A program made the translations under genes and the position numbers. Positions 1-64,000 of a DNA stretch of 64,000 nt are shown piece by piece. The notes beneath the pieces were generated by a model. That model was not told the origin of the DNA, made no database searches, and saw nothing but the letters and a program-made list of their open reading frames with translations. The first letter of the stretch is position 1. Every line of letters starts with the position of its first letter. The stretch is from Parvibaculum sp. (GTDB lineage: Bacteria > Pseudomonadota > Alphaproteobacteria > Parvibaculales > Parvibaculaceae), in assembly GCA_030645235.1 (NCBI GenBank), contig JAUSMV010000030.1, forward strand, positions 62,001 to 126,000. Direction: 5' to 3'.

Positions 1-559
1 GAATACCCGCTGTATCCAGATGGTTAGCCACTGTTTCCTGAGTGATCGCTTCAGGGTCGATGCGGCCGGCCTTCACCTCGCGTGCGATGCGGCGCACGGC
101 AGAGGTGATCTCGTTTTGACCGCCGTAGTTAAAGGCAATAATGAGCTTGAGATTGCTATTATTGCGCGTGAGGGCCTCGGCCTCTTCGATCAACGCCACA
201 ATATCGGCTTCCAGATGCTCGCGATCGCCGATGATACGGACCTGAACGCCGTTCTGATGAAGCTCAGCTAAGTCTCTACGAATAAACAATTTTAGCAAGC
301 CCATGAGGTCACTGACTTCATCGGCGGGGCGGTTCCAATTTTCGGAGCTGAAGCCATAAAGCGTCAGATACTCGATGCCCATTTCACCGGCAGCACGCGT
401 GATGACGCGCACGGCCTCAACACCCTGTCGGTGGCCAACCTGACGCGGCAGGTGGCGGCGCGCAGCCCAGCGACGGTTGCCATCCATGATGATGGCAACG
501 TGGCGCGGCACGGGAACCGCGTCCGTCTCACTGGCCGGGGCGTCTTGCCTCCCCATCAT
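1..559 (-). CDS. uppS: Undecaprenyl diphosphate synthase, 3' end beyond window
   Basis: cis-Prenyltransferase that condenses isopentenyl diphosphate onto farnesyl diphosphate to make the C55 carrier lipid for peptidoglycan and O-antigen. About 186 codons are visible; the C-terminus lies past the left edge. The family signature [10 protein letters not shown] appears near residue 23, with the Mg-binding catalytic Asp at about residue 26, followed by [13 protein letters not shown] and FNYGGQNEI, both typical of the family. Two adjacent ATG codons (559 and 556) could start it. It is the last visible gene of the rpsB-tsf-pyrH-rpiB-frr-uppS run, 68 bp after frr. Family assignment is firm. Confidence 0.95.
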
Positions 560-627
560 CGTTGGACTTTCTCCAGTCAAAACACAGCGTTAGAATACAA
601 ACATTATCAGGCACGAGAGCCTAGTAC

Positions 628-1194
628 TTATACCTGCATAATTTCCGCTTCTTTGTGCGACAGCGCACCGTCGATCTCGCCGATGATCGCATCGGTGAGT
701 TTCTGGACTTTTTCCGACCAGGACTTGTGGTCGTCTTCGCTCATGTGACCGCCCTTTTCGAGCGTCTTCAATTCGTCCATCGCGTCGCGGCGGACGTTGC
801 GCACGGCGATGCGGGCATGCTCGGTATATTTCGAGGCGATTTTGGTGAGTTCCTTGCGGCGCTCTTCGTTCAGTTCCGGAATAGGCAGGCGGATGAGTGT
901 GCCGTCCACATTGGGGTTGAGGCCGAGACCCGACGAGCGGATGGCTTTGTCCACCGCGCTCACCATGCCACGATCCCATACCTGCACCGTGATGAGGCGC
1001 GATTCCGGCGCATTGACCGTGCCGACCTGATTGATGGGCATCATCTGGCCATAGGCATCGACCATGATCGGGTCGAGCAATGCAGCAGAGGCACGGCCTG
1101 TACGCAGGCCTGCAAACTCCTGTTTCAGCGCCAACAGAGCGCCGCGCATGCGCCGTTCAACGTCGCCGATATCGAGTGTTTTGGGTTCAGCCAT
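628..1194 (-). CDS. frr: Ribosome recycling factor
   Basis: Splits post-termination ribosomes together with EF-G so that subunits can be reused. 188 residues, close to the usual 185. The helical bundle is recognisable from [15 protein letters not shown] near the N-terminus, the middle segment [19 protein letters not shown], and the C-terminal helix with [12 protein letters not shown]. It follows rpiB by 77 bp and precedes uppS by 68 bp, all on the minus strand, so it is probably transcribed from the pyrH side. Nothing looks truncated. Confidence 0.97.
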
Positions 1195-1271
1195 GGTCTT
1201 TATCCTTCAGGGTCTTTTTTTAGGTGATCGGGTAGTGTCTGTCGCAGACGTGACACGATAAAAGATACGCA

Positions 1272-1703
1272 TCATCCCAGTTTCTCCACGCGCGCTTCAT
1301 GACGACCGCCTTCAAATTCGGTGGTGAGAAAGGTGTTGAGAATTTCAATCGCATCGGCCTCGCTGATGAGGCGCTGGCCGAGTGCGAGAATATTCGCATC
1401 GTTATGCTTGCGGCCAAGGGCGGCGACTTCGGTGGAATAGCCCAGCACGCAGCGCGCACCGGCGACGCGGTTTGCCGCCATGGAGATACCAACGCCGGAG
1501 CCGCAGATGGCAATACCATATTGCGCCGCGCCGCGAGCGACGGTTTCGCCAACCTGCCTGCCGTAATCAGGGTAATCGACCGAATCGTTACTGTCGGTGC
1601 CGAGATTGAGGACTTCATAACCGGCGGCGCGCGCGACAGGGATCAACGCCTGCTTAAGCGTCACGCCGGCGTGATCGTTTGCAATAGCAATCACTCGTCC
1701 CAT
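1272..1703 (-). CDS. rpiB: Ribose-5-phosphate isomerase B
   Basis: Interconverts ribose 5-phosphate and ribulose 5-phosphate in the pentose phosphate pathway (RpiB/LacAB fold). 143 residues from the ATG at 1703, which has an AAGGAA ribosome site six bases upstream; the ATG at 1718 is in frame but has a weaker site. Seen motifs: IAIANDHAG at the N-terminus, CGSGVGISMAANR with the catalytic-type Cys, and GRKHNDANILALG. It starts only about 15-30 bp after pyrH, so it is surely in the same transcript. The placement between pyrH and frr is unusual, because those two are normally adjacent. Confidence 0.93.
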   Translation of the reverse strand: MGRVIAIANDHAGVTLKQALIPVARAAGYEVLNLGTDSNDSVDYPDYGRQVGETVARGAAQYGIAICGSGVGISMAANRVAGARCVLGYSTEVAALGRKHNDANILALGQRLISEADAIEILNTFLTTEFEGGRHEARVEKLG

Positions 1704-1733
1704 CGATTCCTTGCCCATGTTGCCCGCGCCTTG

Positions 1734-2462
1734 TCAGGACGCCTGGGAGCTGATGATAGTGCAGCGCCCCTCGCCTGTCAGAACATTGACGAAGCCGCCA
1801 TCGTCGTGAATAGAGAAGACGATGATGGGGATATCATTCTCACGCGCCAGCGCAATGGCCGACGTGTCCATGACCTGCAGATCGCGGGTCAGTACATCCA
1901 TGAAGGTGAGCCGGTCGTAGCGCGTCGCGTCTTTGACCTTCTTGGGGTCGGCGGAATAGACACCGTCCACTTGCGTTCCCTTCAGCAGCGCATCGCAGCC
2001 CATTTCGGTGGCGCGGAGTGCTGCGGCTGTATCGGTTGTGAAGAACGGGTTGCCCGTTCCGGCCGCGAATATCACCACGCGGCCCTTCTCCATGTGTCGC
2101 ACCGCTCTGCGGCGAATATATGGCTCTGCGATGGTGGTCATGGGAATGGCGGACATAACGCGGGTCTGGACGCCCATGCGCTCCAGCGAATTTTGCATCG
2201 CGAGCGCGTTCATCACCGTCGCGAGCATGCCCATATAGTCAGCGCTCGCCCGCTCCATACCGCTGGCGGCACCGGACAGACCGCGAAAGATGTTGCCGCC
2301 GCCGATAACGAGGCAGATCTCGCAGCCGATGGCGGTGGCTTGTTTGATTTCAGTAGCGATGCGGTCAACCGTTTTGACGTCGATGCCATATTGCTGGTCG
2401 CCCATCAGGGCTTCGCCGGACACTTTGAGGAGCGCGCGCTTGTAGAGCGGTTTTCGGGACAT
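1734..2462 (-). CDS. pyrH: UMP kinase
   Basis: Bacterial-type UMP kinase of the amino-acid kinase superfamily; phosphorylates UMP to UDP as a homohexamer. 242 residues from the ATG at 2462, matching the family; an in-frame extension to 2558 would add a non-conserved tail and is rejected. Motifs: KVSGEALMG at the start, IGGGNIFRG for phosphate binding, and [15 protein letters not shown]. The gene is separated from tsf by a terminator-like hairpin and a second hairpin, so it may have its own promoter or leader control. rpiB, frr and uppS follow on the same strand. Confidence 0.96.
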
Positions 2463-2528
2463 GCGTGATGCTACTCCGTTAGGTATTTTGTGGTCGGCGC
2501 CACTATGGGGGGCGCGTGAACTTTGAGG

Positions 2529-2548
2529 GACCCGAATCCCCTCGGGTC
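2529..2548 (-). promoter_or_regulatory. Leader hairpin ahead of pyrH
   Basis: Perfect 7-bp inverted repeat (GACCCGA / TCGGGTC, 6-base loop) about 67 bp before the pyrH start codon and just after the tsf terminator. It has no T-run, so it is more likely an mRNA leader structure than a terminator. Function is not known. Confidence 0.4.
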
Positions 2549-2559
2549 TCAGAGACAAT

Positions 2560-2597
2560 AACGCCCCCGGCGCAGAGAAGCGACGGGGGCGTTTTTA
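2560..2597 (-). terminator. tsf terminator (possibly bidirectional)
   Basis: Ten-base GC-rich arms AACGCCCCCG and CGGGGGCGTT around a 14-base loop, 50 bp after the tsf stop codon. Read on the minus strand the tail is only TTATTGT; on the plus strand it is TTTTTATT. It separates rpsB-tsf from pyrH-rpiB-frr-uppS. Confidence 0.7.
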
Positions 2598-2647
2598 TTC
2601 TTTGCAAAAATGACCCGTTTTCGGAGCAATCTTGCCTTTGGCGGGCT

Positions 2648-3574
2648 TTAGCCGCGCGCTGTGGCGGCCACTTCGGCAGCGAAGTCGGTTTCTTCTTTTT
2701 CGATGCCGTCGCCGAGCAGGAAGCGGACGAAGCCGACAACCGTGATCGGGGCGCCAACGCCGCCTTCGGCTTCCTTGACGGCCTTTTCAACGGTCAGGTC
2801 CGGGTTCACAACGAAAGCCTGCGAGAGGAGCACGACTTCTTCATAGAACTTGCGGATGCGGCCTTCGACCATCTTTTCGATGATATTGTCGGGGCGACCG
2901 GATTCTTTGGCTTCGGCAATCAGCACGTTGCGCTCACGCTCAACAAGATCGGCGTCCACTTCTTCACGGCGCGTGGCAACGGGTGCGGTCGCTGCAATAT
3001 GCATGGCGATCTGCTTGCCGAGTTCGGCGAGCTTGCCCTTATCGCCCGTCGATTCAAGACCGACGAGCACGCCGATTTTGCCGAGACCGGGGGCGATCTG
3101 GTTATGCGTGTAGGAGACGACAACGCCGTCTGTCACGCTGATGAAACCAGCGCGACGCACGGACATGTTTTCGCCGATCGTGCCGACCTGTTCAGTGACG
3201 TAATCTTTGATCGACAGAGCGGAACCCGGGAACGATGTCGCGAGCAGCTTGTCCGTGTCGCCATTGACGGCGAGCGCGGTCTTGGTGATCGCTGTGACCA
3301 TGTTCTGGAACGCTTCGTTGCGCGCAACAAAGTCAGTTTCCGAGTTCACTTCGACGACGGCGCCGGACGTGCCGTCGGCGACAACGCCCACGAGACCTTC
3401 GGCGGCCACGCGGCCTGATTTCTTGGCGGCTTTGGCAAGACCTTTGGTGCGCAGCCAATCGATGGCTGCTTCCATGTCGCCCGCTGTTTCAGTGAGCGCG
3501 GCTTTGCAATCCATCATGCCCGCGCCGGTGGTTTCGCGGAGTTGTTTCACCAAGCCTGCTGTGATCTCAGCCAT
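2648..3574 (-). CDS. tsf: Elongation factor Ts
   Basis: Guanine-nucleotide exchange factor that recycles EF-Tu-GDP. 308 residues, the usual size in this class. The N-terminal UBA-like segment [19 protein letters not shown] and the [11 protein letters not shown] core motif are both visible. It lies 125 bp after rpsB, with a strong hairpin (3638-3669) in the spacer, the arrangement expected for the rpsB-tsf operon. The product should be cytoplasmic and abundant. Confidence 0.97.
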
Positions 3575-3637
3575 TGGAATATCCTCTTATAATTCTGAAA
3601 TTGCGCCACTCGTCAGCGCAGGTGTTTTTAAGCGAGT

Positions 3638-3669
3638 GGCCCGATGCGCTTTTGACGGTGCATCGGGCC
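3638..3669 (-). promoter_or_regulatory. Hairpin between rpsB and tsf
   Basis: Ten-base perfect arms GGCCCGATGC / GCATCGGGCC with a 12-base loop, halfway between the rpsB stop and the tsf start. There is no T-run in the minus direction, so it may act as an attenuator or RNA-processing or stability element that sets the S2:EF-Ts ratio rather than a full terminator. Confidence 0.55.
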
Positions 3670-3699
3670 TAATCGTTTAGCGAAGCAGTCTGTCGCCTA

Positions 3700-4455
3700 T
3701 TAGGCTTCGGCGGGGACTGCTACGTCAGGCTCGACTTCAGCGCCGATATCATGACCTGAATGGGCATGGCTCTGCGAGATACCGTCGATGACAGCGCGCG
3801 AGACGAGATCGCAATAGAGTGTGATCGCGCGGGCGGCGTCGTCATTGCCGGGAACCGGATAAGCAATGCCATCCGGGTTCGAGTTTGAGTCGAGAATGGC
3901 GACAACCGGAATGCCGAGCTTGCGGGCTTCTTCGATTGCGATGGTTTCTTTGTTGGTGTCGATCACGACCATGATGTCGGGAATGCCGCCCATGTCCTTA
4001 ATGCCGCCGATGGCGCGTTCAAGTTTGTCGCGTTCGCGCGTCAGGTTCAGGACTTCTTTTTTCGTCAGACCACGCGCTTCGCCCGCGAGCATCTCATCAA
4101 GCTGACGGAGACGACGGATCGAGTTCGAGATCGTCTTCCAGTTGGTCAGCGTGCCGCCGAGCCAACGATGGTTGATGTAATACTGGGCGCACTGACGAGC
4201 GGCCGCGGCGACGGGATCCGACGCCTGACGCTTCGTGCCGACGAACAGCACACGACCGCCACCGGCAACCGCGTCACGCACGGCGAGAAGCGCCTGATGC
4301 AGCAACGGAACCGTCTGGGCAAGATCAATGATGTGGATGTTGTTGCGATCGCCAAAGAGGAAGGGGGCCATTTTCGGGTTCCAGCGATGTGTCTGGTGAC
4401 CAAAATGGACGCCTGCTTCAAGCAGACCACGCATAGAGAATTCGGGCAGCGCCAT
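3700..4455 (-). CDS. rpsB: 30S ribosomal protein S2
   Basis: Small-subunit protein S2, 251 residues from the ATG at 4455, which is preceded by an AAGGAGC ribosome site; the in-frame upstream extension to 4521 is not family sequence. Motifs: [17 protein letters not shown], the FVGTKRQA strand, and [14 protein letters not shown]. First gene of the rpsB-tsf pair. A plausible promoter sits at 4593-4621, leaving a leader of about 130 nt with GC-rich inverted repeats that could host S2 autoregulation (inference). Confidence 0.97.
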
Positions 4456-4592
4456 GGCACTGTTGCTCCTTTTTCCGGTTGGACCTCTGCGGGGGAAGAA
4501 CAGCCGGAAATCCGGCCGCACCGGACCGACCTACTCTATGTTGCCTGACTGAAGGCGTGAGTGGGCCGAACCCCGCATGTGGAATGAGGCGG

Positions 4593-4621
4593 GGTATAGG
4601 GGGAACGGCGGGAAAAAGCAA
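4593..4621 (-). promoter_or_regulatory. Putative rpsB promoter
   Basis: On the minus strand: -35 TTGCTT, 17-base spacer, -10 TATACC. The predicted start is about 130 nt upstream of rpsB. It is the only good sigma-70-like match seen between rpsB and the divergent gene at 4831. Confidence 0.55.
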
Positions 4622-4830
4622 GCGTTGCGGGGGAATTGCGACGTTGTGGGCAGCTTGAGTACAGGTCGGCACCCTGCCCTGCGCTCTTTCGGAGGGGTCA
4701 ACTCCGCACGCTGCTGTTATTATGGAGATAAAATAGAATTTGGCGGCCCAAAATCGGTCGCATTTCCGGTTCAGTGTCGCAGCTATTCAGAGATTCCCCG
4801 CCCCGAGGCCGTGCCCAAGGAGCCATCATC

Positions 4831-5115
4831 ATGCGTCGCTTTGCCCTCGCCCTCATCGCCGTAACCGCTCTGGCCGGCTCCGCCCATGCCGCCGACATCG
4901 GAAACAAGGTCAAATCTTCCGCGAATAGTCTGGCCAATCCCGATGCCACACCGAACGTGGCCGATCTCATCAATGCCAGCCGCGCCGACGGATTACCGCC
5001 GGTCGGGCTGGAGAACAGCGAAGCAAACGCCGACGACAGCCTGTTTATCGGCTCTGAATCCGATGGCGGCGGATCTTATTCGCTGAAGGTTCAGAAGAAA
5101 CTGCTGGAGTTCTAA
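4831..5115 (+). CDS. Small secreted protein of unknown function
   Basis: 94 residues from the ATG at 4831, which has an AAGGAG site 10 bases upstream. Residues 1-20 form a clear signal peptide (MRRF then a hydrophobic stretch, cleavage after AHA). The mature part is about 74 residues, polar, rich in Asn, Asp and Ser, with no Cys and no domain I recognise. It is probably periplasmic. It is divergent from rpsB and followed after about 70 bp by the hydrolase gene, so the two could share a transcript. Confidence 0.75.
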   Translation: MRRFALALIAVTALAGSAHAADIGNKVKSSANSLANPDATPNVADLINASRADGLPPVGLENSEANADDSLFIGSESDGGGSYSLKVQKKLLEF

Positions 5116-5187
5116 GGTACGCTCTCCCCTATTGTTGGACATATGACCCGCGTGATACGGCAACACATAACAACAAGTGTGCCGACC

Positions 5188-5742
5188 ATGCCCAAACGTG
5201 CCCTCGTCGTCATCGACATGCTGAATGACTTTCTCCGCGATTGGGAGAAGGTGCAGGCGGCCGCTCTCATCAGCAAGACGAATGAATTGGTGCGGGCGTT
5301 TCGTCAGGCGGGTGCTCCGGTGGTTTGGGTGCGACAGGCTTTCAAGCCGGACCTGAGCGATGCCTTCCTTGAAATGAGGGATAAAGGCACAGCCATCACG
5401 ATTGAGGGAACGGACGGCGCGCGGATACACAGCGGTCTTGAACGCCACGCTGATGACATTGTGATTATCAAGAAGCGGTACAGCGCATTCTTCGGGACCA
5501 ATCTCGATGAGGTGATCGCAGCGGCAGGCATCGACGAGTTGGTCCTGTGCGGTGTCAATACGCACGCCTGTATCCGCATTGCTGCTATCGACGCTTATCA
5601 GCGCGACATCCGCGTGGTGCTGGCAAGTGATTGCGTCAGTTCCTATGACGAGGAGCATGCGCGCGTGTCGCTGGCCTATATGGACGGGAAAATTGCACGT
5701 GTGGCGGGCAATGCAGATATTATCCGCTCACTGAACGAATAG
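5188..5742 (+). CDS. Isochorismatase-family cysteine hydrolase
   Basis: Cysteine hydrolase of the isochorismatase/nicotinamidase fold, 184 residues from the ATG at 5188 (an in-frame ATG at 5143 gives 15 extra, non-conserved residues). Catalytic triad candidates are visible: Asp in ALVVIDMLNDF, Lys in IIKKRYSAF, and Cys in VLCGVNTHACIR. The cis-peptide region CGVNTHAC is typical. Substrate cannot be named; relatives act on isochorismate, nicotinamide, carbamates or biuret. Its stop codon is one base from the dnaE stop, a tail-to-tail arrangement. Confidence 0.85.
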   Translation: MPKRALVVIDMLNDFLRDWEKVQAAALISKTNELVRAFRQAGAPVVWVRQAFKPDLSDAFLEMRDKGTAITIEGTDGARIHSGLERHADDIVIIKKRYSAFFGTNLDEVIAAAGIDELVLCGVNTHACIRIAAIDAYQRDIRVVLASDCVSSYDEEHARVSLAYMDGKIARVAGNADIIRSLNE

Positions 5743-5743
5743 A

Positions 5744-8700
5744 TCAGACCTCTTCCACCATCACCACGCCCGGCACGGATTTGATTGCGCCGCGGATTTG
5801 TGGTGTCACCTTGTAGCCGCCCTTAAGCTGGATTTCGGTTTCGCGGCCGCCCTCGCCCATCAGGATGAGCGACACGAGGCCTTTGCCTTTTTCGCTGAGG
5901 CGGGTTTGGAGTGCGATCAAGGGCTTGGGGTCTTCGATGAAGATTTTGAGACCTGCGGCCGTGTCCGCGACCACATTGTCCACTGAGCGCACGGTTTGCG
6001 CGAGCAGTTTGGCTTCGTCGCCATTATGTTCAACTTCAACACCCAGCACCACGGCCTTGCCAGGTTCCAGCAGGTCGCGTGAAGTGTTGAGCACGTCGGA
6101 GAAGACGACGACTTCAAACTGGCCGGTCGGATCTGACAGGCTGATAAAGGCAAAGGGATTGCCCTTTTTGGATTTGCGCTCTTGCTTGGCTGTGATCGTG
6201 CCTGCGATGAACTCAGCGCGGTTGCCGCGTTTCAACAACTCGGCATAGGTCACGACTTTGGCGCGGCGCAAAGCTGTCTGGAAATCGTCGAGCGGGTGGC
6301 CGGACAAATAGAAGCCGATGGCGTTGAACTCTTCGTTCAGGCGTTCAATCGGCAGCCACGGCTCAGCATTGGGCAGCGACGGATTGGCGACGCTGGCGCC
6401 GGAGGCTTCGCCGAAGAGGCTGACCTGTTTGCTCTCGCGCTCGTTCGCTGACGCATTGGCTGTGCCAAGCACAAGATCGACGGAGGCGAGCACCTGCGCG
6501 CGGTGCGGATTGAGACAATCAAAGGCACCGGCTTTGGCGAGATTTTCAAAGGCGCGTTTATTGACGAAGCGCGGGTTGATGCGGCGGGCAAAATCAAACA
6601 GGTCGCGATAGGGTCCGCCCTCTTTGCGCACCTCAACCAGATGCTCCATCGCCTGCATGCCGACATTTTTGATGGCGGCGAGCGCATAAACGACGTCGCC
6701 GTTCAGCACTGAGAATGTGGCTTCGGATTCATTGATGCTCGGCGGGCGCAGCTTGATGCCCATACGGTTGGCGTCTTGTTTGAAGACGTTGAGTTTGTCG
6801 GTGTTGCCAAGATCGAGGCTCATGGAGGCCGCAAAAAACTCAACCGGATGATTGGCTTTGAGCCATGCCGTCTGATAGGCGACGAGCGCGTAGCCGGCGG
6901 CATGCGCCTTGTTGAAGCCGTAGCCTGCGAACTTGTCCACGAGTTCAAAAATCTGCGAGGCCTGATTTTTATCGACGTCTTTGGCCATCGCACCCGACAC
7001 GAAACGCTCTTTCTGCGCTTCCATTTCGGCTTTGATTTTCTTACCCATCGCGCGACGCAGAAGATCGGCTTCACCCAACGAATAGCTCGCGAGGATCTGC
7101 GCGATCTGCATCACCTGTTCCTGATAGATGATGACGCCGTAGGTTTCTTTCAGCACCGGCTCCAGCAAGGGATGAAGATAGTCCGGTTTTTCGCGCTCAT
7201 GTTTGCGCTCGATGTAAGACGGGATGTTGTCCATCGGGCCGGGGCGATAGAGTGCGACGAGAGCTATGATGTCTTCAAAGCGGTCGGCTTCGAGCTTACG
7301 CAGCACGTCGCGCATGCCCGAACTTTCAAGCTGGAACACGCCAACTGTTTCGGCGCGCGCGAGCATCGCGTAAGTCTTCTCGTCCTGAAACGGAAGCTGA
7401 AGCAAATCAATGTCGATGCCGCGTTTGGCGATGAGCTTCACGGCCTGATCGAGCACGGTGAGCGTTTTGAGTCCGAGAAAGTCGAACTTTACGAGGCCCG
7501 CAGGCTCGACCCATTTCATGTTGAACTGAGTCACCGGCATATCAGAGCGCGGATCGCGATAGAGCGGCACCAACTCGTCAAGACTGCGGTCGCCGATCAC
7601 GACACCGGCGGCATGGGTGGAGGCGTGACGATAGAGGCCTTCGAGACGCTGGCCGATTTCCAAAAGCTTGGCGACGGCTTCCTCGCTATCGCGCGCTTCC
7701 TGCAGACGCGGCTCACCCTTGATCGCTTCGGCAAGCGTGACGGGCGCGGCGGGATTATTCGGCACGAGTTTACAAAGACGGTCCACCTGACCATAGGGCA
7801 ATTGCAACACGCGGCCGACGTCGCGCAGAACGGCGCGGGCCTGCAGCTTTCCGAAGGTGATGATCTGCGCCACGCGGTCCACACCATAGCGGCCCTGCAC
7901 ATAGCGGATCACTTCGTCGCGACGGTCCTGACAAAAGTCGATGTCAAAGTCAGGCATGGAGACGCGTTCGGGGTTGAGGAAACGCTCGAACAGCAGGCCG
8001 AAACGCAGCGGATCAAGGTCGGTGATGGTGAGCGCCCAGGCGACAACGGAAGCCGCGCCGGACCCACGGCCCGGACCCACGGGGATGCCGTGCGCCTTGG
8101 CCCATTTGATGAAGTCGGCCACGATGAGGAAGTAGCCGGGGAAATCCATCTTGATGATGACATCAAGTTCGAAACGCAAACGCGCGCGGTATTCTTCTTC
8201 GGACGCAACCGTTTCCAATCCGGCAAGGCGCGCGGTCAGCCCCTCCTCCGCTTGCTGGCGCAGCGCATCGGCTTCGCTCGTGCCCGCGCTGAAGGTGGGC
8301 AGGATGGGTTTGCGCGTCAGCGGACGATAGGCGCAGCGACGCGCGATCTCGATGGTGTTCTCAATCGCTTCGGGCAGATCGTCGAACAGCGCGACCATTT
8401 CGTCTTGCGACTTAAAGCGATGATCGGGCGTGAGGCGGCGACGGTCGGTCTGCGAGACATAAGCGCCTTCGGCAATGCAGATCATTGCGTCATGCGCTTC
8501 GTAATCGGCCTCTTGCGAAAAATGGGGTTCATTGGTGGCGACGATGGGCAGGCCCATCGCATAGGCCATGTCGATGAGCGGGGCTTCTGTCTGGCGCTCG
8601 GTGTCGAGACCGTGGCGCTGCAACTCGACATAAAGGCGATCACCAAAAGCCGCGGCAAGGCGCTTCATCAGGGTTTCGGCAGCGGGGCGCTGGCCGGTGA

Positions 8701-9169
8701 CCAACAGACGATTGACGATGCCTGCGGGACCGCCGGTGAGGCAGATGAGACCGGCGGAATGAGCCTCAACCAGTTCCAGCGACACATGAGGGAAGTCGCC
8801 CGCTTCCGGCCCAAGGAAAGCACGGCTCGTCAGCTTCATCAGGTTTTCGTAGCCCTGCTCGTCCTTGGCGAGAAGTGCCAGCGTGCCCGACAATTCGCGG
8901 CGCTGGGAGCGACCCGGTTCAGCGGTCTCGTCGAGCATGACAGGCAAGGTCAAACCCGTGATCGGCTGGATGCCTGCACCGGACAAGACTTCGGAGGCTT
9001 CGAGCGCCCCAAAGAGATTGCTCGTATCGGTGATCGCAACCGCAGGCATGCCATCTGCCTTGCAGAGCTTGGGCAGGTCTTTGATGCGGATCGCGCCTTC
9101 GAGCAGCGAGTAAGCCGAATGGAGACGCAGATGAATGAAGCGGGGATACGAGTCGGGCATACGCGACAT
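5744..9169 (-). CDS. dnaE: DNA polymerase III subunit alpha
   Basis: Catalytic subunit of the replicative polymerase, 1141 residues from the ATG at 9169 (9160 is also possible). Domain order: N-terminal PHP domain (HLRLHSAYSLLEG), palm with GPGRGSGAASVVAW near residue 360 and the acidic PDFDIDF near residue 400, fingers with IIYQEQVMQIA and GYGFNKAHAAGYA, then the OB fold near the C-terminus. The N-terminal sequence matches DnaE1, not the error-prone DnaE2/ImuC type. A 46-codon gene with tandem LexA boxes lies 74 bp upstream on the same strand with no clear terminator between, so part of dnaE transcription may be SOS-responsive (inference). Confidence 0.97.
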   Translation of the reverse strand: MSRMPDSYPRFIHLRLHSAYSLLEGAIRIKDLPKLCKADGMPAVAITDTSNLFGALEASEVLSGAGIQPITGLTLPVMLDETAEPGRSQRRELSGTLALLAKDEQGYENLMKLTSRAFLGPEAGDFPHVSLELVEAHSAGLICLTGGPAGIVNRLLVTGQRPAAETLMKRLAAAFGDRLYVELQRHGLDTERQTEAPLIDMAYAMGLPIVATNEPHFSQEADYEAHDAMICIAEGAYVSQTDRRRLTPDHRFKSQDEMVALFDDLPEAIENTIEIARRCAYRPLTRKPILPTFSAGTSEADALRQQAEEGLTARLAGLETVASEEEYRARLRFELDVIIKMDFPGYFLIVADFIKWAKAHGIPVGPGRGSGAASVVAWALTITDLDPLRFGLLFERFLNPERVSMPDFDIDFCQDRRDEVIRYVQGRYGVDRVAQIITFGKLQARAVLRDVGRVLQLPYGQVDRLCKLVPNNPAAPVTLAEAIKGEPRLQEARDSEEAVAKLLEIGQRLEGLYRHASTHAAGVVIGDRSLDELVPLYRDPRSDMPVTQFNMKWVEPAGLVKFDFLGLKTLTVLDQAVKLIAKRGIDIDLLQLPFQDEKTYAMLARAETVGVFQLESSGMRDVLRKLEADRFEDIIALVALYRPGPMDNIPSYIERKHEREKPDYLHPLLEPVLKETYGVIIYQEQVMQIAQILASYSLGEADLLRRAMGKKIKAEMEAQKERFVSGAMAKDVDKNQASQIFELVDKFAGYGFNKAHAAGYALVAYQTAWLKANHPVEFFAASMSLDLGNTDKLNVFKQDANRMGIKLRPPSINESEATFSVLNGDVVYALAAIKNVGMQAMEHLVEVRKEGGPYRDLFDFARRINPRFVNKRAFENLAKAGAFDCLNPHRAQVLASVDLVLGTANASANERESKQVSLFGEASGASVANPSLPNAEPWLPIERLNEEFNAIGFYLSGHPLDDFQTALRRAKVVTYAELLKRGNRAEFIAGTITAKQERKSKKGNPFAFISLSDPTGQFEVVVFSDVLNTSRDLLEPGKAVVLGVEVEHNGDEAKLLAQTVRSVDNVVADTAAGLKIFIEDPKPLIALQTRLSEKGKGLVSLILMGEGGRETEIQLKGGYKVTPQIRGAIKSVPGVVMVEEV

Positions 9170-9243
9170 TGTCCGGTCCCTGCCCCGCAAAGTCACTGCC
9201 CGCAACGTCGCGGCCCAGCATTAACTGTGGAAAAGACCAGTGA

Positions 9244-9384
9244 TCAGGCCTGCATCGCTTGATGGGCGATTTCGACCCATGAGGATGCGACCCAGAGGAA
9301 AGCGCCGATGGAGACGAGCGCGGCAATGTCTTTGAGCCAGACGCCAGTTTCAGATTCGTTAGCAACGCGAATGAGTTTGGTCAT
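9244..9384 (-). CDS. 46-residue membrane peptide under LexA control
   Basis: Unlabelled small gene: ATG at 9384, AGAGG ribosome site six bases upstream, TGA at 9244. The product starts MTKLIRVANESETG, has one hydrophobic segment at about residues 18-37 (ALVSIGAFLWVASSW), and ends AHQAMQA. It reads as a single-pass inner-membrane peptide with a short charged cytoplasmic start. Two LexA boxes lie 20-61 bp upstream of the ATG, overlapping the promoter. dnaE follows 74 bp downstream on the same strand. Known in Caulobacter: SidA and DidA are very small SOS-induced membrane proteins that block cell division. Similar role here is inference from size, topology and control. Confidence 0.75.
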   Translation of the reverse strand: MTKLIRVANESETGVWLKDIAALVSIGAFLWVASSWVEIAHQAMQA

Positions 9385-9404
9385 TGGAAACCTCTGTGAC
9401 ATAA

Positions 9405-9457
9405 GTTCACTATATGTTCTTGTTGAGGATGTTCTTCCTATGTTCTCATTCTGTCAA
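9405..9457 (-). promoter_or_regulatory. SOS promoter with two LexA boxes
   Basis: Two perfect copies of the alphaproteobacterial LexA box GTTC-N7-GTTC: 9405-9419 and 9431-9445, starts 26 bp apart. On the minus strand a consensus -35 TTGACA lies at 9457-9452, with a weak -10 GAACAT at 9434-9429 (17-base spacer) inside the upstream box; a better -10-like TATAGT at 9414-9409 lies inside the other box. LexA bound here would cover the promoter of the 46-residue peptide gene and possibly dnaE. Confidence 0.85.
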
Positions 9458-9495
9458 GCGGGAACAGCAAAAATCTTCAGGCTTACTTTCGGGAG

Positions 9496-11790
9496 CTACT
9501 TGGGTGCTTCCCACACAAAATCGAGGGCAGAGGCGGCGTAAGTCGTGTCTGAGGTGAAGAACGGCGTGTAGCCCGCCGGTTTCAACGGCACAGCAACGCC
9601 TTCGGGCCAGCCGTCGGAAATTTCAAACACGCGGAGCTTCGCGCTGCCTTTGGCCTTGGCCGTGAAGGTGAGCATGGTGCCCTCTGCGGTCGGTGCCGCA
9701 AAGAGGAATTGCGACCACTCGCCCGGCTCCGGCGTGAGCCCCAACGGGATGCCGTCGATGGCGAGGTCGGTGACGGCGACATCCGATTGCATGATGAAAC
9801 GCAATTCGCGCGGGCTGCCTGCGGGGATAATTTTGAGCGTGACGCGTTTGCCTGAGATGAGGTTCATCGCGTCGCCGCTGAGGACGGGGCGCGGGACAGC
9901 TGCGGCTTTGGCCTCAGCACGCCATGCGGGCAGGACATAGCCAGGCGTCAGCGTTGACCATTCGGGTTTGCCGCCATCAGCGGTCAGGGCGGCCTCTGAC
10001 CACGCATCAAGTGATTTCAGCATGCTGACGCGGGCATATTGGTCCGCCGCAGGACCGGCGAGATAGAAGGCTTGCGTGAGGCGCGGATGGGCGGCATCCG
10101 CCGGACCGAATTTAGCCCAACCGAGTGAGACGAAGGCCACCAGCACGAGCGCAGCTGCGAGGATGCTACTGCGCGGCAGACGGACGAATGCCTCGAGTGC
10201 GGGATAAAGCGCAACCGCTGCGACGAGGGTCGGCAGCACGAGGATGGCGGGCAGAAATCCGCCAAGGCCAAGGAAGGCGGCAGAGCCGAAGCTTGCAATC
10301 TGCACCATCGACAGGAAAGAGAGCGGCACGGCGATGACGAGCGCGGTGCCTGTGTCGGGTTCGCCCTTTGCCAGCGCAATGATGAGCGCGGCGGCAAGGC
10401 TCGCGGGGATAAGCGGCCAGACGAAAAAGAGCGTCGTGGCGGGGGCGGCGATTTGCAACCCGAGCGCGATGACGAAGAGGAGGATAAGTCCGCCGAGCCA
10501 TGTGCCCCAGAGGGTAAGGACGTTGCGCAGCGCGAGCGCCAATCCCCATGCGATGGCGAGCGCGAGGAGGATGCAACCGCCGAGGAAGAAATCATAGCGG
10601 GCGATCATTGTATATTTGGCCTGAATGTCGAACGCACCGACAAGACCGCGACCGGCGAGGAAAAAGACGACGCCTTCAACAAAGACAAGCAGGAGAAAGA
10701 AACCCGCGCCGATGGCAATGCTGCGTCCGCCGACAAGGCGATCCGCCCTCGCCTTCCACGTTGCAAAGCCGATGATGACGGCGAGCAAAGCGATGAGCGC
10801 CCATCCGGTGGCGAAGGAATAGCTGACAAAACCGTGGCCGAAGACATCCCCATAGACGAGGTCCGGCTCACTTGCACGAAGATCATCCGCATTGGCAAGC
10901 GCGGCCGTCAGCGCCAACACCTGATCGCCCATATGCTGCACGCTACCGGAATTGAGATTGGCGGGCGTCGCGCTTGATGTGTGATAGGCGAACTCATCAC
11001 CGATAAACGCGAAGTTCAAGCCAGGGATATTTGCATCAAAGGCCATCGTCAGGTCCGTGCCGTTGGGCATGACACGATAGATGAAGGCCGAGAGCGAATT
11101 GGCAGCGGGATCTCTCACCGCTTTGCCATAGGCGGTGATAAGTCCGCCTGCTTTGTCGCTCGTCTCGAACATAAAGGCGCGGCCACCGCCGCCACGCGAT
11201 TCAAGATTGATGACAAGGCCGACGCGTCTTGCCATCGGGTTCTGATTGAAGAACGCGCGTGCACCGAGCAGACCGGATTCTTCGCCTTCCGTGAACAGGA
11301 AAATCACGTCGCGTTTGAGCGGGCCTGCGGCTTTGAGGTTTGAGGCGATTTCGAGCATCGCAGCGACGCCTGCCGTGTCGTCAGGTGCGCCCGGAGAATT
11401 CGCCACCGTGTCGTAGTGGCTCATCAACAGAATGGCAGGAAGATCAGGAGAGGTGCCCTTGAGCGTGGCGATGACGTTATGCACGTTGGCCACGATGGCT
11501 GTTTGCGCAACACGGGTGGGGACATAGGTTATCTTTTGTCCGGCATCGGGCGCCACATCGAGATTTAATCCTGTGAGCCGCGCTGCGATATAGCTGCGGA
11601 CACGGAGAATGTCAGGTGAGCCTATGGGATGAGGCCGCACCGCAATCGTCTCGACATCAAGCATAGCGCGGGTCGCGGAAAACACGCCGCGCTCAACTTC
11701 CGCACTTAACGGCGCCGGTGGTTGTGCAAAATAAGAAGCAGCCCAGAGACTTAAGGCGAAGACGATGACGTAAGAGACAGCTCTGGTCAT
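9496..11790 (-). CDS. Membrane-anchored M28-family zinc aminopeptidase
   Basis: 764 residues. N-terminal membrane segment at about 3-22, then a periplasmic M28 peptidase domain (about 40-305) with the zinc ligands in order: LMSHYDTV, GAPDDTAG, FTEGEESGLLGA with the catalytic Glu pair, and the distal His in AYHTSSATPANL. Residues of about 325-570 hold a series of hydrophobic membrane segments, followed by a soluble C-terminal domain. The layout resembles Fxna-like M28 proteins. It starts 26 bp after lolD and is probably the last gene of the proS-lolC-lolD run. The substrate is unknown. Confidence 0.85.
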   Translation of the reverse strand: MTRAVSYVIVFALSLWAASYFAQPPAPLSAEVERGVFSATRAMLDVETIAVRPHPIGSPDILRVRSYIAARLTGLNLDVAPDAGQKITYVPTRVAQTAIVANVHNVIATLKGTSPDLPAILLMSHYDTVANSPGAPDDTAGVAAMLEIASNLKAAGPLKRDVIFLFTEGEESGLLGARAFFNQNPMARRVGLVINLESRGGGGRAFMFETSDKAGGLITAYGKAVRDPAANSLSAFIYRVMPNGTDLTMAFDANIPGLNFAFIGDEFAYHTSSATPANLNSGSVQHMGDQVLALTAALANADDLRASEPDLVYGDVFGHGFVSYSFATGWALIALLAVIIGFATWKARADRLVGGRSIAIGAGFFLLLVFVEGVVFFLAGRGLVGAFDIQAKYTMIARYDFFLGGCILLALAIAWGLALALRNVLTLWGTWLGGLILLFVIALGLQIAAPATTLFFVWPLIPASLAAALIIALAKGEPDTGTALVIAVPLSFLSMVQIASFGSAAFLGLGGFLPAILVLPTLVAAVALYPALEAFVRLPRSSILAAALVLVAFVSLGWAKFGPADAAHPRLTQAFYLAGPAADQYARVSMLKSLDAWSEAALTADGGKPEWSTLTPGYVLPAWRAEAKAAAVPRPVLSGDAMNLISGKRVTLKIIPAGSPRELRFIMQSDVAVTDLAIDGIPLGLTPEPGEWSQFLFAAPTAEGTMLTFTAKAKGSAKLRVFEISDGWPEGVAVPLKPAGYTPFFTSDTTYAASALDFVWEAPK

Positions 11791-11816
11791 CTTTATCCCC
11801 CATATGCCTCTAGTTG

Positions 11817-12533
11817 TCAGAGGCTTTGATAATGTGCTTGCAGATCCGCGCCTTCGAGTAGACGACCTTCATGGAGCAGAACCACGCGGTCCATCTGGCC
11901 TGCAAGATCAAGATTATGTGTGGCGACGAGTGCGGCGACGCCTTCGTTGCGGCAGATCGACAGAAGCTCATTGAACACATGCCGCGATGTTTTGGGATCG
12001 AGATTGCCAGTCGGTTCGTCGGCCAGCAGCAGACGCGGACGATTGGCCAGTGCGCGGGCGATGGCAACACGCTGCTGCTCGCCGCCTGACAATTCAGCGG
12101 GACGGTGCGTGGCGCGGGGGCCGAGGCCCATACGTTCCAGCAAATAATGCGCGAAAATCCCGGCGGATTTCTTCGGCACGCCCGCAATCAATTGCGGCAG
12201 CACGACATTTTCGAGCGCGGAAAATTCAGGCAAAAGATTGTGCGACTGATAGACAAAGCCCAATTCGGCGCGGCGTACGCCGGTTTTCAAGCCGTCGCGC
12301 AAGTCAACGCAGTTGCGTCCGTTGATGATAACCTCGCCGCCATCGGGTGCTTCAAGAAGGCCTGCGATGTGCAGCAGCGAGGATTTGCCGGAGCCGGACG
12401 GGCCGACAAGGCCGACCATTTCGCCTTGGGCAATGTCGAGCGAGGCCTGCTCAAAAATACGCAGCGCAACTTCGCCCTGATGATAGACGCGGGTGATGTC
12501 GCGGAGTGAAAGAACTGTGGTGGCGTTGTCCAT
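11817..12533 (-). CDS. lolD: Lipoprotein-releasing ABC transporter ATPase LolD
   Basis: ATPase of the LolCDE complex that extracts lipoproteins from the inner membrane for outer-membrane delivery. 238 residues. Walker A GPSGSGKSS near residue 41, Q-loop in FVYQSHNLLPEF, signature LSGGEQQR, Walker B LLLADEPTGNLD, and the switch His in ATHNLDLA. It begins 13 bp after the permease gene, so the two are translationally linked. Confidence 0.95.
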   Translation of the reverse strand: MDNATTVLSLRDITRVYHQGEVALRIFEQASLDIAQGEMVGLVGPSGSGKSSLLHIAGLLEAPDGGEVIINGRNCVDLRDGLKTGVRRAELGFVYQSHNLLPEFSALENVVLPQLIAGVPKKSAGIFAHYLLERMGLGPRATHRPAELSGGEQQRVAIARALANRPRLLLADEPTGNLDPKTSRHVFNELLSICRNEGVAALVATHNLDLAGQMDRVVLLHEGRLLEGADLQAHYQSL

Positions 12534-12546
12534 GTTATCCCCTTCC

Positions 12547-13839
12547 TCACTCGTACCGGAGCGCTTCGACAGGATCGAGCGAAGCGGCGCGCCATGCGGG
12601 ATAAAGCGTGGCGGCGAATGAAAGGAACAGTGCCATGCCGACGACGGAAGCGACTTCCGACGCGTTCACTTCGGCAGGCATGTGCGTGAGAAAGTAGATT
12701 TCCGGATTAAACAATTCGGTGCCGATGAGGCGAGATATAAACTGACGCAGGCCTTCAATGTTCAGACAAAACAACGTGCCAAGCGCGAAGCCCGCGAAAG
12801 TTCCCGCGACACCGATGGCGGCCCCTGAGATGAAGAAAACGCGCATAACCGCACCTTTGGTCGCGCCCATCGTTCGCAGGACGGCGATGTCGCGGCCTTT
12901 GTCCTTCACCAGCATGATGAGGCCCGACACGATATTGAGCGCGGCCACGATCAGTATGAGGGTGAGGATAAGGAACATCACATTGCGCTCAACCTGCAGC
13001 GCGCTGAAGAATGTCTTGTTGGTTTCCTGCCATGTCAGAACATCGCAGCAACCGCCCGCAATCGTATTGATGGGACCGACGAGAATGTCCACCTTGTCGG
13101 GGTTTTGCACCATGATCTCCAGTGCGGTCACGCCTTCCTGCGTGCGGAAATATCCCCGCGCTTCGGCAAGCGGCATGAAGATGATGGAGCTATCATATTC
13201 AGACATGCCGATTTGGAAAATGGCGGAAACCACATAAGCTTTGACACGCGGCGCTGTGCCGAAAGGTGTGATGGCCCCGCGCGGACTAAGCAGCGTGATA
13301 TTGTCCCCGACATTCAGGCCGAGATTTTGCGCCAGCCGCGAGCCGATGGCGACGCCGTCGGTCGTGTCGAAATTATCAAGCGTACCGACTTCGATTTTGT
13401 CGGAGACGACCTTAAGGCGTTTCAGATTTTTCTCGCTGATGCCGCGTACCATCGCGCCGAAGGCGTTGGACGGGCTTGAGGCCATGACCTGACCTTCAAC
13501 AATCGGTGTGGCGCTGATGACACCGGGAAGTTTTTCAATCTCGACTGCAACCGTGTCGTAATCGGTGACGAAGCTCGACACGCTGCGCACGAAGAGATGA
13601 CCGTTGAGACCGAGGATACGGTCGAGAAGTTCGGTGCGAAAGCCGTTCATCACTGACATGACGATGATGAGTGTCGCCACGCCGAGCATGATGCCGAGGA
13701 AGGAAAAGCCAGCAATGACCGAGATAAACCCTTCGCGGCGGCGGGCGCGGAGATAGCGAATGGACAGCATCCATTCAAAGAAGCCAAAGGGACGCGCTTT
13801 GCCGCGCCCTCTTTTATCAATGCTCGCGGCCTCACTCAT
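12547..13839 (-). CDS. lolC: Lipoprotein-releasing ABC transporter permease LolC/LolE
   Basis: Inner-membrane permease of the lipoprotein-releasing system, 430 residues. N-terminal membrane helix following FEWMLSIRYLRARRREGF, a large periplasmic domain, then three membrane helices in the C-terminal FtsX-like domain (FLILTLILIVAALNIVSG and the closing LYPAWRAASLDPVEALRYE). One permease gene only is present, as expected where LolC and LolE functions are served by a single homodimeric protein. It sits between proS and lolD. Confidence 0.93.
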   Translation of the reverse strand: MSEAASIDKRGRGKARPFGFFEWMLSIRYLRARRREGFISVIAGFSFLGIMLGVATLIIVMSVMNGFRTELLDRILGLNGHLFVRSVSSFVTDYDTVAVEIEKLPGVISATPIVEGQVMASSPSNAFGAMVRGISEKNLKRLKVVSDKIEVGTLDNFDTTDGVAIGSRLAQNLGLNVGDNITLLSPRGAITPFGTAPRVKAYVVSAIFQIGMSEYDSSIIFMPLAEARGYFRTQEGVTALEIMVQNPDKVDILVGPINTIAGGCCDVLTWQETNKTFFSALQVERNVMFLILTLILIVAALNIVSGLIMLVKDKGRDIAVLRTMGATKGAVMRVFFISGAAIGVAGTFAGFALGTLFCLNIEGLRQFISRLIGTELFNPEIYFLTHMPAEVNASEVASVVGMALFLSFAATLYPAWRAASLDPVEALRYE

Positions 13840-13862
13840 ATCTTATCCTCAGTGGTAGGGGA

Positions 13863-15182
13863 TTACGCGGTCAGCTTTTGCAAAGCGGCATCAAGCGACA
13901 GCTCAACGCGTTCGCCGCTGGCGCGATTTTTCAATTCAACTATGCCGGTTTTAAGGCCGCGCGGACCAACAACGAGCTGCCACGGCAGACCGATCAGATC
14001 CATGTTGGCGAATTTGGCACCGGCGCGTTCGTCGGTGTCGTCGTAAAGGACTTTAACACCTGCGGTTTTGAGCTTGGCGTAGATATCCTCGCACGCCTTA
14101 TCAGTCTCCGCGTCGCCTGCCTTCATATTGATGATGCCGACTTTGAAGGGCGCGACGGCTTCGGGCCAGATGATGCCGTTTTCGTCATGGCTTGCTTCGA
14201 TAATGCCGCCGACGAGGCGCGAGACGCCGACGCCGTAGGAACCGCCGTGAATGGCGCTGTCTGTACCATCGGGACCGGTGACGGAGGCCTTCATGGCGTC
14301 TGAATATTTTGTGCCGAAATAGAAGACCTGGCCCACTTCGATGCCGCGCGTGTTGACGCGCTTATCAGCGGGGACTTCGGCCTCGAAGCGGGCATTGTCA
14401 TGCACGTCTTCGGTGGCAGCGTAGAGGTCCGTCCATTTGGCGATGAGCGACGTGAGGTCGCTGTCATAATCCACGTCAGCGGGCGGCGGAGGCAGATCGA
14501 GCACATCTTTGTTGATGAAGACGCCGCTCTCGCCCGTCTCGGCGAGGATGATAAATTCGTGGCTCAGGTCGCCGCCGATGGGGCCGGTTTCAGCGCGCAT
14601 CGGAATGGCTTTGAGGCCCATACGGGCGAACATGCGCAGGTAGGCTACAAACATACGGTTGTAGGAGCGCCGCGCTGCAGCCTCGTCAATGTCGAAGGAA
14701 TAGGCATCTTTCATCAGAAATTCGCGACCGCGCATGACGCCAAAGCGCGGGCGCTGTTCGTCGCGGAACTTCCATTGCGTGTGGTAGAGGTTCAACGGCA
14801 GTGCCCGATAGGAGCGCACATAGGACCGGAAGATCTCGGTGATCATTTCCTCGTTGGTCGGACCGTAAAGCAACTCTCGATCGTGACGGTCTTTGATGCG
14901 GAGCATTTCGGGGCCGTAAGCGTCGTAACGACCGCTTTCGCGCCACAAATCCGCGAGCTGGAGCGTCGGCATCAGCATTTCGAGTGCCCCTGCCCGGTCC
15001 ATTTCCTCGCGCACGATCTGCTCAATGTTTTGAAGCACGGCAAAGCCCAGCGGCAGCCAGGCATAGATGCCGGCGGCTTCCTGCCGGATCATGCCGGCGC
15101 GCAGCATGAGGCGATGCGAGACGATCTGCGCCTCGGCGGGGTTTTCTTTCAGCGTGGGCAGGAAGTATTTGGAAAGGCGCAT
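13863..15182 (-). CDS. proS: Prolyl-tRNA synthetase, short alphaproteobacterial form
   Basis: Class II synthetase charging tRNA-Pro, 439 residues. Motif 2 region [21 protein letters not shown] and motif 3 region [15 protein letters not shown] are clear; the C-terminal anticodon-binding domain includes [18 protein letters not shown]. It lacks the editing insertion domain of the roughly 570-residue E. coli enzyme, which is normal for this class. Two adjacent ATG codons (15185, 15182) could start it. lolC follows after 23 bp; a promoter is proposed at 15241-15269. Confidence 0.96.
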
Positions 15183-15240
15183 CATAAACCTTGAGCGGGA
15201 GCCTCACGGCCAAAGCGGGCCGGAGCATTACGGGGCTCAA

Positions 15241-15269
15241 GTTTTAGGGTGAACCGCAGGGAATGGCAA
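15241..15269 (-). promoter_or_regulatory. Putative proS promoter
   Basis: Minus strand: -35 TTGCCA, 17-base spacer, -10 TAAAAC. It lies about 55-85 bp before proS and would drive proS-lolC-lolD and the M28 peptidase. Confidence 0.45.
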
Positions 15270-15291
15270 CGTGGGGGACGCGCAGAAAGCC

Positions 15292-16938
15292 TTAGTTTTG
15301 CGCGGCCTTCTGCCCCTTTTGGCTCAGAAGCCATGATTTGATGTCCACTTCGGGGGCTATCTCGACACCACGACCACTTTGGAGGCCGTAGGGACCCCGC
15401 TCCAACTGCTCGACGGAATAGTCCATCTCGACGTCATAGGTCCGGTCGATCTGGTTGCGCAGGTTTTGCTGGGCATTGTACCAGCGGGTTTTTTCCGCGC
15501 CGTCGGGGCATGAGGCGAGTTCACCCGTATCGGTTGCACCCCAGCGGCGCTCAACGCATTGGTAGGGATCGAAGGAGAGTTTGAACAGACGTTTGGAAAC
15601 AGCGTCGATGGAAAGCGGGATGCGGCGGCCATCGGTCGCTTTGTAAGTCGTCTGGCAGGCGGCGTTTTCTTCCTCATAGGCGGCGAGCATATCGCCGATG
15701 AGGTCACTGCCTTTGTAAACGAGGCGGGGACTATCGATGGAATGGAGCGTCACGAACTGGCGGACCGCGTCGTACATTTCCTTGTAGGCGGTCTTCAAAC
15801 GCGCATCGCGCGAGGGCGTGGAATAAAGCTCCCATACGCCGTCGGTGCCATAGATATTGCGTGGCAGGCGCGCGGGCGGCGACATGAGGTGCGTGCGGCC
15901 TTCGTTGCGGGATATCTCAACCGCGTGATTGCGCGTGCGGATGTCGCTGCAGAGTGTTTGCATCATGGCGCGGACTTCATCGACGGGGTGATAAGCGAGA
16001 TCGCCATTGGAAAGTCGCGCGCGGAAATAGGTGTAAAAATCCATCGCTTCGCCGTCTTTGACGAATTTTGCCGTGCCCCAAAGGGTCGGATTGACCGGCG
16101 GATTGCCGACATATTGTTCGAGCGAAAAGTCGGGGATTTGGGCGTTGGGTGTACCGACAAGCTTGCCGCCGACAAGCGTGCCATTGTCCATACGCCTGGC
16201 ACCGACGAGCCTGATGGGGCGCCAGTTTTGGAAGATGGAGCCAAGCTCCGGCCCTGTGCGCAGGAACTCGCGGCCCACAAAAGAGCGGCTCAAGGTGTGA
16301 TCGGGATGGGACGAGAAGATGAGGATGCGGCCGTTGTTTTCAACGCGCCAGACGATGGAGACGTGGCCGTTAACGTCATAGGCAATGGTGCCCGGACGGA
16401 TGCCGGAACGGTCGAGGCGCGGCGAGTAAGTATCGGAAAAATAAGTCGCATTTTCCGTGATGGAATTGCGCCGGAACATGGCCGTTGAGACGGTGTTAGT
16501 GATCTGGAACAGCAAGGGAATGGCACTGACGCCTGAGGCCGTGGCAGGGACCGAGGCGCGGCCCACAATGCGGTTGCCTTCGGATGAATAGCGGATGTCA
16601 CCGCGCGGGCCATCGGACGACATCATGGCGTTTTGCCAGCCGAAGGGGAGACCGTTTTTCCACGCATAATAGCCGCGCAAAAAGTAAGGCACATCGGCGC
16701 AATCAATGAGAAATTTCACCTTGGGGTCGGTGTGGCGATAGGGATTGCCCGGACCCTTCATGCATTCATCAATGGACCAGCAATCGGCTCTTCCAAGGGA
16801 AGTGACGAACTCCTCAAAGCCCTTCTCGTCTGTCACATCCCAATGATCTTTGGTGATGCGCCACGGGGCGGCCGACGCGGGCGCGACCGACGCGAACATG
16901 AATGCGCCAAGCGACAAAAGGACGAGCAGAAAACGCAT
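15292..16938 (-). CDS. Secreted protein, possible papain-fold hydrolase
   Basis: 548 residues from the ATG at 16938 (GGGAG site upstream); signal peptide 1-23 ending ASAA. I do not recognise a named family. Seen: Cys80 at the head of a helix (LIDCADVPYFLRGYYAW) and, about 110 residues later, His192 in a strand-like segment RPGTIAYDVNGHVSIVW. This Cys...GHV spacing resembles NlpC/P60- and CHAP-type cysteine hydrolases, but no third residue is certain, so the assignment is inference. The C-terminal half is Tyr-, Arg- and Gln-rich without clear repeats. It follows another secreted-protein gene by about 50 bp, and proS is downstream. Confidence 0.7.
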   Translation of the reverse strand: MRFLLVLLSLGAFMFASVAPASAAPWRITKDHWDVTDEKGFEEFVTSLGRADCWSIDECMKGPGNPYRHTDPKVKFLIDCADVPYFLRGYYAWKNGLPFGWQNAMMSSDGPRGDIRYSSEGNRIVGRASVPATASGVSAIPLLFQITNTVSTAMFRRNSITENATYFSDTYSPRLDRSGIRPGTIAYDVNGHVSIVWRVENNGRILIFSSHPDHTLSRSFVGREFLRTGPELGSIFQNWRPIRLVGARRMDNGTLVGGKLVGTPNAQIPDFSLEQYVGNPPVNPTLWGTAKFVKDGEAMDFYTYFRARLSNGDLAYHPVDEVRAMMQTLCSDIRTRNHAVEISRNEGRTHLMSPPARLPRNIYGTDGVWELYSTPSRDARLKTAYKEMYDAVRQFVTLHSIDSPRLVYKGSDLIGDMLAAYEEENAACQTTYKATDGRRIPLSIDAVSKRLFKLSFDPYQCVERRWGATDTGELASCPDGAEKTRWYNAQQNLRNQIDRTYDVEMDYSVEQLERGPYGLQSGRGVEIAPEVDIKSWLLSQKGQKAAQN

Positions 16939-16988
16939 GAAATCTCCCACAGACAAGGTCGGAAGCGTCGGGGGATAAGGCGTCAGAG

Positions 16989-17432
16989 TCAAGGTTGAGG
17001 AGTGGCGGCCTGATGGGAGCAGGCTTCGATAAGTGCCCGATTTCCGCCGGATACGTCCTGACCGTCAATTGTGACACGACCCGTTTTCGTATCGAGTGTG
17101 ACATCGGCGATGGTCATTTTTGTGGCATCCCTATAGGGCGAGGCGGGTCCACCCGCGAGGGGATAAATCTGCACGGGGAACGTGTAAAGGCTGCGGGGCT
17201 CAAAGCCGGTGCCGCCATCGATATCAGCGGGCGCGACGGCGCTGCCATCGGCAGCTATCCCCGGCTTGTAAGCGGCCTCGTCTGATGAGAGATAGGGCGC
17301 GATTTGGGCGCAGGTTTCGGGAGCAATCTTCACGATTTTCAATGGTTCGCCCCCACCCGCAAGCTCGTCGGCGAGCGCGGGCGACGCGAGGAATGCGAGG
17401 CAGACGGCGATGCGGTACACGGAAAATTTCAC
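16989..17432 (-). CDS. Small secreted protein of unknown function
   Basis: 147 residues, signal peptide about 1-21 ending SPALA. Two Cys in the mature part (ETCAQIAPYL near residue 40 and ACSHQ near the C-terminus) could form a disulfide. No recognised domain. The next gene on the strand (548-residue secreted protein) starts about 50 bp later, so the pair are likely co-expressed and may act together in the periplasm. It is divergent from the purine permease at 17530. Confidence 0.75.
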   Translation of the reverse strand: MKFSVYRIAVCLAFLASPALADELAGGGEPLKIVKIAPETCAQIAPYLSSDEAAYKPGIAADGSAVAPADIDGGTGFEPRSLYTFPVQIYPLAGGPASPYRDATKMTIADVTLDTKTGRVTIDGQDVSGGNRALIEACSHQAATPQP

Positions 17433-17529
17433 TAACTAATCCTCACCCCAATTTGTTGCCTGTATTGTTTCATGTCGGTGCGGAATTGGCCAGAATTGCC
17501 GGAATGACAGCGATGAGTCGGGGACTTTG

Positions 17530-18825
17530 ATGACGGAATTTCTTGATCGGTATTTCGGATTTAGCGCGGCGGGATCGAGCCTGCGCACCGAATTGCTTGC
17601 GGGTGTCACGACTTACCTCACCATGGCCTATATCATTTTCGTCAATCCGGCGATCCTGTCAGGCACCGGCATGGATTTTGGCGCGGTGTTCGTCGCGACC
17701 TGTCTGGCGGCTGCGATCAGCACCGCCATTATGGGGCTTTATGCCAATTATCCCGTGGCGCTCGCACCGGGCATGGGGCTCAACGCCTATTTTGCTTTCG
17801 TGGTTGTGCCGCAATTCGGCGGCGACTGGCGCACAGCTCTGGGTTGCGTTTTTCTGTCCGGGGTTTTGTTTTTCCTCATCTCAGTTTCCCCTCTGCGCGA
17901 ATGGCTGATCAACTCCATTCCGCGTTCGCAAAAGAGCGCGATTGCGGCGGGGATCGGGTTTTTCCTCGCGCTGATCGGGCTGAAAAATGCAGGCATCGTG
18001 GTCTCCGACGACGCCACTTTGGTGACGCTCGGGAGTTTCACGGCACCCGCATTGCTTGCAGCGGGCGGCTTTGTCGTGTTGGTGGGATTGGCCGCGCGGA
18101 AGGTCAAAGGGGCGATCATTCTTTCGGTTTTGGGCATCACGGCTTTGGCCATCGGCCTTGGTATGCAGGAGTTTCAAGGCGTGGCCGCGATGCCGCCTTC
18201 GCTGGCGCCGACATTTTTGCAGATGAATTTGGCAACGGCGGTGCAGGCAGGTTTTGTGACGATTGTGCTGGTGTTTTTGCTCGTTGATTTGCTCGATACG
18301 GCGGGGACGCTGGTGAGCGTCGCGGCGCGGGCCAATATGCTCGACAAGGACGGGAAACTGCCGCGATTGCGCAAGGCCATGGTGGCGGATTCGACCGCCT
18401 GCATGGTCGGCGCGGCGCTGGGGACATCCACCACCACAAGCTATATTGAGAGTGCTGCCGGTGTGGACGCCGGAGGGCGGACGGGGCTTACCGCCGTGAC
18501 CGTGGCGGTGCTGTTTTTGGGGAGCCTTTTCCTCGCTCCGCTCGCCCAGGCGGTGCCGATTTATGCGACCGCCCCTGCCCTGATGTTCATTGCCTGTCTG
18601 ATGGCACGGGGTCTTGCCGATATGGACTGGGATGACCTCACGGAGAGCGTGCCTGCGGTTGTGACGGCGCTCGCTATTCCCCTCACGTTTTCAATCGCCA
18701 GCGGGATCGGTTTGGGCTTTCTCGCCTATGTCGGAATCAAGATTTTAGCAGGCCGTCCGCGTGAGGCCACGGGCGCGGTACTCATTATCGCGGCGGCTTT
18801 TCTGGTCAAGCTCGCTTTCGCCTGA
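17530..18825 (+). CDS. NCS2-family purine (guanine/hypoxanthine) permease
   Basis: 431 residues from the second of two ATG codons. Many hydrophobic helices, consistent with the roughly 12-14 of the AzgA-like NCS2 group. Family signatures: LLAGVTTYLTMAYIIFVNP near residue 25, ALAPGMGLNAYFAF, DLLDTAGTLVSVA, and GTSTTTSYIESAAG. Proton-coupled uptake of adenine, guanine or hypoxanthine is the family function; the exact substrate cannot be told. It is divergent from the two secreted-protein genes, and a candidate small RNA unit follows about 120 bp downstream. Confidence 0.92.
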   Translation: MTEFLDRYFGFSAAGSSLRTELLAGVTTYLTMAYIIFVNPAILSGTGMDFGAVFVATCLAAAISTAIMGLYANYPVALAPGMGLNAYFAFVVVPQFGGDWRTALGCVFLSGVLFFLISVSPLREWLINSIPRSQKSAIAAGIGFFLALIGLKNAGIVVSDDATLVTLGSFTAPALLAAGGFVVLVGLAARKVKGAIILSVLGITALAIGLGMQEFQGVAAMPPSLAPTFLQMNLATAVQAGFVTIVLVFLLVDLLDTAGTLVSVAARANMLDKDGKLPRLRKAMVADSTACMVGAALGTSTTTSYIESAAGVDAGGRTGLTAVTVAVLFLGSLFLAPLAQAVPIYATAPALMFIACLMARGLADMDWDDLTESVPAVVTALAIPLTFSIASGIGLGFLAYVGIKILAGRPREATGAVLIIAAAFLVKLAFA

Positions 18826-18907
18826 TCATTTGGAATTATGCGCATGTCGGGGCGCGAAAAAGATTCCGGAAATTGCCGATAAAACGATGTTCTGAGGATA
18901 AAATTGC

Positions 18908-18936
18908 GTGACAGGGTGTCGCAGCTTACCTATAGT
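18908..18936 (+). promoter_or_regulatory. Promoter of candidate small RNA
   Basis: -35 GTGACA (18908-18913), exact 17-base spacer, -10 TATAGT (18931-18936). Both hexamers match five of six consensus bases. No ORF with a ribosome site follows before the terminator at 19051-19083. Confidence 0.6.
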
Positions 18937-18942
18937 CCCTCA

Positions 18943-19083
18943 CACAAAAGGGACAGCGCGAAAAACATAATAGCGCGGCCCAAGTTTAGGGAGGGAACGC
19001 TGACTTCGGATTGAAAAATCTGTTGGCGCGACCAGAGGGAACACTACGGAAGCAAGGTCATGAAAGTGGCCTTGCTTTTTTTT
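18943..19083 (+). ncRNA. Candidate small RNA, about 140 nt
   Basis: Transcript predicted from the promoter at 18908-18936 to a strong intrinsic terminator: arms AGCAAGGTCA / TGGCCTTGCT (19051-19060, 19067-19076, one G-U pair) followed by eight T. The body contains purine-rich single-strand-like stretches (AGGGAGGGAAC and CCAGAGGGAACAC). I cannot assign it to a named family from memory; it may belong to one of the trans-acting alphaproteobacterial sRNA groups. It lies between the purine permease and the end of the nuo-birA-rnj operon. An alternative is a long 3' UTR of the permease. Confidence 0.5.
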
Positions 19084-19119
19084 GTTTTGGATTTGGCTTG
19101 AGGAGCGGTGGGTGTGGCT

Positions 19120-19160
19120 TACCCCCCACCCAAACCACCCCCACAATGGGGGAGGGGGAA
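19120..19160. repeat. C/G-tract palindromic intergenic repeat
   Basis: C-runs (CCCCCCACCC, CACCCCCACA) are mirrored by G-runs (TGGGGGAGGGGG), giving a very stable hairpin just after the sRNA terminator. Similar 'ccccacc...gggggagg' palindromes are widely scattered in alphaproteobacterial intergenic DNA. Another pyrimidine/purine palindrome of this style lies at 54714-54771. Confidence 0.55.
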
Positions 19161-19180
19161 GAAGAAAGTGGCTCGTTGAT

Positions 19181-19258
19181 CACTCGAAATTCCGAGTGTT
19201 TCTTGCAAGAGATCGAGTGTTTCCATGCAGAGATCATGTGTCAGTTCGTTGAGGCTCA
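19181..19258 (-). repeat. Dispersed 21-bp-unit repeat, copy 1
   Basis: Read on the minus strand this contains the same long core as copies at 49251 and 55679: unit ATCTCTGCATGGAAACACTC followed directly by ATCTCTTGCAAGAAACACTC, then a palindrome CACTCGGAATTTCGAGTG. It begins at the stop codon of the small membrane-protein gene at 19256 and runs into the intergenic space, so it forms that gene's 3' end. The upstream part seen in the other copies is absent here. Confidence 0.8.
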
Positions 19259-19534
19259 ATAGCTGTCGTTGAACTTCGGCAGGAAGGGGATTTGGTCGAA
19301 GCCGATGGGCTTGTAGATGATCAGATAGGCGACACCCAACCAGATTATTCCCGCTATGAGTGTGGTCACGAGAACCTTGCGCAAGAGGAGCGGACGGACG
19401 GGTGCGCCGGGGTCGCGGCCTTCGCCTTCGGGGCCGCCTTCTTCGTGTTGCGAGCGGACGCCGAAGGGCAAGGTGGCGAAGAGGACGAGCCACCAGATGG
19501 TGAGGTAGATGGCGAGGCCTGCTGTCAGGTTCAT
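19256..19534 (-). CDS. Small DUF1467-type membrane protein
   Basis: 92 residues from the ATG at 19534 (upstream in-frame ATG gives a non-conserved tail overlapping rnj). Two membrane helices, about 3-24 (GLAIYLTIWWLVLFATLPFG) and 54-74 (VLVTTLIAGIIWLGVAYLI), joined by a Glu/Gly-rich hydrophilic loop. The pattern and the position directly after ribonuclease J fit the DUF1467 family of alphaproteobacteria; function unknown. Its stop codon overlaps a dispersed repeat. Confidence 0.8.
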   Translation of the reverse strand: MNLTAGLAIYLTIWWLVLFATLPFGVRSQHEEGGPEGEGRDPGAPVRPLLLRKVLVTTLIAGIIWLGVAYLIIYKPIGFDQIPFLPKFNDSY

Positions 19535-19575
19535 TTTGTTATTCCCTGTTTTCTGTTGGCCTGAGTTTAGCGCGT

Positions 19576-21273
19576 TCAGATGCGCGTGACGACGACCGAG
19601 ACTTGCGCCTTCTTGCCCCACTCGCGGCGGATGGAACCACGCACGGAGCGGCGCACGGCTTCGGCGACATCGGCATCGTCTTTACGTTTTTTGGCGGGCA
19701 TTTTGTCGAGAGCGCTATCCACCGCATCAAGCGCCAGATCTTCGAAGCTTTCGCCGAAACTGTCTTCGGCAGGCAGACCATGTAACACGACCTGCGGGTC
19801 GCCGCGCACTTCGCCTTTATCATCGAGCACGAGGCTCACGAAGACCGCACCGGCAAAAGCAAGCTTGCGGCGTTCCTGCACGGCACCATCATCGGCATTG
19901 GTCAGCACCTCGCCGTCGAGATAGATGCGGCCATGGGTGACTTCGGCAATGACCTCGGCGGGACCTGGCGCGATGCGCGTCATCAAGCCGTTGCGGGTTG
20001 TGATGGCATGGGGCACCTGCAACTTTAGCGCGAGGGCCGTGTGCTCGGCGAGATGGCGGGCTTCACCGTGAACGGGGATCGCAAGCTCCGGCCTGATCCA
20101 CTGATACATGCTGATAAGATCGTCTCTGCACGGATGACCCGACACATGGACGAAATGGTCGCGCTCGGTGATGACGTGGATGCCGCGTTCGGACAATTGG
20201 TTTTGCAACTCGAAGATCGTCTGTTCGTTGCCGGGGATAATGCGGGACGAAAAGATGACGGTGTCACCTTCGGACAAGGTGATGTTGCGGTGGCTGTCGT
20301 CCACAATGCGGGCGAGCGCGGCGCGGGGTTCACCCTGCGAGCCGGTGCAGATCATCAGCACTTTGTCATTGGGGATGTAGCCGATTTCATCTTCGGACAA
20401 GAACGGCGGCAGGTCGGCCAAATAGCCCGCCTCACGCGCGGCGCTGACAAGGCGGAACATGGAGCGGCCGACGAGCACGACATGACGGTCGCAGGCCTGC
20501 GCGGCCTTGGCGATGCTCTCCACGCGCGCGACGTTGGAGGCGAAGGTTGTGACGGCGACGCGGCCCTTGCAGGGACGGATCACTTCGATGAGGCTGGCGG
20601 CGACTTCGGATTCAGAACCTGCCGTGCCTGCTGAAAACACATTGGTACTGTCGCAGATGATGGCGCGGACGCCCTCGTCTCCGATTTCGATGAGACGTTC
20701 CACATTCATCTTCGCGCCGACCAGCGGCTCAGGATCAATCTTCCAATCGCCCGTGTGCATGATCGTGCCCAAGGACGTGCGGATCGCCAGCGCATTGGGT
20801 TCGGGGATGGAGTGCGTCAGCGTCACAAACTCGATATCGAAGGGTCCGAGCGTGAAGCGCGCGCCGAGCCCGACAACGTGGAGCGGCACGTCGTTCTCTA
20901 TGCCCTTGTCGATCAGCTTGGCGCGAACCAGCGTGGCGGTGAAGGGCGTCGCATAGACCGGGCAGCGCAGGCGGGGCCAGAGATGGGCAACCGCGCCGAT
21001 ATGGTCTTCATGCGCATGGGTCAGCACGAGACCGACGAGATTGTCGATATGGTCTTCGATGTAATCGGTGTCGGGCATGATGAGGTCTATGCCCGGTGTC
21101 GCGTCATGGCCGAAGGTGACGCCGAGATCGACCATCAGCCATTGGCGCGACTTCGCAGGCCCGAACCCATAGAGATTGAGGTTCATGCCGATCTCGCCGG
21201 AGCCGCCCAAGGGCAGGAAAACGAGTTCGTCGGTCTTGGAATGATTGAGGGGGAAGTTCGCGCGCTTGTTCAT
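19576..21273 (-). CDS. rnj: Ribonuclease J
   Basis: Metallo-beta-lactamase-fold RNase with endo- and 5'-exonuclease activity, 565 residues. The zinc-binding motif THAHEDHIGAV is near residue 85, LPLGGSGEIGMN at the start, HTGDWKID further on, then the beta-CASP region and HVSGHPCRDDL; the small C-terminal domain follows. Cytoplasmic, for rRNA maturation and mRNA turnover. It lies 9 bp after birA, on the nuo strand, followed by the small DUF1467-type gene. Confidence 0.95.
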   Translation of the reverse strand: MNKRANFPLNHSKTDELVFLPLGGSGEIGMNLNLYGFGPAKSRQWLMVDLGVTFGHDATPGIDLIMPDTDYIEDHIDNLVGLVLTHAHEDHIGAVAHLWPRLRCPVYATPFTATLVRAKLIDKGIENDVPLHVVGLGARFTLGPFDIEFVTLTHSIPEPNALAIRTSLGTIMHTGDWKIDPEPLVGAKMNVERLIEIGDEGVRAIICDSTNVFSAGTAGSESEVAASLIEVIRPCKGRVAVTTFASNVARVESIAKAAQACDRHVVLVGRSMFRLVSAAREAGYLADLPPFLSEDEIGYIPNDKVLMICTGSQGEPRAALARIVDDSHRNITLSEGDTVIFSSRIIPGNEQTIFELQNQLSERGIHVITERDHFVHVSGHPCRDDLISMYQWIRPELAIPVHGEARHLAEHTALALKLQVPHAITTRNGLMTRIAPGPAEVIAEVTHGRIYLDGEVLTNADDGAVQERRKLAFAGAVFVSLVLDDKGEVRGDPQVVLHGLPAEDSFGESFEDLALDAVDSALDKMPAKKRKDDADVAEAVRRSVRGSIRREWGKKAQVSVVVTRI

Positions 21274-21282
21274 CGCACCAAA

Positions 21283-22044
21283 CTAACGCGTCGCGGCGGG
21301 AAAGAACACATCTCCCGCTGAGACAGAACGAAGCGCGCCGCCCCCGGTCCGGACTTCGAGCGCGCCATCGGGGGCCAGACCTTCGAAAATGCCGGTAAAT
21401 GTTTCGTCCGAGAGCCGCACCGTTATGGGACCGCCAAGACCGGCGGCGCGGGCGAGCCATGCCTCGCGGATGGCGGCAAAGCCCTGCACGTCGCGCCATT
21501 GGCGGATGCGGGCGTCGAAGGCGGCGGCCAAGGCTGTGAGTGCATCAGCGGGGGTCACATCGGTAACGCCGAGCGCCGCCAGCGAGGTCGCGGGAAACTC
21601 CACATTGTCGGGATGCTCTGCGAGATTAATCCCCATGCCGATGGCGAGCCATGCGAGCTCGGCCCCTGCTATGCCGGAGCTTTCGAGCAAGATGCCAGCG
21701 AGCTTGCGGCCCTTATGCAGGAGGTCGTTCGGCCATTTGAGTTTGAGGTCGGGGCGGAGGTCCGGCGGGAGCAATGACGCCACCGCATCATGCACGGCGA
21801 GCGCGGCGACGAAGCTCATCTCGGCGGCTTTGCGGGGGCTCGCCTGCGGGCGCAGGAATAATGTGCCCATGAAATTGCCGGAGGGGGACACCCATGCGCG
21901 GCCACGGCGGCCACGGCCTGCGGTCTGCACTTGCGCTGTGATCCAAACAGGACCGGCCTCGCCTGCCTCACCGAGCCGACGCGCCTCTTCGTTGGTGCTG
22001 TCGATTTCGGTGAAGGCTTTGTGGGCTACACCTTCGGGCAGCAT
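21283..22044 (-). CDS. birA: Biotin--[acetyl-CoA-carboxylase] ligase
   Basis: Attaches biotin to the biotin carboxyl carrier protein. 253 residues; catalytic-domain motifs STNEEARRL, QTAGRGRRGRAW (biotinyl-AMP binding loop), LKWPNDLLHKGRKLAGILLE and the C-terminal SH3-like domain. There is no N-terminal helix-turn-helix, so it is the non-regulatory class I form. Its start codon overlaps the nuoN end by one base. Confidence 0.94.
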   Translation of the reverse strand: MLPEGVAHKAFTEIDSTNEEARRLGEAGEAGPVWITAQVQTAGRGRRGRAWVSPSGNFMGTLFLRPQASPRKAAEMSFVAALAVHDAVASLLPPDLRPDLKLKWPNDLLHKGRKLAGILLESSGIAGAELAWLAIGMGINLAEHPDNVEFPATSLAALGVTDVTPADALTALAAAFDARIRQWRDVQGFAAIREAWLARAAGLGGPITVRLSDETFTGIFEGLAPDGALEVRTGGGALRSVSAGDVFFPAATR

Positions 22045-23492
22045 CAGGGTACGAGCGCGGCGGCGGCGAATTGCGCACCGGCCAGAAGCGGCGCGGGATA
22101 GATGAAGAAGAACATGGTGAAGAGACCGGACAGCGTCAGCACCACGGAGAGCTCGCGCGGCATCGGGCCTTCAAAGACGGGGGCGGGTTCATCGAAATAG
22201 ATGAGCTTGATGACGCGGAGATAATAAAACGCACCGACGACACTCGCCACCACACCGATGACGGCGAGCGGATAGAGGCCCGCCTGCACCGCGGCGATGA
22301 AGACATAGAACTTCGCAAAGAAGCCGGCGAGCGGCGGGATGCCCGCGAGCGAGAACATCAGCATTGAGAAGAAGAACGCAAAGAGCGGCTGGCTGCGCGA
22401 GAGACCGGCGAGATCGTTGATGGTTTCGATCTGCTGACCATTGCGGCGCATCGCCAGAATGCAGCAGAAGACGCCCGCATTCATAATCACGTAGATGCTG
22501 AGATAGATCAGCACGCCCTGCACGCCTTCGACCGAACCGGCGGCGACACCGACAAGCGCAAAGCCCATATGGCCGATGGAGCTATAGGCCATGAGGCGTT
22601 TGATGTTGTTCTGGCCGATGGCGGCGAAGGAGCCGAGCACCATGGAGGCAATCGAAACGAAGACGATGATCTGGTTCCATTCTGGCGCGATGGCCGGAAA
22701 GGCTGTGAAGAGCACGCGCATGGTGAGCGCCAGTGCCGCAACCTTCGGGGCACCCGCAAGGAACGCTGTGACCGGCGTGGGCGCGCCTTCATAGACGTCC
22801 GGTGTCCACATGTGGAACGGGACGGCGGAGATTTTGAATGCCAGTGCCGCGAGGATAAACACCAGGCCGAAGATGAGACCGAGCGTCTGATGATCGGCAC
22901 TGATGGCGGCGGCGACTTTTACGAAGTCCAAGGCGCCTGTGTAGCCATAGACGAGCGAGCAGCCATAGAGCAGCAGGCCGGACGAGAGCGCGCCGAGCAC
23001 GAAATATTTGAGGCCTGCTTCTGACGATTTGGCATTGTCGCGGTGAAAGGCGGCGATGACATAGATCGCCAGCGACTGAAGCTCCAGACCCATATAGAGC
23101 GACATGAAGCTCGCGGCGGATACCATCATCATCATGCCGACAGTGGCAAGCGCGATGAGGACCGGAAACTCGAAACGGTCCATGCCTTCGCGGCGGATGA
23201 AGGTCAGCGACATGATGACGGCGACGGAGGCACCGAGCAGGATCAGCAGTTTCACGAAACGCGTATAGGGATCGACCGTGAAGAGACCGGAGAAGGTGGT
23301 CCCGGTCAGCGTGCCCTGCCCTGCGACCAGGAAGGCTGTGATGATGAAGAGGATGACCGTGCCGTAAGCCACATGCGCCGTGGGGCTGACTTTACGGAAG
23401 ACGCCGTACATGAGCAGGAGCATCGCGCCGCCTGCCAGCACGATCTCAGGAATGGCAGGCCCGAAGGCCGGAATGAGGTTTGCGTTTTCCAT
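22044..23492 (-). CDS. nuoN: NADH-quinone oxidoreductase subunit N
   Basis: Antiporter-like membrane subunit of complex I, 482 residues with about 14 helices. LELQSLAIYVIAAFHRD carries the conserved Glu region, and the discontinuous-helix segments KISAVPFHMWTPDVYEGAPTP (written in parts: FHMWTPDVYEGAP) and AYSSIGHMGFAL are typical. Last of the 14 nuo genes, 15 bp after nuoM; birA overlaps its end. Likely conducts protons as part of the membrane arm. Confidence 0.96.
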   Translation of the reverse strand: MENANLIPAFGPAIPEIVLAGGAMLLLMYGVFRKVSPTAHVAYGTVILFIITAFLVAGQGTLTGTTFSGLFTVDPYTRFVKLLILLGASVAVIMSLTFIRREGMDRFEFPVLIALATVGMMMMVSAASFMSLYMGLELQSLAIYVIAAFHRDNAKSSEAGLKYFVLGALSSGLLLYGCSLVYGYTGALDFVKVAAAISADHQTLGLIFGLVFILAALAFKISAVPFHMWTPDVYEGAPTPVTAFLAGAPKVAALALTMRVLFTAFPAIAPEWNQIIVFVSIASMVLGSFAAIGQNNIKRLMAYSSIGHMGFALVGVAAGSVEGVQGVLIYLSIYVIMNAGVFCCILAMRRNGQQIETINDLAGLSRSQPLFAFFFSMLMFSLAGIPPLAGFFAKFYVFIAAVQAGLYPLAVIGVVASVVGAFYYLRVIKLIYFDEPAPVFEGPMPRELSVVLTLSGLFTMFFFIYPAPLLAGAQFAAAALVP

Positions 23493-23507
23493 ATGCCTGT
23501 CGTCTTC

Positions 23508-25055
23508 CTATCGGGTCGCTATCTGACGCAGCGCTTCGAGCGCGGCGTTGCCTGCGCTGCCTGCTGCATCGCTGGCAGCAATCGCGGCGGCGTAATTAGA
23601 AATCAGGTGTTCGACCGAGACAGCCATGATGTTGAAAATCGGCGCGGGATAGATGCCGAACAAGATGGTCGCCACAACCAAGGGCGCCAGCGTGATCATT
23701 TCGCGGCGGTTGAGGTCGAGGATGTTTTTCAGCTTCTCTTTGTCGAGCACACCGAAGATGACGCGGCGATAAAGGAAGAGCGCATAGGCGGCTGACAGAA
23801 TGACGCCTGTGGCGGCGAGCGCTGCCACCCATGTGTTGGCTTTGAAGGCACCGATCAATGTCAGAAATTCGCCGACGAAACCAGATGTGCCGGGAAGACC
23901 GACATTGGCCATGGTGAAGATCATCAGGGCCACCGCATAGAAGGGCATGCGCTCAACGAGACCGCCATAGGCCGAAATCTCGCGTGTATGGATGCGATCG
24001 TAAATCACGCCGACGCAGAGGAAGAGCGCAGCAGAGACCCAGCCGTGGCTGAGCATCTGGAAGATGCCGCCTTCGATGCCCTGTGTGGTGCCTGTGAAAA
24101 TGCCCATGGTGACAAAGCCCATATGGGCGACTGACGAATAGGCAATGAGCTTTTTCATATCCTCCTGCACCAGCGCGACGAGCGAGGTGTAGATGATCGC
24201 GATGACGCTGAGCGTAAAGACGAGCGGTGCGAAATCAGCAGACGCAACGGGGAACATGGGCAGCGAGAAACGCAGGAAGCCATAGCCGCCCATCTTCAAC
24301 AGGATGCCCGCGAGGATGACGGAGCCTGCGGTGGGCGCTTCGACGTGGGCGTCGGGCAACCATGTATGGACCGGCCACATCGGCATTTTGACGGCAAAGG
24401 AGGCAAAGAACGCGAGCCAGAGCCATGTCTGCATGCCGGCAGGGAAAGGATGATCCATCAGCGTCGGAATGTCGGTCGTGCCGGCATGCCAATACATGGC
24501 CATGATGGCGATGAGCATCAACACGGAACCGAGCAAGGTGTAGAGGAACAGCTTGAAGCTCGCATAGATGCGGCGCGCACCGCCCCAGATGCCGATGATG
24601 AGGAACATCGGGATGAGGCCTGCTTCGAAGAAGAAGTAGAAGAGAACAAGATCGAGCGAGCAGAATACGCCGATCATCAATGTTTCGAGGATCAGGAACG
24701 CGATCATATATTCGCGGACGCGGGTCGTGATCGACTCCCAGCTTGCAAGAATGCAGGCGGGCATGAGGAAGGTCGTGAGGACAACGAACATCACCGAGAT
24801 GCCGTCAACGCCCATGTGATAGCTGATTGTGCCGCCGAGCCAGTCGGTCTTCTGGACGAACTGGAAATTCGCCGTTGAAGGATCAAAGTGGAACAGCACG
24901 TAGAGCGACAGGGCGAAGGTGATCACCGTGGTCCAGAGTGCGATCCAGCGGGCGTTGCGCGCAACGGCCCCCTCGTCGCCACGCAGAATGAGGATCAGTG
25001 CTGCGCCGACAGCGGGCAGAAACGTGATCAGGGAAAGAATGTACCCGTCGGCCAT
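23508..25055 (-). CDS. nuoM: NADH-quinone oxidoreductase subunit M
   Basis: Antiporter-like membrane subunit, 515 residues. Visible: [18 protein letters not shown] with the conserved Glu, [18 protein letters not shown], and [16 protein letters not shown], all hallmarks of the ND4 family. It overlaps the nuoL stop by one base and precedes nuoN by 15 bp, consistent with coupled translation in the membrane-arm part of the operon. Confidence 0.97.
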
Positions 25056-26986
25056 CAGTGGACGCCCCCAAGCATGAAGTAAGTGGCGAGGCCCGCGACG
25101 CCCAGAAGCATGGCAAAGGCGTAGTGATAGACATAGCCGGTTTGCAGACGGACGACGCCGCGCGTGATGTCGAGGACGCGGGCGGACACACCATCCGGTC
25201 CCAAGCCGTCGATGATGCGACCGTCACCCTGCTTCCACAGAATACGACCGATCCAGAAGGCCGGACGCACGAAGATGAAATCGTAGAGCTCGTCGAAATA
25301 CCACTTGTTGAGCAGGAAATTATAAAGCGGGGCCTGCGTGCGGGCGAGTTCGCGCGGAATGTGCGGCCAGGCGATGTAGAAGAGCCAGGAGAGACCGGCA
25401 CCGAAGACCATCATGGCGAACGGGCTGTACACGACCCATGACGGGACATTGTGCAGATCGTGCATCACATGATTGTTCGCGCCACGGAAGATCGCATCAA
25501 GCCAGAAGGCTTCGTGCATCTCGCCGACAAAATAAGGCGCGAATACATAACCGGCACCGACGGCACCGACCGCTAGGATCACCAGCGGGATGAGCATGAC
25601 GAGCGGGCTCTCATGCACATGTTCCATTGTGTGATGGTCGGCGCGGGGTGCACCGTGGAAGGTCATGAACATCAGACGCCATGAGTAGAAGGACGTCAGG
25701 AAGGCGGCGATGACCAGCATGGTGAAGGCATACATATGCATCGGGTTGTGACCGGCAAATGTCGCTTCGATGATGGCGTCTTTGGAGAAGTAGCCGGCAA
25801 ACATCGGGAAGCCCGTCAGCGCCAATGTGCCGATGAGCATCATCACCCATGTTGCGGGGATGAGCTTGGCGATGCCGCCCATTTTGCGCATGTCCTGCTC
25901 ACCGCCCATGGCATGAATGACCGAGCCTGAGCCTAAGAACAGCAGCGCCTTGAAGAAAGCATGGGTGAAGAGATGGAACATCGCCGCTTCGTAAGCACCG
26001 ACGCCGAGGGCTGCAAACATGTAGCCCAGCTGCGAGCAGGTCGAGTAAGCGATGACGCGCTTGATGTCGTTTTGCACGAGGCCGACTGTGGCGGCGAAGA
26101 TCGCGGTGGTCGCGCCGATGAAGGTGACGACCGTGAGAGCGGTCGGCGAAAATTCGAAGATCGGTGAGCAGCGGGCGACGAGGAAGACGCCTGCGGTCAC
26201 CATGGTGGCGGCATGGATCAGGGCCGACACGGGCGTCGGGCCTTCCATCGCGTCCGGCAACCATGTGTGGAGCATGAATTGCGCCGACTTGCCCATCGCG
26301 CCCATGAAGAGGAGCAGGCAGATCGTCGTGACCAGCGGCACTTCATAGCCGAGGAACAGGAAGGTGCGGGTTTCGAGATGCGGGATCGCTTCGAAGACCG
26401 TGTTGAACTCGACAGAGCCGATGGTCAGGAAGATGGTGGCGATGCCGAGGATGAGGCCGAAGTCGCCGACGCGGTTGACCACGAAGGCTTTGATGGCGGC
26501 GGCGTTCGCTGAGGGCTTTTTATACCAGAAGCCGATGAGCAAATATGACGCGAGGCCCACGCCTTCCCAGCCGAAGAAAAGCTGGATGAAATTGTCAGCC
26601 GTGACCAGCATCAGCATCGCGAAGGTGAAGAGCGACAGGTAAGCAAAGAAGCGCGGCTGATGCTCGTCGTGGCTCATATAGCCAATGGAATAGATGTGGA
26701 CGAGCGCGGAGACGGAGGTGACCACAACCAGCATGACGGCGGTGAGCGCGTCAATGCGCAGGCGCCAATCAGCTTCAAACGAGCCGCTGTCGATCCATGT
26801 CATCACGTGGATCTGATCGGTGACGCCGCCGAAGGTGACTTGCGGGAAGGCGATGATGGAGAGCACAGCCGACACGACGAGGAGACCCGACGTCACGATC
26901 TGCGAGGCGCGCACGCCTATGACGCGGCCAAAAATGCCTGCAATCAGGAAACCCAGAAGCGGCAGAAAGACGATTGCGGAGTACAT
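25055..26986 (-). CDS. nuoL: NADH-quinone oxidoreductase subunit L
   Basis: Largest antiporter-like subunit, 643 residues, including the long lateral helix at the C-terminus typical of ND5. Motifs: [54 protein letters not shown], and [20 protein letters not shown]. nuoK lies 8 bp upstream and nuoM overlaps by one base. Confidence 0.97.
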
Positions 26987-26994
26987 ATTCTCTC

Positions 26995-27303
26995 CTACCC
27001 CTTCATCAAATTAACATCGTCAACCGCGATGGAACCGCGGTTGCGGAAATAGGTCACGAGAATGGCAAGGCCGATGGCCGCTTCGGCAGCGGCAACCGTC
27101 AGCACGAACAGAGCGAAGACCTGCCCTGTCAGATCGTTGAGGAAGGTGGAGAAGGCCACGAGATTGATATTGACCGCGAGCAGCATCAGCTCGACCGACA
27201 TCAGAATGATGATGACATTCTTGCGGTTCAGAAAGATGCCGAAGACGCCGATCGTAAAGAGGATGGCGGCGACGGTAAGATAATGTCCAAGACCGATTTC
27301 CAT
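26995..27303 (-). CDS. nuoK: NADH-quinone oxidoreductase subunit K
   Basis: Small ND4L-type membrane subunit, 102 residues with three helices. The conserved membrane Glu residues occur in [17 protein letters not shown] and [14 protein letters not shown]. It starts two bases after nuoJ. Confidence 0.97.
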
Positions 27304-27305
27304 GT

Positions 27306-27923
27306 TCAGAGTCCTTGTCCCGGCTTCACGTCTTTGTACTCGACGCCTTCGGACCGTTTGCGGCCGATCTGATGTGCGATGACCTGACGCTTAATGTCCG
27401 GACGGTGGCGCAGCGTCAGCACAATCGCGCCGATCATGGCAACGAGAAGGATGAGGCCCGACGCCTGAAAGAGATACATGTATTGGGTGTAGATAACCTG
27501 ACCCAATGCGCGCGTGTTGGTGATGTTATCGGCAGCCGCAGGCACCGGCGAGGCGGCGGCGGCCACGGCGTCAGGTGTGATGACCCATGAGGCCCCGACA
27601 AGCGCCAGTTCGAGCACCAGCACCAAACCAAGCAACGCACCGACGGGGAGATATTGCAGGGCACCCTGACGCAGTTGCACGAAGTCGATGTCGAGCATCA
27701 TCACGACGAAGAGGAAGAGCACCGCGACCGCGCCGACATAGACGATGACGAGGATCAGCGCGATGAACTCGGCCCCCATCAGGATGAAGAGCGCGGCGGC
27801 GTTGAAAAACGTCAGGATGAGAAACAAAACCGAATGAACGGGATTGCGGGCCGCGATGACCATGAACCCTGCGGCGATGGCTATCGCTGCAAAGACATAG
27901 AAGGCTATGGCGGTGACGATCAT
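27306..27923 (-). CDS. nuoJ: NADH-quinone oxidoreductase subunit J
   Basis: ND6-type membrane subunit, 205 residues, five helices. The key pi-bulge helix region [20 protein letters not shown] is present, followed by VVMMLDIDF. The C-terminal tail after the last helix ([19 protein letters not shown]) is charged. It lies 53 bp after nuoI, the largest gap in the lower half of the operon. Confidence 0.96.
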
Positions 27924-27976
27924 TTGGACCCCTGTCCCTATTCTATTCTTTGTTCAGTCAGACGGATGACGCGCGA

Positions 27977-28468
27977 TTAGCGGTAGGGCGCGTCGAGTTC
28001 GATATTCTTGGCGATCTCACGTTCCCAACGGTCGCCGTTGGAAAGGAGGCGGTCTTTGTCATAGAGGAGTTCTTCACGGGTTTCCGTGGCGAACTCGAAA
28101 TTCGGGCCTTCGACGATGGCATCGACGGGGCAGGCTTCCTGACAGAAGCCGCAATAGATGCATTTTGTCATGTCGATGTCATAGCGCGTCGTGCGGCGCG
28201 TGCCATCGTTGCGGCGCGGGCCTGCCTCGATGGTGATGGCCTGCGCGGGGCAGATGGCTTCGCACAATTTGCAGGCGATGCACCGCTCTTCGCCGTTGGG
28301 GTAACGGCGCAGCGCATGTTCACCACGGAAGCGGGGCGAGAGCGGGCCTTTTTCAAACGGGTAATTGATGGTCGTCTTGGGCTTGAAGAAATACTTCATC
28401 GCCAGAAAGAACGCGCCGACAAACTCTGTGAGGAAGAGTGAGCGGGTAACCTGATTGAAGGATGCCAT
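27977..28468 (-). CDS. nuoI: NADH-quinone oxidoreductase subunit I
   Basis: Ferredoxin-like subunit with two [4Fe-4S] clusters (N6a, N6b), 163 residues from MASFNQVTR at 28468; a start seven codons upstream would overlap nuoH. Cluster motifs [16 protein letters not shown] and [16 protein letters not shown] are intact. It passes electrons from NuoG toward NuoB. Confidence 0.97.
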
Positions 28469-28485
28469 GTTTCTGTTCCTTCCGG

Positions 28486-29514
28486 TCAATGCTGCGGGAC
28501 AAGGCCGAAGCCGACGAGCACACCTGCCGTCAACACAACCCAGAACAGCGAGAACGGCAGAAACACTTTCCAGCCGAGACGCATCAATTGGTCATAGCGA
28601 TAGCGCGGCACGAAGGCCTTCACCATCGAAATCATGAAGAACACCATGAAGGTCTTGATGACCATCCAGACGATGCCCGGCACCCATGTGAAGGGCGCGA
28701 AATCGAAGGGCGGCAACCAGCCACCGAAGAACAGAATGGCCATCATGGCGGACATGAGAATGATCGCCACATATTCGCCGAGCATGAACATCATGTAGGG
28801 CGTGGACGAATACTCGACCATGAAGCCCGCGACGAGTTCGGATTCGGCTTCCACCAGATCGAAGGGCGGGCGGTTGGTTTCCGCGAGTGCCGAGATGAAG
28901 AAGATGACGAGCATCGGCAGATGCCAGAGCCAGTACCAGTTGAAGAAACCGTAATTACCGTCCTGCGCGCGCACGATGTCTGAAAGGTTCAGCGAGCCTG
29001 CTGTCATCAGAATGGTGATGAGCACGAAGCCGATGGAGACTTCATAAGACACCATCTGCGCGGCGGAGCGCAGCGCGGACAAGAACGGATATTTCGAGTT
29101 CGAGGCCCAACCCGCCATGATGACGCCGTACACACTCAGCGACGAGAAGGCGAGAATGTAGAGGATGCCGATATTCATGTCGGAGATGACGAGCCCGTCG
29201 CCCACCGGCACCACGGCCCAGGCCGCAAGCGAGAGCGTCACGGTGACGAGCGGTGCGAGCAGGAACACGCCTTTGTTCGCGCCCGAGGGAATGATGTTTT
29301 CCTTGAACACAAATTTCAGCAAGTCAGCAAACGATTGGAGCAGACCGAAGGCACCCACGACATTGGGGCCGCGACGAAGCTGCACCGCCGCCCATATCTT
29401 GCGGTCGGCAAGAAGAATGTAAGCCGTGAAAATCAGCAGACCGACAAGCAGCAGCAGCGACTGACCGACGATGATCAGGAAGGGTAAGCCGTAGTTGAAG
29501 AAGAAATCCTGCAT
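28486..29514 (-). CDS. nuoH: NADH-quinone oxidoreductase subunit H
   Basis: ND1-type membrane subunit forming much of the quinone chamber, 342 residues with eight helices. Conserved features: [25 protein letters not shown], and the loop [21 protein letters not shown] carrying the conserved acidic residues. It follows nuoG by three bases. Confidence 0.97.
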
Positions 29515-29517
29515 GGC

Positions 29518-31554
29518 TTACTCCGCCGCCTGTGCGCCGCGACGGCTTCGTGCCAGTTCGGCTGAACAATCAGCCATGGTCTTGCTGGCGCGTGCAATCG
29601 CGTTTGTCAGGTGGAAATCTTTGACGGGTGTGTCGAAGGCGGCTGCGTCCATCTCACCCGAAGCGAGATCGGGCAAGGCGCCTGCGGCCACCACTTCGTC
29701 GATGGAAGCAAAATGCGGCGCGGCGGCGACAATAGCGTCACGTAAGCTCGCATGGGTGTCGTAAGGCAATGTCTTACCGAGTTCGGCTGAGAGCGCCCGC
29801 AGGATCGTCCAATCCTCGCGCGCTTCGCCGGGCGGGAACGCCGCGCGGTTGCCGCGCTGGACGCGGCCTTCGGTGTTGGCATAGAGCCCGTCTTTTTCCG
29901 TATAGGCGGCACCCGGCAGGATGACGTCGGCGCGATGCGCGCCATTGTCGCCATGTGTGCCCTGATAGATCACGAAAGCGGAGCCCAGTTTGGTGAAGTC
30001 GATTTCGTCGGCCCCGAGGAGATACACAACATCGATCTCGCCTTTGCTCGCACCGTCGAGGATCGCGGCAACATCGCGACCGCCATCAGCAGGCACGAGG
30101 CCGAGATCGAGACCGGCGACGCGGGCGGCGGCTGTGTGCAGCATGTTGAAGCTGGCATTGGTCGCTTTGGCGAGCGCAACGCTAGCTGCCAAAACAGCCG
30201 CGCCGTCTTTGCGCGTCAGAGCACCCTGCCCCACAATGATCATGGGCGCTTTGGCATTTTTCAGAACATCAGCGAAACCGCCGCCTGAAGCCAGAGACTT
30301 CAATGTGTCGGGACCAGCGCCGAGGTGGTCGTAGTCATATGTCAGGTCAACACGCGGGCCGATGACGCCGACTTTCAAGCCACCGACGCGCGAGCGCTTG
30401 CGGATGCGGGCATTGATGATCGGGGCTTCTTTGCGCGGGTCGGAACCGATGATGAGGATCGCGTCAGCCTCTTCGATGCCTGCAATGGTCGCATTGAAAA
30501 TATACGACGAGCGGGCACCACCGATTTTCGCGCCGTCCTGACGGCAGTCAATGTTCGGTGAACCAAGCGACGTGAAGAGGTCCTTCAGCGCTTTCAGTTC
30601 TTCGGCTGCGGCAAGATCACCGGCGATGGCGGCGATGCGTTCGCCCTTCGCACCTTTAAGTTTGGCGGCGATGGCGGCGAAGGCTTCGGCCCATGAGGCT
30701 TCAGCAAGTTTACCGTTGATGCGCACATAGGGACGATCAAGGCGCTGGGACTTCAGACCATCGGCGACAAAGCGTGTCTTGTCGGAAATCCATTCTTCGT
30801 TCACGTCTTCGTTGAGACGCGGCAGGATGCGGATGACTTCGGAGCCACGGGCATCAACGCGGATGTTGGAGCCGACAGCATCCATCACGTCCACGGATTC
30901 GGTTTTGCGCAATTCCCACGGACGCGCGGTGAAGGCGGTCGGGCGGAAGGTCAGCGCACCGACGGGGCAAAGATCAACCACGTTGGCGGAAAGTTCAGAC
31001 GAGAGTGTGCTTTCGAGATAGGTCGTGATTTCCATATCTTCGCCGCGACCAATGGCACCGATTTCCGGTGTGCCTGCCACTTCGGTGGCGAAGCGCACGC
31101 AGCGTGTGCACTGGATGCAGCGGGTCATCACGGTCTTGACGAGTGGACCCATGTATTTTTCTTCGACTGCGCGCTTGTTCTCGTGAAAGCGCGACCCATC
31201 GACGCCATAGGCCATCGACTGATCCTGCAGATCGCATTCGCCGCCCTGATCGCAGATCGGGCAATCAAGCGGATGGTTGATGAGCAGGAATTCCATCACA
31301 CCTTCTCGGGCGCGTTTCACCTGCTCGGTCGTCGTGCGGACGATGGCACCTTCCGACGCGGGCATGGCGCAGGAGGCGACGGGCTTGGGTGATTTCTCGA
31401 CCTCGACCAGACACATGCGGCAATTGCCTGCGATGGACAGACGCTCGTGATAGCAGAAGCGCGGAATTTCGACGCCTGCGGCTTCGCATGCCTGCAGGAG
31501 CGTTGCGCCTGCGGGCACTTCAACTTCGATGCCGTCAACTGTGACCTTAGGCAT
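29518..31554 (-). CDS. nuoG: NADH-quinone oxidoreductase subunit G
   Basis: Iron-sulfur subunit of the NADH-dehydrogenase arm, 678 residues. N-terminal [2Fe-2S] ligands in RFCYHERLSIAGNCRMC, the His/Cys cluster region HPLDCPICDQGGECDLQ, and the [4Fe-4S] motif CIQCTRCVRFA; the remainder is a molybdopterin-oxidoreductase-like fold without cofactor. Three bases separate it from nuoF and from nuoH. Confidence 0.97.
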   Translation of the reverse strand: MPKVTVDGIEVEVPAGATLLQACEAAGVEIPRFCYHERLSIAGNCRMCLVEVEKSPKPVASCAMPASEGAIVRTTTEQVKRAREGVMEFLLINHPLDCPICDQGGECDLQDQSMAYGVDGSRFHENKRAVEEKYMGPLVKTVMTRCIQCTRCVRFATEVAGTPEIGAIGRGEDMEITTYLESTLSSELSANVVDLCPVGALTFRPTAFTARPWELRKTESVDVMDAVGSNIRVDARGSEVIRILPRLNEDVNEEWISDKTRFVADGLKSQRLDRPYVRINGKLAEASWAEAFAAIAAKLKGAKGERIAAIAGDLAAAEELKALKDLFTSLGSPNIDCRQDGAKIGGARSSYIFNATIAGIEEADAILIIGSDPRKEAPIINARIRKRSRVGGLKVGVIGPRVDLTYDYDHLGAGPDTLKSLASGGGFADVLKNAKAPMIIVGQGALTRKDGAAVLAASVALAKATNASFNMLHTAAARVAGLDLGLVPADGGRDVAAILDGASKGEIDVVYLLGADEIDFTKLGSAFVIYQGTHGDNGAHRADVILPGAAYTEKDGLYANTEGRVQRGNRAAFPPGEAREDWTILRALSAELGKTLPYDTHASLRDAIVAAAPHFASIDEVVAAGALPDLASGEMDAAAFDTPVKDFHLTNAIARASKTMADCSAELARSRRGAQAAE

Positions 31555-31557
31555 ACC

Positions 31558-32844
31558 TTACTCCGCCGCCGCGAGATGTCTGCGATGGGCAGAAATCCGC
31601 TCTTCGAGAACCGGCCGGAAATGCCGGATGAGACCTTGAATGGGCCATGCCGCCGCGTCGCCGAGCGCGCAGATCGTGTGGCCTTCGACGCGCTTTGTGA
31701 CGTCGAGCAGCATGTCGATTTCTTCGACCGCAGCTTCACCCGACACGAGACGCTCCATAACGCGCCACATCCAGCCCGTGCCTTCGCGGCAGGGCGTGCA
31801 CTGGCCGCAGCTTTCATGCTTATAGAAAGCGGCAAGACGCGCGATGGCTTTGATGAGGTCGGTTGATTTGTCCATGACGATAACGGCAGCAGTCCCCAAG
31901 CCCGACTGCACGGCCTTGAGGCTGTCGAAATCCATCAGCACATCATCGCAAATGGATTTGGGCAGCATCGGCACCGACGAACCGCCGGGGATCACCGCCA
32001 GCAGATTGTCCCAGCCGCCACGCACGCCGCCGCAATGCTTATCGATCAGTTCACGGAGCGAAATGCCCATCTCTTCTTCAACATTGCAGGGCTTGTTGAC
32101 ATGGCCCGAAATCGAGAAAATCTTTGTGCCCGTATTATTCGGACGACCGAGACCGGCAAACCACGTTGCACCACGACGCAGAATTGTCGGGGCGACAGCG
32201 ATGGACTCGACATTGTTCACGGTCGTCGGCGCGCCATAGAGACCCATATTGGCGGGGAATGGCGGCTTCAGGCGCGGCATGCCCTTTTTGCCTTCGAGGC
32301 TTTCAAGGAGGGCTGTTTCTTCGCCGCAGATGTAAGCGCCTGCGCCGTGATGGACATAGAGATCAAAGTCCCAGCCGGAGCCTGCGGCGTTCTTGCCAAG
32401 CAGACCAGCGGCATAGGCTTCATCAACGGCCTTTTGAAGTGCCACACGCTCAGCGATGAACTCGCCACGGACATAGATGTAACAAACATGGGCCTGCATC
32501 GCGAAAGACGCGATCAGGCAGCCTTCGATGAGCTTCTGCGGATCGTAGCGCATGATCTCGCGGTCTTTGCAGGTGCCGGGTTCGGACTCGTCAGCGTTGA
32601 CCACGAGGTAATGCGGACGACCACCAGAGTCTTTCGGCATGAAGGACCATTTGAGGCCCGTTGGGAAACCGGCGCCGCCACGACCACGCAGACCAGACTT
32701 TTTCATCTCGTCGATGATCCAGTCGCGGCCCTTCTCAATGAGCGCTGCCGTGCCATCCCAATCGCCGCGCATCTGCGCGCCTTTGAGGCCGGGCGTGCCA
32801 CGACCATAGAGATTGGTGAAAATGCGATCTTCGTCTTTCAGCAT
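31558..32844 (-). CDS. nuoF: NADH-quinone oxidoreductase subunit F
   Basis: NADH- and FMN-binding subunit, 428 residues from the ATG at 32844, which shares one base with the nuoE stop. Glycine-rich nucleotide region [17 protein letters not shown] near residue 50, [14 protein letters not shown] for FMN, and the [4Fe-4S] ligands in [13 protein letters not shown] near the C-terminus. Confidence 0.97.
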
Positions 32845-33455
32845 CACTTGCCCCCGCCTGAGATGGGTGTCGTCAGGCTTGTCAAACCGTCAATGGGTTC
32901 CGAGCCTGTGCGGCCCGTCTGCGAACCGATCTTCACCGGCTTGCCATTGCGCAGGTCTTCGAGGAGTTGTCCCATCGAGGCTCCGTCGAGGTCTTCATAA
33001 TAGTCATCGTTGATCTGGACCATCGGCGCGTTGGCGCAAGCGCCGAGACATTCGACTTCGATCCATGAGAGCTTGCCGTCGGCGCTGACCTGACCTTCGG
33101 GGCCGATGTGCTTGTTGCACGCCGCTTTGATGTCATCGGAGCCACGCAGCCAGCACGGCGTTGTGCCGCAAAGCTGCACGAAATGCTCGCCCACGGGCGA
33201 CAGATTGAACATGGTGTAGAAGGTCGCGACTTCGAGCGCGCGGATGTAATCCATTTTCAGCATGTCGGCGACGAAGCGAATGGCGGGCTCTGAAAGCCAG
33301 CCTTCCTGCTTCTGCGCCTGCCAGAAGAGCGGGATGATCGCGGAAGCCTGACGGCCTTCGGGATATTTCGCGATTTGACCTTTGGCCCATTCCGCATTTT
33401 CCGGCGAGAACGCAAAGCTCGCGGGTTGTTTGGCACTCAGACGACGCACACTCAT
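32844..33455 (-). CDS. nuoE: NADH-quinone oxidoreductase subunit E
   Basis: Thioredoxin-fold [2Fe-2S] subunit, 203 residues. The four cluster Cys occur in [10 protein letters not shown] and [10 protein letters not shown]. It pairs with NuoF in the NADH module. Its start overlaps the nuoD end by four bases. Confidence 0.96.
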
Positions 33456-34642
33456 CGGTCAACCTCACCGAACACGATGTCGATGGAACCCAGAATGGCG
33501 GCGACGTCCGCCAGCATGTGTCCGCGACAGAGAAAATCCATGGCCTGCAAATGCGCGAAACCCGGCGCGCGGATTTTGCACTTGTAAGGTTTGTTGCTCC
33601 CGTCCGAGACGAGGAAGACACCGAACTCGCCCTTGGGCGCTTCGACAGCGGCATATACTTCACCGGCAGGCACGTGATAGCCCTCGGTATAGAGTTTGAA
33701 ATGATGGATCAGGGCTTCCATCGAGGTCTTCATCTCAGCACGCTTGGGCGGCGCGATCTTGCCGTCCGTTGTATTGACCGGACCTTCGGGCATCATCTCA
33801 ATGCATTGTTTGATGATACGGAGCGACTGGCGCATTTCATCCATGCGGACGAGATAGCGATCATAGCAATCGCCGTTCTTGCCGACGGGAATGTCGAAAT
33901 CGAGTTCCGAATAGACTTCATAAGGCTGCGAGCGGCGCAGGTCCCAGGCCATGCCGGAGCCGCGCACCATGACGCCGGAGAAACCCCAGTCGAGCGCGTC
34001 CTGCGGCGACACGATGCCGATGTCGGCATTGCGCTGCATGAAAATGCGGTTGCCGGTGAGCAGTGTTTCAAGATCGTCGAGCGTCTTTTCGCAAGGGCCG
34101 CAGAAATCATAAATGTCGCGCAGCAGTTCCGGCGTCACGTCCTGATGCACGCCACCGGGACGGAAATAAGCGGCATGCATGCGCGAGCCTGAGGCGCGTT
34201 CATAGAACACCATCAGATTTTCGCGCTCGACAAAGCCCCAGAGCGGCGGCGTCAGCGCGCCCACGTCCATCGCCTGCGTTGTCGTGTTCAGCAGATGCGA
34301 CATCAACCGGCCGATCTCAGAAAAGATCACGCGGAGGAACGATGCGCGGCGCGGCACGGTGATGCCCAGCAGTTTCTCAACCGCGAGGCAGTAAGCATGT
34401 TCCTGATTCATCGGCGCGCAATAATCGAGCCGGTCGAAATAAGGCAAGGCCTGCAGGAATGTTTTGGCTTCGATCAGTTTCTCGGTGCCGCGATGAAGCA
34501 ATCCGATATGCGGATCGACGCGTTCGACGATTTCGCCTTCAAGCTCCAGCACGAGGCGCAGCACGCCATGCGCGGCCGGATGCTGAGGGCCGAAGTTCAG
34601 CGAGAAGGTGCGGAGCTTTTGTTCTGGTGTGAGCTGGTTCAT
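33452..34642 (-). CDS. nuoD: NADH-quinone oxidoreductase subunit D
   Basis: 49-kDa-type subunit lining the quinone site, 396 residues. Seen: [20 protein letters not shown] with the conserved quinone-site His, HRGTEKLIE, and the C-terminal [14 protein letters not shown]. It overlaps nuoC by four bases, and nuoC and nuoD are separate genes here, not fused. Confidence 0.97.
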
Positions 34643-35268
34643 GGCTTCGGCTCCGCTTTCTCGTCGCCGGGCAGGATGTATTCAGCACCCTCCCAGGGCG
34701 ATAGAAAATCGAACGTGCGAAATTCCTGTGTGAGTTTGACGGGTTCGTAAATCACGCGCTTCTGGTCGGCGTCGTAGCGCACTTCGACATAACCCGTCAT
34801 CGGGAAATCTTTGCGCAGCGGATGACCGGCAAAGCCGTAGTCGGTGAGGATGCGGCGCAAATCCGGATGACCGGAAAAGAGCACGCCGTACATGTCATAG
34901 GTTTCGCGCTCGAACCAGTTGGCGGTCGGAAAGAGATCGACCACGCTCGGCACCTGACCGTCTTCGTCGGTCGCAACCTTCACGCGGATGCGCTGGTTCT
35001 TCACCATCGAGAGCATGTGATAGACGACATCGAAGCGTTCAGGCCGCGTCGGGAAATCAACCGCTGTCACGTCGAGCAACAAAGTGAACCGGCAATCCGC
35101 ATCGTCACGCAAAAAAGCGAGCACAGATTTGATGGCGCTGACTTGCGCCACCACGGTCAGCTCACCATATGCAATGTCGTGAGAGACAATCGCACCTCCC
35201 AGCTTTGCGCGGAGATGGTCGCCGAGTTTTGTCAGGCTATCGTCCATCGAAGCAGTCTCGAAGCTCAT
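34639..35268 (-). CDS. nuoC: NADH-quinone oxidoreductase subunit C
   Basis: 30-kDa-type peripheral subunit, 209 residues (an in-frame ATG at 35247 would give 202). Conserved region [17 protein letters not shown] and [15 protein letters not shown]. It lies 48 bp after nuoB and overlaps nuoD by four bases. Confidence 0.96.
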
Positions 35269-35316
35269 GTGGTGGGTACACCGTCTCGGATGAGTGGCTT
35301 CCCGTGCGGATTAAAA

Positions 35317-35862
35317 TCACCGGTCGATTGAGCCGGTCCGGCGAATTTTCTTTTGCAGCGCGAGGATGCCATAGATCAGCGCCTCGGCTGTGGGCGGGCA
35401 ACCGGGGACATAAATGTCCACCGGAACGATGCGATCGCAACCGCGCACCACGGAATAAGAATAGTGATAATAGCCACCGCCATTGGCGCATGATCCCATC
35501 GAGATCACGTAGCGCGGTTCCGGCATCTGGTCATAGACCTTGCGCAGCGCAGGCGCCATTTTGTTGGTCAGCGTACCGGCGACAATCATCACGTCAGACT
35601 GGCGCGGGGAGGCGCGCGGCGCGAAGCCGAAACGCTCCGTGTCATAGCGCGGCATGGACGAATGGATCATCTCCACCGCGCAGCAGGCAAGACCGAATGT
35701 CATAAACATCAGCGAGCCGGTGCGCGACCAGTTGATGAGATCGTCAACGCTGGTGAGCAAAAAGCCTTTGTCGGCCAGCTCGTCGGAAATCAGTTTGAAA
35801 TCGGCTTCCGGGGGAACCGCGCTGCCCGAAACGGCAACGGCTGTTGTGTCACTCACTCCCAT
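35317..35862 (-). CDS. nuoB: NADH-quinone oxidoreductase subunit B
   Basis: Carries the terminal [4Fe-4S] cluster N2 next to the quinone site. 181 residues from the ATG at 35862, preceded by GAGGGGAGC; the ATG 7 codons upstream lacks such a site. Cluster residues in [12 protein letters not shown] (tandem Cys), GSCANGGG, and [15 protein letters not shown]. It overlaps the nuoA end by 10 bases. Confidence 0.97.
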
Positions 35863-36218
35863 TCGAGAGCTCCCCTCTTCCACTCATAGGTAAAGCCGAT
35901 GGTCAGCACGCCGAGGAACACCATCATGGACCAGAAGCCGAACATGCCCACATCGCCGAGCGAGATCGCCCAGGGGAAGAGGAAGGCCACTTCGAGGTCG
36001 AATATGATGAAAAGAATGGCGACCAGATAATACTTAACGTCGAACTTCATGCGCGCGTCGTCAAAGGCTTCAAAGCCGCATTCATAGGCCGAGAGCTTTT
36101 CGGTATCGGGCATGGAGGGGGCGGTCAGGAAGGGTGCGATCAACAAGGCCAGACCGATGACTAACGAGAGGCCCAAAAACACCAAAATGGGCAGGTACTC
36201 GCTCAGCAGGTCTTCCAT
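35853..36218 (-). CDS. nuoA: NADH-quinone oxidoreductase subunit A
   Basis: ND3-type membrane subunit, 121 residues from the ATG at 36218 (AGGGGAT site upstream); the in-frame extension to 36275 is not conserved. Three helices, with the quinone-site loop [18 protein letters not shown] including the conserved Cys, then [19 protein letters not shown]. First gene of the operon. Confidence 0.97.
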
Positions 36219-36312
36219 GTTATCCCCTTTTCCCGTGTCCCCACAGGATGGCCCGATAAAACGAATCGAAGCCAAATCTTAGCCAACATTACGTGCTGGC
36301 GAATCCGCGGGC

Positions 36313-36340
36313 AGTATAGCCGTGGGTCATACAGAATCAA
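36313..36340 (-). promoter_or_regulatory. Putative nuo operon promoter
   Basis: Minus strand: -35 TTGATT, 16-base spacer, -10 TATACT. The start would lie about 88 nt before nuoA. Upstream, at 36403-36426, an 11-bp unit GCAAGTCATTC is tandemly duplicated, which may be a regulator site (inference). Confidence 0.5.
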
Positions 36341-36517
36341 ATGCCGCCCGCCAAGTTATGAACCGCGTTCTCACGCAAAAAATCGTTACGGCGCTTGGAG
36401 TTGCAAGTCATTCGCAAGTCATTCGCGTTCGCACGGTGCGGCGCACAATGCACATGCAAAAGCATATGACTTGGGCACCGTTCGGACGGCGACTATCTGA
36501 AATTTTCACTGAGATAA

Positions 36518-36594
36518 TGGCGAGAGTGACGGGACTCGAACCCGCGACCTTCGGCGTGACAGGCCGACGCTCTAACCAACTGAGCTACACCCCC
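36518..36594 (-). tRNA. tRNA-Asp (GTC)
   Basis: 77-nt cloverleaf with encoded CCA. Acceptor GGGGGTG pairs with CACTCTC, D-arm AGCTCAGTTGG, anticodon loop CTGTCAC giving anticodon GTC, T-arm GGTTCGAGTCC. It lies about 300 bp upstream of nuoA on the same strand. Confidence 0.95.
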
Positions 36595-36955
36595 GACGAG
36601 GGCACGCATGCGCCCGCTGAGTGGGCGGTTTCTACGGCGCTGCGGGAGGCCTGTCAAGGCAGTTTGGGATTTGTTCCAGAAGTTTCGCGGGTTTTGTCGG
36701 GGATCGTGGAATTGCGGTGTTTTTGGGGGCAATCCTTCGAGACGGCGCATGCGCGCCTCCTCAGGATGAGGTTCTTTTTGTTATTTCCGGCAACTTGCCT
36801 GGAACCGCCATTTAGATTGACTCCATGAGGGCGCTTCAAAATCTATACCGGCTCAGGTTCATTTGCTGAACTGGAAAGTCAGATATGTGCCATGCGATTT
36901 CACACGGCAACGGAATTACCGTTGAACGAAACTTGATCTGAAAACAGGTAAAATC
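36595..36955. other. Intergenic stretch with a REP-like palindrome
   Basis: No gene seen between tRNA-Asp and the GFA-type gene. At 36732-36771 there is an imperfect palindrome of the style common in alphaproteobacterial intergenic DNA: ATCCTTCGAGACGGCGCATG, then GCGCCTCCTCAGGATGAG, followed by a T-rich run. The outer arms are ATCCT/AGGAT and the inner GGCGC/GCGCC. The promoter for tRNA-Asp should be in the left part. Confidence 0.6.
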
Positions 36956-37384
36956 ATGAGTCAAAAACACACGGGCAAGTGCTTCTGCGGCACGGTTGAA
37001 ATTGAAGTCATCGGCGAACCGGAAGGCATGGGCTACTGCCATTGCAATTCTTGCCGCGCCTGGTCCGCCGGACCCGTGAACGCCTTCACGCTGTGGAAAC
37101 CCGAAAACGTGAAAGTGACGAAGGGCAACGATAAGCTCGGCCATTTCATGAAAACTGAAAACAGCGACCGTCACTTTTGCACAAAATGTGGCGGGCATCT
37201 TTTAACCAAGCATCCGGGGCTTGGATTGACTGACGTGTTTGCGGCAACCCTTTCCAACTTCAACTTTGTTCCGGGCGTCCACGTCAACTATGCCGAGACG
37301 GTTCTGCCGATGAAAGACGGGCTGCCCAAGCTGCGGGACTTTCCCGCGGAACTCGGTGGGTCCGGGATCGCCGTGCCGGAATAA
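36956..37384 (+). CDS. GFA/CENP-V-family zinc protein
   Basis: 142 residues with the CENP-V/GFA fold: zinc ligands in GKCFCGTVEIEV, YCHCNSCRAWS and FCTKCGGHL. Family members include glutathione-dependent formaldehyde-activating enzyme, but most are uncharacterised, so no reaction is assigned. Cytoplasmic, no signal peptide. A terminator-like hairpin follows at 37411-37438, so it is probably monocistronic. The neighbouring HxlR regulator may control it (inference from proximity). Confidence 0.88.
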   Translation: MSQKHTGKCFCGTVEIEVIGEPEGMGYCHCNSCRAWSAGPVNAFTLWKPENVKVTKGNDKLGHFMKTENSDRHFCTKCGGHLLTKHPGLGLTDVFAATLSNFNFVPGVHVNYAETVLPMKDGLPKLRDFPAELGGSGIAVPE

Positions 37385-37410
37385 CCGCGACGATAGACCA
37401 CAAAATATAT

Positions 37411-37440
37411 AGGGCCGTAGCAGAGATGCTGCGGCCCTAT
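37411..37440 (+). terminator. Hairpin after GFA-type gene
   Basis: Twelve-base arms AGGGCCGTAGCA / TGCTGCGGCCCT with one G-T pair and a four-base loop, 27 bp after the stop codon. The T-tract is weak (ATTGCC), so termination strength is uncertain. Confidence 0.55.
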
Positions 37441-37512
37441 TGCCTCCGGTACAGATATTGAACTGGTCGCCAATCGGGCGAACCGATAGCGTCGCACCAT
37501 TCGAAAAAATAA

Positions 37513-38226
37513 ATGGATTATCTTGCTATGGCCGAAAACAGGTATCTGCAGTTTTGCCCCGTCTCCATGGCTGCGGAGATACTTTGCTCGCGTTGGACCA
37601 TCCTTCTTCTGCGCGAGCTGATTGCGGGATCAACCCGCTTTAACGATCTTCGTCGCGGGCTTCCGCGTATGTCGCCTGCCCTCCTTTCAAAACGCCTTCG
37701 GGAGATGGAGGTGGCGGGCCTCGTCCAACGTGTCGCGATCGGGTCAAAATCCGACATTCAGGAATACCAATTGACGGCTGCAGGACGAGACCTGAAAGGG
37801 CTCGTGGAGACATTCGGCAGTTGGGGGCAAAAATGGGTGGAGAGCGACGCAACATTGCGCAATCTCGACGTCAACCTGCTGATGTGGGATATGCGCCGTA
37901 ACATCCGGACCGATCCGATGCCGCGCAAGCGCACCAATATATTGTTCACCTACGCTGAGTTACCGCCAGCGCAGAGAAAATGGTGGCTCCTCGTCGAACC
38001 GGGCGAGGACGTTGATCTCTGCCTGATTGATCCGGGTTTTGACGTTGATCTCTATGTCAATATCGACCTGGAAACGATGACACGCATTTGGCTTGGATAC
38101 GAAAAGGTCTCGATGGCCAAAAAGCAGGGCCGGCTGCACATCACAGGAAACCACGTCATCGAACGTGCCATCGAACAGTGGCTCGGTCTTAGTCCGTTCG
38201 CGAAAGTGCAAAAGATCGTGGCCTAA
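37513..38226 (+). CDS. HxlR-family regulator with C-terminal SCP2-like domain
   Basis: 237 residues. N-terminal winged helix (about 10-100): CPVSMAAEILCSRWTILLLR then RFNDLRRGLPRMSPALLSKRL, the hallmark of HxlR/MarR-like regulators. The C-terminal half (about 130-237) reads like a lipid-binding SCP2-type domain, a known fusion in this family. Several in-frame starts exist (37513, 37528). It lies 128 bp after the GFA-type gene and just before tRNA-Val. The ligand is unknown. Confidence 0.85.
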   Translation: MDYLAMAENRYLQFCPVSMAAEILCSRWTILLLRELIAGSTRFNDLRRGLPRMSPALLSKRLREMEVAGLVQRVAIGSKSDIQEYQLTAAGRDLKGLVETFGSWGQKWVESDATLRNLDVNLLMWDMRRNIRTDPMPRKRTNILFTYAELPPAQRKWWLLVEPGEDVDLCLIDPGFDVDLYVNIDLETMTRIWLGYEKVSMAKKQGRLHITGNHVIERAIEQWLGLSPFAKVQKIVA

Positions 38227-38272
38227 ATCGCCTGACGGCATTTTCCGGCAAGAAGGCTCGCAGAGCGAAGGC

Positions 38273-38348
38273 TGGTAGGCGGTGACGGACTCGAACCGCC
38301 GACATCCTCGGTGTAAACGAGGCGCTCTACCAACTGAGCTAACCACCC
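38273..38348 (-). tRNA. tRNA-Val (TAC)
   Basis: 76 nt with encoded CCA. Acceptor GGGTGGT pairs with ACCGCCT (two wobble pairs), D-arm AGCTCAGTTGG, anticodon loop TTTACAC with anticodon TAC, T-arm CGGTTCGAGTCCG. It is on the same strand as tRNA-Asp, from which it is separated by two protein genes. Confidence 0.95.
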
Positions 38349-38403
38349 GCACGAGGCCTAAAGGCTCTCAGCAACAGGCATCTCGTAGCCGATGGCACTC
38401 TTA

Positions 38404-38442
38404 TTTGCAAGATAAGGAGGCTTCTTTGCAAGATGAGAGGCC
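38404..38442. repeat. Imperfect tandem 21-bp repeat
   Basis: TTTGCAAGATAAGGAGGC at 38404 and TTTGCAAGATGAGAGGCC at 38425, period 21 bp, in the gap between tRNA-Val and the PAS gene. It shares TTGCAAGA and the 21-bp period with the dispersed repeat family but is otherwise different. Confidence 0.5.
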
Positions 38443-38554
38443 GTCGCAACGGAACGCCTGACAAGTTGACCGCGGGCGTAGTGTGGACACGCCCAGAATC
38501 GACGCCTAGACTCAAGCGGGGACTAGTAGATTTTGCGAAAGTCAGGGCTTGTTT

Positions 38555-39166
38555 ATGCACTTACCTTTCGAGGTTGATGACCGGCTCGCGCTAGAATTCA
38601 TTGCCTATTGGGAAGGCCTGCGAACATCAACAGAGCTCCCCGTTTGGGACAGCGCTGCGGTGCAGATCGCGATACCTGAATTATTACCCAATATCATTGC
38701 CATAGAAGTACGCGAACCAAAGACGCTCTATGTCCGGCAAGCCGGTTCGGCCTTCCGCGATCATTACGGATTTGAGATCAGCGGGACAGACTTGCTTACC
38801 TACACGCAGCCGAAAGATGTGGACGAAAGATATCGTCGGTTTCATGCGGCAACGGCACAACCCTGCGCGGCTTTAGGTCAGGCACCGATAATCGGATCGC
38901 ATAATATCATGATCATATGCGACCTCGTCTGGCTGCCTGTCCGCGAAGCCGGGACAGGTAAGACGCTCCTTATTACGCTTCACGGTTTGGGTGGCCGGAA
39001 AATCTATAATGAGCAATCTGCATCCGTCATGCCTATGGCCCGAAAATTCGCCTTTGTGGATATCGGCTTCGGCATACCGTCTCCGCCCGAAGCGCCCGGC
39101 CGCTGGATCTCCGTGAAAGGCGCCATCACCCGTCATCTCACTTCGCTTCGCGCCCTGATGTCATAA
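38555..39166 (+). CDS. PAS-domain protein (PAS_5 type)
   Basis: 203 residues from the ATG at 38555 with AGGG eight bases upstream. The layout WDSAAVQIAIPELLPNIIAI, then VRQAGSAFRDHYGFEISGTDL and a later strand segment, matches the standalone PAS_5 proteins common in alphaproteobacteria. No output domain, no membrane segment. It is probably a sensory or adaptor protein in the cytoplasm; its ligand is unknown. Confidence 0.75.
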   Translation: MHLPFEVDDRLALEFIAYWEGLRTSTELPVWDSAAVQIAIPELLPNIIAIEVREPKTLYVRQAGSAFRDHYGFEISGTDLLTYTQPKDVDERYRRFHAATAQPCAALGQAPIIGSHNIMIICDLVWLPVREAGTGKTLLITLHGLGGRKIYNEQSASVMPMARKFAFVDIGFGIPSPPEAPGRWISVKGAITRHLTSLRALMS

Positions 39167-39289
39167 GCGACTCAGAAGGCGATGCATCGCAGGCCTGAGA
39201 ATTCCCGATGCGGGGCACTCGTGTACGGCGTGGTTATCAGGTAAACCGTGTGTCCTGCCCTGCCCCTCATCTCGTTGCGGAGCTTTCCT

Positions 39290-40519
39290 TTGAACCGGAC
39301 TTTTGCGCCGTTTTATTCACTGCTGATGGCGACCGCTATTTTGCTGACCGGCAACGGGTTGTTCGGCACGCTTATTCCGCTGCGCGCGGGCATTGAAGGT
39401 TTCACGACAGGCGTGATCGGCTTGCTTGGCAGTGCTTATTTTATCGGCTTTTTGGCAGGTTGTGTGTTCGGGCCGCATGTGGTGCGCCGCGCGGGGCACA
39501 TACGCAGTTTTGCGGCGCTGGCGGGCATCGCGTCCGTCCTGCCGCTGATACATGAGTTGGTGATTGACCCCTGGGTCTGGGCTGTCCTGCGCGTGGCTCA
39601 CGGCTTTGCCTTTGCGGGCCTCTATATGGTGATTGAAAGCTGGCTCAATGAGCGCGCGACCAACGAAACGCGGGGACGGCTTTTTTCGGTTTACCTGATC
39701 ATCAATTTCAGCTCGATCACGCTTGGTCAGTTCATGCTCAATCTGGCAGACCCTGCTCACTTCACGCTTTTTGCCATTGTGTCGATGCTGACCTCGCTGG
39801 CGCTGGTGCCGATTTCACTGTCAACAACGGTGCAGCCTGCGCCGCTGGCCTCGACGGACATTTTCATTCTGAAACTCTACAAGATTTCGCCCGTCGGCAT
39901 GATGGGGAGCTTTGTGGTGGGACTCGCCAATGCGCCGTTCTGGACGCTCGGCCCCGTCTTCGCCAAGGATAGCGGGCTTGATTTGTTCGGCGTGTCGGTC
40001 TTCATGACGGCAGCGATTATCGGCGGGGCGCTGGCGCAATGGCCCATCGGGCGCATCTCGGACAAGACCGACCGGCGGCGTGTGATCCTCGCGCTCTGCA
40101 TCGGTTCGATTGGCGCGGAACTGGCGATGGTCGCGGCGCGCGGCGCAGAGGCGCATAATTTCATGCTGCTGGCGGGCTTCCTCTTCGGCGTGACATCGCT
40201 GACGCTCTATTCCGTCTGCGTCGCGCATACGAATGATCATGCCTCGCGCGAAAGCTTTGTCAGCGTGTCGGGCGGCTTGCTGCTCGTCTATGCGCTGGGC
40301 GCGATTGTCGGGCCGTCGGCCGCATCATTCGGCGCGGGCTTTTACGGCATGTCGTTTATTTTCATCTTCGGCGCCGGCGTGCATGTCCTGTTCGGGCTGT
40401 TCACGCTTTACCGGATTTCGATGAGCCCGGCGGTATCGCTCCATGAGAAGATGGATTTTGCGGTGGTGCCTGATCCGGCGAGCGATCCCTCGAGTGAGCT
40501 GGATCCAAGGGCGCAGTAG
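39290..40519 (+). CDS. MFS transporter, YcaD-like
   Basis: 409 residues if started at the TTG at 39290, which has GGAG seven bases upstream; the GTG at 39248 and ATG at 39326 are alternatives. About 12 membrane helices. Motif-A-like loop GPHVVRRAGHIRSF between helices 2 and 3, ARVAHGFAFAGLYMVIESWLNE in the first half, and GRISDKTDRRRVIL in the second half, as in the YcaD-like group. Substrate not known. It is convergent with hupB across a shared terminator. Confidence 0.85.
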   Translation: MNRTFAPFYSLLMATAILLTGNGLFGTLIPLRAGIEGFTTGVIGLLGSAYFIGFLAGCVFGPHVVRRAGHIRSFAALAGIASVLPLIHELVIDPWVWAVLRVAHGFAFAGLYMVIESWLNERATNETRGRLFSVYLIINFSSITLGQFMLNLADPAHFTLFAIVSMLTSLALVPISLSTTVQPAPLASTDIFILKLYKISPVGMMGSFVVGLANAPFWTLGPVFAKDSGLDLFGVSVFMTAAIIGGALAQWPIGRISDKTDRRRVILALCIGSIGAELAMVAARGAEAHNFMLLAGFLFGVTSLTLYSVCVAHTNDHASRESFVSVSGGLLLVYALGAIVGPSAASFGAGFYGMSFIFIFGAGVHVLFGLFTLYRISMSPAVSLHEKMDFAVVPDPASDPSSELDPRAQ

Positions 40520-40528
40520 AAAATAGAA

Positions 40529-40568
40529 CAAAAAAGCCGACAGGCCCATGAGCGGGGCTGTCGGCTTA
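40529..40568 (-). terminator. hupB terminator
   Basis: Arms AAGCCGACAGCCCC / GGGCCTGTCGGCTT (one bulge) followed on the minus strand by TTTTTTG. It also folds on the plus strand and may serve the MFS gene. Confidence 0.85.
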
Positions 40569-40588
40569 TGTCCGGTCCGTCAGGCCTA

Positions 40589-40864
40589 TCAGGCGTTGAC
40601 GGCGTCTTTCAGGCCTTTACCGGCCTTGAATTTCGGCTGCTTGGAGGCCGGGATCTGGATGGTTTCACCCGTGCGCGGGTTACGGCCTTCAGTCGCGGCG
40701 CGGGCGGACACGGTGAACGTGCCGAAGCCGACCAGGCGCACTTCATCGCCCTTTTTCAGCGAATCCGTAATCGTGTCGAAAACATAGTCGACGGCCTTGG
40801 TCGCATCGGCTTTCGAAAGACCGGTGCGGTCCGCCACTTCTGCAATGAGATCGTTTTTATTCAC
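40589..40864 (-). CDS. hupB: HU family nucleoid protein
   Basis: DNA-bending histone-like protein, 91 residues, starting with GTG at 40864. Full HU sequence: [20 protein letters not shown] at the N-terminus, VGFGTFTV, and the DNA-binding arm [14 protein letters not shown]. The usual position downstream of lon is kept. A promoter is proposed at 40915-40944, and a terminator follows. Confidence 0.97.
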
Positions 40865-40914
40865 GGCTGGCCCCTCAGGAATCGGCGCGGAACTGCGCCT
40901 TTGTGTTAGGCAGG

Positions 40915-40944
40915 ACTTTACCTGCCGCAGCGGAACAGGGTCAA
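40915..40944 (-). promoter_or_regulatory. Putative hupB promoter
   Basis: Minus strand: -35 TTGACC, 18-base spacer, -10 TAAAGT. The start would be about 45 nt before the GTG start codon. The lon terminator just upstream supports independent transcription. Confidence 0.5.
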
Positions 40945-40984
40945 AGAAAAACTCGCGGAAATCTGCGATTCTTTGCCATTATTC

Positions 40985-41016
40985 ACAAAAAAACGGGGGC
41001 ATTTAGCCCCCGTTTC
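40985..41016 (-). terminator. lon terminator
   Basis: Arms AAACGGGGGC / GCCCCCGTTT with a TAAAT-type loop, followed on the minus strand by TTTTGTG, 37 bp after the lon stop. Confidence 0.9.
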
Positions 41017-41051
41017 TGTCTGTTTCCAATCGTTTAGCCTTTTGGGCTCGC

Positions 41052-43496
41052 TTAGTGAGCGAGCGGCGTCTCGGCCACGGGACCACGGCGCTCGGCGGCC
41101 TGCTGGGCCACATAGGCCGCTTCGTCCCATTCAATCGGCTCCGGCATACGCACAAGCGCGTTGCGCAGGACTTCATCAACGGTCGAGACGGGGATGATCT
41201 CCATCAGGTTTTTGACGTTGTCCGGAATGTCGGCCAGGTCTTTTGCATTGTCCTGCGGGATCATCACGCGCTTGATGCCGCCACGGAGCGCCGCGAGGAG
41301 CTTTTCCTTGAGACCGCCGATGGGGAGCACGCGGCCACGCAGCGTGATCTCGCCGGTCATGGCGACATCCTTACGCACCGGAATGCCTGTCATCAGCGAG
41401 ACGATGGCTGTCGCCATGGCAACACCGGCGGACGGACCGTCCTTAGGTGTGGCACCTTCGGGCACATGGACGTGAACGTCCTTGCGCTCAAAAACAGGCG
41501 GCTCGATGCCGAAATGCGTCGCGCGCGAACGAACATAGGAGTTCGCAGCCGAGATCGATTCCTTCATCACGTCTTTCAGATTGCCGGTCACGGTCATCCG
41601 ACCCTTGCCCGGCATCATCACGCCTTCAATCGTCAGCAACTCGCCGCCGACTTCGGTCCATGCGAGGCCAGTGACCACGCCGACCTGATCTTCGCCTTCG
41701 GCTTCACCAAAGCGGTACTTCGGCACGCCTGCGTATTTTTCGATGTTTTCCATCGTGACCGTGATCGCCTTCTTGTCGGAGGTCAGGATTTCCTTCACCG
41801 CTTTACGCGCGAGGTTGTTCAATTCGCGCTCAAGGCTACGCACACCGGCTTCGCGTGTGTAAACGCGGATGACCTGACGCAAGGCCGCTTCGTCGATCGA
41901 CCATTCATTCGCCTTCAGGCCATGGCCTTCAATGGCCTTGGAAATCAGATGGCGACGGGCAATCTCGACCTTCTCGTCTTCGGTGTAACCGGCAAGGCGA
42001 ATGATCTCCATGCGGTCCATCAAAGGTCCGGGAATGTTGAGCGTGTTCGCCGTCGTCACGAACATGACGTCGGACAGATCGTAATCAACTTCGAGATAGT
42101 GATCCGCGAATGTTGAATTCTGTTCCGGATCAAGCACCTCAAGCAGAGCCGATGACGGATCACCGCGGAAGTCCGCGCCCATCTTGTCGATTTCGTCGAG
42201 CAGGAAAAGCGGATTGGTGTGCTTCACCTTCTTCATCGACTGGATAACCTTGCCGGGCATTGAGCCGATATAGGTGCGGCGATGACCACGGATTTCGGCT
42301 TCATCGCGCACGCCGCCAAGCGACATACGCACGAAGTCACGACCGGTCGCCTTCGCAATCGACTTGCCAAGCGAGGTCTTGCCGACGCCGGGCGGGCCGA
42401 CGAGGCAGAGGATCGGGCCTTTGAGCTTGTTCGCGCGGCTCTGCACGGCGAGATATTCAACGATACGCTCTTTGACCTTGTCGAGACCGAAGTGATCGGC
42501 GTCGAGGATTTCCTGCGCGGCGTTCAAATCTTTCCGTACACGGCTCTTCTTGTTCCACGGAACCGTCAGCAGCCAATCGAGATAATTGCGCACCACTGTC
42601 GCTTCGGCCGACATGGGGCTCATCTGCTTGAGCTTCTTCAGCTCAGCGAGTGCCTTTTCGTTGGCGTCTTTCGACAGCTTCGTCTTGGCGATGCGGTCTT
42701 CGAGTTCCCGCATATCGTCTTTGCCGTCTTCGCCGTCGCCGAGCTCCTTCTGAATGGCCTTCATCTGCTCGTTCAGATAATACTCGCGCTGCGTCTTCTC
42801 CATCTGGCGCTTCACGCGCGAGCGGATACGCTTCTCGACCTGAAGCACACTGATCTCACCTTCCATCAGCGAATAGACGCGCTCCAGGCGCTCCGTCACT
42901 GTGGCGAGTTCGAGCAGTTCCTGCTTCTCGGCAATCTTGATGTTGATATGGCTGGCAATCGTGTCAGCGAGCTTGGCCGGATCATCGATCTGCGTGACCG
43001 ACCCCAGAACTTCCGGCGGCACCTTTTTGTTGAGCTTCACATAGCCTTCGAACTGCGTGACGACAGAGCGCGCGAGCGCGTCGAGCTGCTCATCGTCGCT
43101 TTCAGGCTCAATGATGGCTTCGACATTGGCTTCGAAGAATTCTTCATTGTCGAGATAGTCCGCGACGCGCGCGCGGCGCACGCCTTCGACCAGCACCTTG
43201 ACGGTGCCGTCGGGCAATTTCAGAAGCTGCAGGACCGTGCCGATCGTGCCGATTTCGTAGATGTCTTCGATCGACGGATTGTCGTCAGCGGCATTCTTCT
43301 GGGCGACGAGCAGGATCTGCTTGTCGTCCTGCATCACATTTTCCAATGCGCGCACTGATTTTTCGCGGCCGACAAAAAGCGGCACGATCATGTGGGGGAA
43401 CACAACAATGTCGCGCAGCGGCAGGACGGGAAGGACCAGCGGCCCCTTGTCGTCTGAACCGCCCTTCGGCGAGATTGTTTCGTTTTGATCGCTCAT
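41052..43496 (-). CDS. lon: ATP-dependent protease Lon
   Basis: Cytoplasmic AAA+ serine protease, 814 residues from [11 protein letters not shown] at 43496; the in-frame extension to 43553 is not conserved. N-terminal substrate domain ([18 protein letters not shown]), Walker [10 protein letters not shown] near residue 370, Walker [12 protein letters not shown], and the protease domain with the Ser-Lys dyad ([14 protein letters not shown] and the later [15 protein letters not shown] region). It degrades misfolded proteins and specific regulators. A long hairpin at 43712-43743 separates it from clpX. Confidence 0.97.
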
Positions 43497-43711
43497 ATTC
43501 TGATCCCTGCTTTGTCTGATCGTCCCGACGGCGCTCCACTCTAACATCCACATACTTGAGAGAATGTTGAGGGCGAAACAGTGATGTCCAGATTACGAGA
43601 TTCGCGGCGTAAATACCGGCAAATGCTACGCGGTAAATTCTTTACCTTTTAGAACCGGATCACCTGTTTCGGCGGTGGGACTGGACCTCGATTGGTCCTG
43701 TTGAGAGAAAC

Positions 43712-43743
43712 GTGGTCCTGAAAGCCCCGGCTTTCAAGACCAC
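43712..43743 (-). promoter_or_regulatory. Long hairpin in clpX-lon spacer
   Basis: Fourteen-base arms GTGGTCCTGAAAGC / GCTTTCAAGACCAC with a single mismatch and a four-base loop, 72 bp after the clpX stop. On the minus strand it is followed by GTTTCTC, a weak T-tract, so it may be the clpX terminator or an mRNA processing signal ahead of lon. Confidence 0.55.
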
Positions 43744-43814
43744 CTTCATTCATTTAAGGAACGGGCTTCACTCCGCCGCACCCGATCAATCCATAATTTT
43801 CCGACTTTGGAAAA

Positions 43815-45083
43815 TCAGGCGCCGGTCGTTCCTGTATCGCCCTTGCGCTCCGCATAGATGTAGAGCGGACGCGCTTTGCCTTCGACGACTTCGGCGCTGA
43901 TGACGACTTCCTCGACGCCTTCCAGCGTCGGCAGGTCATACATCGTGTCGAGCAAAATGGCTTCCATGATGGAGCGCAAACCACGCGCGCCTGTCTTGCG
44001 TTCAATGGCGCGTTTGGCAATCGCCATCAGCGAGTCCGCCGCGAAAGACAGCTTCACATTTTCCATTTCGAAGAGGCGCTCATACTGCCGCACGAGCGCG
44101 TTTTTCGGCTCGGTCAGAATCTGCATCAATGCCGTTTCGTCGAGATCCTCAAGCGTGGCAAGCACCGGCATACGACCGACAAATTCGGGGATGAGACCGA
44201 ACTTGAGCAAATCTTCCGGCTCCAGCTCTTTCAGCAATTCGCCTGTGCGGCGATCATCAGCCGAGCGCACCGTCGCACCGAAGCCGATGCCCGAACCCTT
44301 GCCGCGACTGCCGATGATCTTTTCCAAACCGGCAAAGGCACCGCCGCAGATGAAAAGGATGTTCGTCGTATCGACCTGCAAAAATTCCTGCTGGGGATGC
44401 TTGCGGCCACCTTGCGGCGGAACGGAAGCAACCGTGCCTTCCATGATCTTCAACAGCGCCTGCTGCACGCCTTCACCCGACACGTCACGTGTGATCGACG
44501 GGTTGTCAGACTTGCGGCTGATCTTGTCCACTTCGTCGATATAGACGATGCCGCGCTGGGCGCGTTCGACATTGTAGTCGGCGGACTGGAGCAGTTTCAG
44601 AATGATGTTTTCAACGTCTTCACCGACATAGCCGGCTTCGGTCAGCGTCGTCGCGTCAGCCATGGTGAACGGCACATCGAGAATGCGCGCGAGCGTCTGG
44701 GCCAGAAGCGTCTTGCCGCAACCCGTCGGGCCGATCAGCAGGATGTTCGACTTCGCCAGTTCGACGTCGTTGTTCTTGGCCGCGTGATTGAGGCGCTTGT
44801 AATGATTGTGGACCGCGACCGCGAGCACGCGCTTGGCATGCATCTGACCGATCACATAATCGTCCAGCACTTTGCTGATTTCCTGCGGCGTGGGAACACC
44901 GTCACGCGACTTCACGAGCGAGGATTTATTTTCCTCACGGATGATGTCCATGCAGAGTTCGACACATTCGTCGCAGATAAAGACCGTGGGTCCCGCGATC
45001 AGCTTCCGCACTTCATGCTGGCTCTTGCCGCAGAAGGAGCAGTAAAGCGTATTCTTGGAGTCACCGCCGCTGACTTTGCTCAT
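43815..45083 (-). CDS. clpX: ClpX ATPase subunit of ClpXP protease
   Basis: AAA+ unfoldase, 422 residues. N-terminal zinc-binding domain [11 protein letters not shown]...CDECVELC (residues about 14-45), Walker A GPTGCGKT, pore loop GYVGEDVE, Walker [11 protein letters not shown], and the [19 protein letters not shown] segment. It includes the IGF-type loop region for ClpP docking. It lies 347 bp after clpP instead of directly adjacent. Confidence 0.97.
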
Positions 45084-45430
45084 AGAGGAACTCCTTGGGA
45101 TCTGACGACAGACCGGAAATTGTCTGCCGCAGATGCCGAACCGATAAAGCCAAGTCCTTCAAACCGTTGAAAGACTCAAATTAACAACCGCCCGTCACCT
45201 TCAAGACATGTGAGCATGTTAAGCGCGGAGGGATCAAGAATTCATTACACCCCGGCTTAACGCGCTTTCACACTTTTTGGTCCTTTTTGCATGAAAAACA
45301 CGCCTTAACGGCTCAACTTTGCGGCAATTGATGCTCAAAGTGTTACCAGCGTGTCTGCCTGAAGAGACCAGACAGTGCCAGGCAGAGATTGTCGCTTAGG
45401 GCGACGCAACGGAAGCTTTGCTTCGCCGCG
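45084..45430 (-). other. clpP-clpX intergenic region
   Basis: No ORF with coding character seen. The gap holds a short hairpin after clpP, A/T-rich tracts (AAAAAGGACCAAAAAG) and inverted TTAAGCGC/GCGCTTAA-like elements around 45220-45270. It presumably carries a clpX promoter, but I cannot point to a convincing -35/-10 pair. Confidence 0.4.
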
Positions 45431-46060
45431 TCACTTATCCTTTGCAGCGTCTTCCGCACGCGCGACGCCGACATGGTCAACGATGCCAAAATCCTTTGCC
45501 TGTTCCGGGCTCATGAAATTGTCGCGTTCCAGCGCATCCTGCACAATTTTCAGGTCTTTGCCGGTGTGCTTGACGTAGATGTTGTTCAGTTTTTCACGAA
45601 TCAAAAGCGTTTCACGGGCGTGAATTTCAATGTCTGTGGCCTGGCCCTGGAAACCGCCTGACGGCTGATGGACCATGATGCGCGAGCTCGGCAGCGCATA
45701 GCGCATGCCTTTTTCACCTGCACAGAGAATGAGCGACCCCATCGACGCGGCCTGACCGAGACAGACTGTCGCAACCGGCGGACGGATATGCTGCATGGTG
45801 TCGTAAATCGCCAGACCGGAGGTCACAACGCCGCCCGGTGAGTTGATGTACATGTAAATTTCTTTTTTCGGGTTCTCGGCTTCAAGAAACAGAAGCTGCG
45901 CCGTCACAACCGTCGCCATGCCGTCTTCAAACTGGCCGGTGATGAAAATGATGCGCTCCTTCAGGAGGCGCGAGAAAATGTCGTATGCGCGTTCGCCGCG
46001 GTTGGTCTGTTCGACCACCATCGGCACGAGGTTCATATAGGTCGCTAGCGGGTCGTTCAT
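45431..46060 (-). CDS. clpP: ClpP protease catalytic subunit
   Basis: Serine protease ring subunit, 209 residues from the ATG at 46060 (GGAG site; a GTG one codon upstream is possible). Catalytic Ser in [13 protein letters not shown], His in [13 protein letters not shown], and the conserved [14 protein letters not shown] strand. Works with ClpX and ClpA. Normally next to tig, but here separated from it by a decarboxylase and a TPR-protein gene. Confidence 0.97.
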
Positions 46061-46224
46061 CACATCTCCTGAGCGTCAGCGCGCATATCTGTCGCAAATT
46101 TGGTCGTAGAATCTCAGAGCCTACTGTCCGCCAAGCCTCACGGCGAGTCACGGCTTTACCTGCCCTATCTGACATAAATTGATTCGGTAAAGAGACAGTG
46201 CATCAAGATCATCGGTGAACATAT

Positions 46225-46266
46225 AGGATTTGCTAGGGTAGTTTTCACTACCCTCGCCAAAATCCT
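46225..46266 (-). terminator. Hairpin after the decarboxylase gene
   Basis: Inner perfect stem AGGGTAGT-GAAA-ACTACCCT (minus strand; GAAA tetraloop) inside an outer AGGATTT / AAATCCT pairing, 34 bp after the stop codon. No long T-run, so it may be a terminator or a stabilising 3' end. Confidence 0.55.
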
Positions 46267-46299
46267 TAATACCCACAGCAGGTTGGGGGTTATCGATGC

Positions 46300-47619
46300 T
46301 TAAATGCAGACGCTCGCAAGCGGCGGGAAGCCGTTAAACGCCACGGCAGAATATGTCGTGGTGTAGGCACCTGTGGCGAGGATCCAGACCTTGTCACCGG
46401 CGACCAGCGAGACCGGCAGACGATAATCGGCCTTCTCATAGAGAATATCGGCGCTGTCACAGGTGGGACCGGCGAGCACGACGGGCGAGGTTTCTTCGCC
46501 GTCATGGGGTGTCGTCAGACGATATTTGATGGCTTCGTCCATTGTCTCGGCAAGCCCGTGGAACTTGCCCACGTCGAGATAGACCCATCGTCGCGTGTCG
46601 CTGCCGCCCTTCTGGGAGACGAGCACCACTTCGGACTGGATGACACCGGCATCGCCGACAATGCCGCGCCCCGGCTCAACGATGACTTCGGGCTGATCGG
46701 CACCGAAGCGCGCGGTCAGCGCATTGCGGATCGCTTCGCCGTAAGCGGCGATCGAAGGCACGTCTGTGCGATAGCGCGACGGGAAGCCGCCGCCCATATT
46801 GACCATGCGCAGTTTGATGCCGCGGCGCGCAACTTCTTCAAACAGCGACACGGTCTGCGACAGCGCCTTGTCGTATTGCGTGAGGTCTGTCTGCTGTGAG
46901 CCGACATGGAACGAGACGCCATAGGGGTCGAGACCCAGCTCCTGCGCGCGCACCAGCAGGTCAGCGGCCATCTCAGGCTCGCAACCGAACTTGCGCGACA
47001 GCGGCCACTCGGCGCCTTCACACTGCATCAGCACACGGACATAGACTTTGGACTTCGGAGCCACGCGGGCGATTTTTTCGAGTTCGGCGTCGCTGTCGAA
47101 GGCGAACATGCGCACGCCCTTTTTATAGGCGTCGGCAATGTCGCGTTCTTTCTTGATCGTGTTGCCAAACGACAGGCGGTCCGGCGACACGCCATGGCCG
47201 AGGCAGAGATCAATCTCGCCCATGCTGGCTGTGTCGAAGGATGAACCGAGGCCCGCGAGGCGCGAGACGATCTCGTCAGCCGGGTTCGCCTTCACGGCAT
47301 AGAAGATGCGCGCGTCGGGGAGCGAGGTGGCAAGCTCGGAGAAGTTATGAGCGACAATGTCCACGTCCACCACAAGGCAGGGCGAAGGCAGATCAGCCGT
47401 GGCGAGATAGCGCGCGATCTTGGGCGGCAAGCCACCCCGTTCGCTCGGCATCTCTGCGGCAGAGGGCACCACGACAAAGGGTTTGCGACGGGCGACAGGC
47501 TTGCGAGCAGCCTTAGACGCAGCAGTTGCCTTGTCGGACACTTGCTCAGCCTGAACTGAAAGGTCGGATTTTGTAGAAATGCGCGAGCGGGCACGGCGGC
47601 CCGTATTGGAGGCGAACAT
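46300..47619 (-). CDS. Ornithine/lysine decarboxylase, PLP group IV
   Basis: 439 residues from the ATG at 47619 (AAAGGG site). Eukaryotic-type ornithine decarboxylase fold: PLP Lys in ARIFYAVKANP, SFHVGSQQ, the phosphate-binding NMGGGFP, EPGRGIVGDAG, and the active-site Cys in GPTCDSADILY near the C-terminus. It makes putrescine or cadaverine; relatives act on both substrates. Odd: the first 60 residues are a basic, Ala/Lys/Arg-rich low-complexity extension absent from most family members. A long leader (about 150 nt or more) precedes it. It stands alone on its strand between clpP and the divergent TPR gene. Confidence 0.9.
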   Translation of the reverse strand: MFASNTGRRARSRISTKSDLSVQAEQVSDKATAASKAARKPVARRKPFVVVPSAAEMPSERGGLPPKIARYLATADLPSPCLVVDVDIVAHNFSELATSLPDARIFYAVKANPADEIVSRLAGLGSSFDTASMGEIDLCLGHGVSPDRLSFGNTIKKERDIADAYKKGVRMFAFDSDAELEKIARVAPKSKVYVRVLMQCEGAEWPLSRKFGCEPEMAADLLVRAQELGLDPYGVSFHVGSQQTDLTQYDKALSQTVSLFEEVARRGIKLRMVNMGGGFPSRYRTDVPSIAAYGEAIRNALTARFGADQPEVIVEPGRGIVGDAGVIQSEVVLVSQKGGSDTRRWVYLDVGKFHGLAETMDEAIKYRLTTPHDGEETSPVVLAGPTCDSADILYEKADYRLPVSLVAGDKVWILATGAYTTTYSAVAFNGFPPLASVCI

Positions 47620-47909
47620 CGTCAACACCCTTTAAGACCCGGCTTCCACCGGCGTGATCAAAAAGGACGCTTCCGTCGTTGCATAAACCTACTAAGGGCC
47701 AGTGGCACGTGCGTGTGCGTCGTGAGGGGAGACTTAAGGTCACATGTGAATCGACGCAAGGGTTTTTTTGGCTTCGCGGAAAGTTTTTTACTAATAAAAC
47801 ATTAATGTTACGGGCCATGTTTTGGCCGCATTTTGCAGATGGCCCCGCTTGACCCTCCTCCCCGCCTTCCGGAGTATCGCTGACGGGGAAATTAGTCGGG
47901 GGACGGAAG

Positions 47910-49172
47910 ATGAATTGGTGGAAGCGGGGCGCGATTGGTCTGGTGCTGTTTGTCGTGTTGGCTTTCGCCGCGATCATCGCCTACGGCCTGCTGGGCGATG
48001 GACCCCGCGCGGAACGGGCGATGAGAAAAGGCAGTTACGCTGAAGCAGTGCACTTCTACGACAAAGCACTCTCTCATAGCTATTTGCCGACGCGCATGCG
48101 GGCCGGAGTGACCGCCAAACGCGCTATTGCGCAGGGATGGCTCGGCCATTACGACGCAGCGCTCGCGGGTTTCAATGACTCGCTGAGGCTCAATCCCGAT
48201 GACGCATTGGCCTATTCCGCGCGCGGCACCTTGTACGGGCTGCGGCTTGAATGGACACAGGCATTTAAAGACGTGGACAAGGCCCTCAGCCTGAGTCCGG
48301 GCAATGTGATGATACTGAAGCAGCGGGCGATGATGTACAGGGCGAACCTCGACCTTGAGCACGCAGTAGCCGCTGCTAAAACTTTACGCGAGGCTGATCC
48401 GCAAGACACTGAAGCTTATTATCTGGAAGCCGATGGTCTGACCCGCATGGGTAAGACCGACAAGGCCCTCACCGTGATCGCGTCTATTCCGATCAAGAGC
48501 GGTCAGGAGGCGGAAATCTATGCTGATCGTGGCCACACATTCGCAGCCCTCGGCGCATATGATCTTGCTGCCCGCGACATTGAGCAGGCGCTGCGTCTGG
48601 CTCCCGAGAGAGCTGAGACATATTGGAAGCGGTCGGGTTATTTTTCGCGTCAGGGCCAGTATGAACTGATGTTCAAAGATTTGGACCACAGCATTGAACT
48701 CGATCCGAAAAATAGCCGCGTTTGGTATAGCCGTGGACGTGAATACTATCAGGCAGGCGATTATCGCGCGGCGCATAACGACCTGATGCAATCGGTCAAA
48801 CTCGACCCCGCTCTCCTTTATCAGTTTCTCTGGTTACATCTGGCCGATGTACGGTTGAATGAAGATGATCGCGGCGCGCTATCGCGCATTCTCGCAAGCG
48901 ACAAAAATAAAGACTGGCCACGACCTGTGCTTGAGTTTTTTGCAGGTCAGCGTGACGAGGTATCCTTGCGTGCGAATGCCGCAGACAAAGTGGCACCCGC
49001 ATTCGCCCTTAATCATTTATGCGAGGCGACTTATTATGCAGGTGCGCTTTATCTGGCGAAGGGTCAGCGCGAAAAGGCTTTGCCGCTACTGCATGAGGCC
49101 GCAGAAAAATGCGTATGGGGCGGCATTGAGCAATTTTCTGCAGAGCGTGATCTGAAGTCGCTGAGAAAATGA
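47910..49172 (+). CDS. Membrane-anchored TPR protein
   Basis: 420 residues; one N-terminal membrane segment (about 8-28, IGLVLFVVLAFAAIIAYGLL), no cleavage site, then roughly eight tetratricopeptide-like repeats, e.g. RALQGWLGHYDAALAGFNDSL-type units recognisable by GHYDAALAGFNDSLRLNPDD and GAYDLAARDIEQALRLAPER. It probably faces the periplasm and scaffolds other proteins. No enzyme domain. It is convergent with tig; a dispersed repeat lies in the gap. Confidence 0.8.
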   Translation: MNWWKRGAIGLVLFVVLAFAAIIAYGLLGDGPRAERAMRKGSYAEAVHFYDKALSHSYLPTRMRAGVTAKRAIAQGWLGHYDAALAGFNDSLRLNPDDALAYSARGTLYGLRLEWTQAFKDVDKALSLSPGNVMILKQRAMMYRANLDLEHAVAAAKTLREADPQDTEAYYLEADGLTRMGKTDKALTVIASIPIKSGQEAEIYADRGHTFAALGAYDLAARDIEQALRLAPERAETYWKRSGYFSRQGQYELMFKDLDHSIELDPKNSRVWYSRGREYYQAGDYRAAHNDLMQSVKLDPALLYQFLWLHLADVRLNEDDRGALSRILASDKNKDWPRPVLEFFAGQRDEVSLRANAADKVAPAFALNHLCEATYYAGALYLAKGQREKALPLLHEAAEKCVWGGIEQFSAERDLKSLRK

Positions 49173-49250
49173 GGGGATAAGTTTTCTCCCCTGCGTCGCG
49201 CTCCCTCCTCCGCCGACAGCCGACAAAAACCGGGCATAGATTTATTTCAT

Positions 49251-49360
49251 CGCCCCTATCCCCGCCCGGGGATTTTCTTTTCCGGCCATCGCGCCGACAC
49301 TCAACGAACTGACCAACGATCTCTGCATGGAAACACTCGATCTCTTGCAAGAAATCTCAA
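49251..49360 (+). repeat. Dispersed 21-bp-unit repeat, copy 2
   Basis: Shares with copy 3 a left block CGCCCCTATCCCCGCC and the GACACTC...GAACTGAC block, and with both other copies the core of two 21-bp units (49318-49338 and 49339-49359) each beginning GATCTCT. The terminal CACTCGAAATTTCGAGTG palindrome is missing here. Located 79 bp after the TPR gene stop, between it and the convergent tig gene. Confidence 0.8.
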
Positions 49361-49449
49361 CTGATCAGAGCTTGTCTCGGGTTCGTTCCGGGAAATTCGG
49401 GACTTTGAACCTCATTTATCCCCCGCTACATCTAGTACCCCACGGACAA

Positions 49450-49481
49450 CAAAAAAGGCCCGGATTGCGCCGGGCCTTTTC
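49450..49481 (-). terminator. tig terminator
   Basis: Arms AAAGGCCCGG / CCGGGCCTTT with a six-base loop and TTTTTTG on the minus strand, 17 bp after the tig stop codon. Confidence 0.93.
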
Positions 49482-49497
49482 ATCCGTGTGAAGACAA

Positions 49498-50970
49498 TCA
49501 GTCTTCTTTTTTCTTCTTCGGCGCGGCCTTCTTTTTGGCCGGCCTCGCGTCGCCGTGATCATGGTCATGACCGTGGTCGTGCCCATGGTCATGGTCGTGA
49601 TCACAGTTTTCGTCATGCACGTGTTCGTGTTCTTCGACATCAGGGTCGGCGAACAATTCGTCGCGCGTCACGGTCTTGTCGTTGATCTTGGCCAGTTCGG
49701 CGATGAAATCGACGACCTTGTCTTCAAACAGCGGGGCGCGGAGTTCGGCGATGGCGTTCGGGTTCTTCTGGTAGAACTCATAGACCATGCGTTCCTGACC
49801 GGGGAACTGGCGGGCGCGTTCGGCAAGCGCCTGGCTCAATTCCTGTTCGGCGACCTGGATCTTGTTCTTCTCGCCGACTTCGGCAAGCAGCAACCCCAAG
49901 CGCACGCGGCGTTCGGCGATCTTGCGGTATTCCGCTTTGATGTCGTCTTCCGGCTCGTCGAGATCGGCGGCGGTCTTGTTCTGGCTCTTCATTTCCTGCT
50001 CGAACTGACCCCAGATCTGCGTGAATTCCTGCTCGACCATGGTCGGCGGCAATTCAAAGCTGTGGGCGGCGTCAAGCGCGTCGAGCATGGCGCGCTTCAT
50101 ATGCATGCGGGACATGCGCGTGTAGTCGCTTTTGATCTGCGTGGTGAGCGCTTCGCGCAGTTTTGCGAGTTCGTCAAAGCCGAAACGCTTGGCAAATTCA
50201 TCGTCGATGGCGACGGGGGCGGGCGCTTCAACCGACTTCACAGTGACGTCAAACACAGCATCTTTGCCCGCGAGGTTCGCTGCGCCGTAATCAGCAGGGA
50301 ACGTCACTTTGACAGCGACTTTGTCGCCGGCCTTGGCGCCTGCGAGCTGTTCTTCAAAGCCCGGGATGAAGCGGCCTGAGCCGATTTCGAGCTTGGCGTC
50401 TTCCGCCGTGCCGCCTTCAAAGGCGACATCGTCGATCTTGCCGAGGAAGTCGATGGTGAGCATGTCGCCTGTCGCGGCGGCTTCGCCTTCGGCTTTGGGC
50501 GCGAAGTTCTTCTGGTTGTCGGCGAGGCGCTGCAGTGCTTCTTCGATATCGGCTTCGGCCGGTTCGGCAACGAGGCGTTCGATTTCGAGCTTGGCGAAAT
50601 CGGTGAACTCGATGGTCGGGATGATTTCAAACGTCATCTTGAAGGTGAGGTCAGCCTTGCCGTCGAGGACGGGTTCGATCTCGCCTTCGAGGTCGATCGT
50701 GGGCTGGAGCGCGGGGCGGAGCGACTGCTGGGCGAGCGCTTCCTGGCTCGATGTGCCGACCGCGTCATTGATGACTTCGGACATGACCTGCTTGCCATAG
50801 GTCTTGCGGATATGCGCCAGCGGCACTTTGCCGGGGCGGAAGCCTTTCAGACGAATGGTGTTCTTCATCTCGTCGAGCTTCGCGCCGACGCGGGCTTCAA
50901 GATCTTTGGCGGGGACCGCGACTTTGAGTTCGCGCTTCAATCCGTCCGTGCTCGTTACAGTGACCTGCAT
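49498..50970 (-). CDS. tig: Trigger factor with histidine-rich C-terminal tail
   Basis: Ribosome-bound chaperone and peptidyl-prolyl isomerase, 490 residues from MQVTVTSTDG at 50970. Domains: ribosome-binding N-terminal domain with the GFRPGKVPL signature near residue 40, FKBP-type domain with GDMLTIDFLGKID, and the helical C-terminal chaperone arms. The last 47 residues are unusual: 11 His and one Cys in a stretch of alternating His/Asp/Gly (HDENCDHDHDHGHDHGHDHD), then an Ala/Lys tail. Such a stretch would bind Ni, Zn or Cu. tRNA-Leu lies upstream and clpP further downstream. Confidence 0.95.
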   Translation of the reverse strand: MQVTVTSTDGLKRELKVAVPAKDLEARVGAKLDEMKNTIRLKGFRPGKVPLAHIRKTYGKQVMSEVINDAVGTSSQEALAQQSLRPALQPTIDLEGEIEPVLDGKADLTFKMTFEIIPTIEFTDFAKLEIERLVAEPAEADIEEALQRLADNQKNFAPKAEGEAAATGDMLTIDFLGKIDDVAFEGGTAEDAKLEIGSGRFIPGFEEQLAGAKAGDKVAVKVTFPADYGAANLAGKDAVFDVTVKSVEAPAPVAIDDEFAKRFGFDELAKLREALTTQIKSDYTRMSRMHMKRAMLDALDAAHSFELPPTMVEQEFTQIWGQFEQEMKSQNKTAADLDEPEDDIKAEYRKIAERRVRLGLLLAEVGEKNKIQVAEQELSQALAERARQFPGQERMVYEFYQKNPNAIAELRAPLFEDKVVDFIAELAKINDKTVTRDELFADPDVEEHEHVHDENCDHDHDHGHDHGHDHDHGDARPAKKKAAPKKKKED

Positions 50971-51021
50971 ATTCCAATCCATTACCAATTAAAGGGTGGC
51001 GCAAATAAAGGGTGGCCGGCT

Positions 51022-51104
51022 TGGTGCGGGCGGAGGGACTCGAACCCCCACGGTTGCCCGCCAGAACCTAAATCTGGTGCGTCTACCAATTCCGCCACGC
51101 CCGC
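51022..51104 (-). tRNA. tRNA-Leu (TAG)
   Basis: 83-nt class II tRNA with encoded CCA. Acceptor GCGGGCG / CGCCCGC, D-arm starting TGGCGGAATTGG, anticodon stem-loop CCAGATTTAGGTTCTGG with anticodon TAG, an extended variable arm, and T-arm GGGTTCGAGTCCC. It lies about 50 bp upstream of tig on the same strand. Confidence 0.96.
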
Positions 51105-51257
51105 GGGGCCGGCGCGGCAAAACAGGTTTCCCCGCCCTGCCGCATCAAAAACTGGCGCAGCTATAGCAAGGGAGGGAGCCGAATACCAGCGAAAGAGAAG
51201 GACTTTAAGACCTGAATTGACAGAAGGGCATAAGCCCCTCACGCCAAAGGCATTATT

Positions 51258-52778
51258 TCAGGCCGGATGGGCCAAAAGCTGCGCCCAAACGGCGGGCAGA
51301 ACCTCCGGTAAATCCTCCGCCATCAGCCCGTGACCGAGCGTGTGCCCCGCCGCGCCGTGGAGCCAGACGCCCATGGCCGCGGCCTCAAAGGCGGGCACGC
51401 CCTGCGTGATGAGACCGGTGATGATGCCCGCCAGCACATCGCCGGAACCGGCGGTGGCCAGTTCCGGTCCGGCATTGGCGTTGATGATGGCCTCGCCTTC
51501 CGGTGACGCGATGATCGTGTCCGGCCCTTTCAGCACGATGACGGCGCCCGCCTCGCGCGCGGCGGCGCGGGCGCGGGTGAGCTTGTCGCCCGTGAGATGC
51601 GGGAACAGACGTTTGAACTCACCCTCATGCGGTGTCAGCACAGTCGGCCCCGCGAAATAGCCGGTGATGGCGACGAACAGGTCGCGTGGGTTTTCAGCAA
51701 ATGATGTGAGAGCGTCTGCATCGAGGACGATAGCGGCACCGCTGAGAAGTGCGGCCAGCACATTCTCGCGCGTCCCCTGCCCCACGCCGTTTCCCGGCCC
51801 GATGAGGCAAGCATTCTTGCGCTTGTCTTCGAGGAGCTTCGACAGCGCATCGGCATTGGCGCAAGGCACCAGCATGATGGAGGTGAGATGCGCCGCATTG
51901 ACCAGCACCGCGTTGGGTGGCGACGCCACGGTCACAAGCCCTGCACCGGCGCGCGCCGCGCCACGAGCGGCCAGACGCGCCGCACCCGTTGACGACGGAC
52001 CGCCGGAGACGACAAGCGCATGGCCGCGCACATATTTATGTGTCTCAGGGTTCGGGCGCGGCAAAAGGCGCGACCATAGCGACGGATCGTTCTCGAATGT
52101 GTCAGGCGCAATGTCGTGCAGCACATCGTCAGGGATGCCGATATCGGCGAGGATCACTTCGCCGCACAGGAGGCGCGCGGGATAGAGAAGATGACCGGGC
52201 TTCTTGCGAAAGAAGGTGACGGTGATGTCGGCAGCAAATGCGGGACCGCGAGCAGCGCCGGTGTCGCCCGAGACGCCCGAGGGCACATCGACCGCGATGA
52301 CGGGCACCCGCTCATCATGCGGGATCGCGTTGATATGATTGATGAGGTCAGCCGCGACGCCCGTAATCTCGCGCGACAAACCCGCGCCGAAAATCGCATC
52401 GATGATGAGAGAGGTGTTGTCGGCTGATGTTACGGAGAGAGGCGAGACAGATCCGTCCCACATTTCAGCCGCACCGGCAGCATCGCCTTTCAGCGCGGAG
52501 CGTTCACCGAGCAAATGAACCGTGACAGGCCAGCCCCATTCGCGCAAAAGCCGCGCGGCAACGAAACCATCCCCGCCATTATTGCCGGGACCACAGAGAA
52601 CAGCGACCGGACCTTTTGGAAAATGTGCAACGCAAGCCTCAGCAACTGCGCGACCTGCCGCCTCCATCAACACAATGCCCGGTGTGCCGCGCGCAATGGT
52701 CAGCGCATCGGCGCGCGACATTTGCGACGTGGAGAGAAGCGCGTTCGGCGCAGTGGTGATTGCGGTGGATGTGGTCAT
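51258..52778 (-). CDS. nnr: Bifunctional NAD(P)H-hydrate epimerase/dehydratase
   Basis: Repairs hydrated NADH and NADPH. 506 residues: N-terminal epimerase domain (about 1-215) with VLCGPGNNGGDGFVAARLL, and C-terminal ADP-dependent dehydratase domain (about 225-500) with KYVRGHALVVSGGPSSTGAA (ribokinase-like) and TAGSGDVLAGIITGL. Fusion of the two activities is the usual bacterial form. It stands alone, divergent from the secreted-protein gene at 53066. Confidence 0.95.
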   Translation of the reverse strand: MTTSTAITTAPNALLSTSQMSRADALTIARGTPGIVLMEAAGRAVAEACVAHFPKGPVAVLCGPGNNGGDGFVAARLLREWGWPVTVHLLGERSALKGDAAGAAEMWDGSVSPLSVTSADNTSLIIDAIFGAGLSREITGVAADLINHINAIPHDERVPVIAVDVPSGVSGDTGAARGPAFAADITVTFFRKKPGHLLYPARLLCGEVILADIGIPDDVLHDIAPDTFENDPSLWSRLLPRPNPETHKYVRGHALVVSGGPSSTGAARLAARGAARAGAGLVTVASPPNAVLVNAAHLTSIMLVPCANADALSKLLEDKRKNACLIGPGNGVGQGTRENVLAALLSGAAIVLDADALTSFAENPRDLFVAITGYFAGPTVLTPHEGEFKRLFPHLTGDKLTRARAAAREAGAVIVLKGPDTIIASPEGEAIINANAGPELATAGSGDVLAGIITGLITQGVPAFEAAAMGVWLHGAAGHTLGHGLMAEDLPEVLPAVWAQLLAHPA

Positions 52779-52822
52779 GGGGGCGCATCATAACGATGCG
52801 GCGGAACGGGGGAAGGAGTATT

Positions 52823-52975
52823 TCAGGCACGGTTTGCGATCAGAAATTTCAGTTTCCGGCTCGCCGATTTGACTGAATAAAATTCGATGTTATTTGCCTC
52901 CTCATCAATGGTGGCTTTAACGACCGGATTTTCCGGCGTGCTTTTGCAGGCGGGCAGACCATTGATGCTGATCAA
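52823..52975 (-). CDS. Possible small protein or gene remnant, 50 codons
   Basis: Open frame from a TTG at 52975 to TGA at 52823, 44 bp before nnr on the same strand. The product ends VKSASRKLKFLIANRA and has protein-like composition without membrane segments. There is no ribosome site at the ideal distance (GAGG lies about 19 bases upstream), and the frame is open only four codons beyond the TTG, so it may be a truncated remnant instead of a live gene. No family recognised. Confidence 0.3.
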   Translation of the reverse strand: MISINGLPACKSTPENPVVKATIDEEANNIEFYSVKSASRKLKFLIANRA

Positions 52976-53065
52976 TGCTTTGCATAATGAATTGCCTCAT
53001 CCTCTGGCCCCCGGACGGAAATGAAGCGATTACGCTTTATCCGCTCCGATCGAGAGGAGACACAG

Positions 53066-53482
53066 ATGAAAATTAAATCTCTGATTGCTGCGATTGTAAC
53101 CATCGGAAGCCTGTTCGCGGGTGCCGCCTTTGCTGACGTCTATATGAAGGGCGAGGATGTCGCCAAGCTCGTCACCGGAAAAACGATCGAAGGCCAATAT
53201 CGCGAATGCGGTGCCGGTCGCAACGATTTCGCCGAGTTTTATGCCGAGGACGGCACAATTCGCGGTCGTGAACGGGCCTGCGCCCACGCTGGCAACTGGT
53301 CAAAATACGGCGGCACATGGGCCGTCACCGATGGCAAATTCTGTGTCACCCTCGGATCGGGTCGGCCGAGCGGCTGCTTCGACTATCAGGTGGACAAGGA
53401 CGGCATATTGCGCCGCTTCAATGCAGAGGGCGTCGCGGACGTGACGTTCAAGATTTACGACGGAAATCCTGACCATCTGTGA
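53066..53482 (+). CDS. Small secreted protein of unknown function
   Basis: 138 residues from the ATG at 53066 with GAGGAG upstream; signal peptide 1-22 ending GAAFA. The mature part has four Cys (REC, RAC, FCVTLG, SGCFDY), allowing two disulfides, and a lipocalin-like pattern of short strands (TIEGQY, AEFYAEDGTI, GGTWAVTDGKFCVTL). That pattern occurs in small periplasmic DUF995-like proteins; the match is not certain. A 12-bp-arm hairpin at 53496-53539 follows the stop and may end the transcript. Confidence 0.75.
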   Translation: MKIKSLIAAIVTIGSLFAGAAFADVYMKGEDVAKLVTGKTIEGQYRECGAGRNDFAEFYAEDGTIRGRERACAHAGNWSKYGGTWAVTDGKFCVTLGSGRPSGCFDYQVDKDGILRRFNAEGVADVTFKIYDGNPDHL

Positions 53483-53495
53483 GTTCGCGGTGAGC

Positions 53496-53539
53496 GCGAC
53501 GACCGGCCTTTCTGCCCCCAACCCCGCGCCGGTCGTCGC
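53496..53539 (+). terminator. Hairpin after secreted-protein gene
   Basis: Perfect 12-base arms GCGACGACCGGC / GCCGGTCGTCGC, 20-base loop, 14 bp after the stop. There is no T-run, so efficiency as an intrinsic terminator is doubtful. Confidence 0.45.
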
Positions 53540-53729
53540 AATCTGCGATACTGCATCAGGCGAGACTGAAGCGGCGCGTCAGTTTGGGATGTGTGAGGTG
53601 CAGCGCGTGTTGCTATGGGCCGCATCATAGCGATGCAGGCGGGATAACGAAAAGAACATCATCGGATTTGGAACCGCATAACCAGCGAAGTATAGTGGCA
53701 ATTACCACAAGCAAGCCGGTTAACGCAGC

Positions 53730-54080
53730 ATGTCAGCACTTGAAACAATAACTCTCTACCGTCCGGTCGGACCAAGGGAACTTGAGTTGATTAAGAAAGC
53801 TGATTTCAAGGCCTTTCCCGCAAGGCTTCCCGATCAACCAATCTTCTATCCGGTGCTCACTGAAGACTATGCAACGAAGATCGCGCGGGACTGGAACGTT
53901 CCGGCTTCAGGTTCGGGTTACGTCACACGCTTCGAAGTCGCAAAGCGCTATCTTGACGGATATCAGGTTCAGGAAGCGGGCGGAAGACAGCACCTCGAAT
54001 ACTGGATACCGGCGGAGGAGCTGAACACATTCAATGAGAACATCGTCGGCATTATCGAGATTATTGCGGAATTCAGGTGA
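53730..54080 (+). CDS. Conserved protein of the 'ADP-ribosylation/crystallin J1'-labelled family
   Basis: 116 residues. The start LYRPVGPRELELIKKADFKAF-type segment (VGPRELELI), LPDQPIFYPVLTEDYA, IARDWNV and EYWIPAEELNTFN match a short alphaproteobacterial family that databases label ADP-ribosylation/crystallin J1. It lacks the metal-binding residues of true ADP-ribosylhydrolases, so no such activity is claimed. Cytoplasmic. Its stop is nine bases from the convergent lipoprotein gene. Confidence 0.7.
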   Translation: MSALETITLYRPVGPRELELIKKADFKAFPARLPDQPIFYPVLTEDYATKIARDWNVPASGSGYVTRFEVAKRYLDGYQVQEAGGRQHLEYWIPAEELNTFNENIVGIIEIIAEFR

Positions 54081-54089
54081 TGCTCCGGC

Positions 54090-54626
54090 CTACCGCCCCG
54101 ACACGACGAGCTTTGCTTTCCGAAAATCATTCAAACAATAGTCAGAAAAGCAGACCTGCAAGCTCGATGAGAATTGGTTGGTTACGCCCACCACGGGTTC
54201 CAACCTCACACCCTGATAGAGACTGCCGACCAGATAAACGATCTGTCCGGCTTTCAGGTCAACACTCTGCGGCGCACTTTCGAGCGCGTCCTCGACGTCC
54301 CATCCACCCCTCCACGTGAACGTGTAGTGACCCGGATCAATATCGGTGACCATATATTCGCCGGTGTTCACGCCGCCGATCCGTTTGCCGTTCGCGTAGA
54401 GTGAGGCGACCCCCGTCAGCTCCGCATTTCCGGTGCGCCATGTTCCGTCGAACTTTCCCAATTTGAAAAAGGCGCGCACCTTACCGGCAGGCACAGTTTG
54501 CTCGCTGACGGACTTTGCATATTCGGGCGTCGCTGTCTGGGTGGGTGCCGGAGCAGATTTACATGCACCCAACAGAACGAAAATTCCGATGATCAAAAGG
54601 CGTGTCGTCGCGGTCAGCTTTGTCAT
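54090..54626 (-). CDS. Lipoprotein, DUF2846-like
   Basis: 178 residues. Lipobox LLGAC with the lipid-attached Cys at residue 22 after a hydrophobic signal. The mature part contains VRAFFKLGKFDGTW, a strand-rich centre with GVNTGEYMVTDIDPGHYTF, and VDLKAGQIVYLVGSL, resembling DUF2846 carbohydrate-binding-like lipoproteins. Two Cys near the C-terminus (QVCFSDYC). Asp is not at +2, so outer-membrane delivery by the Lol system is expected. Confidence 0.75.
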   Translation of the reverse strand: MTKLTATTRLLIIGIFVLLGACKSAPAPTQTATPEYAKSVSEQTVPAGKVRAFFKLGKFDGTWRTGNAELTGVASLYANGKRIGGVNTGEYMVTDIDPGHYTFTWRGGWDVEDALESAPQSVDLKAGQIVYLVGSLYQGVRLEPVVGVTNQFSSSLQVCFSDYCLNDFRKAKLVVSGR

Positions 54627-54713
54627 TTTTCTCTTCTTGTCACGTGGCGATTCAAAAATGTCAGTGGCAAGACTATCTGACTTTCATGGAAAAGAAAGAC
54701 AGAGAGAAGCAGA

Positions 54714-54771
54714 AAAGCCCCTCACCCTACCCTCTCCCGCGCCGGCGCGAACAGTAAGGAGGGAGAGAGGA
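54714..54771. repeat. Pyrimidine/purine palindromic intergenic repeat
   Basis: CTCTCCC (54732) pairs with GGGAGAG (54761) around GCGCCGGCGC; the left flank AGCCCCTCACCCTACC is typical of a scattered alphaproteobacterial palindrome. No gene overlaps it. Confidence 0.5.
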
Positions 54772-54861
54772 TTCTAGTAGTGATACCGGCACGACAAAAT
54801 TTCCAGCGATTGGGTTTTGCGGACGCTTTTGAAGGCGGTGATGCTTTCGCGAACAGCACCT

Positions 54862-55296
54862 TCACTTTTTGTGGAACTTTTTGACCTCGACGAAGGCGCC
54901 GCTTGCAGCTTCCTTCAAGGACTTGGCGAGGTGCTTTGCCTCAGCGGGCGGGTGATTTGAGAGTCCCAATTCGGATTTGATTTCGGTCAGCACCGCCGCG
55001 AGGTTTGCCGGTTTCAGCGTGCCGAGTTTTTCGGCATCCTGCGCTTCGATGGTCGCGAGTTTGGCGGTGCGGATGATGGAGGCGACGGGGAGCTTTGCGC
55101 GTTTCAAATCCTGCACCGCGACATCGCCTGACCAGCCGCGATTTTCGGCGCTGGTGATCATCGCGACCCAGAGCAACCCGTGAGTGCTTTCAATACCACC
55201 GGATGAGACCACAAGCGCGGGGCGGTGTTGGCGCGTGTTACGATCCGTATACGGAAACGGGACGCGAACGACGTCTCCCTGTCTAAAGCTTGGCAT
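54862..55296 (-). CDS. MazF/PemK-type toxin
   Basis: 144 residues from MPSFRQGDVVRV at 55296, overlapping the antitoxin end by 14 bp. PemK/MazF endoribonuclease fold: GDVVRVPFPYTD, HRPALVVSS and, further on, MITSAENRGWSGDV. Odd features: a C-terminal extension of about 40 residues ending in a Lys-rich tail (EVKKFHKK), longer than the roughly 110-residue norm. It likely cleaves mRNA when freed from the antitoxin. Confidence 0.85.
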   Translation of the reverse strand: MPSFRQGDVVRVPFPYTDRNTRQHRPALVVSSGGIESTHGLLWVAMITSAENRGWSGDVAVQDLKRAKLPVASIIRTAKLATIEAQDAEKLGTLKPANLAAVLTEIKSELGLSNHPPAEAKHLAKSLKEAASGAFVEVKKFHKK

Positions 55297-55498
55297 AGGC
55301 TTTGCGGTCGGCGTCAGAGTTCCATTCATCAAAGGTGCGGAACGGGTCGTCGCCCGTCGCCTTGCCCGCTTTGGTGAGGATCACGCGGCCATCTTCAATC
55401 TCGTAAGCAAGTTCGTCCCCATCGCTCAACTTGAGCGCGGTGCGTACGGGCTGCGGGATGGTGGTCTGGGCTTTGGTGCTCAGTTTGCTCGTGATCAT
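55283..55498 (-). CDS. AbrB/MazE-type antitoxin
   Basis: 71 residues. N-terminal SpoVT/AbrB swapped-hairpin DNA-binding domain: SKLSTKAQTTIPQPVRTALK, then GDELAYEIEDGRVIL. The C-terminal part (DPFRTFDEWNSDADRKAYAKL region) is acidic and would wrap the toxin. It overlaps the toxin start by 14 bp, the typical translational coupling. Two palindromes directly upstream are likely autoregulatory operators. Confidence 0.9.
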   Translation of the reverse strand: MITSKLSTKAQTTIPQPVRTALKLSDGDELAYEIEDGRVILTKAGKATGDDPFRTFDEWNSDADRKAYAKL

Positions 55499-55514
55499 GG
55501 TTGGACCTTGCCGG

Positions 55515-55556
55515 TTGGGATGATCCCAATGTAAGGAATTTCCTTACTTTTGGCAA
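55515..55556 (-). promoter_or_regulatory. Promoter and two palindromic operators of the toxin-antitoxin pair
   Basis: Minus strand: -35 TTGCCA (55556-55551), 17-base spacer, -10 TACATT (55533-55528). Two perfect palindromes lie here: GTAAGGAA-T-TTCCTTAC (55531-55547) inside the spacer and TTGGGA-TGA-TCCCAA (55515-55529) over the -10/start region. Both fit binding by an AbrB-type dimer. Confidence 0.7.
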
Positions 55557-55678
55557 GGTGTGGATTAAAGCGAATCTCCCCTAAAAGCCGGAGCGACATA
55601 AGCGGGGATAAAATTTCAGCCTCGTCATCGCTGAAATGCATTTTTGCCACAGGGATAAGTTTATTTTCAAGGTGTCCC

Positions 55679-55800
55679 GCCCCTATCCCCGCCGGAGGAT
55701 TGCCGTCCACACGTCGTTTTGTGACACTCGACGAACCGACACTTGATCTCTGCATGGAAACACTCGATCTCTTGCAAGAAACACTAGAAATTTCGAGTGT
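55679..55800 (+). repeat. Dispersed 21-bp-unit repeat, copy 3
   Basis: Most complete copy: CGCCCCTATCCCCGCC block, GTGACACTCGACGAACCGAC, two 21-bp units (GATCTCTGCATGGAAACACT and GATCTCTTGCAAGAAACACT), and the terminal near-palindrome CACTAGAAATTTCGAGTG. It fills the gap between the toxin-antitoxin promoter and the end of the arylsulfatase gene (stop at 55849). Confidence 0.8.
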
Positions 55801-55848
55801 TTTCGTGTTGCCTTTTTGCACGCATAGGCGGGGACAAGCAGCGTTTCG

Positions 55849-58113
55849 CTACTGCTGCGCCTCCGCTGCCCGCACCTGAGAAATGGCCTCGCCGCGCTGC
55901 GGGAGTTCCGGAATACGGAATGTGACGGTGTTGATCTTGCCGCCATAGACGAAGGGTTCGCGGTAGTGGCTGTTCACCGGCGCGTAGCTTTGGCCGATGT
56001 CCATGCCGATGCTCGAAATGATAAAGAGCAGTGTACGGACGGCCCCTGTGGCCACGTCTTTGCCGTCCACTGACAGCACAACATCGCCCCCGCCATCCGC
56101 GCGGCGCGTGACTTTGATTCCGATGACGTGAGGTCCGGCGGCGAGCGTATCGGGTCCGACGATCAGCATGTGATCGTGGAAGGCGTTATAGTCAAAATGC
56201 GGTTTGCCGTCTTTGATGTAGAGGACGAAGCCGCTATTGAGGCTGCCGCGCGCGATCAGTGCGCCGTCGCCGCCCTTTGCGGGATGGACGAGATCGACGG
56301 CCATTTTCCAACCGCGCGCAACCGGCGGGCAAGCGTCCGACACGATATGCGAGATGGGCGGACGATAGGTGAAATGCGTGCGCGTCGTGGGCATGCCGGG
56401 GCGACGCGAGGCAGCAAAGAGTGCAAAGGCAGCGCGGTCATCCAATGGAAGTACGCCGTGTTGCTCGGCTTCGCTCCACCACAAATCAGTGAGTTCTTTC
56501 AGGCGCGCGGGTTCGGCGCTTGCGAGGTCGTTCGTTTCCGAGAAGTCCTTGTCGAGATGATAAAGCTCCCACTGATCATCATCGAAAGGCTTGCCGCTTT
56601 CGTGATGCGTGACGGCTTTCCAACCGTCTTTGTAAATGCCGCGATGGCCGAGCATTTCAAAATATTGCGGACCGCGCGCGAGCGTCGCTTTCGGATCGGC
56701 GAGCACGGGCTTCAGGCTCACACCATGGATCGGCATTTGCGGAACGCCACCGACGACAGAGGGTTGCTCGATACCGATAATGTCAAGGATGGTCGGCGTC
56801 AGATCAATCGCGTGGCAGAATTGCGGACGGATGCCGCCCTCGCCTGCGAGCTTTCCGGCGTGATGCATGATCAGCGGATCGCGCACGCCGCCGCCATGCG
56901 TGTTTTGCTTATACCATTTCAATGGTGTGTTGCCGACCTGCGCCCAGCCCCACGGGATGTTGCAATGGCTGTTCGGTCCGCCGATGTCGTCGAGACGTTC
57001 GACCGCCGCGTCCACATCTTCGCGGATACCGTTGAACCATTTAAACTCATCGAACACGCCGGTCGCGCCGCCTTCCTGACTTGCGCCATTGTCGGACATC
57101 AGGATGAAAAGCGTGTTGTCCCATTGGCCGATCTCTTTGAGGAAGGACACCATGCGGCCGATCTGATCGTCGGTATGTTCGAGCATACCGGCAAAGGCTT
57201 CCTGCAGACGCGCGGCGAATTTCTGTTCGTTGGTCGAGAGGTCCGCCCAGGGCTTCACACCGGGATTGAGCGGCGACAAGTTTGTGTCCTTGGGGATCAC
57301 GCCCATATCTTTCTGCCGCGCGAACCATTCAGCGCGGGCGACATCCCATCCGGCATCGAACTTGCCGCGATACTTGTCGAGGTAAGATTGCGGTGCCTGA
57401 TGCGGCGCGTGCATGGCCCCGAAGGCCATATAGAGGAAGAAGGGTTTTTCGGGCACGAGCGATGTCAGATCACGGATCATGTTTTGTGATTTGTCCACGA
57501 TGTCTTCCGACACGTGGTAGCCCTCTTCCGGCGTGCCGGGCACGGGGACGAAGTGATTGTCGCTTGTGAGTTCAGGATAGAACTGATCGGTCTCGCCCTG
57601 CAGGAAGCCGTAGTAGCGGTCGAAACCTTTTTGCAGCGGCCAGTTGGTATAGGGACCGGCGGCGGAGCATTCCGACATCGGTGCGAGATGCCATTTGCCG
57701 GTGGCGAAAGTGGCATAGCCATTGTCGCGGAGGATTTCAGCGAGCGTGCCCGCATTCTTCGGGATCGAGCCGCGCATATTCGGAAAGCCCGTGTCGAAGT
57801 TTGACACGCCGCGCATGCCGACCGCATGCGGGTTGCGGCCCGTCAGCACGCAGGCGCGCGTGGGCGAGCAAAGCGCTGTCGTGTGAAAGCCGGTGAAGCG
57901 GACACCGCCCGCCGCCAGCGCGTCGATGTTGGGTGTCGCAATCGTCGAGCCGTAGCAACCGAGATGCGAGAAGCCGGTGTCATCGAGGACGACGAGCACG
58001 ATGTTCGGCGCGTCTTTTTTGATTTTGGAATCCGGCCACCACGGCGTGGACTCATAAATCGTGCGTCCGATGACGCCGCCAAATTCTTCGCCTGATGGGT
58101 GTTTTCCGGACAT
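55849..58113 (-). CDS. Arylsulfatase
   Basis: Sulfate-ester hydrolase, 754 residues. Metal ligands in IVLVVLDDTGFSHLGCYGS near residue 40, the formylglycine motif CSPTRA in ALCSPTRACVLTGRN near residue 83, and later LFILMSDNGASQEGG for the second Asp/Asn pair. The C-terminal quarter is a beta-rich domain (FVLYIKDGKPHFDYN) as in PF00884 enzymes with concanavalin-like tails. No signal peptide, so it appears cytoplasmic. It needs a formylglycine-generating enzyme, which is not in this window. Confidence 0.95.
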   Translation of the reverse strand: MSGKHPSGEEFGGVIGRTIYESTPWWPDSKIKKDAPNIVLVVLDDTGFSHLGCYGSTIATPNIDALAAGGVRFTGFHTTALCSPTRACVLTGRNPHAVGMRGVSNFDTGFPNMRGSIPKNAGTLAEILRDNGYATFATGKWHLAPMSECSAAGPYTNWPLQKGFDRYYGFLQGETDQFYPELTSDNHFVPVPGTPEEGYHVSEDIVDKSQNMIRDLTSLVPEKPFFLYMAFGAMHAPHQAPQSYLDKYRGKFDAGWDVARAEWFARQKDMGVIPKDTNLSPLNPGVKPWADLSTNEQKFAARLQEAFAGMLEHTDDQIGRMVSFLKEIGQWDNTLFILMSDNGASQEGGATGVFDEFKWFNGIREDVDAAVERLDDIGGPNSHCNIPWGWAQVGNTPLKWYKQNTHGGGVRDPLIMHHAGKLAGEGGIRPQFCHAIDLTPTILDIIGIEQPSVVGGVPQMPIHGVSLKPVLADPKATLARGPQYFEMLGHRGIYKDGWKAVTHHESGKPFDDDQWELYHLDKDFSETNDLASAEPARLKELTDLWWSEAEQHGVLPLDDRAAFALFAASRRPGMPTTRTHFTYRPPISHIVSDACPPVARGWKMAVDLVHPAKGGDGALIARGSLNSGFVLYIKDGKPHFDYNAFHDHMLIVGPDTLAAGPHVIGIKVTRRADGGGDVVLSVDGKDVATGAVRTLLFIISSIGMDIGQSYAPVNSHYREPFVYGGKINTVTFRIPELPQRGEAISQVRAAEAQQ

Positions 58114-58225
58114 GCCGCGCTCTCCGATTTTTGATGGAGTTCATTAATCGAAGTCTAGGCGCGATGCGGGAGCGGCGAAAGAGGGTTTTTTTGGCGTTCC
58201 GTGAGACGGAATTTGAGGGGCGCAA

Positions 58226-58579
58226 TCAATCGAGATTGAAGCCGTAATCTGCTTCCACACGAGCAATGCGCGTGATCGTCGCGCCGAACCAGCCTGACTT
58301 GCCGCGCGCCTTTGCTTTCATGTGCTCAGGGTGCTGACGCCAGCACTCGATGGCTTCGAGGCTTTCCCAATAAGACACGGCAATGGAGCCGCCGTTTTCA
58401 TTGCAGGCCTCAAGGCCCAGAAAGCCGCCGATCTCCATGGCGTGCGCATAGAGCGCGAGTCCCAGCGCGTAATGCGCAGCGTCGTCAAATGACGGGTCGA
58501 GTTCGGCACTGGTGGTGACGGAATAGTAAGGCGGCTTCGGCGTGCGGGCGACCCGCATCGCGCGTTTCTTATCGCTCAT
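58226..58579 (-). CDS. Antibiotic biosynthesis monooxygenase (ABM) domain protein
   Basis: 117 residues with a ferredoxin-like ABM domain: YYSVTTSAELD, ALYAHAMEIGGFLGLEACNE, and the helix-strand segment SYWESLEAIECWRQHPEH are standard. These small proteins act as monooxygenases, haem-degrading enzymes or have no known reaction. It lies between the sulfatase and the PEP-mutase-like gene, same strand. Confidence 0.85.
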   Translation of the reverse strand: MSDKKRAMRVARTPKPPYYSVTTSAELDPSFDDAAHYALGLALYAHAMEIGGFLGLEACNENGGSIAVSYWESLEAIECWRQHPEHMKAKARGKSGWFGATITRIARVEADYGFNLD

Positions 58580-58610
58580 ATAGGTGATCCTCAGTTGTCA
58601 GAGATAAAAC

Positions 58611-59459
58611 TTAGTCCGGTCTTTGCGCGGCGAAGAGCGCATTGATCTCCGCGCCGGATATCTGCTCTGACGCGAAGGTGAAAGTGCCGTCATCGCGCAG
58701 TTCGCGGGCGCATTGGCGGATGAAGCCGAGCGCCGAGCGCGCGATGGAACCGCCGAGGCTGATGCGCTGCACGCCTGCTTTGATCATCTCATGCGCATTA
58801 CCCTGCGCTGTTCCAAGCCCTGCAACAATATTGATCGGGCCTTTGATTTCACGGAGCAGAATAGTGATGGTGGGCAGGTCCGTGACGCCCGGAACGAAGA
58901 TGCAATCAGCACCCGCTTCGAGAAAGAGATTGGCGCGGCGGATGATCGTGACGAGCGGATCGTCGGACGGCACTTGCATGACGTCGGTGCGGGCGGTGAG
59001 GACGAAGGCGTTGTTGCGGATGGCAGCACGGGCGGCGGCTATGCGCGCAACCGCGAGTGGTTCGTCATAGAGATTTTTCGACAGCGGAATTTTGTCTTCA
59101 ATATTGCCGCCAGCAAGACCGGCCTCAATCGCCATGCCGATTGATTCAGCGACATCTTCGGGACTGTCGCCGAAACCTGCTTCCAGATCGCCATTGACGG
59201 GTACGCGCACCGCGGCAGCGATCTCGCGCATCCGGGCGAACATTTCCCAGCGCGTGACGGCGAGCGCGGGGTCGGTGACATTGTAGTCCTGCTTGCCGAG
59301 CGAGAAGGCGATGCCCGCGCTTGTCGTGCCTATGGCTTTGAACCCTTCGGCGGCGAGGATCATGGCGCTGCCCGCATCCCAGGCATTGGGCATGATGAAG
59401 CCCACCGAAGCAGTGTGGAGCGTGCTGAATGTTTGGGCGGCTTCGGATTGACGTGACAT
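58611..59459 (-). CDS. Isocitrate lyase/PEP mutase family protein
   Basis: 282 residues. TIM-barrel lyase of the ICL/PEPM superfamily: NAWDAGSAM near the start, metal-binding NGDLEAGFGD, NIEDKIP, and LTARTDVM. It lacks the KKCGH loop of true isocitrate lyase, so it is in the oxaloacetate-decarboxylase or methylisocitrate-lyase-like group; the substrate is open. Divergent from a LysR regulator that probably controls it. Confidence 0.85.
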   Translation of the reverse strand: MSRQSEAAQTFSTLHTASVGFIMPNAWDAGSAMILAAEGFKAIGTTSAGIAFSLGKQDYNVTDPALAVTRWEMFARMREIAAAVRVPVNGDLEAGFGDSPEDVAESIGMAIEAGLAGGNIEDKIPLSKNLYDEPLAVARIAAARAAIRNNAFVLTARTDVMQVPSDDPLVTIIRRANLFLEAGADCIFVPGVTDLPTITILLREIKGPINIVAGLGTAQGNAHEMIKAGVQRISLGGSIARSALGFIRQCARELRDDGTFTFASEQISGAEINALFAAQRPD

Positions 59460-59516
59460 TTGGTGCTCACTTGTTGGTTGTGAGCGTTGAAAGTGGCGCT
59501 TGCCGCTTTATTCGTC

Positions 59517-59531
59517 CAATGCATAGTATTG
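59517..59531. promoter_or_regulatory. Possible LysR binding site
   Basis: Inverted repeat CAAT-N7-ATTG midway between the divergent PEP-mutase-like and LysR genes, compatible with the T-N11-A core of LysR sites. Single candidate, no further support. Confidence 0.35.
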
Positions 59532-59566
59532 ATGAAGTTAATCTGATTTTTGCATGAGGCGCTCAA

Positions 59567-60460
59567 ATGGATTCCGAAGCCTTACAGACATTCGTGGCGA
59601 TCCATCGTGCGGGCGGTTTTTCATTAGCGGCGGAGAAACTCAGTCGTTCGCAACCCGCGATCAGCCGACGCATGGCACTCCTTGAAGATGAGATCGGCGC
59701 GCCGCTGTTCGAGCGCATGGCGGGCGGCGTTGCCTTGAGCGAGGCAGGTCGCGTGTTGCTACCCCATGCCGAGCGCGTGTTGGCCGCACTGAAAGACACG
59801 ACGGATGCGCTTAGTGCTTTGCGCTCAGGTGACGGCGGCGTGATCTCACTCGCCGTTGTCGGCACGCTGGCGGGATCTGGTCTCACTGCGGCGCTCAGAC
59901 GCTTTGCAAAACAATGTCCGCAAATCGAAATATCGCTACGCACGGCAGTGAGCACCGAAGTGAGCGAATTGGTACGCAGCGGCGAGGCAACCATTGGCTT
60001 ACGTTATTACGAGGAGCGATCGCCTGATCTTGTCGGCGTGACGCTGAAGCCTGAGCGGTTGGTGATTGCCTGCGCGCCGACGCACCGGCTGGCGGACAAA
60101 CGACTGCGCTCATTACGTGATCTCAAAAATGAGAAATGGCTCGCCTTTCCCGATCAGGAAGCGCGGCGCGACCCTTCCACGGGAAATATGTTTGCGCAAT
60201 TCCTCACACGCGACGTCGCCCAGATACAATGGATGCCGGTGGATAGCCTTACTGCACAGAAACGACTGGTTGAGGCCGACTTTGGTATTGCGCTCTTACC
60301 GGAAAGCAGCATTGCCGAGGAGCGCAAGACGAAGGCGCTGGCCGTGATTGCGGTCGGGGACCTCGACGCGGCGAACCCCGTAACGCTGATCACGCGGCGG
60401 GACGGCTATCTCAGCGCTGCATCAAAGGCATTGCTGGAGATATTGACGTCAGAATTTTAG
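59567..60460 (+). CDS. LysR-family transcriptional regulator
   Basis: 297 residues. N-terminal winged helix (about 1-60): LQTFVAIHRAGGFSLAAEKL and LSRSQPAISRRMALLEDEIG, then the effector-binding domain. Start ATG 59567 has GAGGCG upstream. Divergently transcribed from the PEP-mutase-like gene, the usual layout for a LysR regulator and its target; the inducer is unknown. Confidence 0.92.
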   Translation: MDSEALQTFVAIHRAGGFSLAAEKLSRSQPAISRRMALLEDEIGAPLFERMAGGVALSEAGRVLLPHAERVLAALKDTTDALSALRSGDGGVISLAVVGTLAGSGLTAALRRFAKQCPQIEISLRTAVSTEVSELVRSGEATIGLRYYEERSPDLVGVTLKPERLVIACAPTHRLADKRLRSLRDLKNEKWLAFPDQEARRDPSTGNMFAQFLTRDVAQIQWMPVDSLTAQKRLVEADFGIALLPESSIAEERKTKALAVIAVGDLDAANPVTLITRRDGYLSAASKALLEILTSEF

Positions 60461-60664
60461 AAGGAATACAGAAAGCCAAAAAAAACAAACCAACGCGCCG
60501 CCGGAAGCGTAAAATACTAAGGTTGCCTGCCTTCTAAGGCAAGTTGCAGTGTATGTGGCAGCGACCACGCGGGCGCGGGCAATCGTCGCAATTCCCTTTA
60601 CCGGCAATTGGTGCTTCGATCTTCCGACAGCGGATGGCACTTCTCCTTTTGCGGAGCGAAGCGA

Positions 60665-61162
60665 ATGACAAGCAAGTTCATGACTGGTTTGGTACTGGCA
60701 GCGCTGGCAGTGATGCCTGCCCATGCGGGCGATCTCAAGCTCACGGTGGTCGGGGTGCGCTCAGACGATGGGGCGCTGATGATCGGCTTCTACGATAGCG
60801 CCGCAAAGTTCGAAAAGGCCATCGATGCGTCGGCGCATGTCGGACTCCTGAGTGACAAAGGGAGGCTGATCGGGGCGACAATGCGGACACGGACCGGCAT
60901 GCAGGGCATCGGCTTCCTGCGGCTGCCGCCAGGACGCTACGCCGTCATCGTCTTTCACGACGAGAACGATAATGCGCTGCTCGACATGAACGCTCTCGGA
61001 ATTCCTATCGAGGGCTACGGATTCAGCAATAACGCCAGCGGGTTTTTCAGCGCACCGTCCTTCGATGCCGCCGCCGTGACGGTGGGGAGCGGGGAGACAA
61101 GTATTTCCATCGCGCTCAACTATCAGGTGGGGGCCTCGCTCAGGCCCAGCCTCAGAAGGTGA
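60665..61162 (+). CDS. Secreted DUF2141 protein
   Basis: 165 residues from the ATG at 60665 (GGAGCG site). Signal peptide about 1-20 ending PAHA. The mature part matches the DUF2141 pattern: LKLTVVGVRSDDGALMIGFYD, LPPGRYAVIVFHDENDN and GFSNNASG. These periplasmic proteins have no known function. The phosphatase-gene remnant begins six bases after its stop. Confidence 0.85.
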   Translation: MTSKFMTGLVLAALAVMPAHAGDLKLTVVGVRSDDGALMIGFYDSAAKFEKAIDASAHVGLLSDKGRLIGATMRTRTGMQGIGFLRLPPGRYAVIVFHDENDNALLDMNALGIPIEGYGFSNNASGFFSAPSFDAAAVTVGSGETSISIALNYQVGASLRPSLRR

Positions 61163-61167
61163 CGCAG

Positions 61168-61279
61168 GCGACGCGACCACGTTCAACGCGGGTCAGTTTT
61201 TGACGTCGTTTTGAAGGCCGTCACCAAACAATTGTCGGGGTGGAACGAAAGAACAGGGTCGTCATTTGTGACAACGCTT
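61168..61279 (-). pseudogene. Remnant of a duplicated histidine-phosphatase gene end
   Basis: These 112 bases align with 62160-62273, the 3' coding part of the intact histidine phosphatase gene, in the same orientation. Shared stretches include GCGACGCGACC, ACAATTGTCGG and GTCGTCATTTGTG. Translated: NDDPVLSFHPDNCLVTAFK against NDDRVLSFHPDNCSVTTFE in the intact gene. A net two-base loss then shifts the frame and gives an early stop (TDPR, stop). The fragment overlaps the last codons of the CPBP gene. Confidence 0.85.
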
Positions 61280-62075
61280 ACGTTCGCGTCAGTGTCCGTG
61301 AACCCCAAATCACTGTGACGACAACTGCCATGACGGCGACGATCGGACCGGTAAGGCGCGGGTCGTAAAGGGCGGGAACGAGGAGTGTGGCAAGATTGGT
61401 CATCGCGTGGAACAGCGCCGCAACGAAGGTGCTGCGACCGGTGTTGTTGTAGAGCCAGACGGTGAGGACCCGCAGCGCCAGCGTGAAGAGACACCACCAA
61501 GCGATCCAGGCGAGCGGACGATGCGCCTGCAACAGAGGAACGATGTGCCAGACCGCCCAAACCACGCCAAGGAGAAGACTCGCGCGCAAAGCGCCCCAGC
61601 GATCCTGCATCGGGTCGATAGCATAGGCCGACCAGCCTAGCTCCTCCCCCAGAGCGGCGGCGAAAAAAGCGACGAAAATCGCGAGCGTTGCCAGGACGGA
61701 GACGTGCGCAACGGGAAGCGGCGTTCCCATTGCCCATGTCAGACCGAGCGTCAGGATCATGGCGGCTGGCATCAGCAGGATGGCGGGGACGAGCCAAAAT
61801 TTATTGCCGATGCGCCCGACGTCGAAGGCTCTTTTCAGAAGCGCGGCAGCACCCGCTCTACCGTCCTCCCGATGGACGAGGATCAAAGCGGCGAGCATCG
61901 GGCAGATGGCCATCAGCGCACCGACGGGAAGACCCTGCAAAATGCGCAAGCCGGTAGCGGCCCCAAGCAGCCAGAAGGGAACGGAAAGTGCGAAGACGAG
62001 CGCAAAGAAAGTCAGCAACTTATGACTACGCTCGGCACCGCGTCTATCTTCATCGGCTGACGGCAAGATTGGCAT
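61278..62075 (-). CDS. CPBP-family membrane protein (Abi/CAAX protease-like)
   Basis: 265 residues from the ATG at 62075 with GGGAG upstream; about eight membrane segments. Domain motif 1 reads EELGWSAY, where the usual EExxxR Arg is replaced by Ser; the motif 2 His is in VWAVWHIVP, and motif 3 is FHAMTN. Loss of the Arg may weaken activity. The family includes CAAX-type proteases and bacteriocin-immunity proteins; the role here is unknown. The gene is bracketed by direct repeats of the phosphatase gene end (61168-61279 and 62160-62273). Confidence 0.85.
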   Translation of the reverse strand: MPILPSADEDRRGAERSHKLLTFFALVFALSVPFWLLGAATGLRILQGLPVGALMAICPMLAALILVHREDGRAGAAALLKRAFDVGRIGNKFWLVPAILLMPAAMILTLGLTWAMGTPLPVAHVSVLATLAIFVAFFAAALGEELGWSAYAIDPMQDRWGALRASLLLGVVWAVWHIVPLLQAHRPLAWIAWWCLFTLALRVLTVWLYNNTGRSTFVAALFHAMTNLATLLVPALYDPRLTGPIVAVMAVVVTVIWGSRTLTRT

Positions 62076-62140
62076 AGCACTCCCACTAAATCGTTGAAGC
62101 TTAACCGATACAGAAGTCAAATTTTCGGGGGCGCTGCTGC

Positions 62141-62710
62141 TTAGTTCACTTTCGTTTCCGCGACGCGACCGCGTTCGATGAGGGTCAGTTTTTTGCCATC
62201 GGTTTCGAAGGTTGTCACTGAACAATTGTCGGGATGAAAAGAGAGAACACGGTCGTCATTTGTGGCAGCGCTTGTGGCGGCGTTGATGGCAACGAAATGG
62301 CTGAAGATCACCGTGTCTTCCCTGAGTTCGACAAGCGCTTCGGCAACGCCGTTGCGCCATGCGGTGAGATCGAGATGACCCTGCGTTTTGATACCTTCGG
62401 CCCAAGTGCCGGACATGAAGGTGCGGAGCCATGCACCGCGCGCTTTCAGGTCTTCGATGGGCGACGGAATTTCGCCGACGCGCGGGTCGATGCGGGCGGT
62501 GGCACTCCATAGCTTTGCGAGCGGTTCACCTGTCTCGCGACACCGACGCAGAGGCGATGAGATAAGCGGGAGTTTGCGACCAACGCGCGTTTCTATTTCG
62601 CGGGCGACGGCTTCTGATTGTGTGCGGCCTTTATCTGACAATCCCGGATCGGTGTCGGCATCCCAACCGGAAGCGGCTTCGCCGTGGCGGATCATGTAGA
62701 GTTTAGGCAT
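62141..62710 (-). CDS. Histidine phosphatase family protein
   Basis: 189 residues from MPKLYMIRHGEAASGW at 62710. Phosphoglycerate-mutase-like fold: catalytic RHGE at residues 8-11, LSDKGRTQSEAVA, the conserved Arg in ISSPLRRCRETGE, and the second His in IFSHFVAIN. The in-frame upstream stretch to 62785 (MAGLDPAIYVLL...) is the translation of a dispersed palindrome, not part of the protein. The substrate is unknown. A fragment of its 3' end is duplicated at 61168-61279. Confidence 0.9.
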   Translation of the reverse strand: MPKLYMIRHGEAASGWDADTDPGLSDKGRTQSEAVAREIETRVGRKLPLISSPLRRCRETGEPLAKLWSATARIDPRVGEIPSPIEDLKARGAWLRTFMSGTWAEGIKTQGHLDLTAWRNGVAEALVELREDTVIFSHFVAINAATSAATNDDRVLSFHPDNCSVTTFETDGKKLTLIERGRVAETKVN

Positions 62711-62763
62711 GGGACGTCTTTCTGACTGTATGAATTTTGATGAGACAGTTAGTAAGACGTAGA

Positions 62764-62784
62764 TGGCCGGGTCAAGCCCGGCCA
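62764..62784. repeat. Common alphaproteobacterial GGCCGGG palindrome
   Basis: Perfect arms TGGCCGGG / CCCGGCCA around TCAAG. This element is scattered through many alphaproteobacterial genomes and often creates spurious ORFs starting MAGLDPAI. It lies between the phosphatase and the lipid A deacylase. Confidence 0.8.
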
Positions 62785-62796
62785 CGACGATTTGGA

Positions 62797-63339
62797 TTAA
62801 AAACTGTAACCCAAGCGAACACCGACATTCGTCAGCCCTTCATTATAAGAACACAGAGACGCGTTCGACATGTGCTCGATAGTCGCCATGACCGCCACTT
62901 CCTTGGTGAAGCGATAACCTATCGAGATGTTCTCGTGGAAATTGACGCGGCAACCGTAACGGTTTTCGTCGTTGTTGACGGAGGCACCGTCAAGACGTCC
63001 GTCATGGATGGCGCCGCCAAAGCCAAAATCAAAATAGACCGCGTCGGTCAAATTTACCGTCCAGTTAAGATCCGTATAGATCAGGCTGGTGCCGTGTTTG
63101 GAGATTGTGGTGCCGATCTGAGGGCGCGGCGAGGCGAGCCATGACAACCAATCGGGACTGTCGAATAAAACTTCGGCGTTGAAGTCCAACTCCGTATCTT
63201 CACGCGCGTGGGGCGCGGCAACCCTTAAACCGTGATAGTAGCCGCCTGCACGAATCTCCGTGGCATTGACGCTTGATGCGAGCATGGAAACGGCAGCAGC
63301 CGTCATCGCAAGGCCGGACAGGCCTCGTACATAGTTCAT
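62797..63339 (-). CDS. Acyloxyacyl hydrolase (PagL-type lipid A 3-O-deacylase)
   Basis: 180 residues; ATG codons at 63351, 63345 and 63339 precede a signal peptide ending SSVNA. The mature part is an eight-strand barrel pattern; the catalytic His and Ser of PagL are in ATIEHMSNASLCSYNEG near the C-terminus, with a Glu and closing aromatic GVRLGYSF. It should sit in the outer membrane and remove the 3-O-linked acyl chain of lipid A. Two Cys are present. Monocistronic. Confidence 0.88.
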   Translation of the reverse strand: MNYVRGLSGLAMTAAAVSMLASSVNATEIRAGGYYHGLRVAAPHAREDTELDFNAEVLFDSPDWLSWLASPRPQIGTTISKHGTSLIYTDLNWTVNLTDAVYFDFGFGGAIHDGRLDGASVNNDENRYGCRVNFHENISIGYRFTKEVAVMATIEHMSNASLCSYNEGLTNVGVRLGYSF

Positions 63340-63430
63340 ATGCATAGGCATTCCCCTTCACTTGGTGCGCGCCCGGGCCTCCCCGCCCCCCTCAACGTAA
63401 CACGTTCAAAGGTCAGGTCAGTGAACAACG

Positions 63431-63470
63431 CTCCGTTAACGACATATCACAGATGTCGTTAGTGACGGAG
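63431..63470 (-). promoter_or_regulatory. Hairpin upstream of lipid A deacylase
   Basis: Arms CTCCGT-TAACGACAT and ATGTCGTTA-GTG-ACGGAG (15 pairs, one three-base bulge), loop seven bases, 11 bp after the thiolase-like stop. No T-run on the minus strand. It is a terminator or an RNA processing site. Confidence 0.5.
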
Positions 63471-63480
63471 AAATCTGTCC

Positions 63481-64000
63481 TCAATGTGGCGTGAATATGT
63501 TGACGTCTTTGCCCGGTTCGGCCGCAGGCGTCACTTCACCGACACGACCAAGCTGGTCATGCGTCATCATTTCGTCAAGCGTTGCCTTGTCGGAGGGCGT
63601 ATGCGCGACGAAGCGTGAACCGTCTTCGAGGCGACCGAATAGGATTGAAAATTCCGGACCTTCGCGACCGTTCACAACCGCGTAAGTCTCAATCTTCGCG
63701 CGGCCCTTGGGTTGTTCATTCACGACGGGGTGCTTTTCATTGTCCACAATTGCCTGATAGGACGAAGGTGCTTCGCGCTTCCACTTGCCCGCGACGGGAT
63801 CGGTCGAATAGATACCTAACCCATGCTTTGTCACGTACCAACCATTGGATGTGACGAGACCTTTGGAGCCGCGTTTGGCGCGGAGCTTTTCGATCATGGT
63901 CACGATGGAGAGCATGACATAGGCGTTACCGGCGCCACCGAAGTAAGGCAGGCCGCCTGTGACGGTCAGCGCGCGCGGATCGTTGGCGGGTATGCCCAAT
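63481..64000 (-). CDS. Thiolase-family (acetyl-CoA acetyltransferase-like) protein, 5' end beyond window
   Basis: The C-terminal 172 residues are visible; the gene continues past the right edge. The segment GIPANDPRALTVTGGLPYFG and the following FGGAGNAYVMLSIVTMIEKL are typical of the C-terminal half of thiolase-like acetyl-CoA acetyltransferases whose N-terminal thiolase domain is followed by a strand-rich tail. The active-site residues lie outside the window. Function beyond the family name is not assigned. Confidence 0.8.
   Translation of the reverse strand, partial: LGIPANDPRALTVTGGLPYFGGAGNAYVMLSIVTMIEKLRAKRGSKGLVTSNGWYVTKHGLGIYSTDPVAGKWKREAPSSYQAIVDNEKHPVVNEQPKGRAKIETYAVVNGREGPEFSILFGRLEDGSRFVAHTPSDKATLDEMMTHDQLGRVGEVTPAAEPGKDVNIFTPH

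Follow-up and report, generated by a model that had tools for sequence, protein, structure and literature searches.

A conserved 46-amino-acid membrane peptide gene upstream of dnaE in Parvibaculum as a probable orthologue of Caulobacter sidA

Introduction

To our knowledge, how most alphaproteobacteria stop dividing after DNA damage is largely open. The textbook SOS division inhibitor, SulA, is reported not to be widely conserved beyond the gammaproteobacteria (PMC4211646). A tiny open reading frame (ORF) found directly upstream of dnaE in Parvibaculum sp. raises the question of whether a division inhibitor of another type is encoded there. The window, which is the whole stretch of 64,000 nucleotides that was analysed (contig JAUSMV010000030.1, positions 62,001 to 126,000), had previously been read by a model from its letters alone. 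This sequence-only reading proposed an SOS-controlled, 46-residue membrane peptide that could be a counterpart of SidA or DidA, the small division inhibitors of Caulobacter. Here, we ask whether the frame is a real gene, what its promoter looks like and to which known system it belongs.

Results and discussion

The small gene and its predicted product

The gene is located at 9244-9384 on the minus strand, starting with ATG at 9384-9382 and ending with TGA at 9246-9244, and its 46-aa product is MTKLIRVANESETGVWLKDIAALVSIGAFLWVASSWVEIAHQAMQA. The sequence CCTCT at 9391-9395 corresponds to AGAGG on the coding (minus) strand, which puts a ribosome-binding site 6 nt 5' of the start codon; start, ribosome-binding site, stop and length were thus borne out as first described. 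Another in-frame ATG is present upstream at 9402 and would give a 52-aa product, however, the start at 9384 is favoured because of the ribosome-binding site and the alignment of the family.

The hydropathy of the peptide showed one hydrophobic stretch, with the best 19-residue window at residues 15-33, and AlphaFold, supplied with the single sequence, predicted a single helix at residues 2-45 with a pLDDT of 88.6. Both are consistent with the earlier proposal of a single-pass membrane peptide, and the frame, its relatives and the predicted helix suggest a peptide of the SidA type. Searches of Pfam and NCBIfam with the 46-aa peptide assigned it to no family, the sole Pfam match (E 0.22) being far under the cut-off.

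Conservation of the reading frame in Parvibaculales

A search with the single sequence found the peptide in the window's own genome, in 23 of 26 genomes of the same genus and in all 10 of the same family. Weak matches in 2 of 24 more distant genomes (G049 and G057) were within long frames and were set aside. With an order-wide profile, the frame was detected in 37 of 40 genomes; as 17 of the 30 peptides read had gone into this profile, some of the genomes searched had contributed to it. The three genomes without a match were G005 (71% complete), G012 (98% complete, in about 400 contigs) and G020 (57% complete).

Six residues (M1, W16, D19, A21, L23 and W36) were invariant across the 17 aligned peptides. 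The sequence-only reading had named frame-breaking substitutions in relatives as evidence against a gene, and none were found: over 14 close pairs, some of which have a member in common, the frame was unbroken, there were zero length differences, and the differences at codon positions 1, 2 and 3 numbered 47, 22 and 123, being mostly third-position changes. The 46-aa peptide is therefore a real observation, and it is this conservation, rather than the number of LexA boxes, that makes it so.

A putative LexA-controlled promoter

Both perfect GTTC-N7-GTTC boxes of the original description are present upstream of the gene, as identified by pattern search and in relatives. Box 2, which is GAAC-N7-GAAC on the minus strand, is near the start codon at 9405-9419, and box 1 is 26 bp away at 9431-9445 on the same strand. 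A feature absent from the earlier description, a -35 promoter element TTGACA, is located at 9452-9457 (minus strand), 6 bp 5' of box 1.

The number of such boxes is at chance level, with two seen in the window against 2.28 expected, and 69 in the whole genome compared with 108 for a reversed-pattern control. As these counts are not above chance, they were left out of the evidence. The position and conservation of the boxes are, in contrast, beyond chance. Among 30 Parvibaculales loci, chosen by protein match with boxes playing no part in the choice, all 30 have a perfect LexA box ending 11-38 nt 5' of the start codon. The second box, 26 bp further upstream, was perfect in 10 of them, had one mismatch in 12, combined one mismatch with a 1-bp shift in three and was absent in five, all outside the genus. 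The sequence TTGAC is also present in 30/30 loci, where it precedes box 1, or the lone box of the five single-box loci, by 4-6 bp. Despite this conserved TTGAC, a generic sigma-70 consensus scan of 9200-9520 and 9100-9520 returned no promoter. Based on these sequence features, the promoter is putatively LexA-controlled. In comparison, about 97% of the SOS promoters of Caulobacter are reported to have one box (PMC12700426).

Other SOS-type loci are present in the same genome. A lexA gene (170.9 bits, cut-off 110.95) has its own LexA box 45 bp upstream and is separated from the window gene by about 27 kb (G000:C58:44454, L373). The corresponding C. crescentus genes, lexA (CC1902) and dnaE (CC1926), are likewise about 24 gene numbers apart (PMC1839093). 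An imuA-like gene, which scored below the cut-off (59 of 150 bits), has a box 25 bp upstream, with a second dnaE-family match about 3 kb further on. A further observation was made at G000:C58:1749800-1754000 (L370), where a perfect LexA box, GAACATAATGAGAAC, precedes by 41 bp a gene that by eye resembles a cytosine methyltransferase.

The dnaE locus

The peptide gene is followed on the minus strand by dnaE, encoding the alpha subunit of the replicative DNA polymerase III (5744-9205; NCBIfam NF004226, 1502.7 bits; TIGR00594, 1222.1 bits), whose true start, judged by eye, is probably near ATG 9169. Upstream, and also on the minus strand, are a hydrophobic protein with a peptidase-like stretch (9496-11790, with family matches far below cut-offs), a lolD-like ABC ATPase (11817-12533; TIGR02211, 241.4 bits against a cut-off of 307.75), lolC/E (12547-13839; TIGR02212, 481.7 bits) and proS (13863-15185; NF008979, 754.4 bits), giving the order proS-lolC-lolD-...-dnaE. 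Conserved synteny with dnaE and with LexA boxes had been suggested as a check. The box was found in all 30 Parvibaculales loci as above, and 26 of them had dnaE downstream in the same orientation, at a distance of 22-249 nt. The four exceptions are L043 and L044, which are short and near contig ends, and L049 and L053, which have no dnaE within the 1.5 kb read. At L049, the upstream lolC-lolD is retained and a toxin-antitoxin-like pair is present where dnaE is expected.

Two side observations concern these last loci. Directly downstream of the peptide gene at L049 (720-1330, minus strand), the two small genes resemble, by eye, a RelE/ParE-type toxin and its antitoxin. At L053 (G013; 215-1465, minus strand), the next gene after that of the peptide is large and, by eye, DUF262-like; the upstream neighbours look different and the locus seems rearranged.

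The closest named match of dnaE was a Parvibaculum MAG with 89% identity. Named loci were taken from the best 80 of 138 matches, and 14 of the 15 from the Parvibaculum group, a set overlapping the 30 Parvibaculales loci, had the box; the fifteenth (L117) has no upstream sequence. The 65 other named loci among these best 80, which were mostly Rhodobacterales, had no perfect close box (0/65) in the 700 bp read, and one of them has a distal box at -654. The lolD gene was upstream in 32 of 44 boxed and 61 of 105 unboxed dnaE leaders, so that this gene order is a general feature and does not distinguish the boxed leaders.

The proximity of dnaE means that the LexA boxes could serve dnaE itself, the small ORF being a translated leader of an SOS-controlled dnaE operon that raises the replicative polymerase after damage. 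If ATG 9169 is used, dnaE starts only about 75 bp past the stop codon of the peptide, a search of 9100-9520 revealed no terminator-like site, and dnaE of C. crescentus has been listed as SOS-regulated (PMC3323433). Against this stand the conservation of the peptide sequence, its ribosome-binding site and the mostly third-position changes, and the unit of box and peptide persists in L049 and L053, where dnaE is missing from the 1.5 kb read. We regard this explanation as quite unlikely. Co-induction of dnaE is nevertheless compatible with the gene being an orthologue of sidA.

The link to SidA of Caulobacteraceae

In C. crescentus, sidA and dnaE are presumably adjacent. SidA is a 29-aa peptide that acts on FtsW (PMC4211646), its gene is CCNA_02004 (PMC10769358) and is LexA-regulated (PMC12700426), and dnaE is CC1926 (PMC1839093). 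Caulobacteraceae genomes were located by using PopZ as the query, and G485 was taken as a member of the C. crescentus group because its PopZ was 100% identical over 177 aa. Directly before dnaE in G485 are a LexA box, a ribosome-binding site and a 29-aa peptide, which has the published length of SidA, the two being compared by length and locus. Among 30 Caulobacteraceae hand-picked from 248 genomes searched, all had a peptide of 29-31 aa before dnaE (28 identified by script and 2 by eye), and a perfect LexA box was present in 23 and missing in 7.

The two peptide families can be aligned to each other. An hhalign comparison of the Parvibaculales and Caulobacteraceae families aligned 22 columns with a probability of 92.7% and a single-comparison E-value of 4.4e-7, with the Parvibaculum peptide extending about 12 aa ahead of the aligned core. 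When the Caulobacteraceae profile was run over 27 genomes, the top three matches (G006, 4.1e-5; G015, 0.002; G004, 0.011) were all the Parvibaculales gene, which was also matched more weakly in G013, G001 and G033, a total of 6 out of 22 Parvibaculales genomes. In the window's own genome, the same profile had no match at E<=5, and in none of the 5 other genomes did it match the dnaE-side peptide, the remaining matches (E 0.036 and up) being elsewhere. In the reverse search of 29 Caulobacteraceae, the right place was found in G275 (0.0075), G528 (0.012) and G592 (0.054); the others gave wrong places or nothing, G485 was missed, and a wrong-place match in G341 was among the best (0.0075). Pairwise BLASTP between the window peptide and the Caulobacter peptide gave a gapped, weak alignment of 19.2 bits. 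A W-x-[KR]-D motif is shared by Parvibaculum and g61 members and is lacking in Caulobacter proper, and several intermediates have W-[VLF]-[KRQ]-D followed by the helix.

As the direct similarity is weak, and undetected with the window genome alone, the case for orthology is built on the locus, the promoter, the relatives and the intermediates. The earlier guess of a SidA or DidA counterpart therefore stands in its first half: the dnaE locus, the LexA box, the kind of peptide and a weak, consistent profile similarity point to SidA. A counterpart of DidA was rejected, as DidA of C. crescentus is reported to be 71 aa long, SOS-independent and driven by DriD (PMC4211646), against 46 aa and LexA boxes here.

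Distribution across Alphaproteobacteria

Searching 387 genomes with the Parvibaculales profile (E<=0.01) gave 15 matches outside its family, nine of which are just before dnaE. We examined 31 loci matched in this or a second profile search, two of them from the window's family and some of the matches of the second search being members of its own profile: 19 had dnaE alongside, and 18 of these also had a box nearby, the exception being L218 of G413, whereas none of the 12 loci without dnaE had a box.

Independently of peptide matches, we scanned 119 dnaE leaders from outside the order for perfect boxes, two of the leaders (L229 and L268) being shortened by contig ends. A box was found in 21 and none in 98; in comparison, 200 base shuffles averaged 1.8 boxed leaders (at most 5) and the reversed pattern gave 4. 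A helix-forming small ORF with a ribosome-binding site was present just after the box in 14 of the 21 boxed leaders compared with 2.8% at random positions, a proportion that is descriptive because the helix filter was fixed after the boxed leaders had been viewed. One more peptide, of 29 aa, was seen by eye in G096, bringing the total to 15 of the 21 boxed leaders in 13 families, and in the other 6 no peptide was seen.

A separate observation is a 28-aa peptide, MTDMIRDIAAFTSIAMFVASFSLIVMAI, located with a LexA box before dnaE at L228 (G406, family f156) in a 7.4-Mb genome, a hint that the family may extend into additional groups.

Another possibility is that the locus is conserved and the peptide is not, with unrelated small membrane peptides having been recruited to this SOS promoter separately from order to order. 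The peptides of Parvibaculum and Caulobacter proper are weakly similar when compared directly, and no similarity was found with the window genome alone, which would fit with this, as would boxed class-wide peptides lacking the motif (W-x-K-D is not in every one of the 15, G102 being without it) and the tendency of short helices to be alike through composition. On the other hand, there are several intermediates with W-[VLF]-[KRQ]-D and a helix, the family profiles can be aligned, and 9 of the 15 weak class-wide matches are placed just before dnaE; we consider this explanation unlikely.

We lean towards SidA being the checkpoint by which the ancestors of many Alphaproteobacteria halted division in the SOS response, rather than a Caulobacter speciality, with LexA sites credited to dnaE being sidA promoters. 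If so, the small size of the peptide, about 26-51 aa, would account for its having been overlooked.

Proposed role

On balance, the window gene is quite likely to be the Parvibaculum orthologue of sidA, whose product would block septation driven by FtsW, FtsI and FtsN after DNA damage. What we observed is that the frame is conserved, that the promoter has a characteristic arrangement, that Caulobacteraceae have their peptide at the same locus and that the profiles are similar; LexA binding, induction, topology, a divisome target and division arrest are inferred. In undamaged cells, LexA would sit on the box in the promoter spacer and on the second box just before the start codon, keeping the gene off. 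Upon DNA damage, RecA-stimulated cleavage of LexA would free the promoter and the 46-aa peptide would be made, consisting of a short, probably cytoplasmic N-terminus with W-L-K-D and one membrane helix. Once in the inner membrane, the peptide could hold the assembled FtsW/FtsI/FtsN septal wall machine inactive until repair is complete. Such a mode of action is known from SidA, which contacts FtsW and FtsN in two-hybrid assays, is suppressed by mutations in FtsW and FtsI, and leaves Z-ring assembly unaffected (PMC4211646).

An SOS-controlled peptide of this size could also act by damaging the membrane, lowering energy and growth with no specific inhibition of the divisome. TisB of E. coli is under LexA control and is a tiny single helix. 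The same combination is reported for DinQ, also of E. coli (PMC3567139). However, the locus and promoter of the window gene match those of SidA-type genes, and the Caulobacter example acts on the divisome, which makes a TisB/DinQ-type function very unlikely in our view.

Implications

Titles and abstract openings among the matches listed in our literature search, which included few subscription papers, mentioned no SidA of another genus and no Parvibaculum SOS peptide. SidA itself has been described before; neither its occurrence in Parvibaculum nor its wider spread was found in that literature. A study from 2012 reported dnaE as SOS-regulated in C. crescentus and found this again in its own alphaproteobacterial comparison (PMC3323433). 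The LexA sites credited to dnaE could instead be the promoters of sidA, and reading the small gene as sidA may therefore reassign them. A rule based on one locus, namely a LexA box and a tiny helix before dnaE, makes SOS division arrest testable across many species, and the natural variation of the peptide could provide a map of how a single helix shuts off FtsW.

Comparison with known systems

The closest known system is SidA. The window gene differs from it in encoding 46 aa instead of 29 aa, with about 12 aa added at the N-terminus, in having two LexA boxes 26 bp apart, in going undetected by the Caulobacteraceae profile in the window's genome and in that the Parvibaculum gene is known from its sequence. 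It shares with SidA a LexA box at the promoter, a tiny single-pass membrane peptide (as predicted here), a position directly before dnaE, basic residues ahead of the helix with none behind it, and a weak profile similarity.

With DidA, the likeness is that of a small single-pass membrane peptide tied to DNA damage and division. The Gram-positive SOS division inhibitors YneA, ChiZ and SosA are likewise bound to the membrane, are induced by DNA damage and inhibit the septal wall machine. They differ in their architecture, as ChiZ carries a LysM domain. YneA has one too, and the predicted binding of YneA, ChiZ and SosA to FtsW is on the other side of TM7 from that of SidA (PMC13396833).
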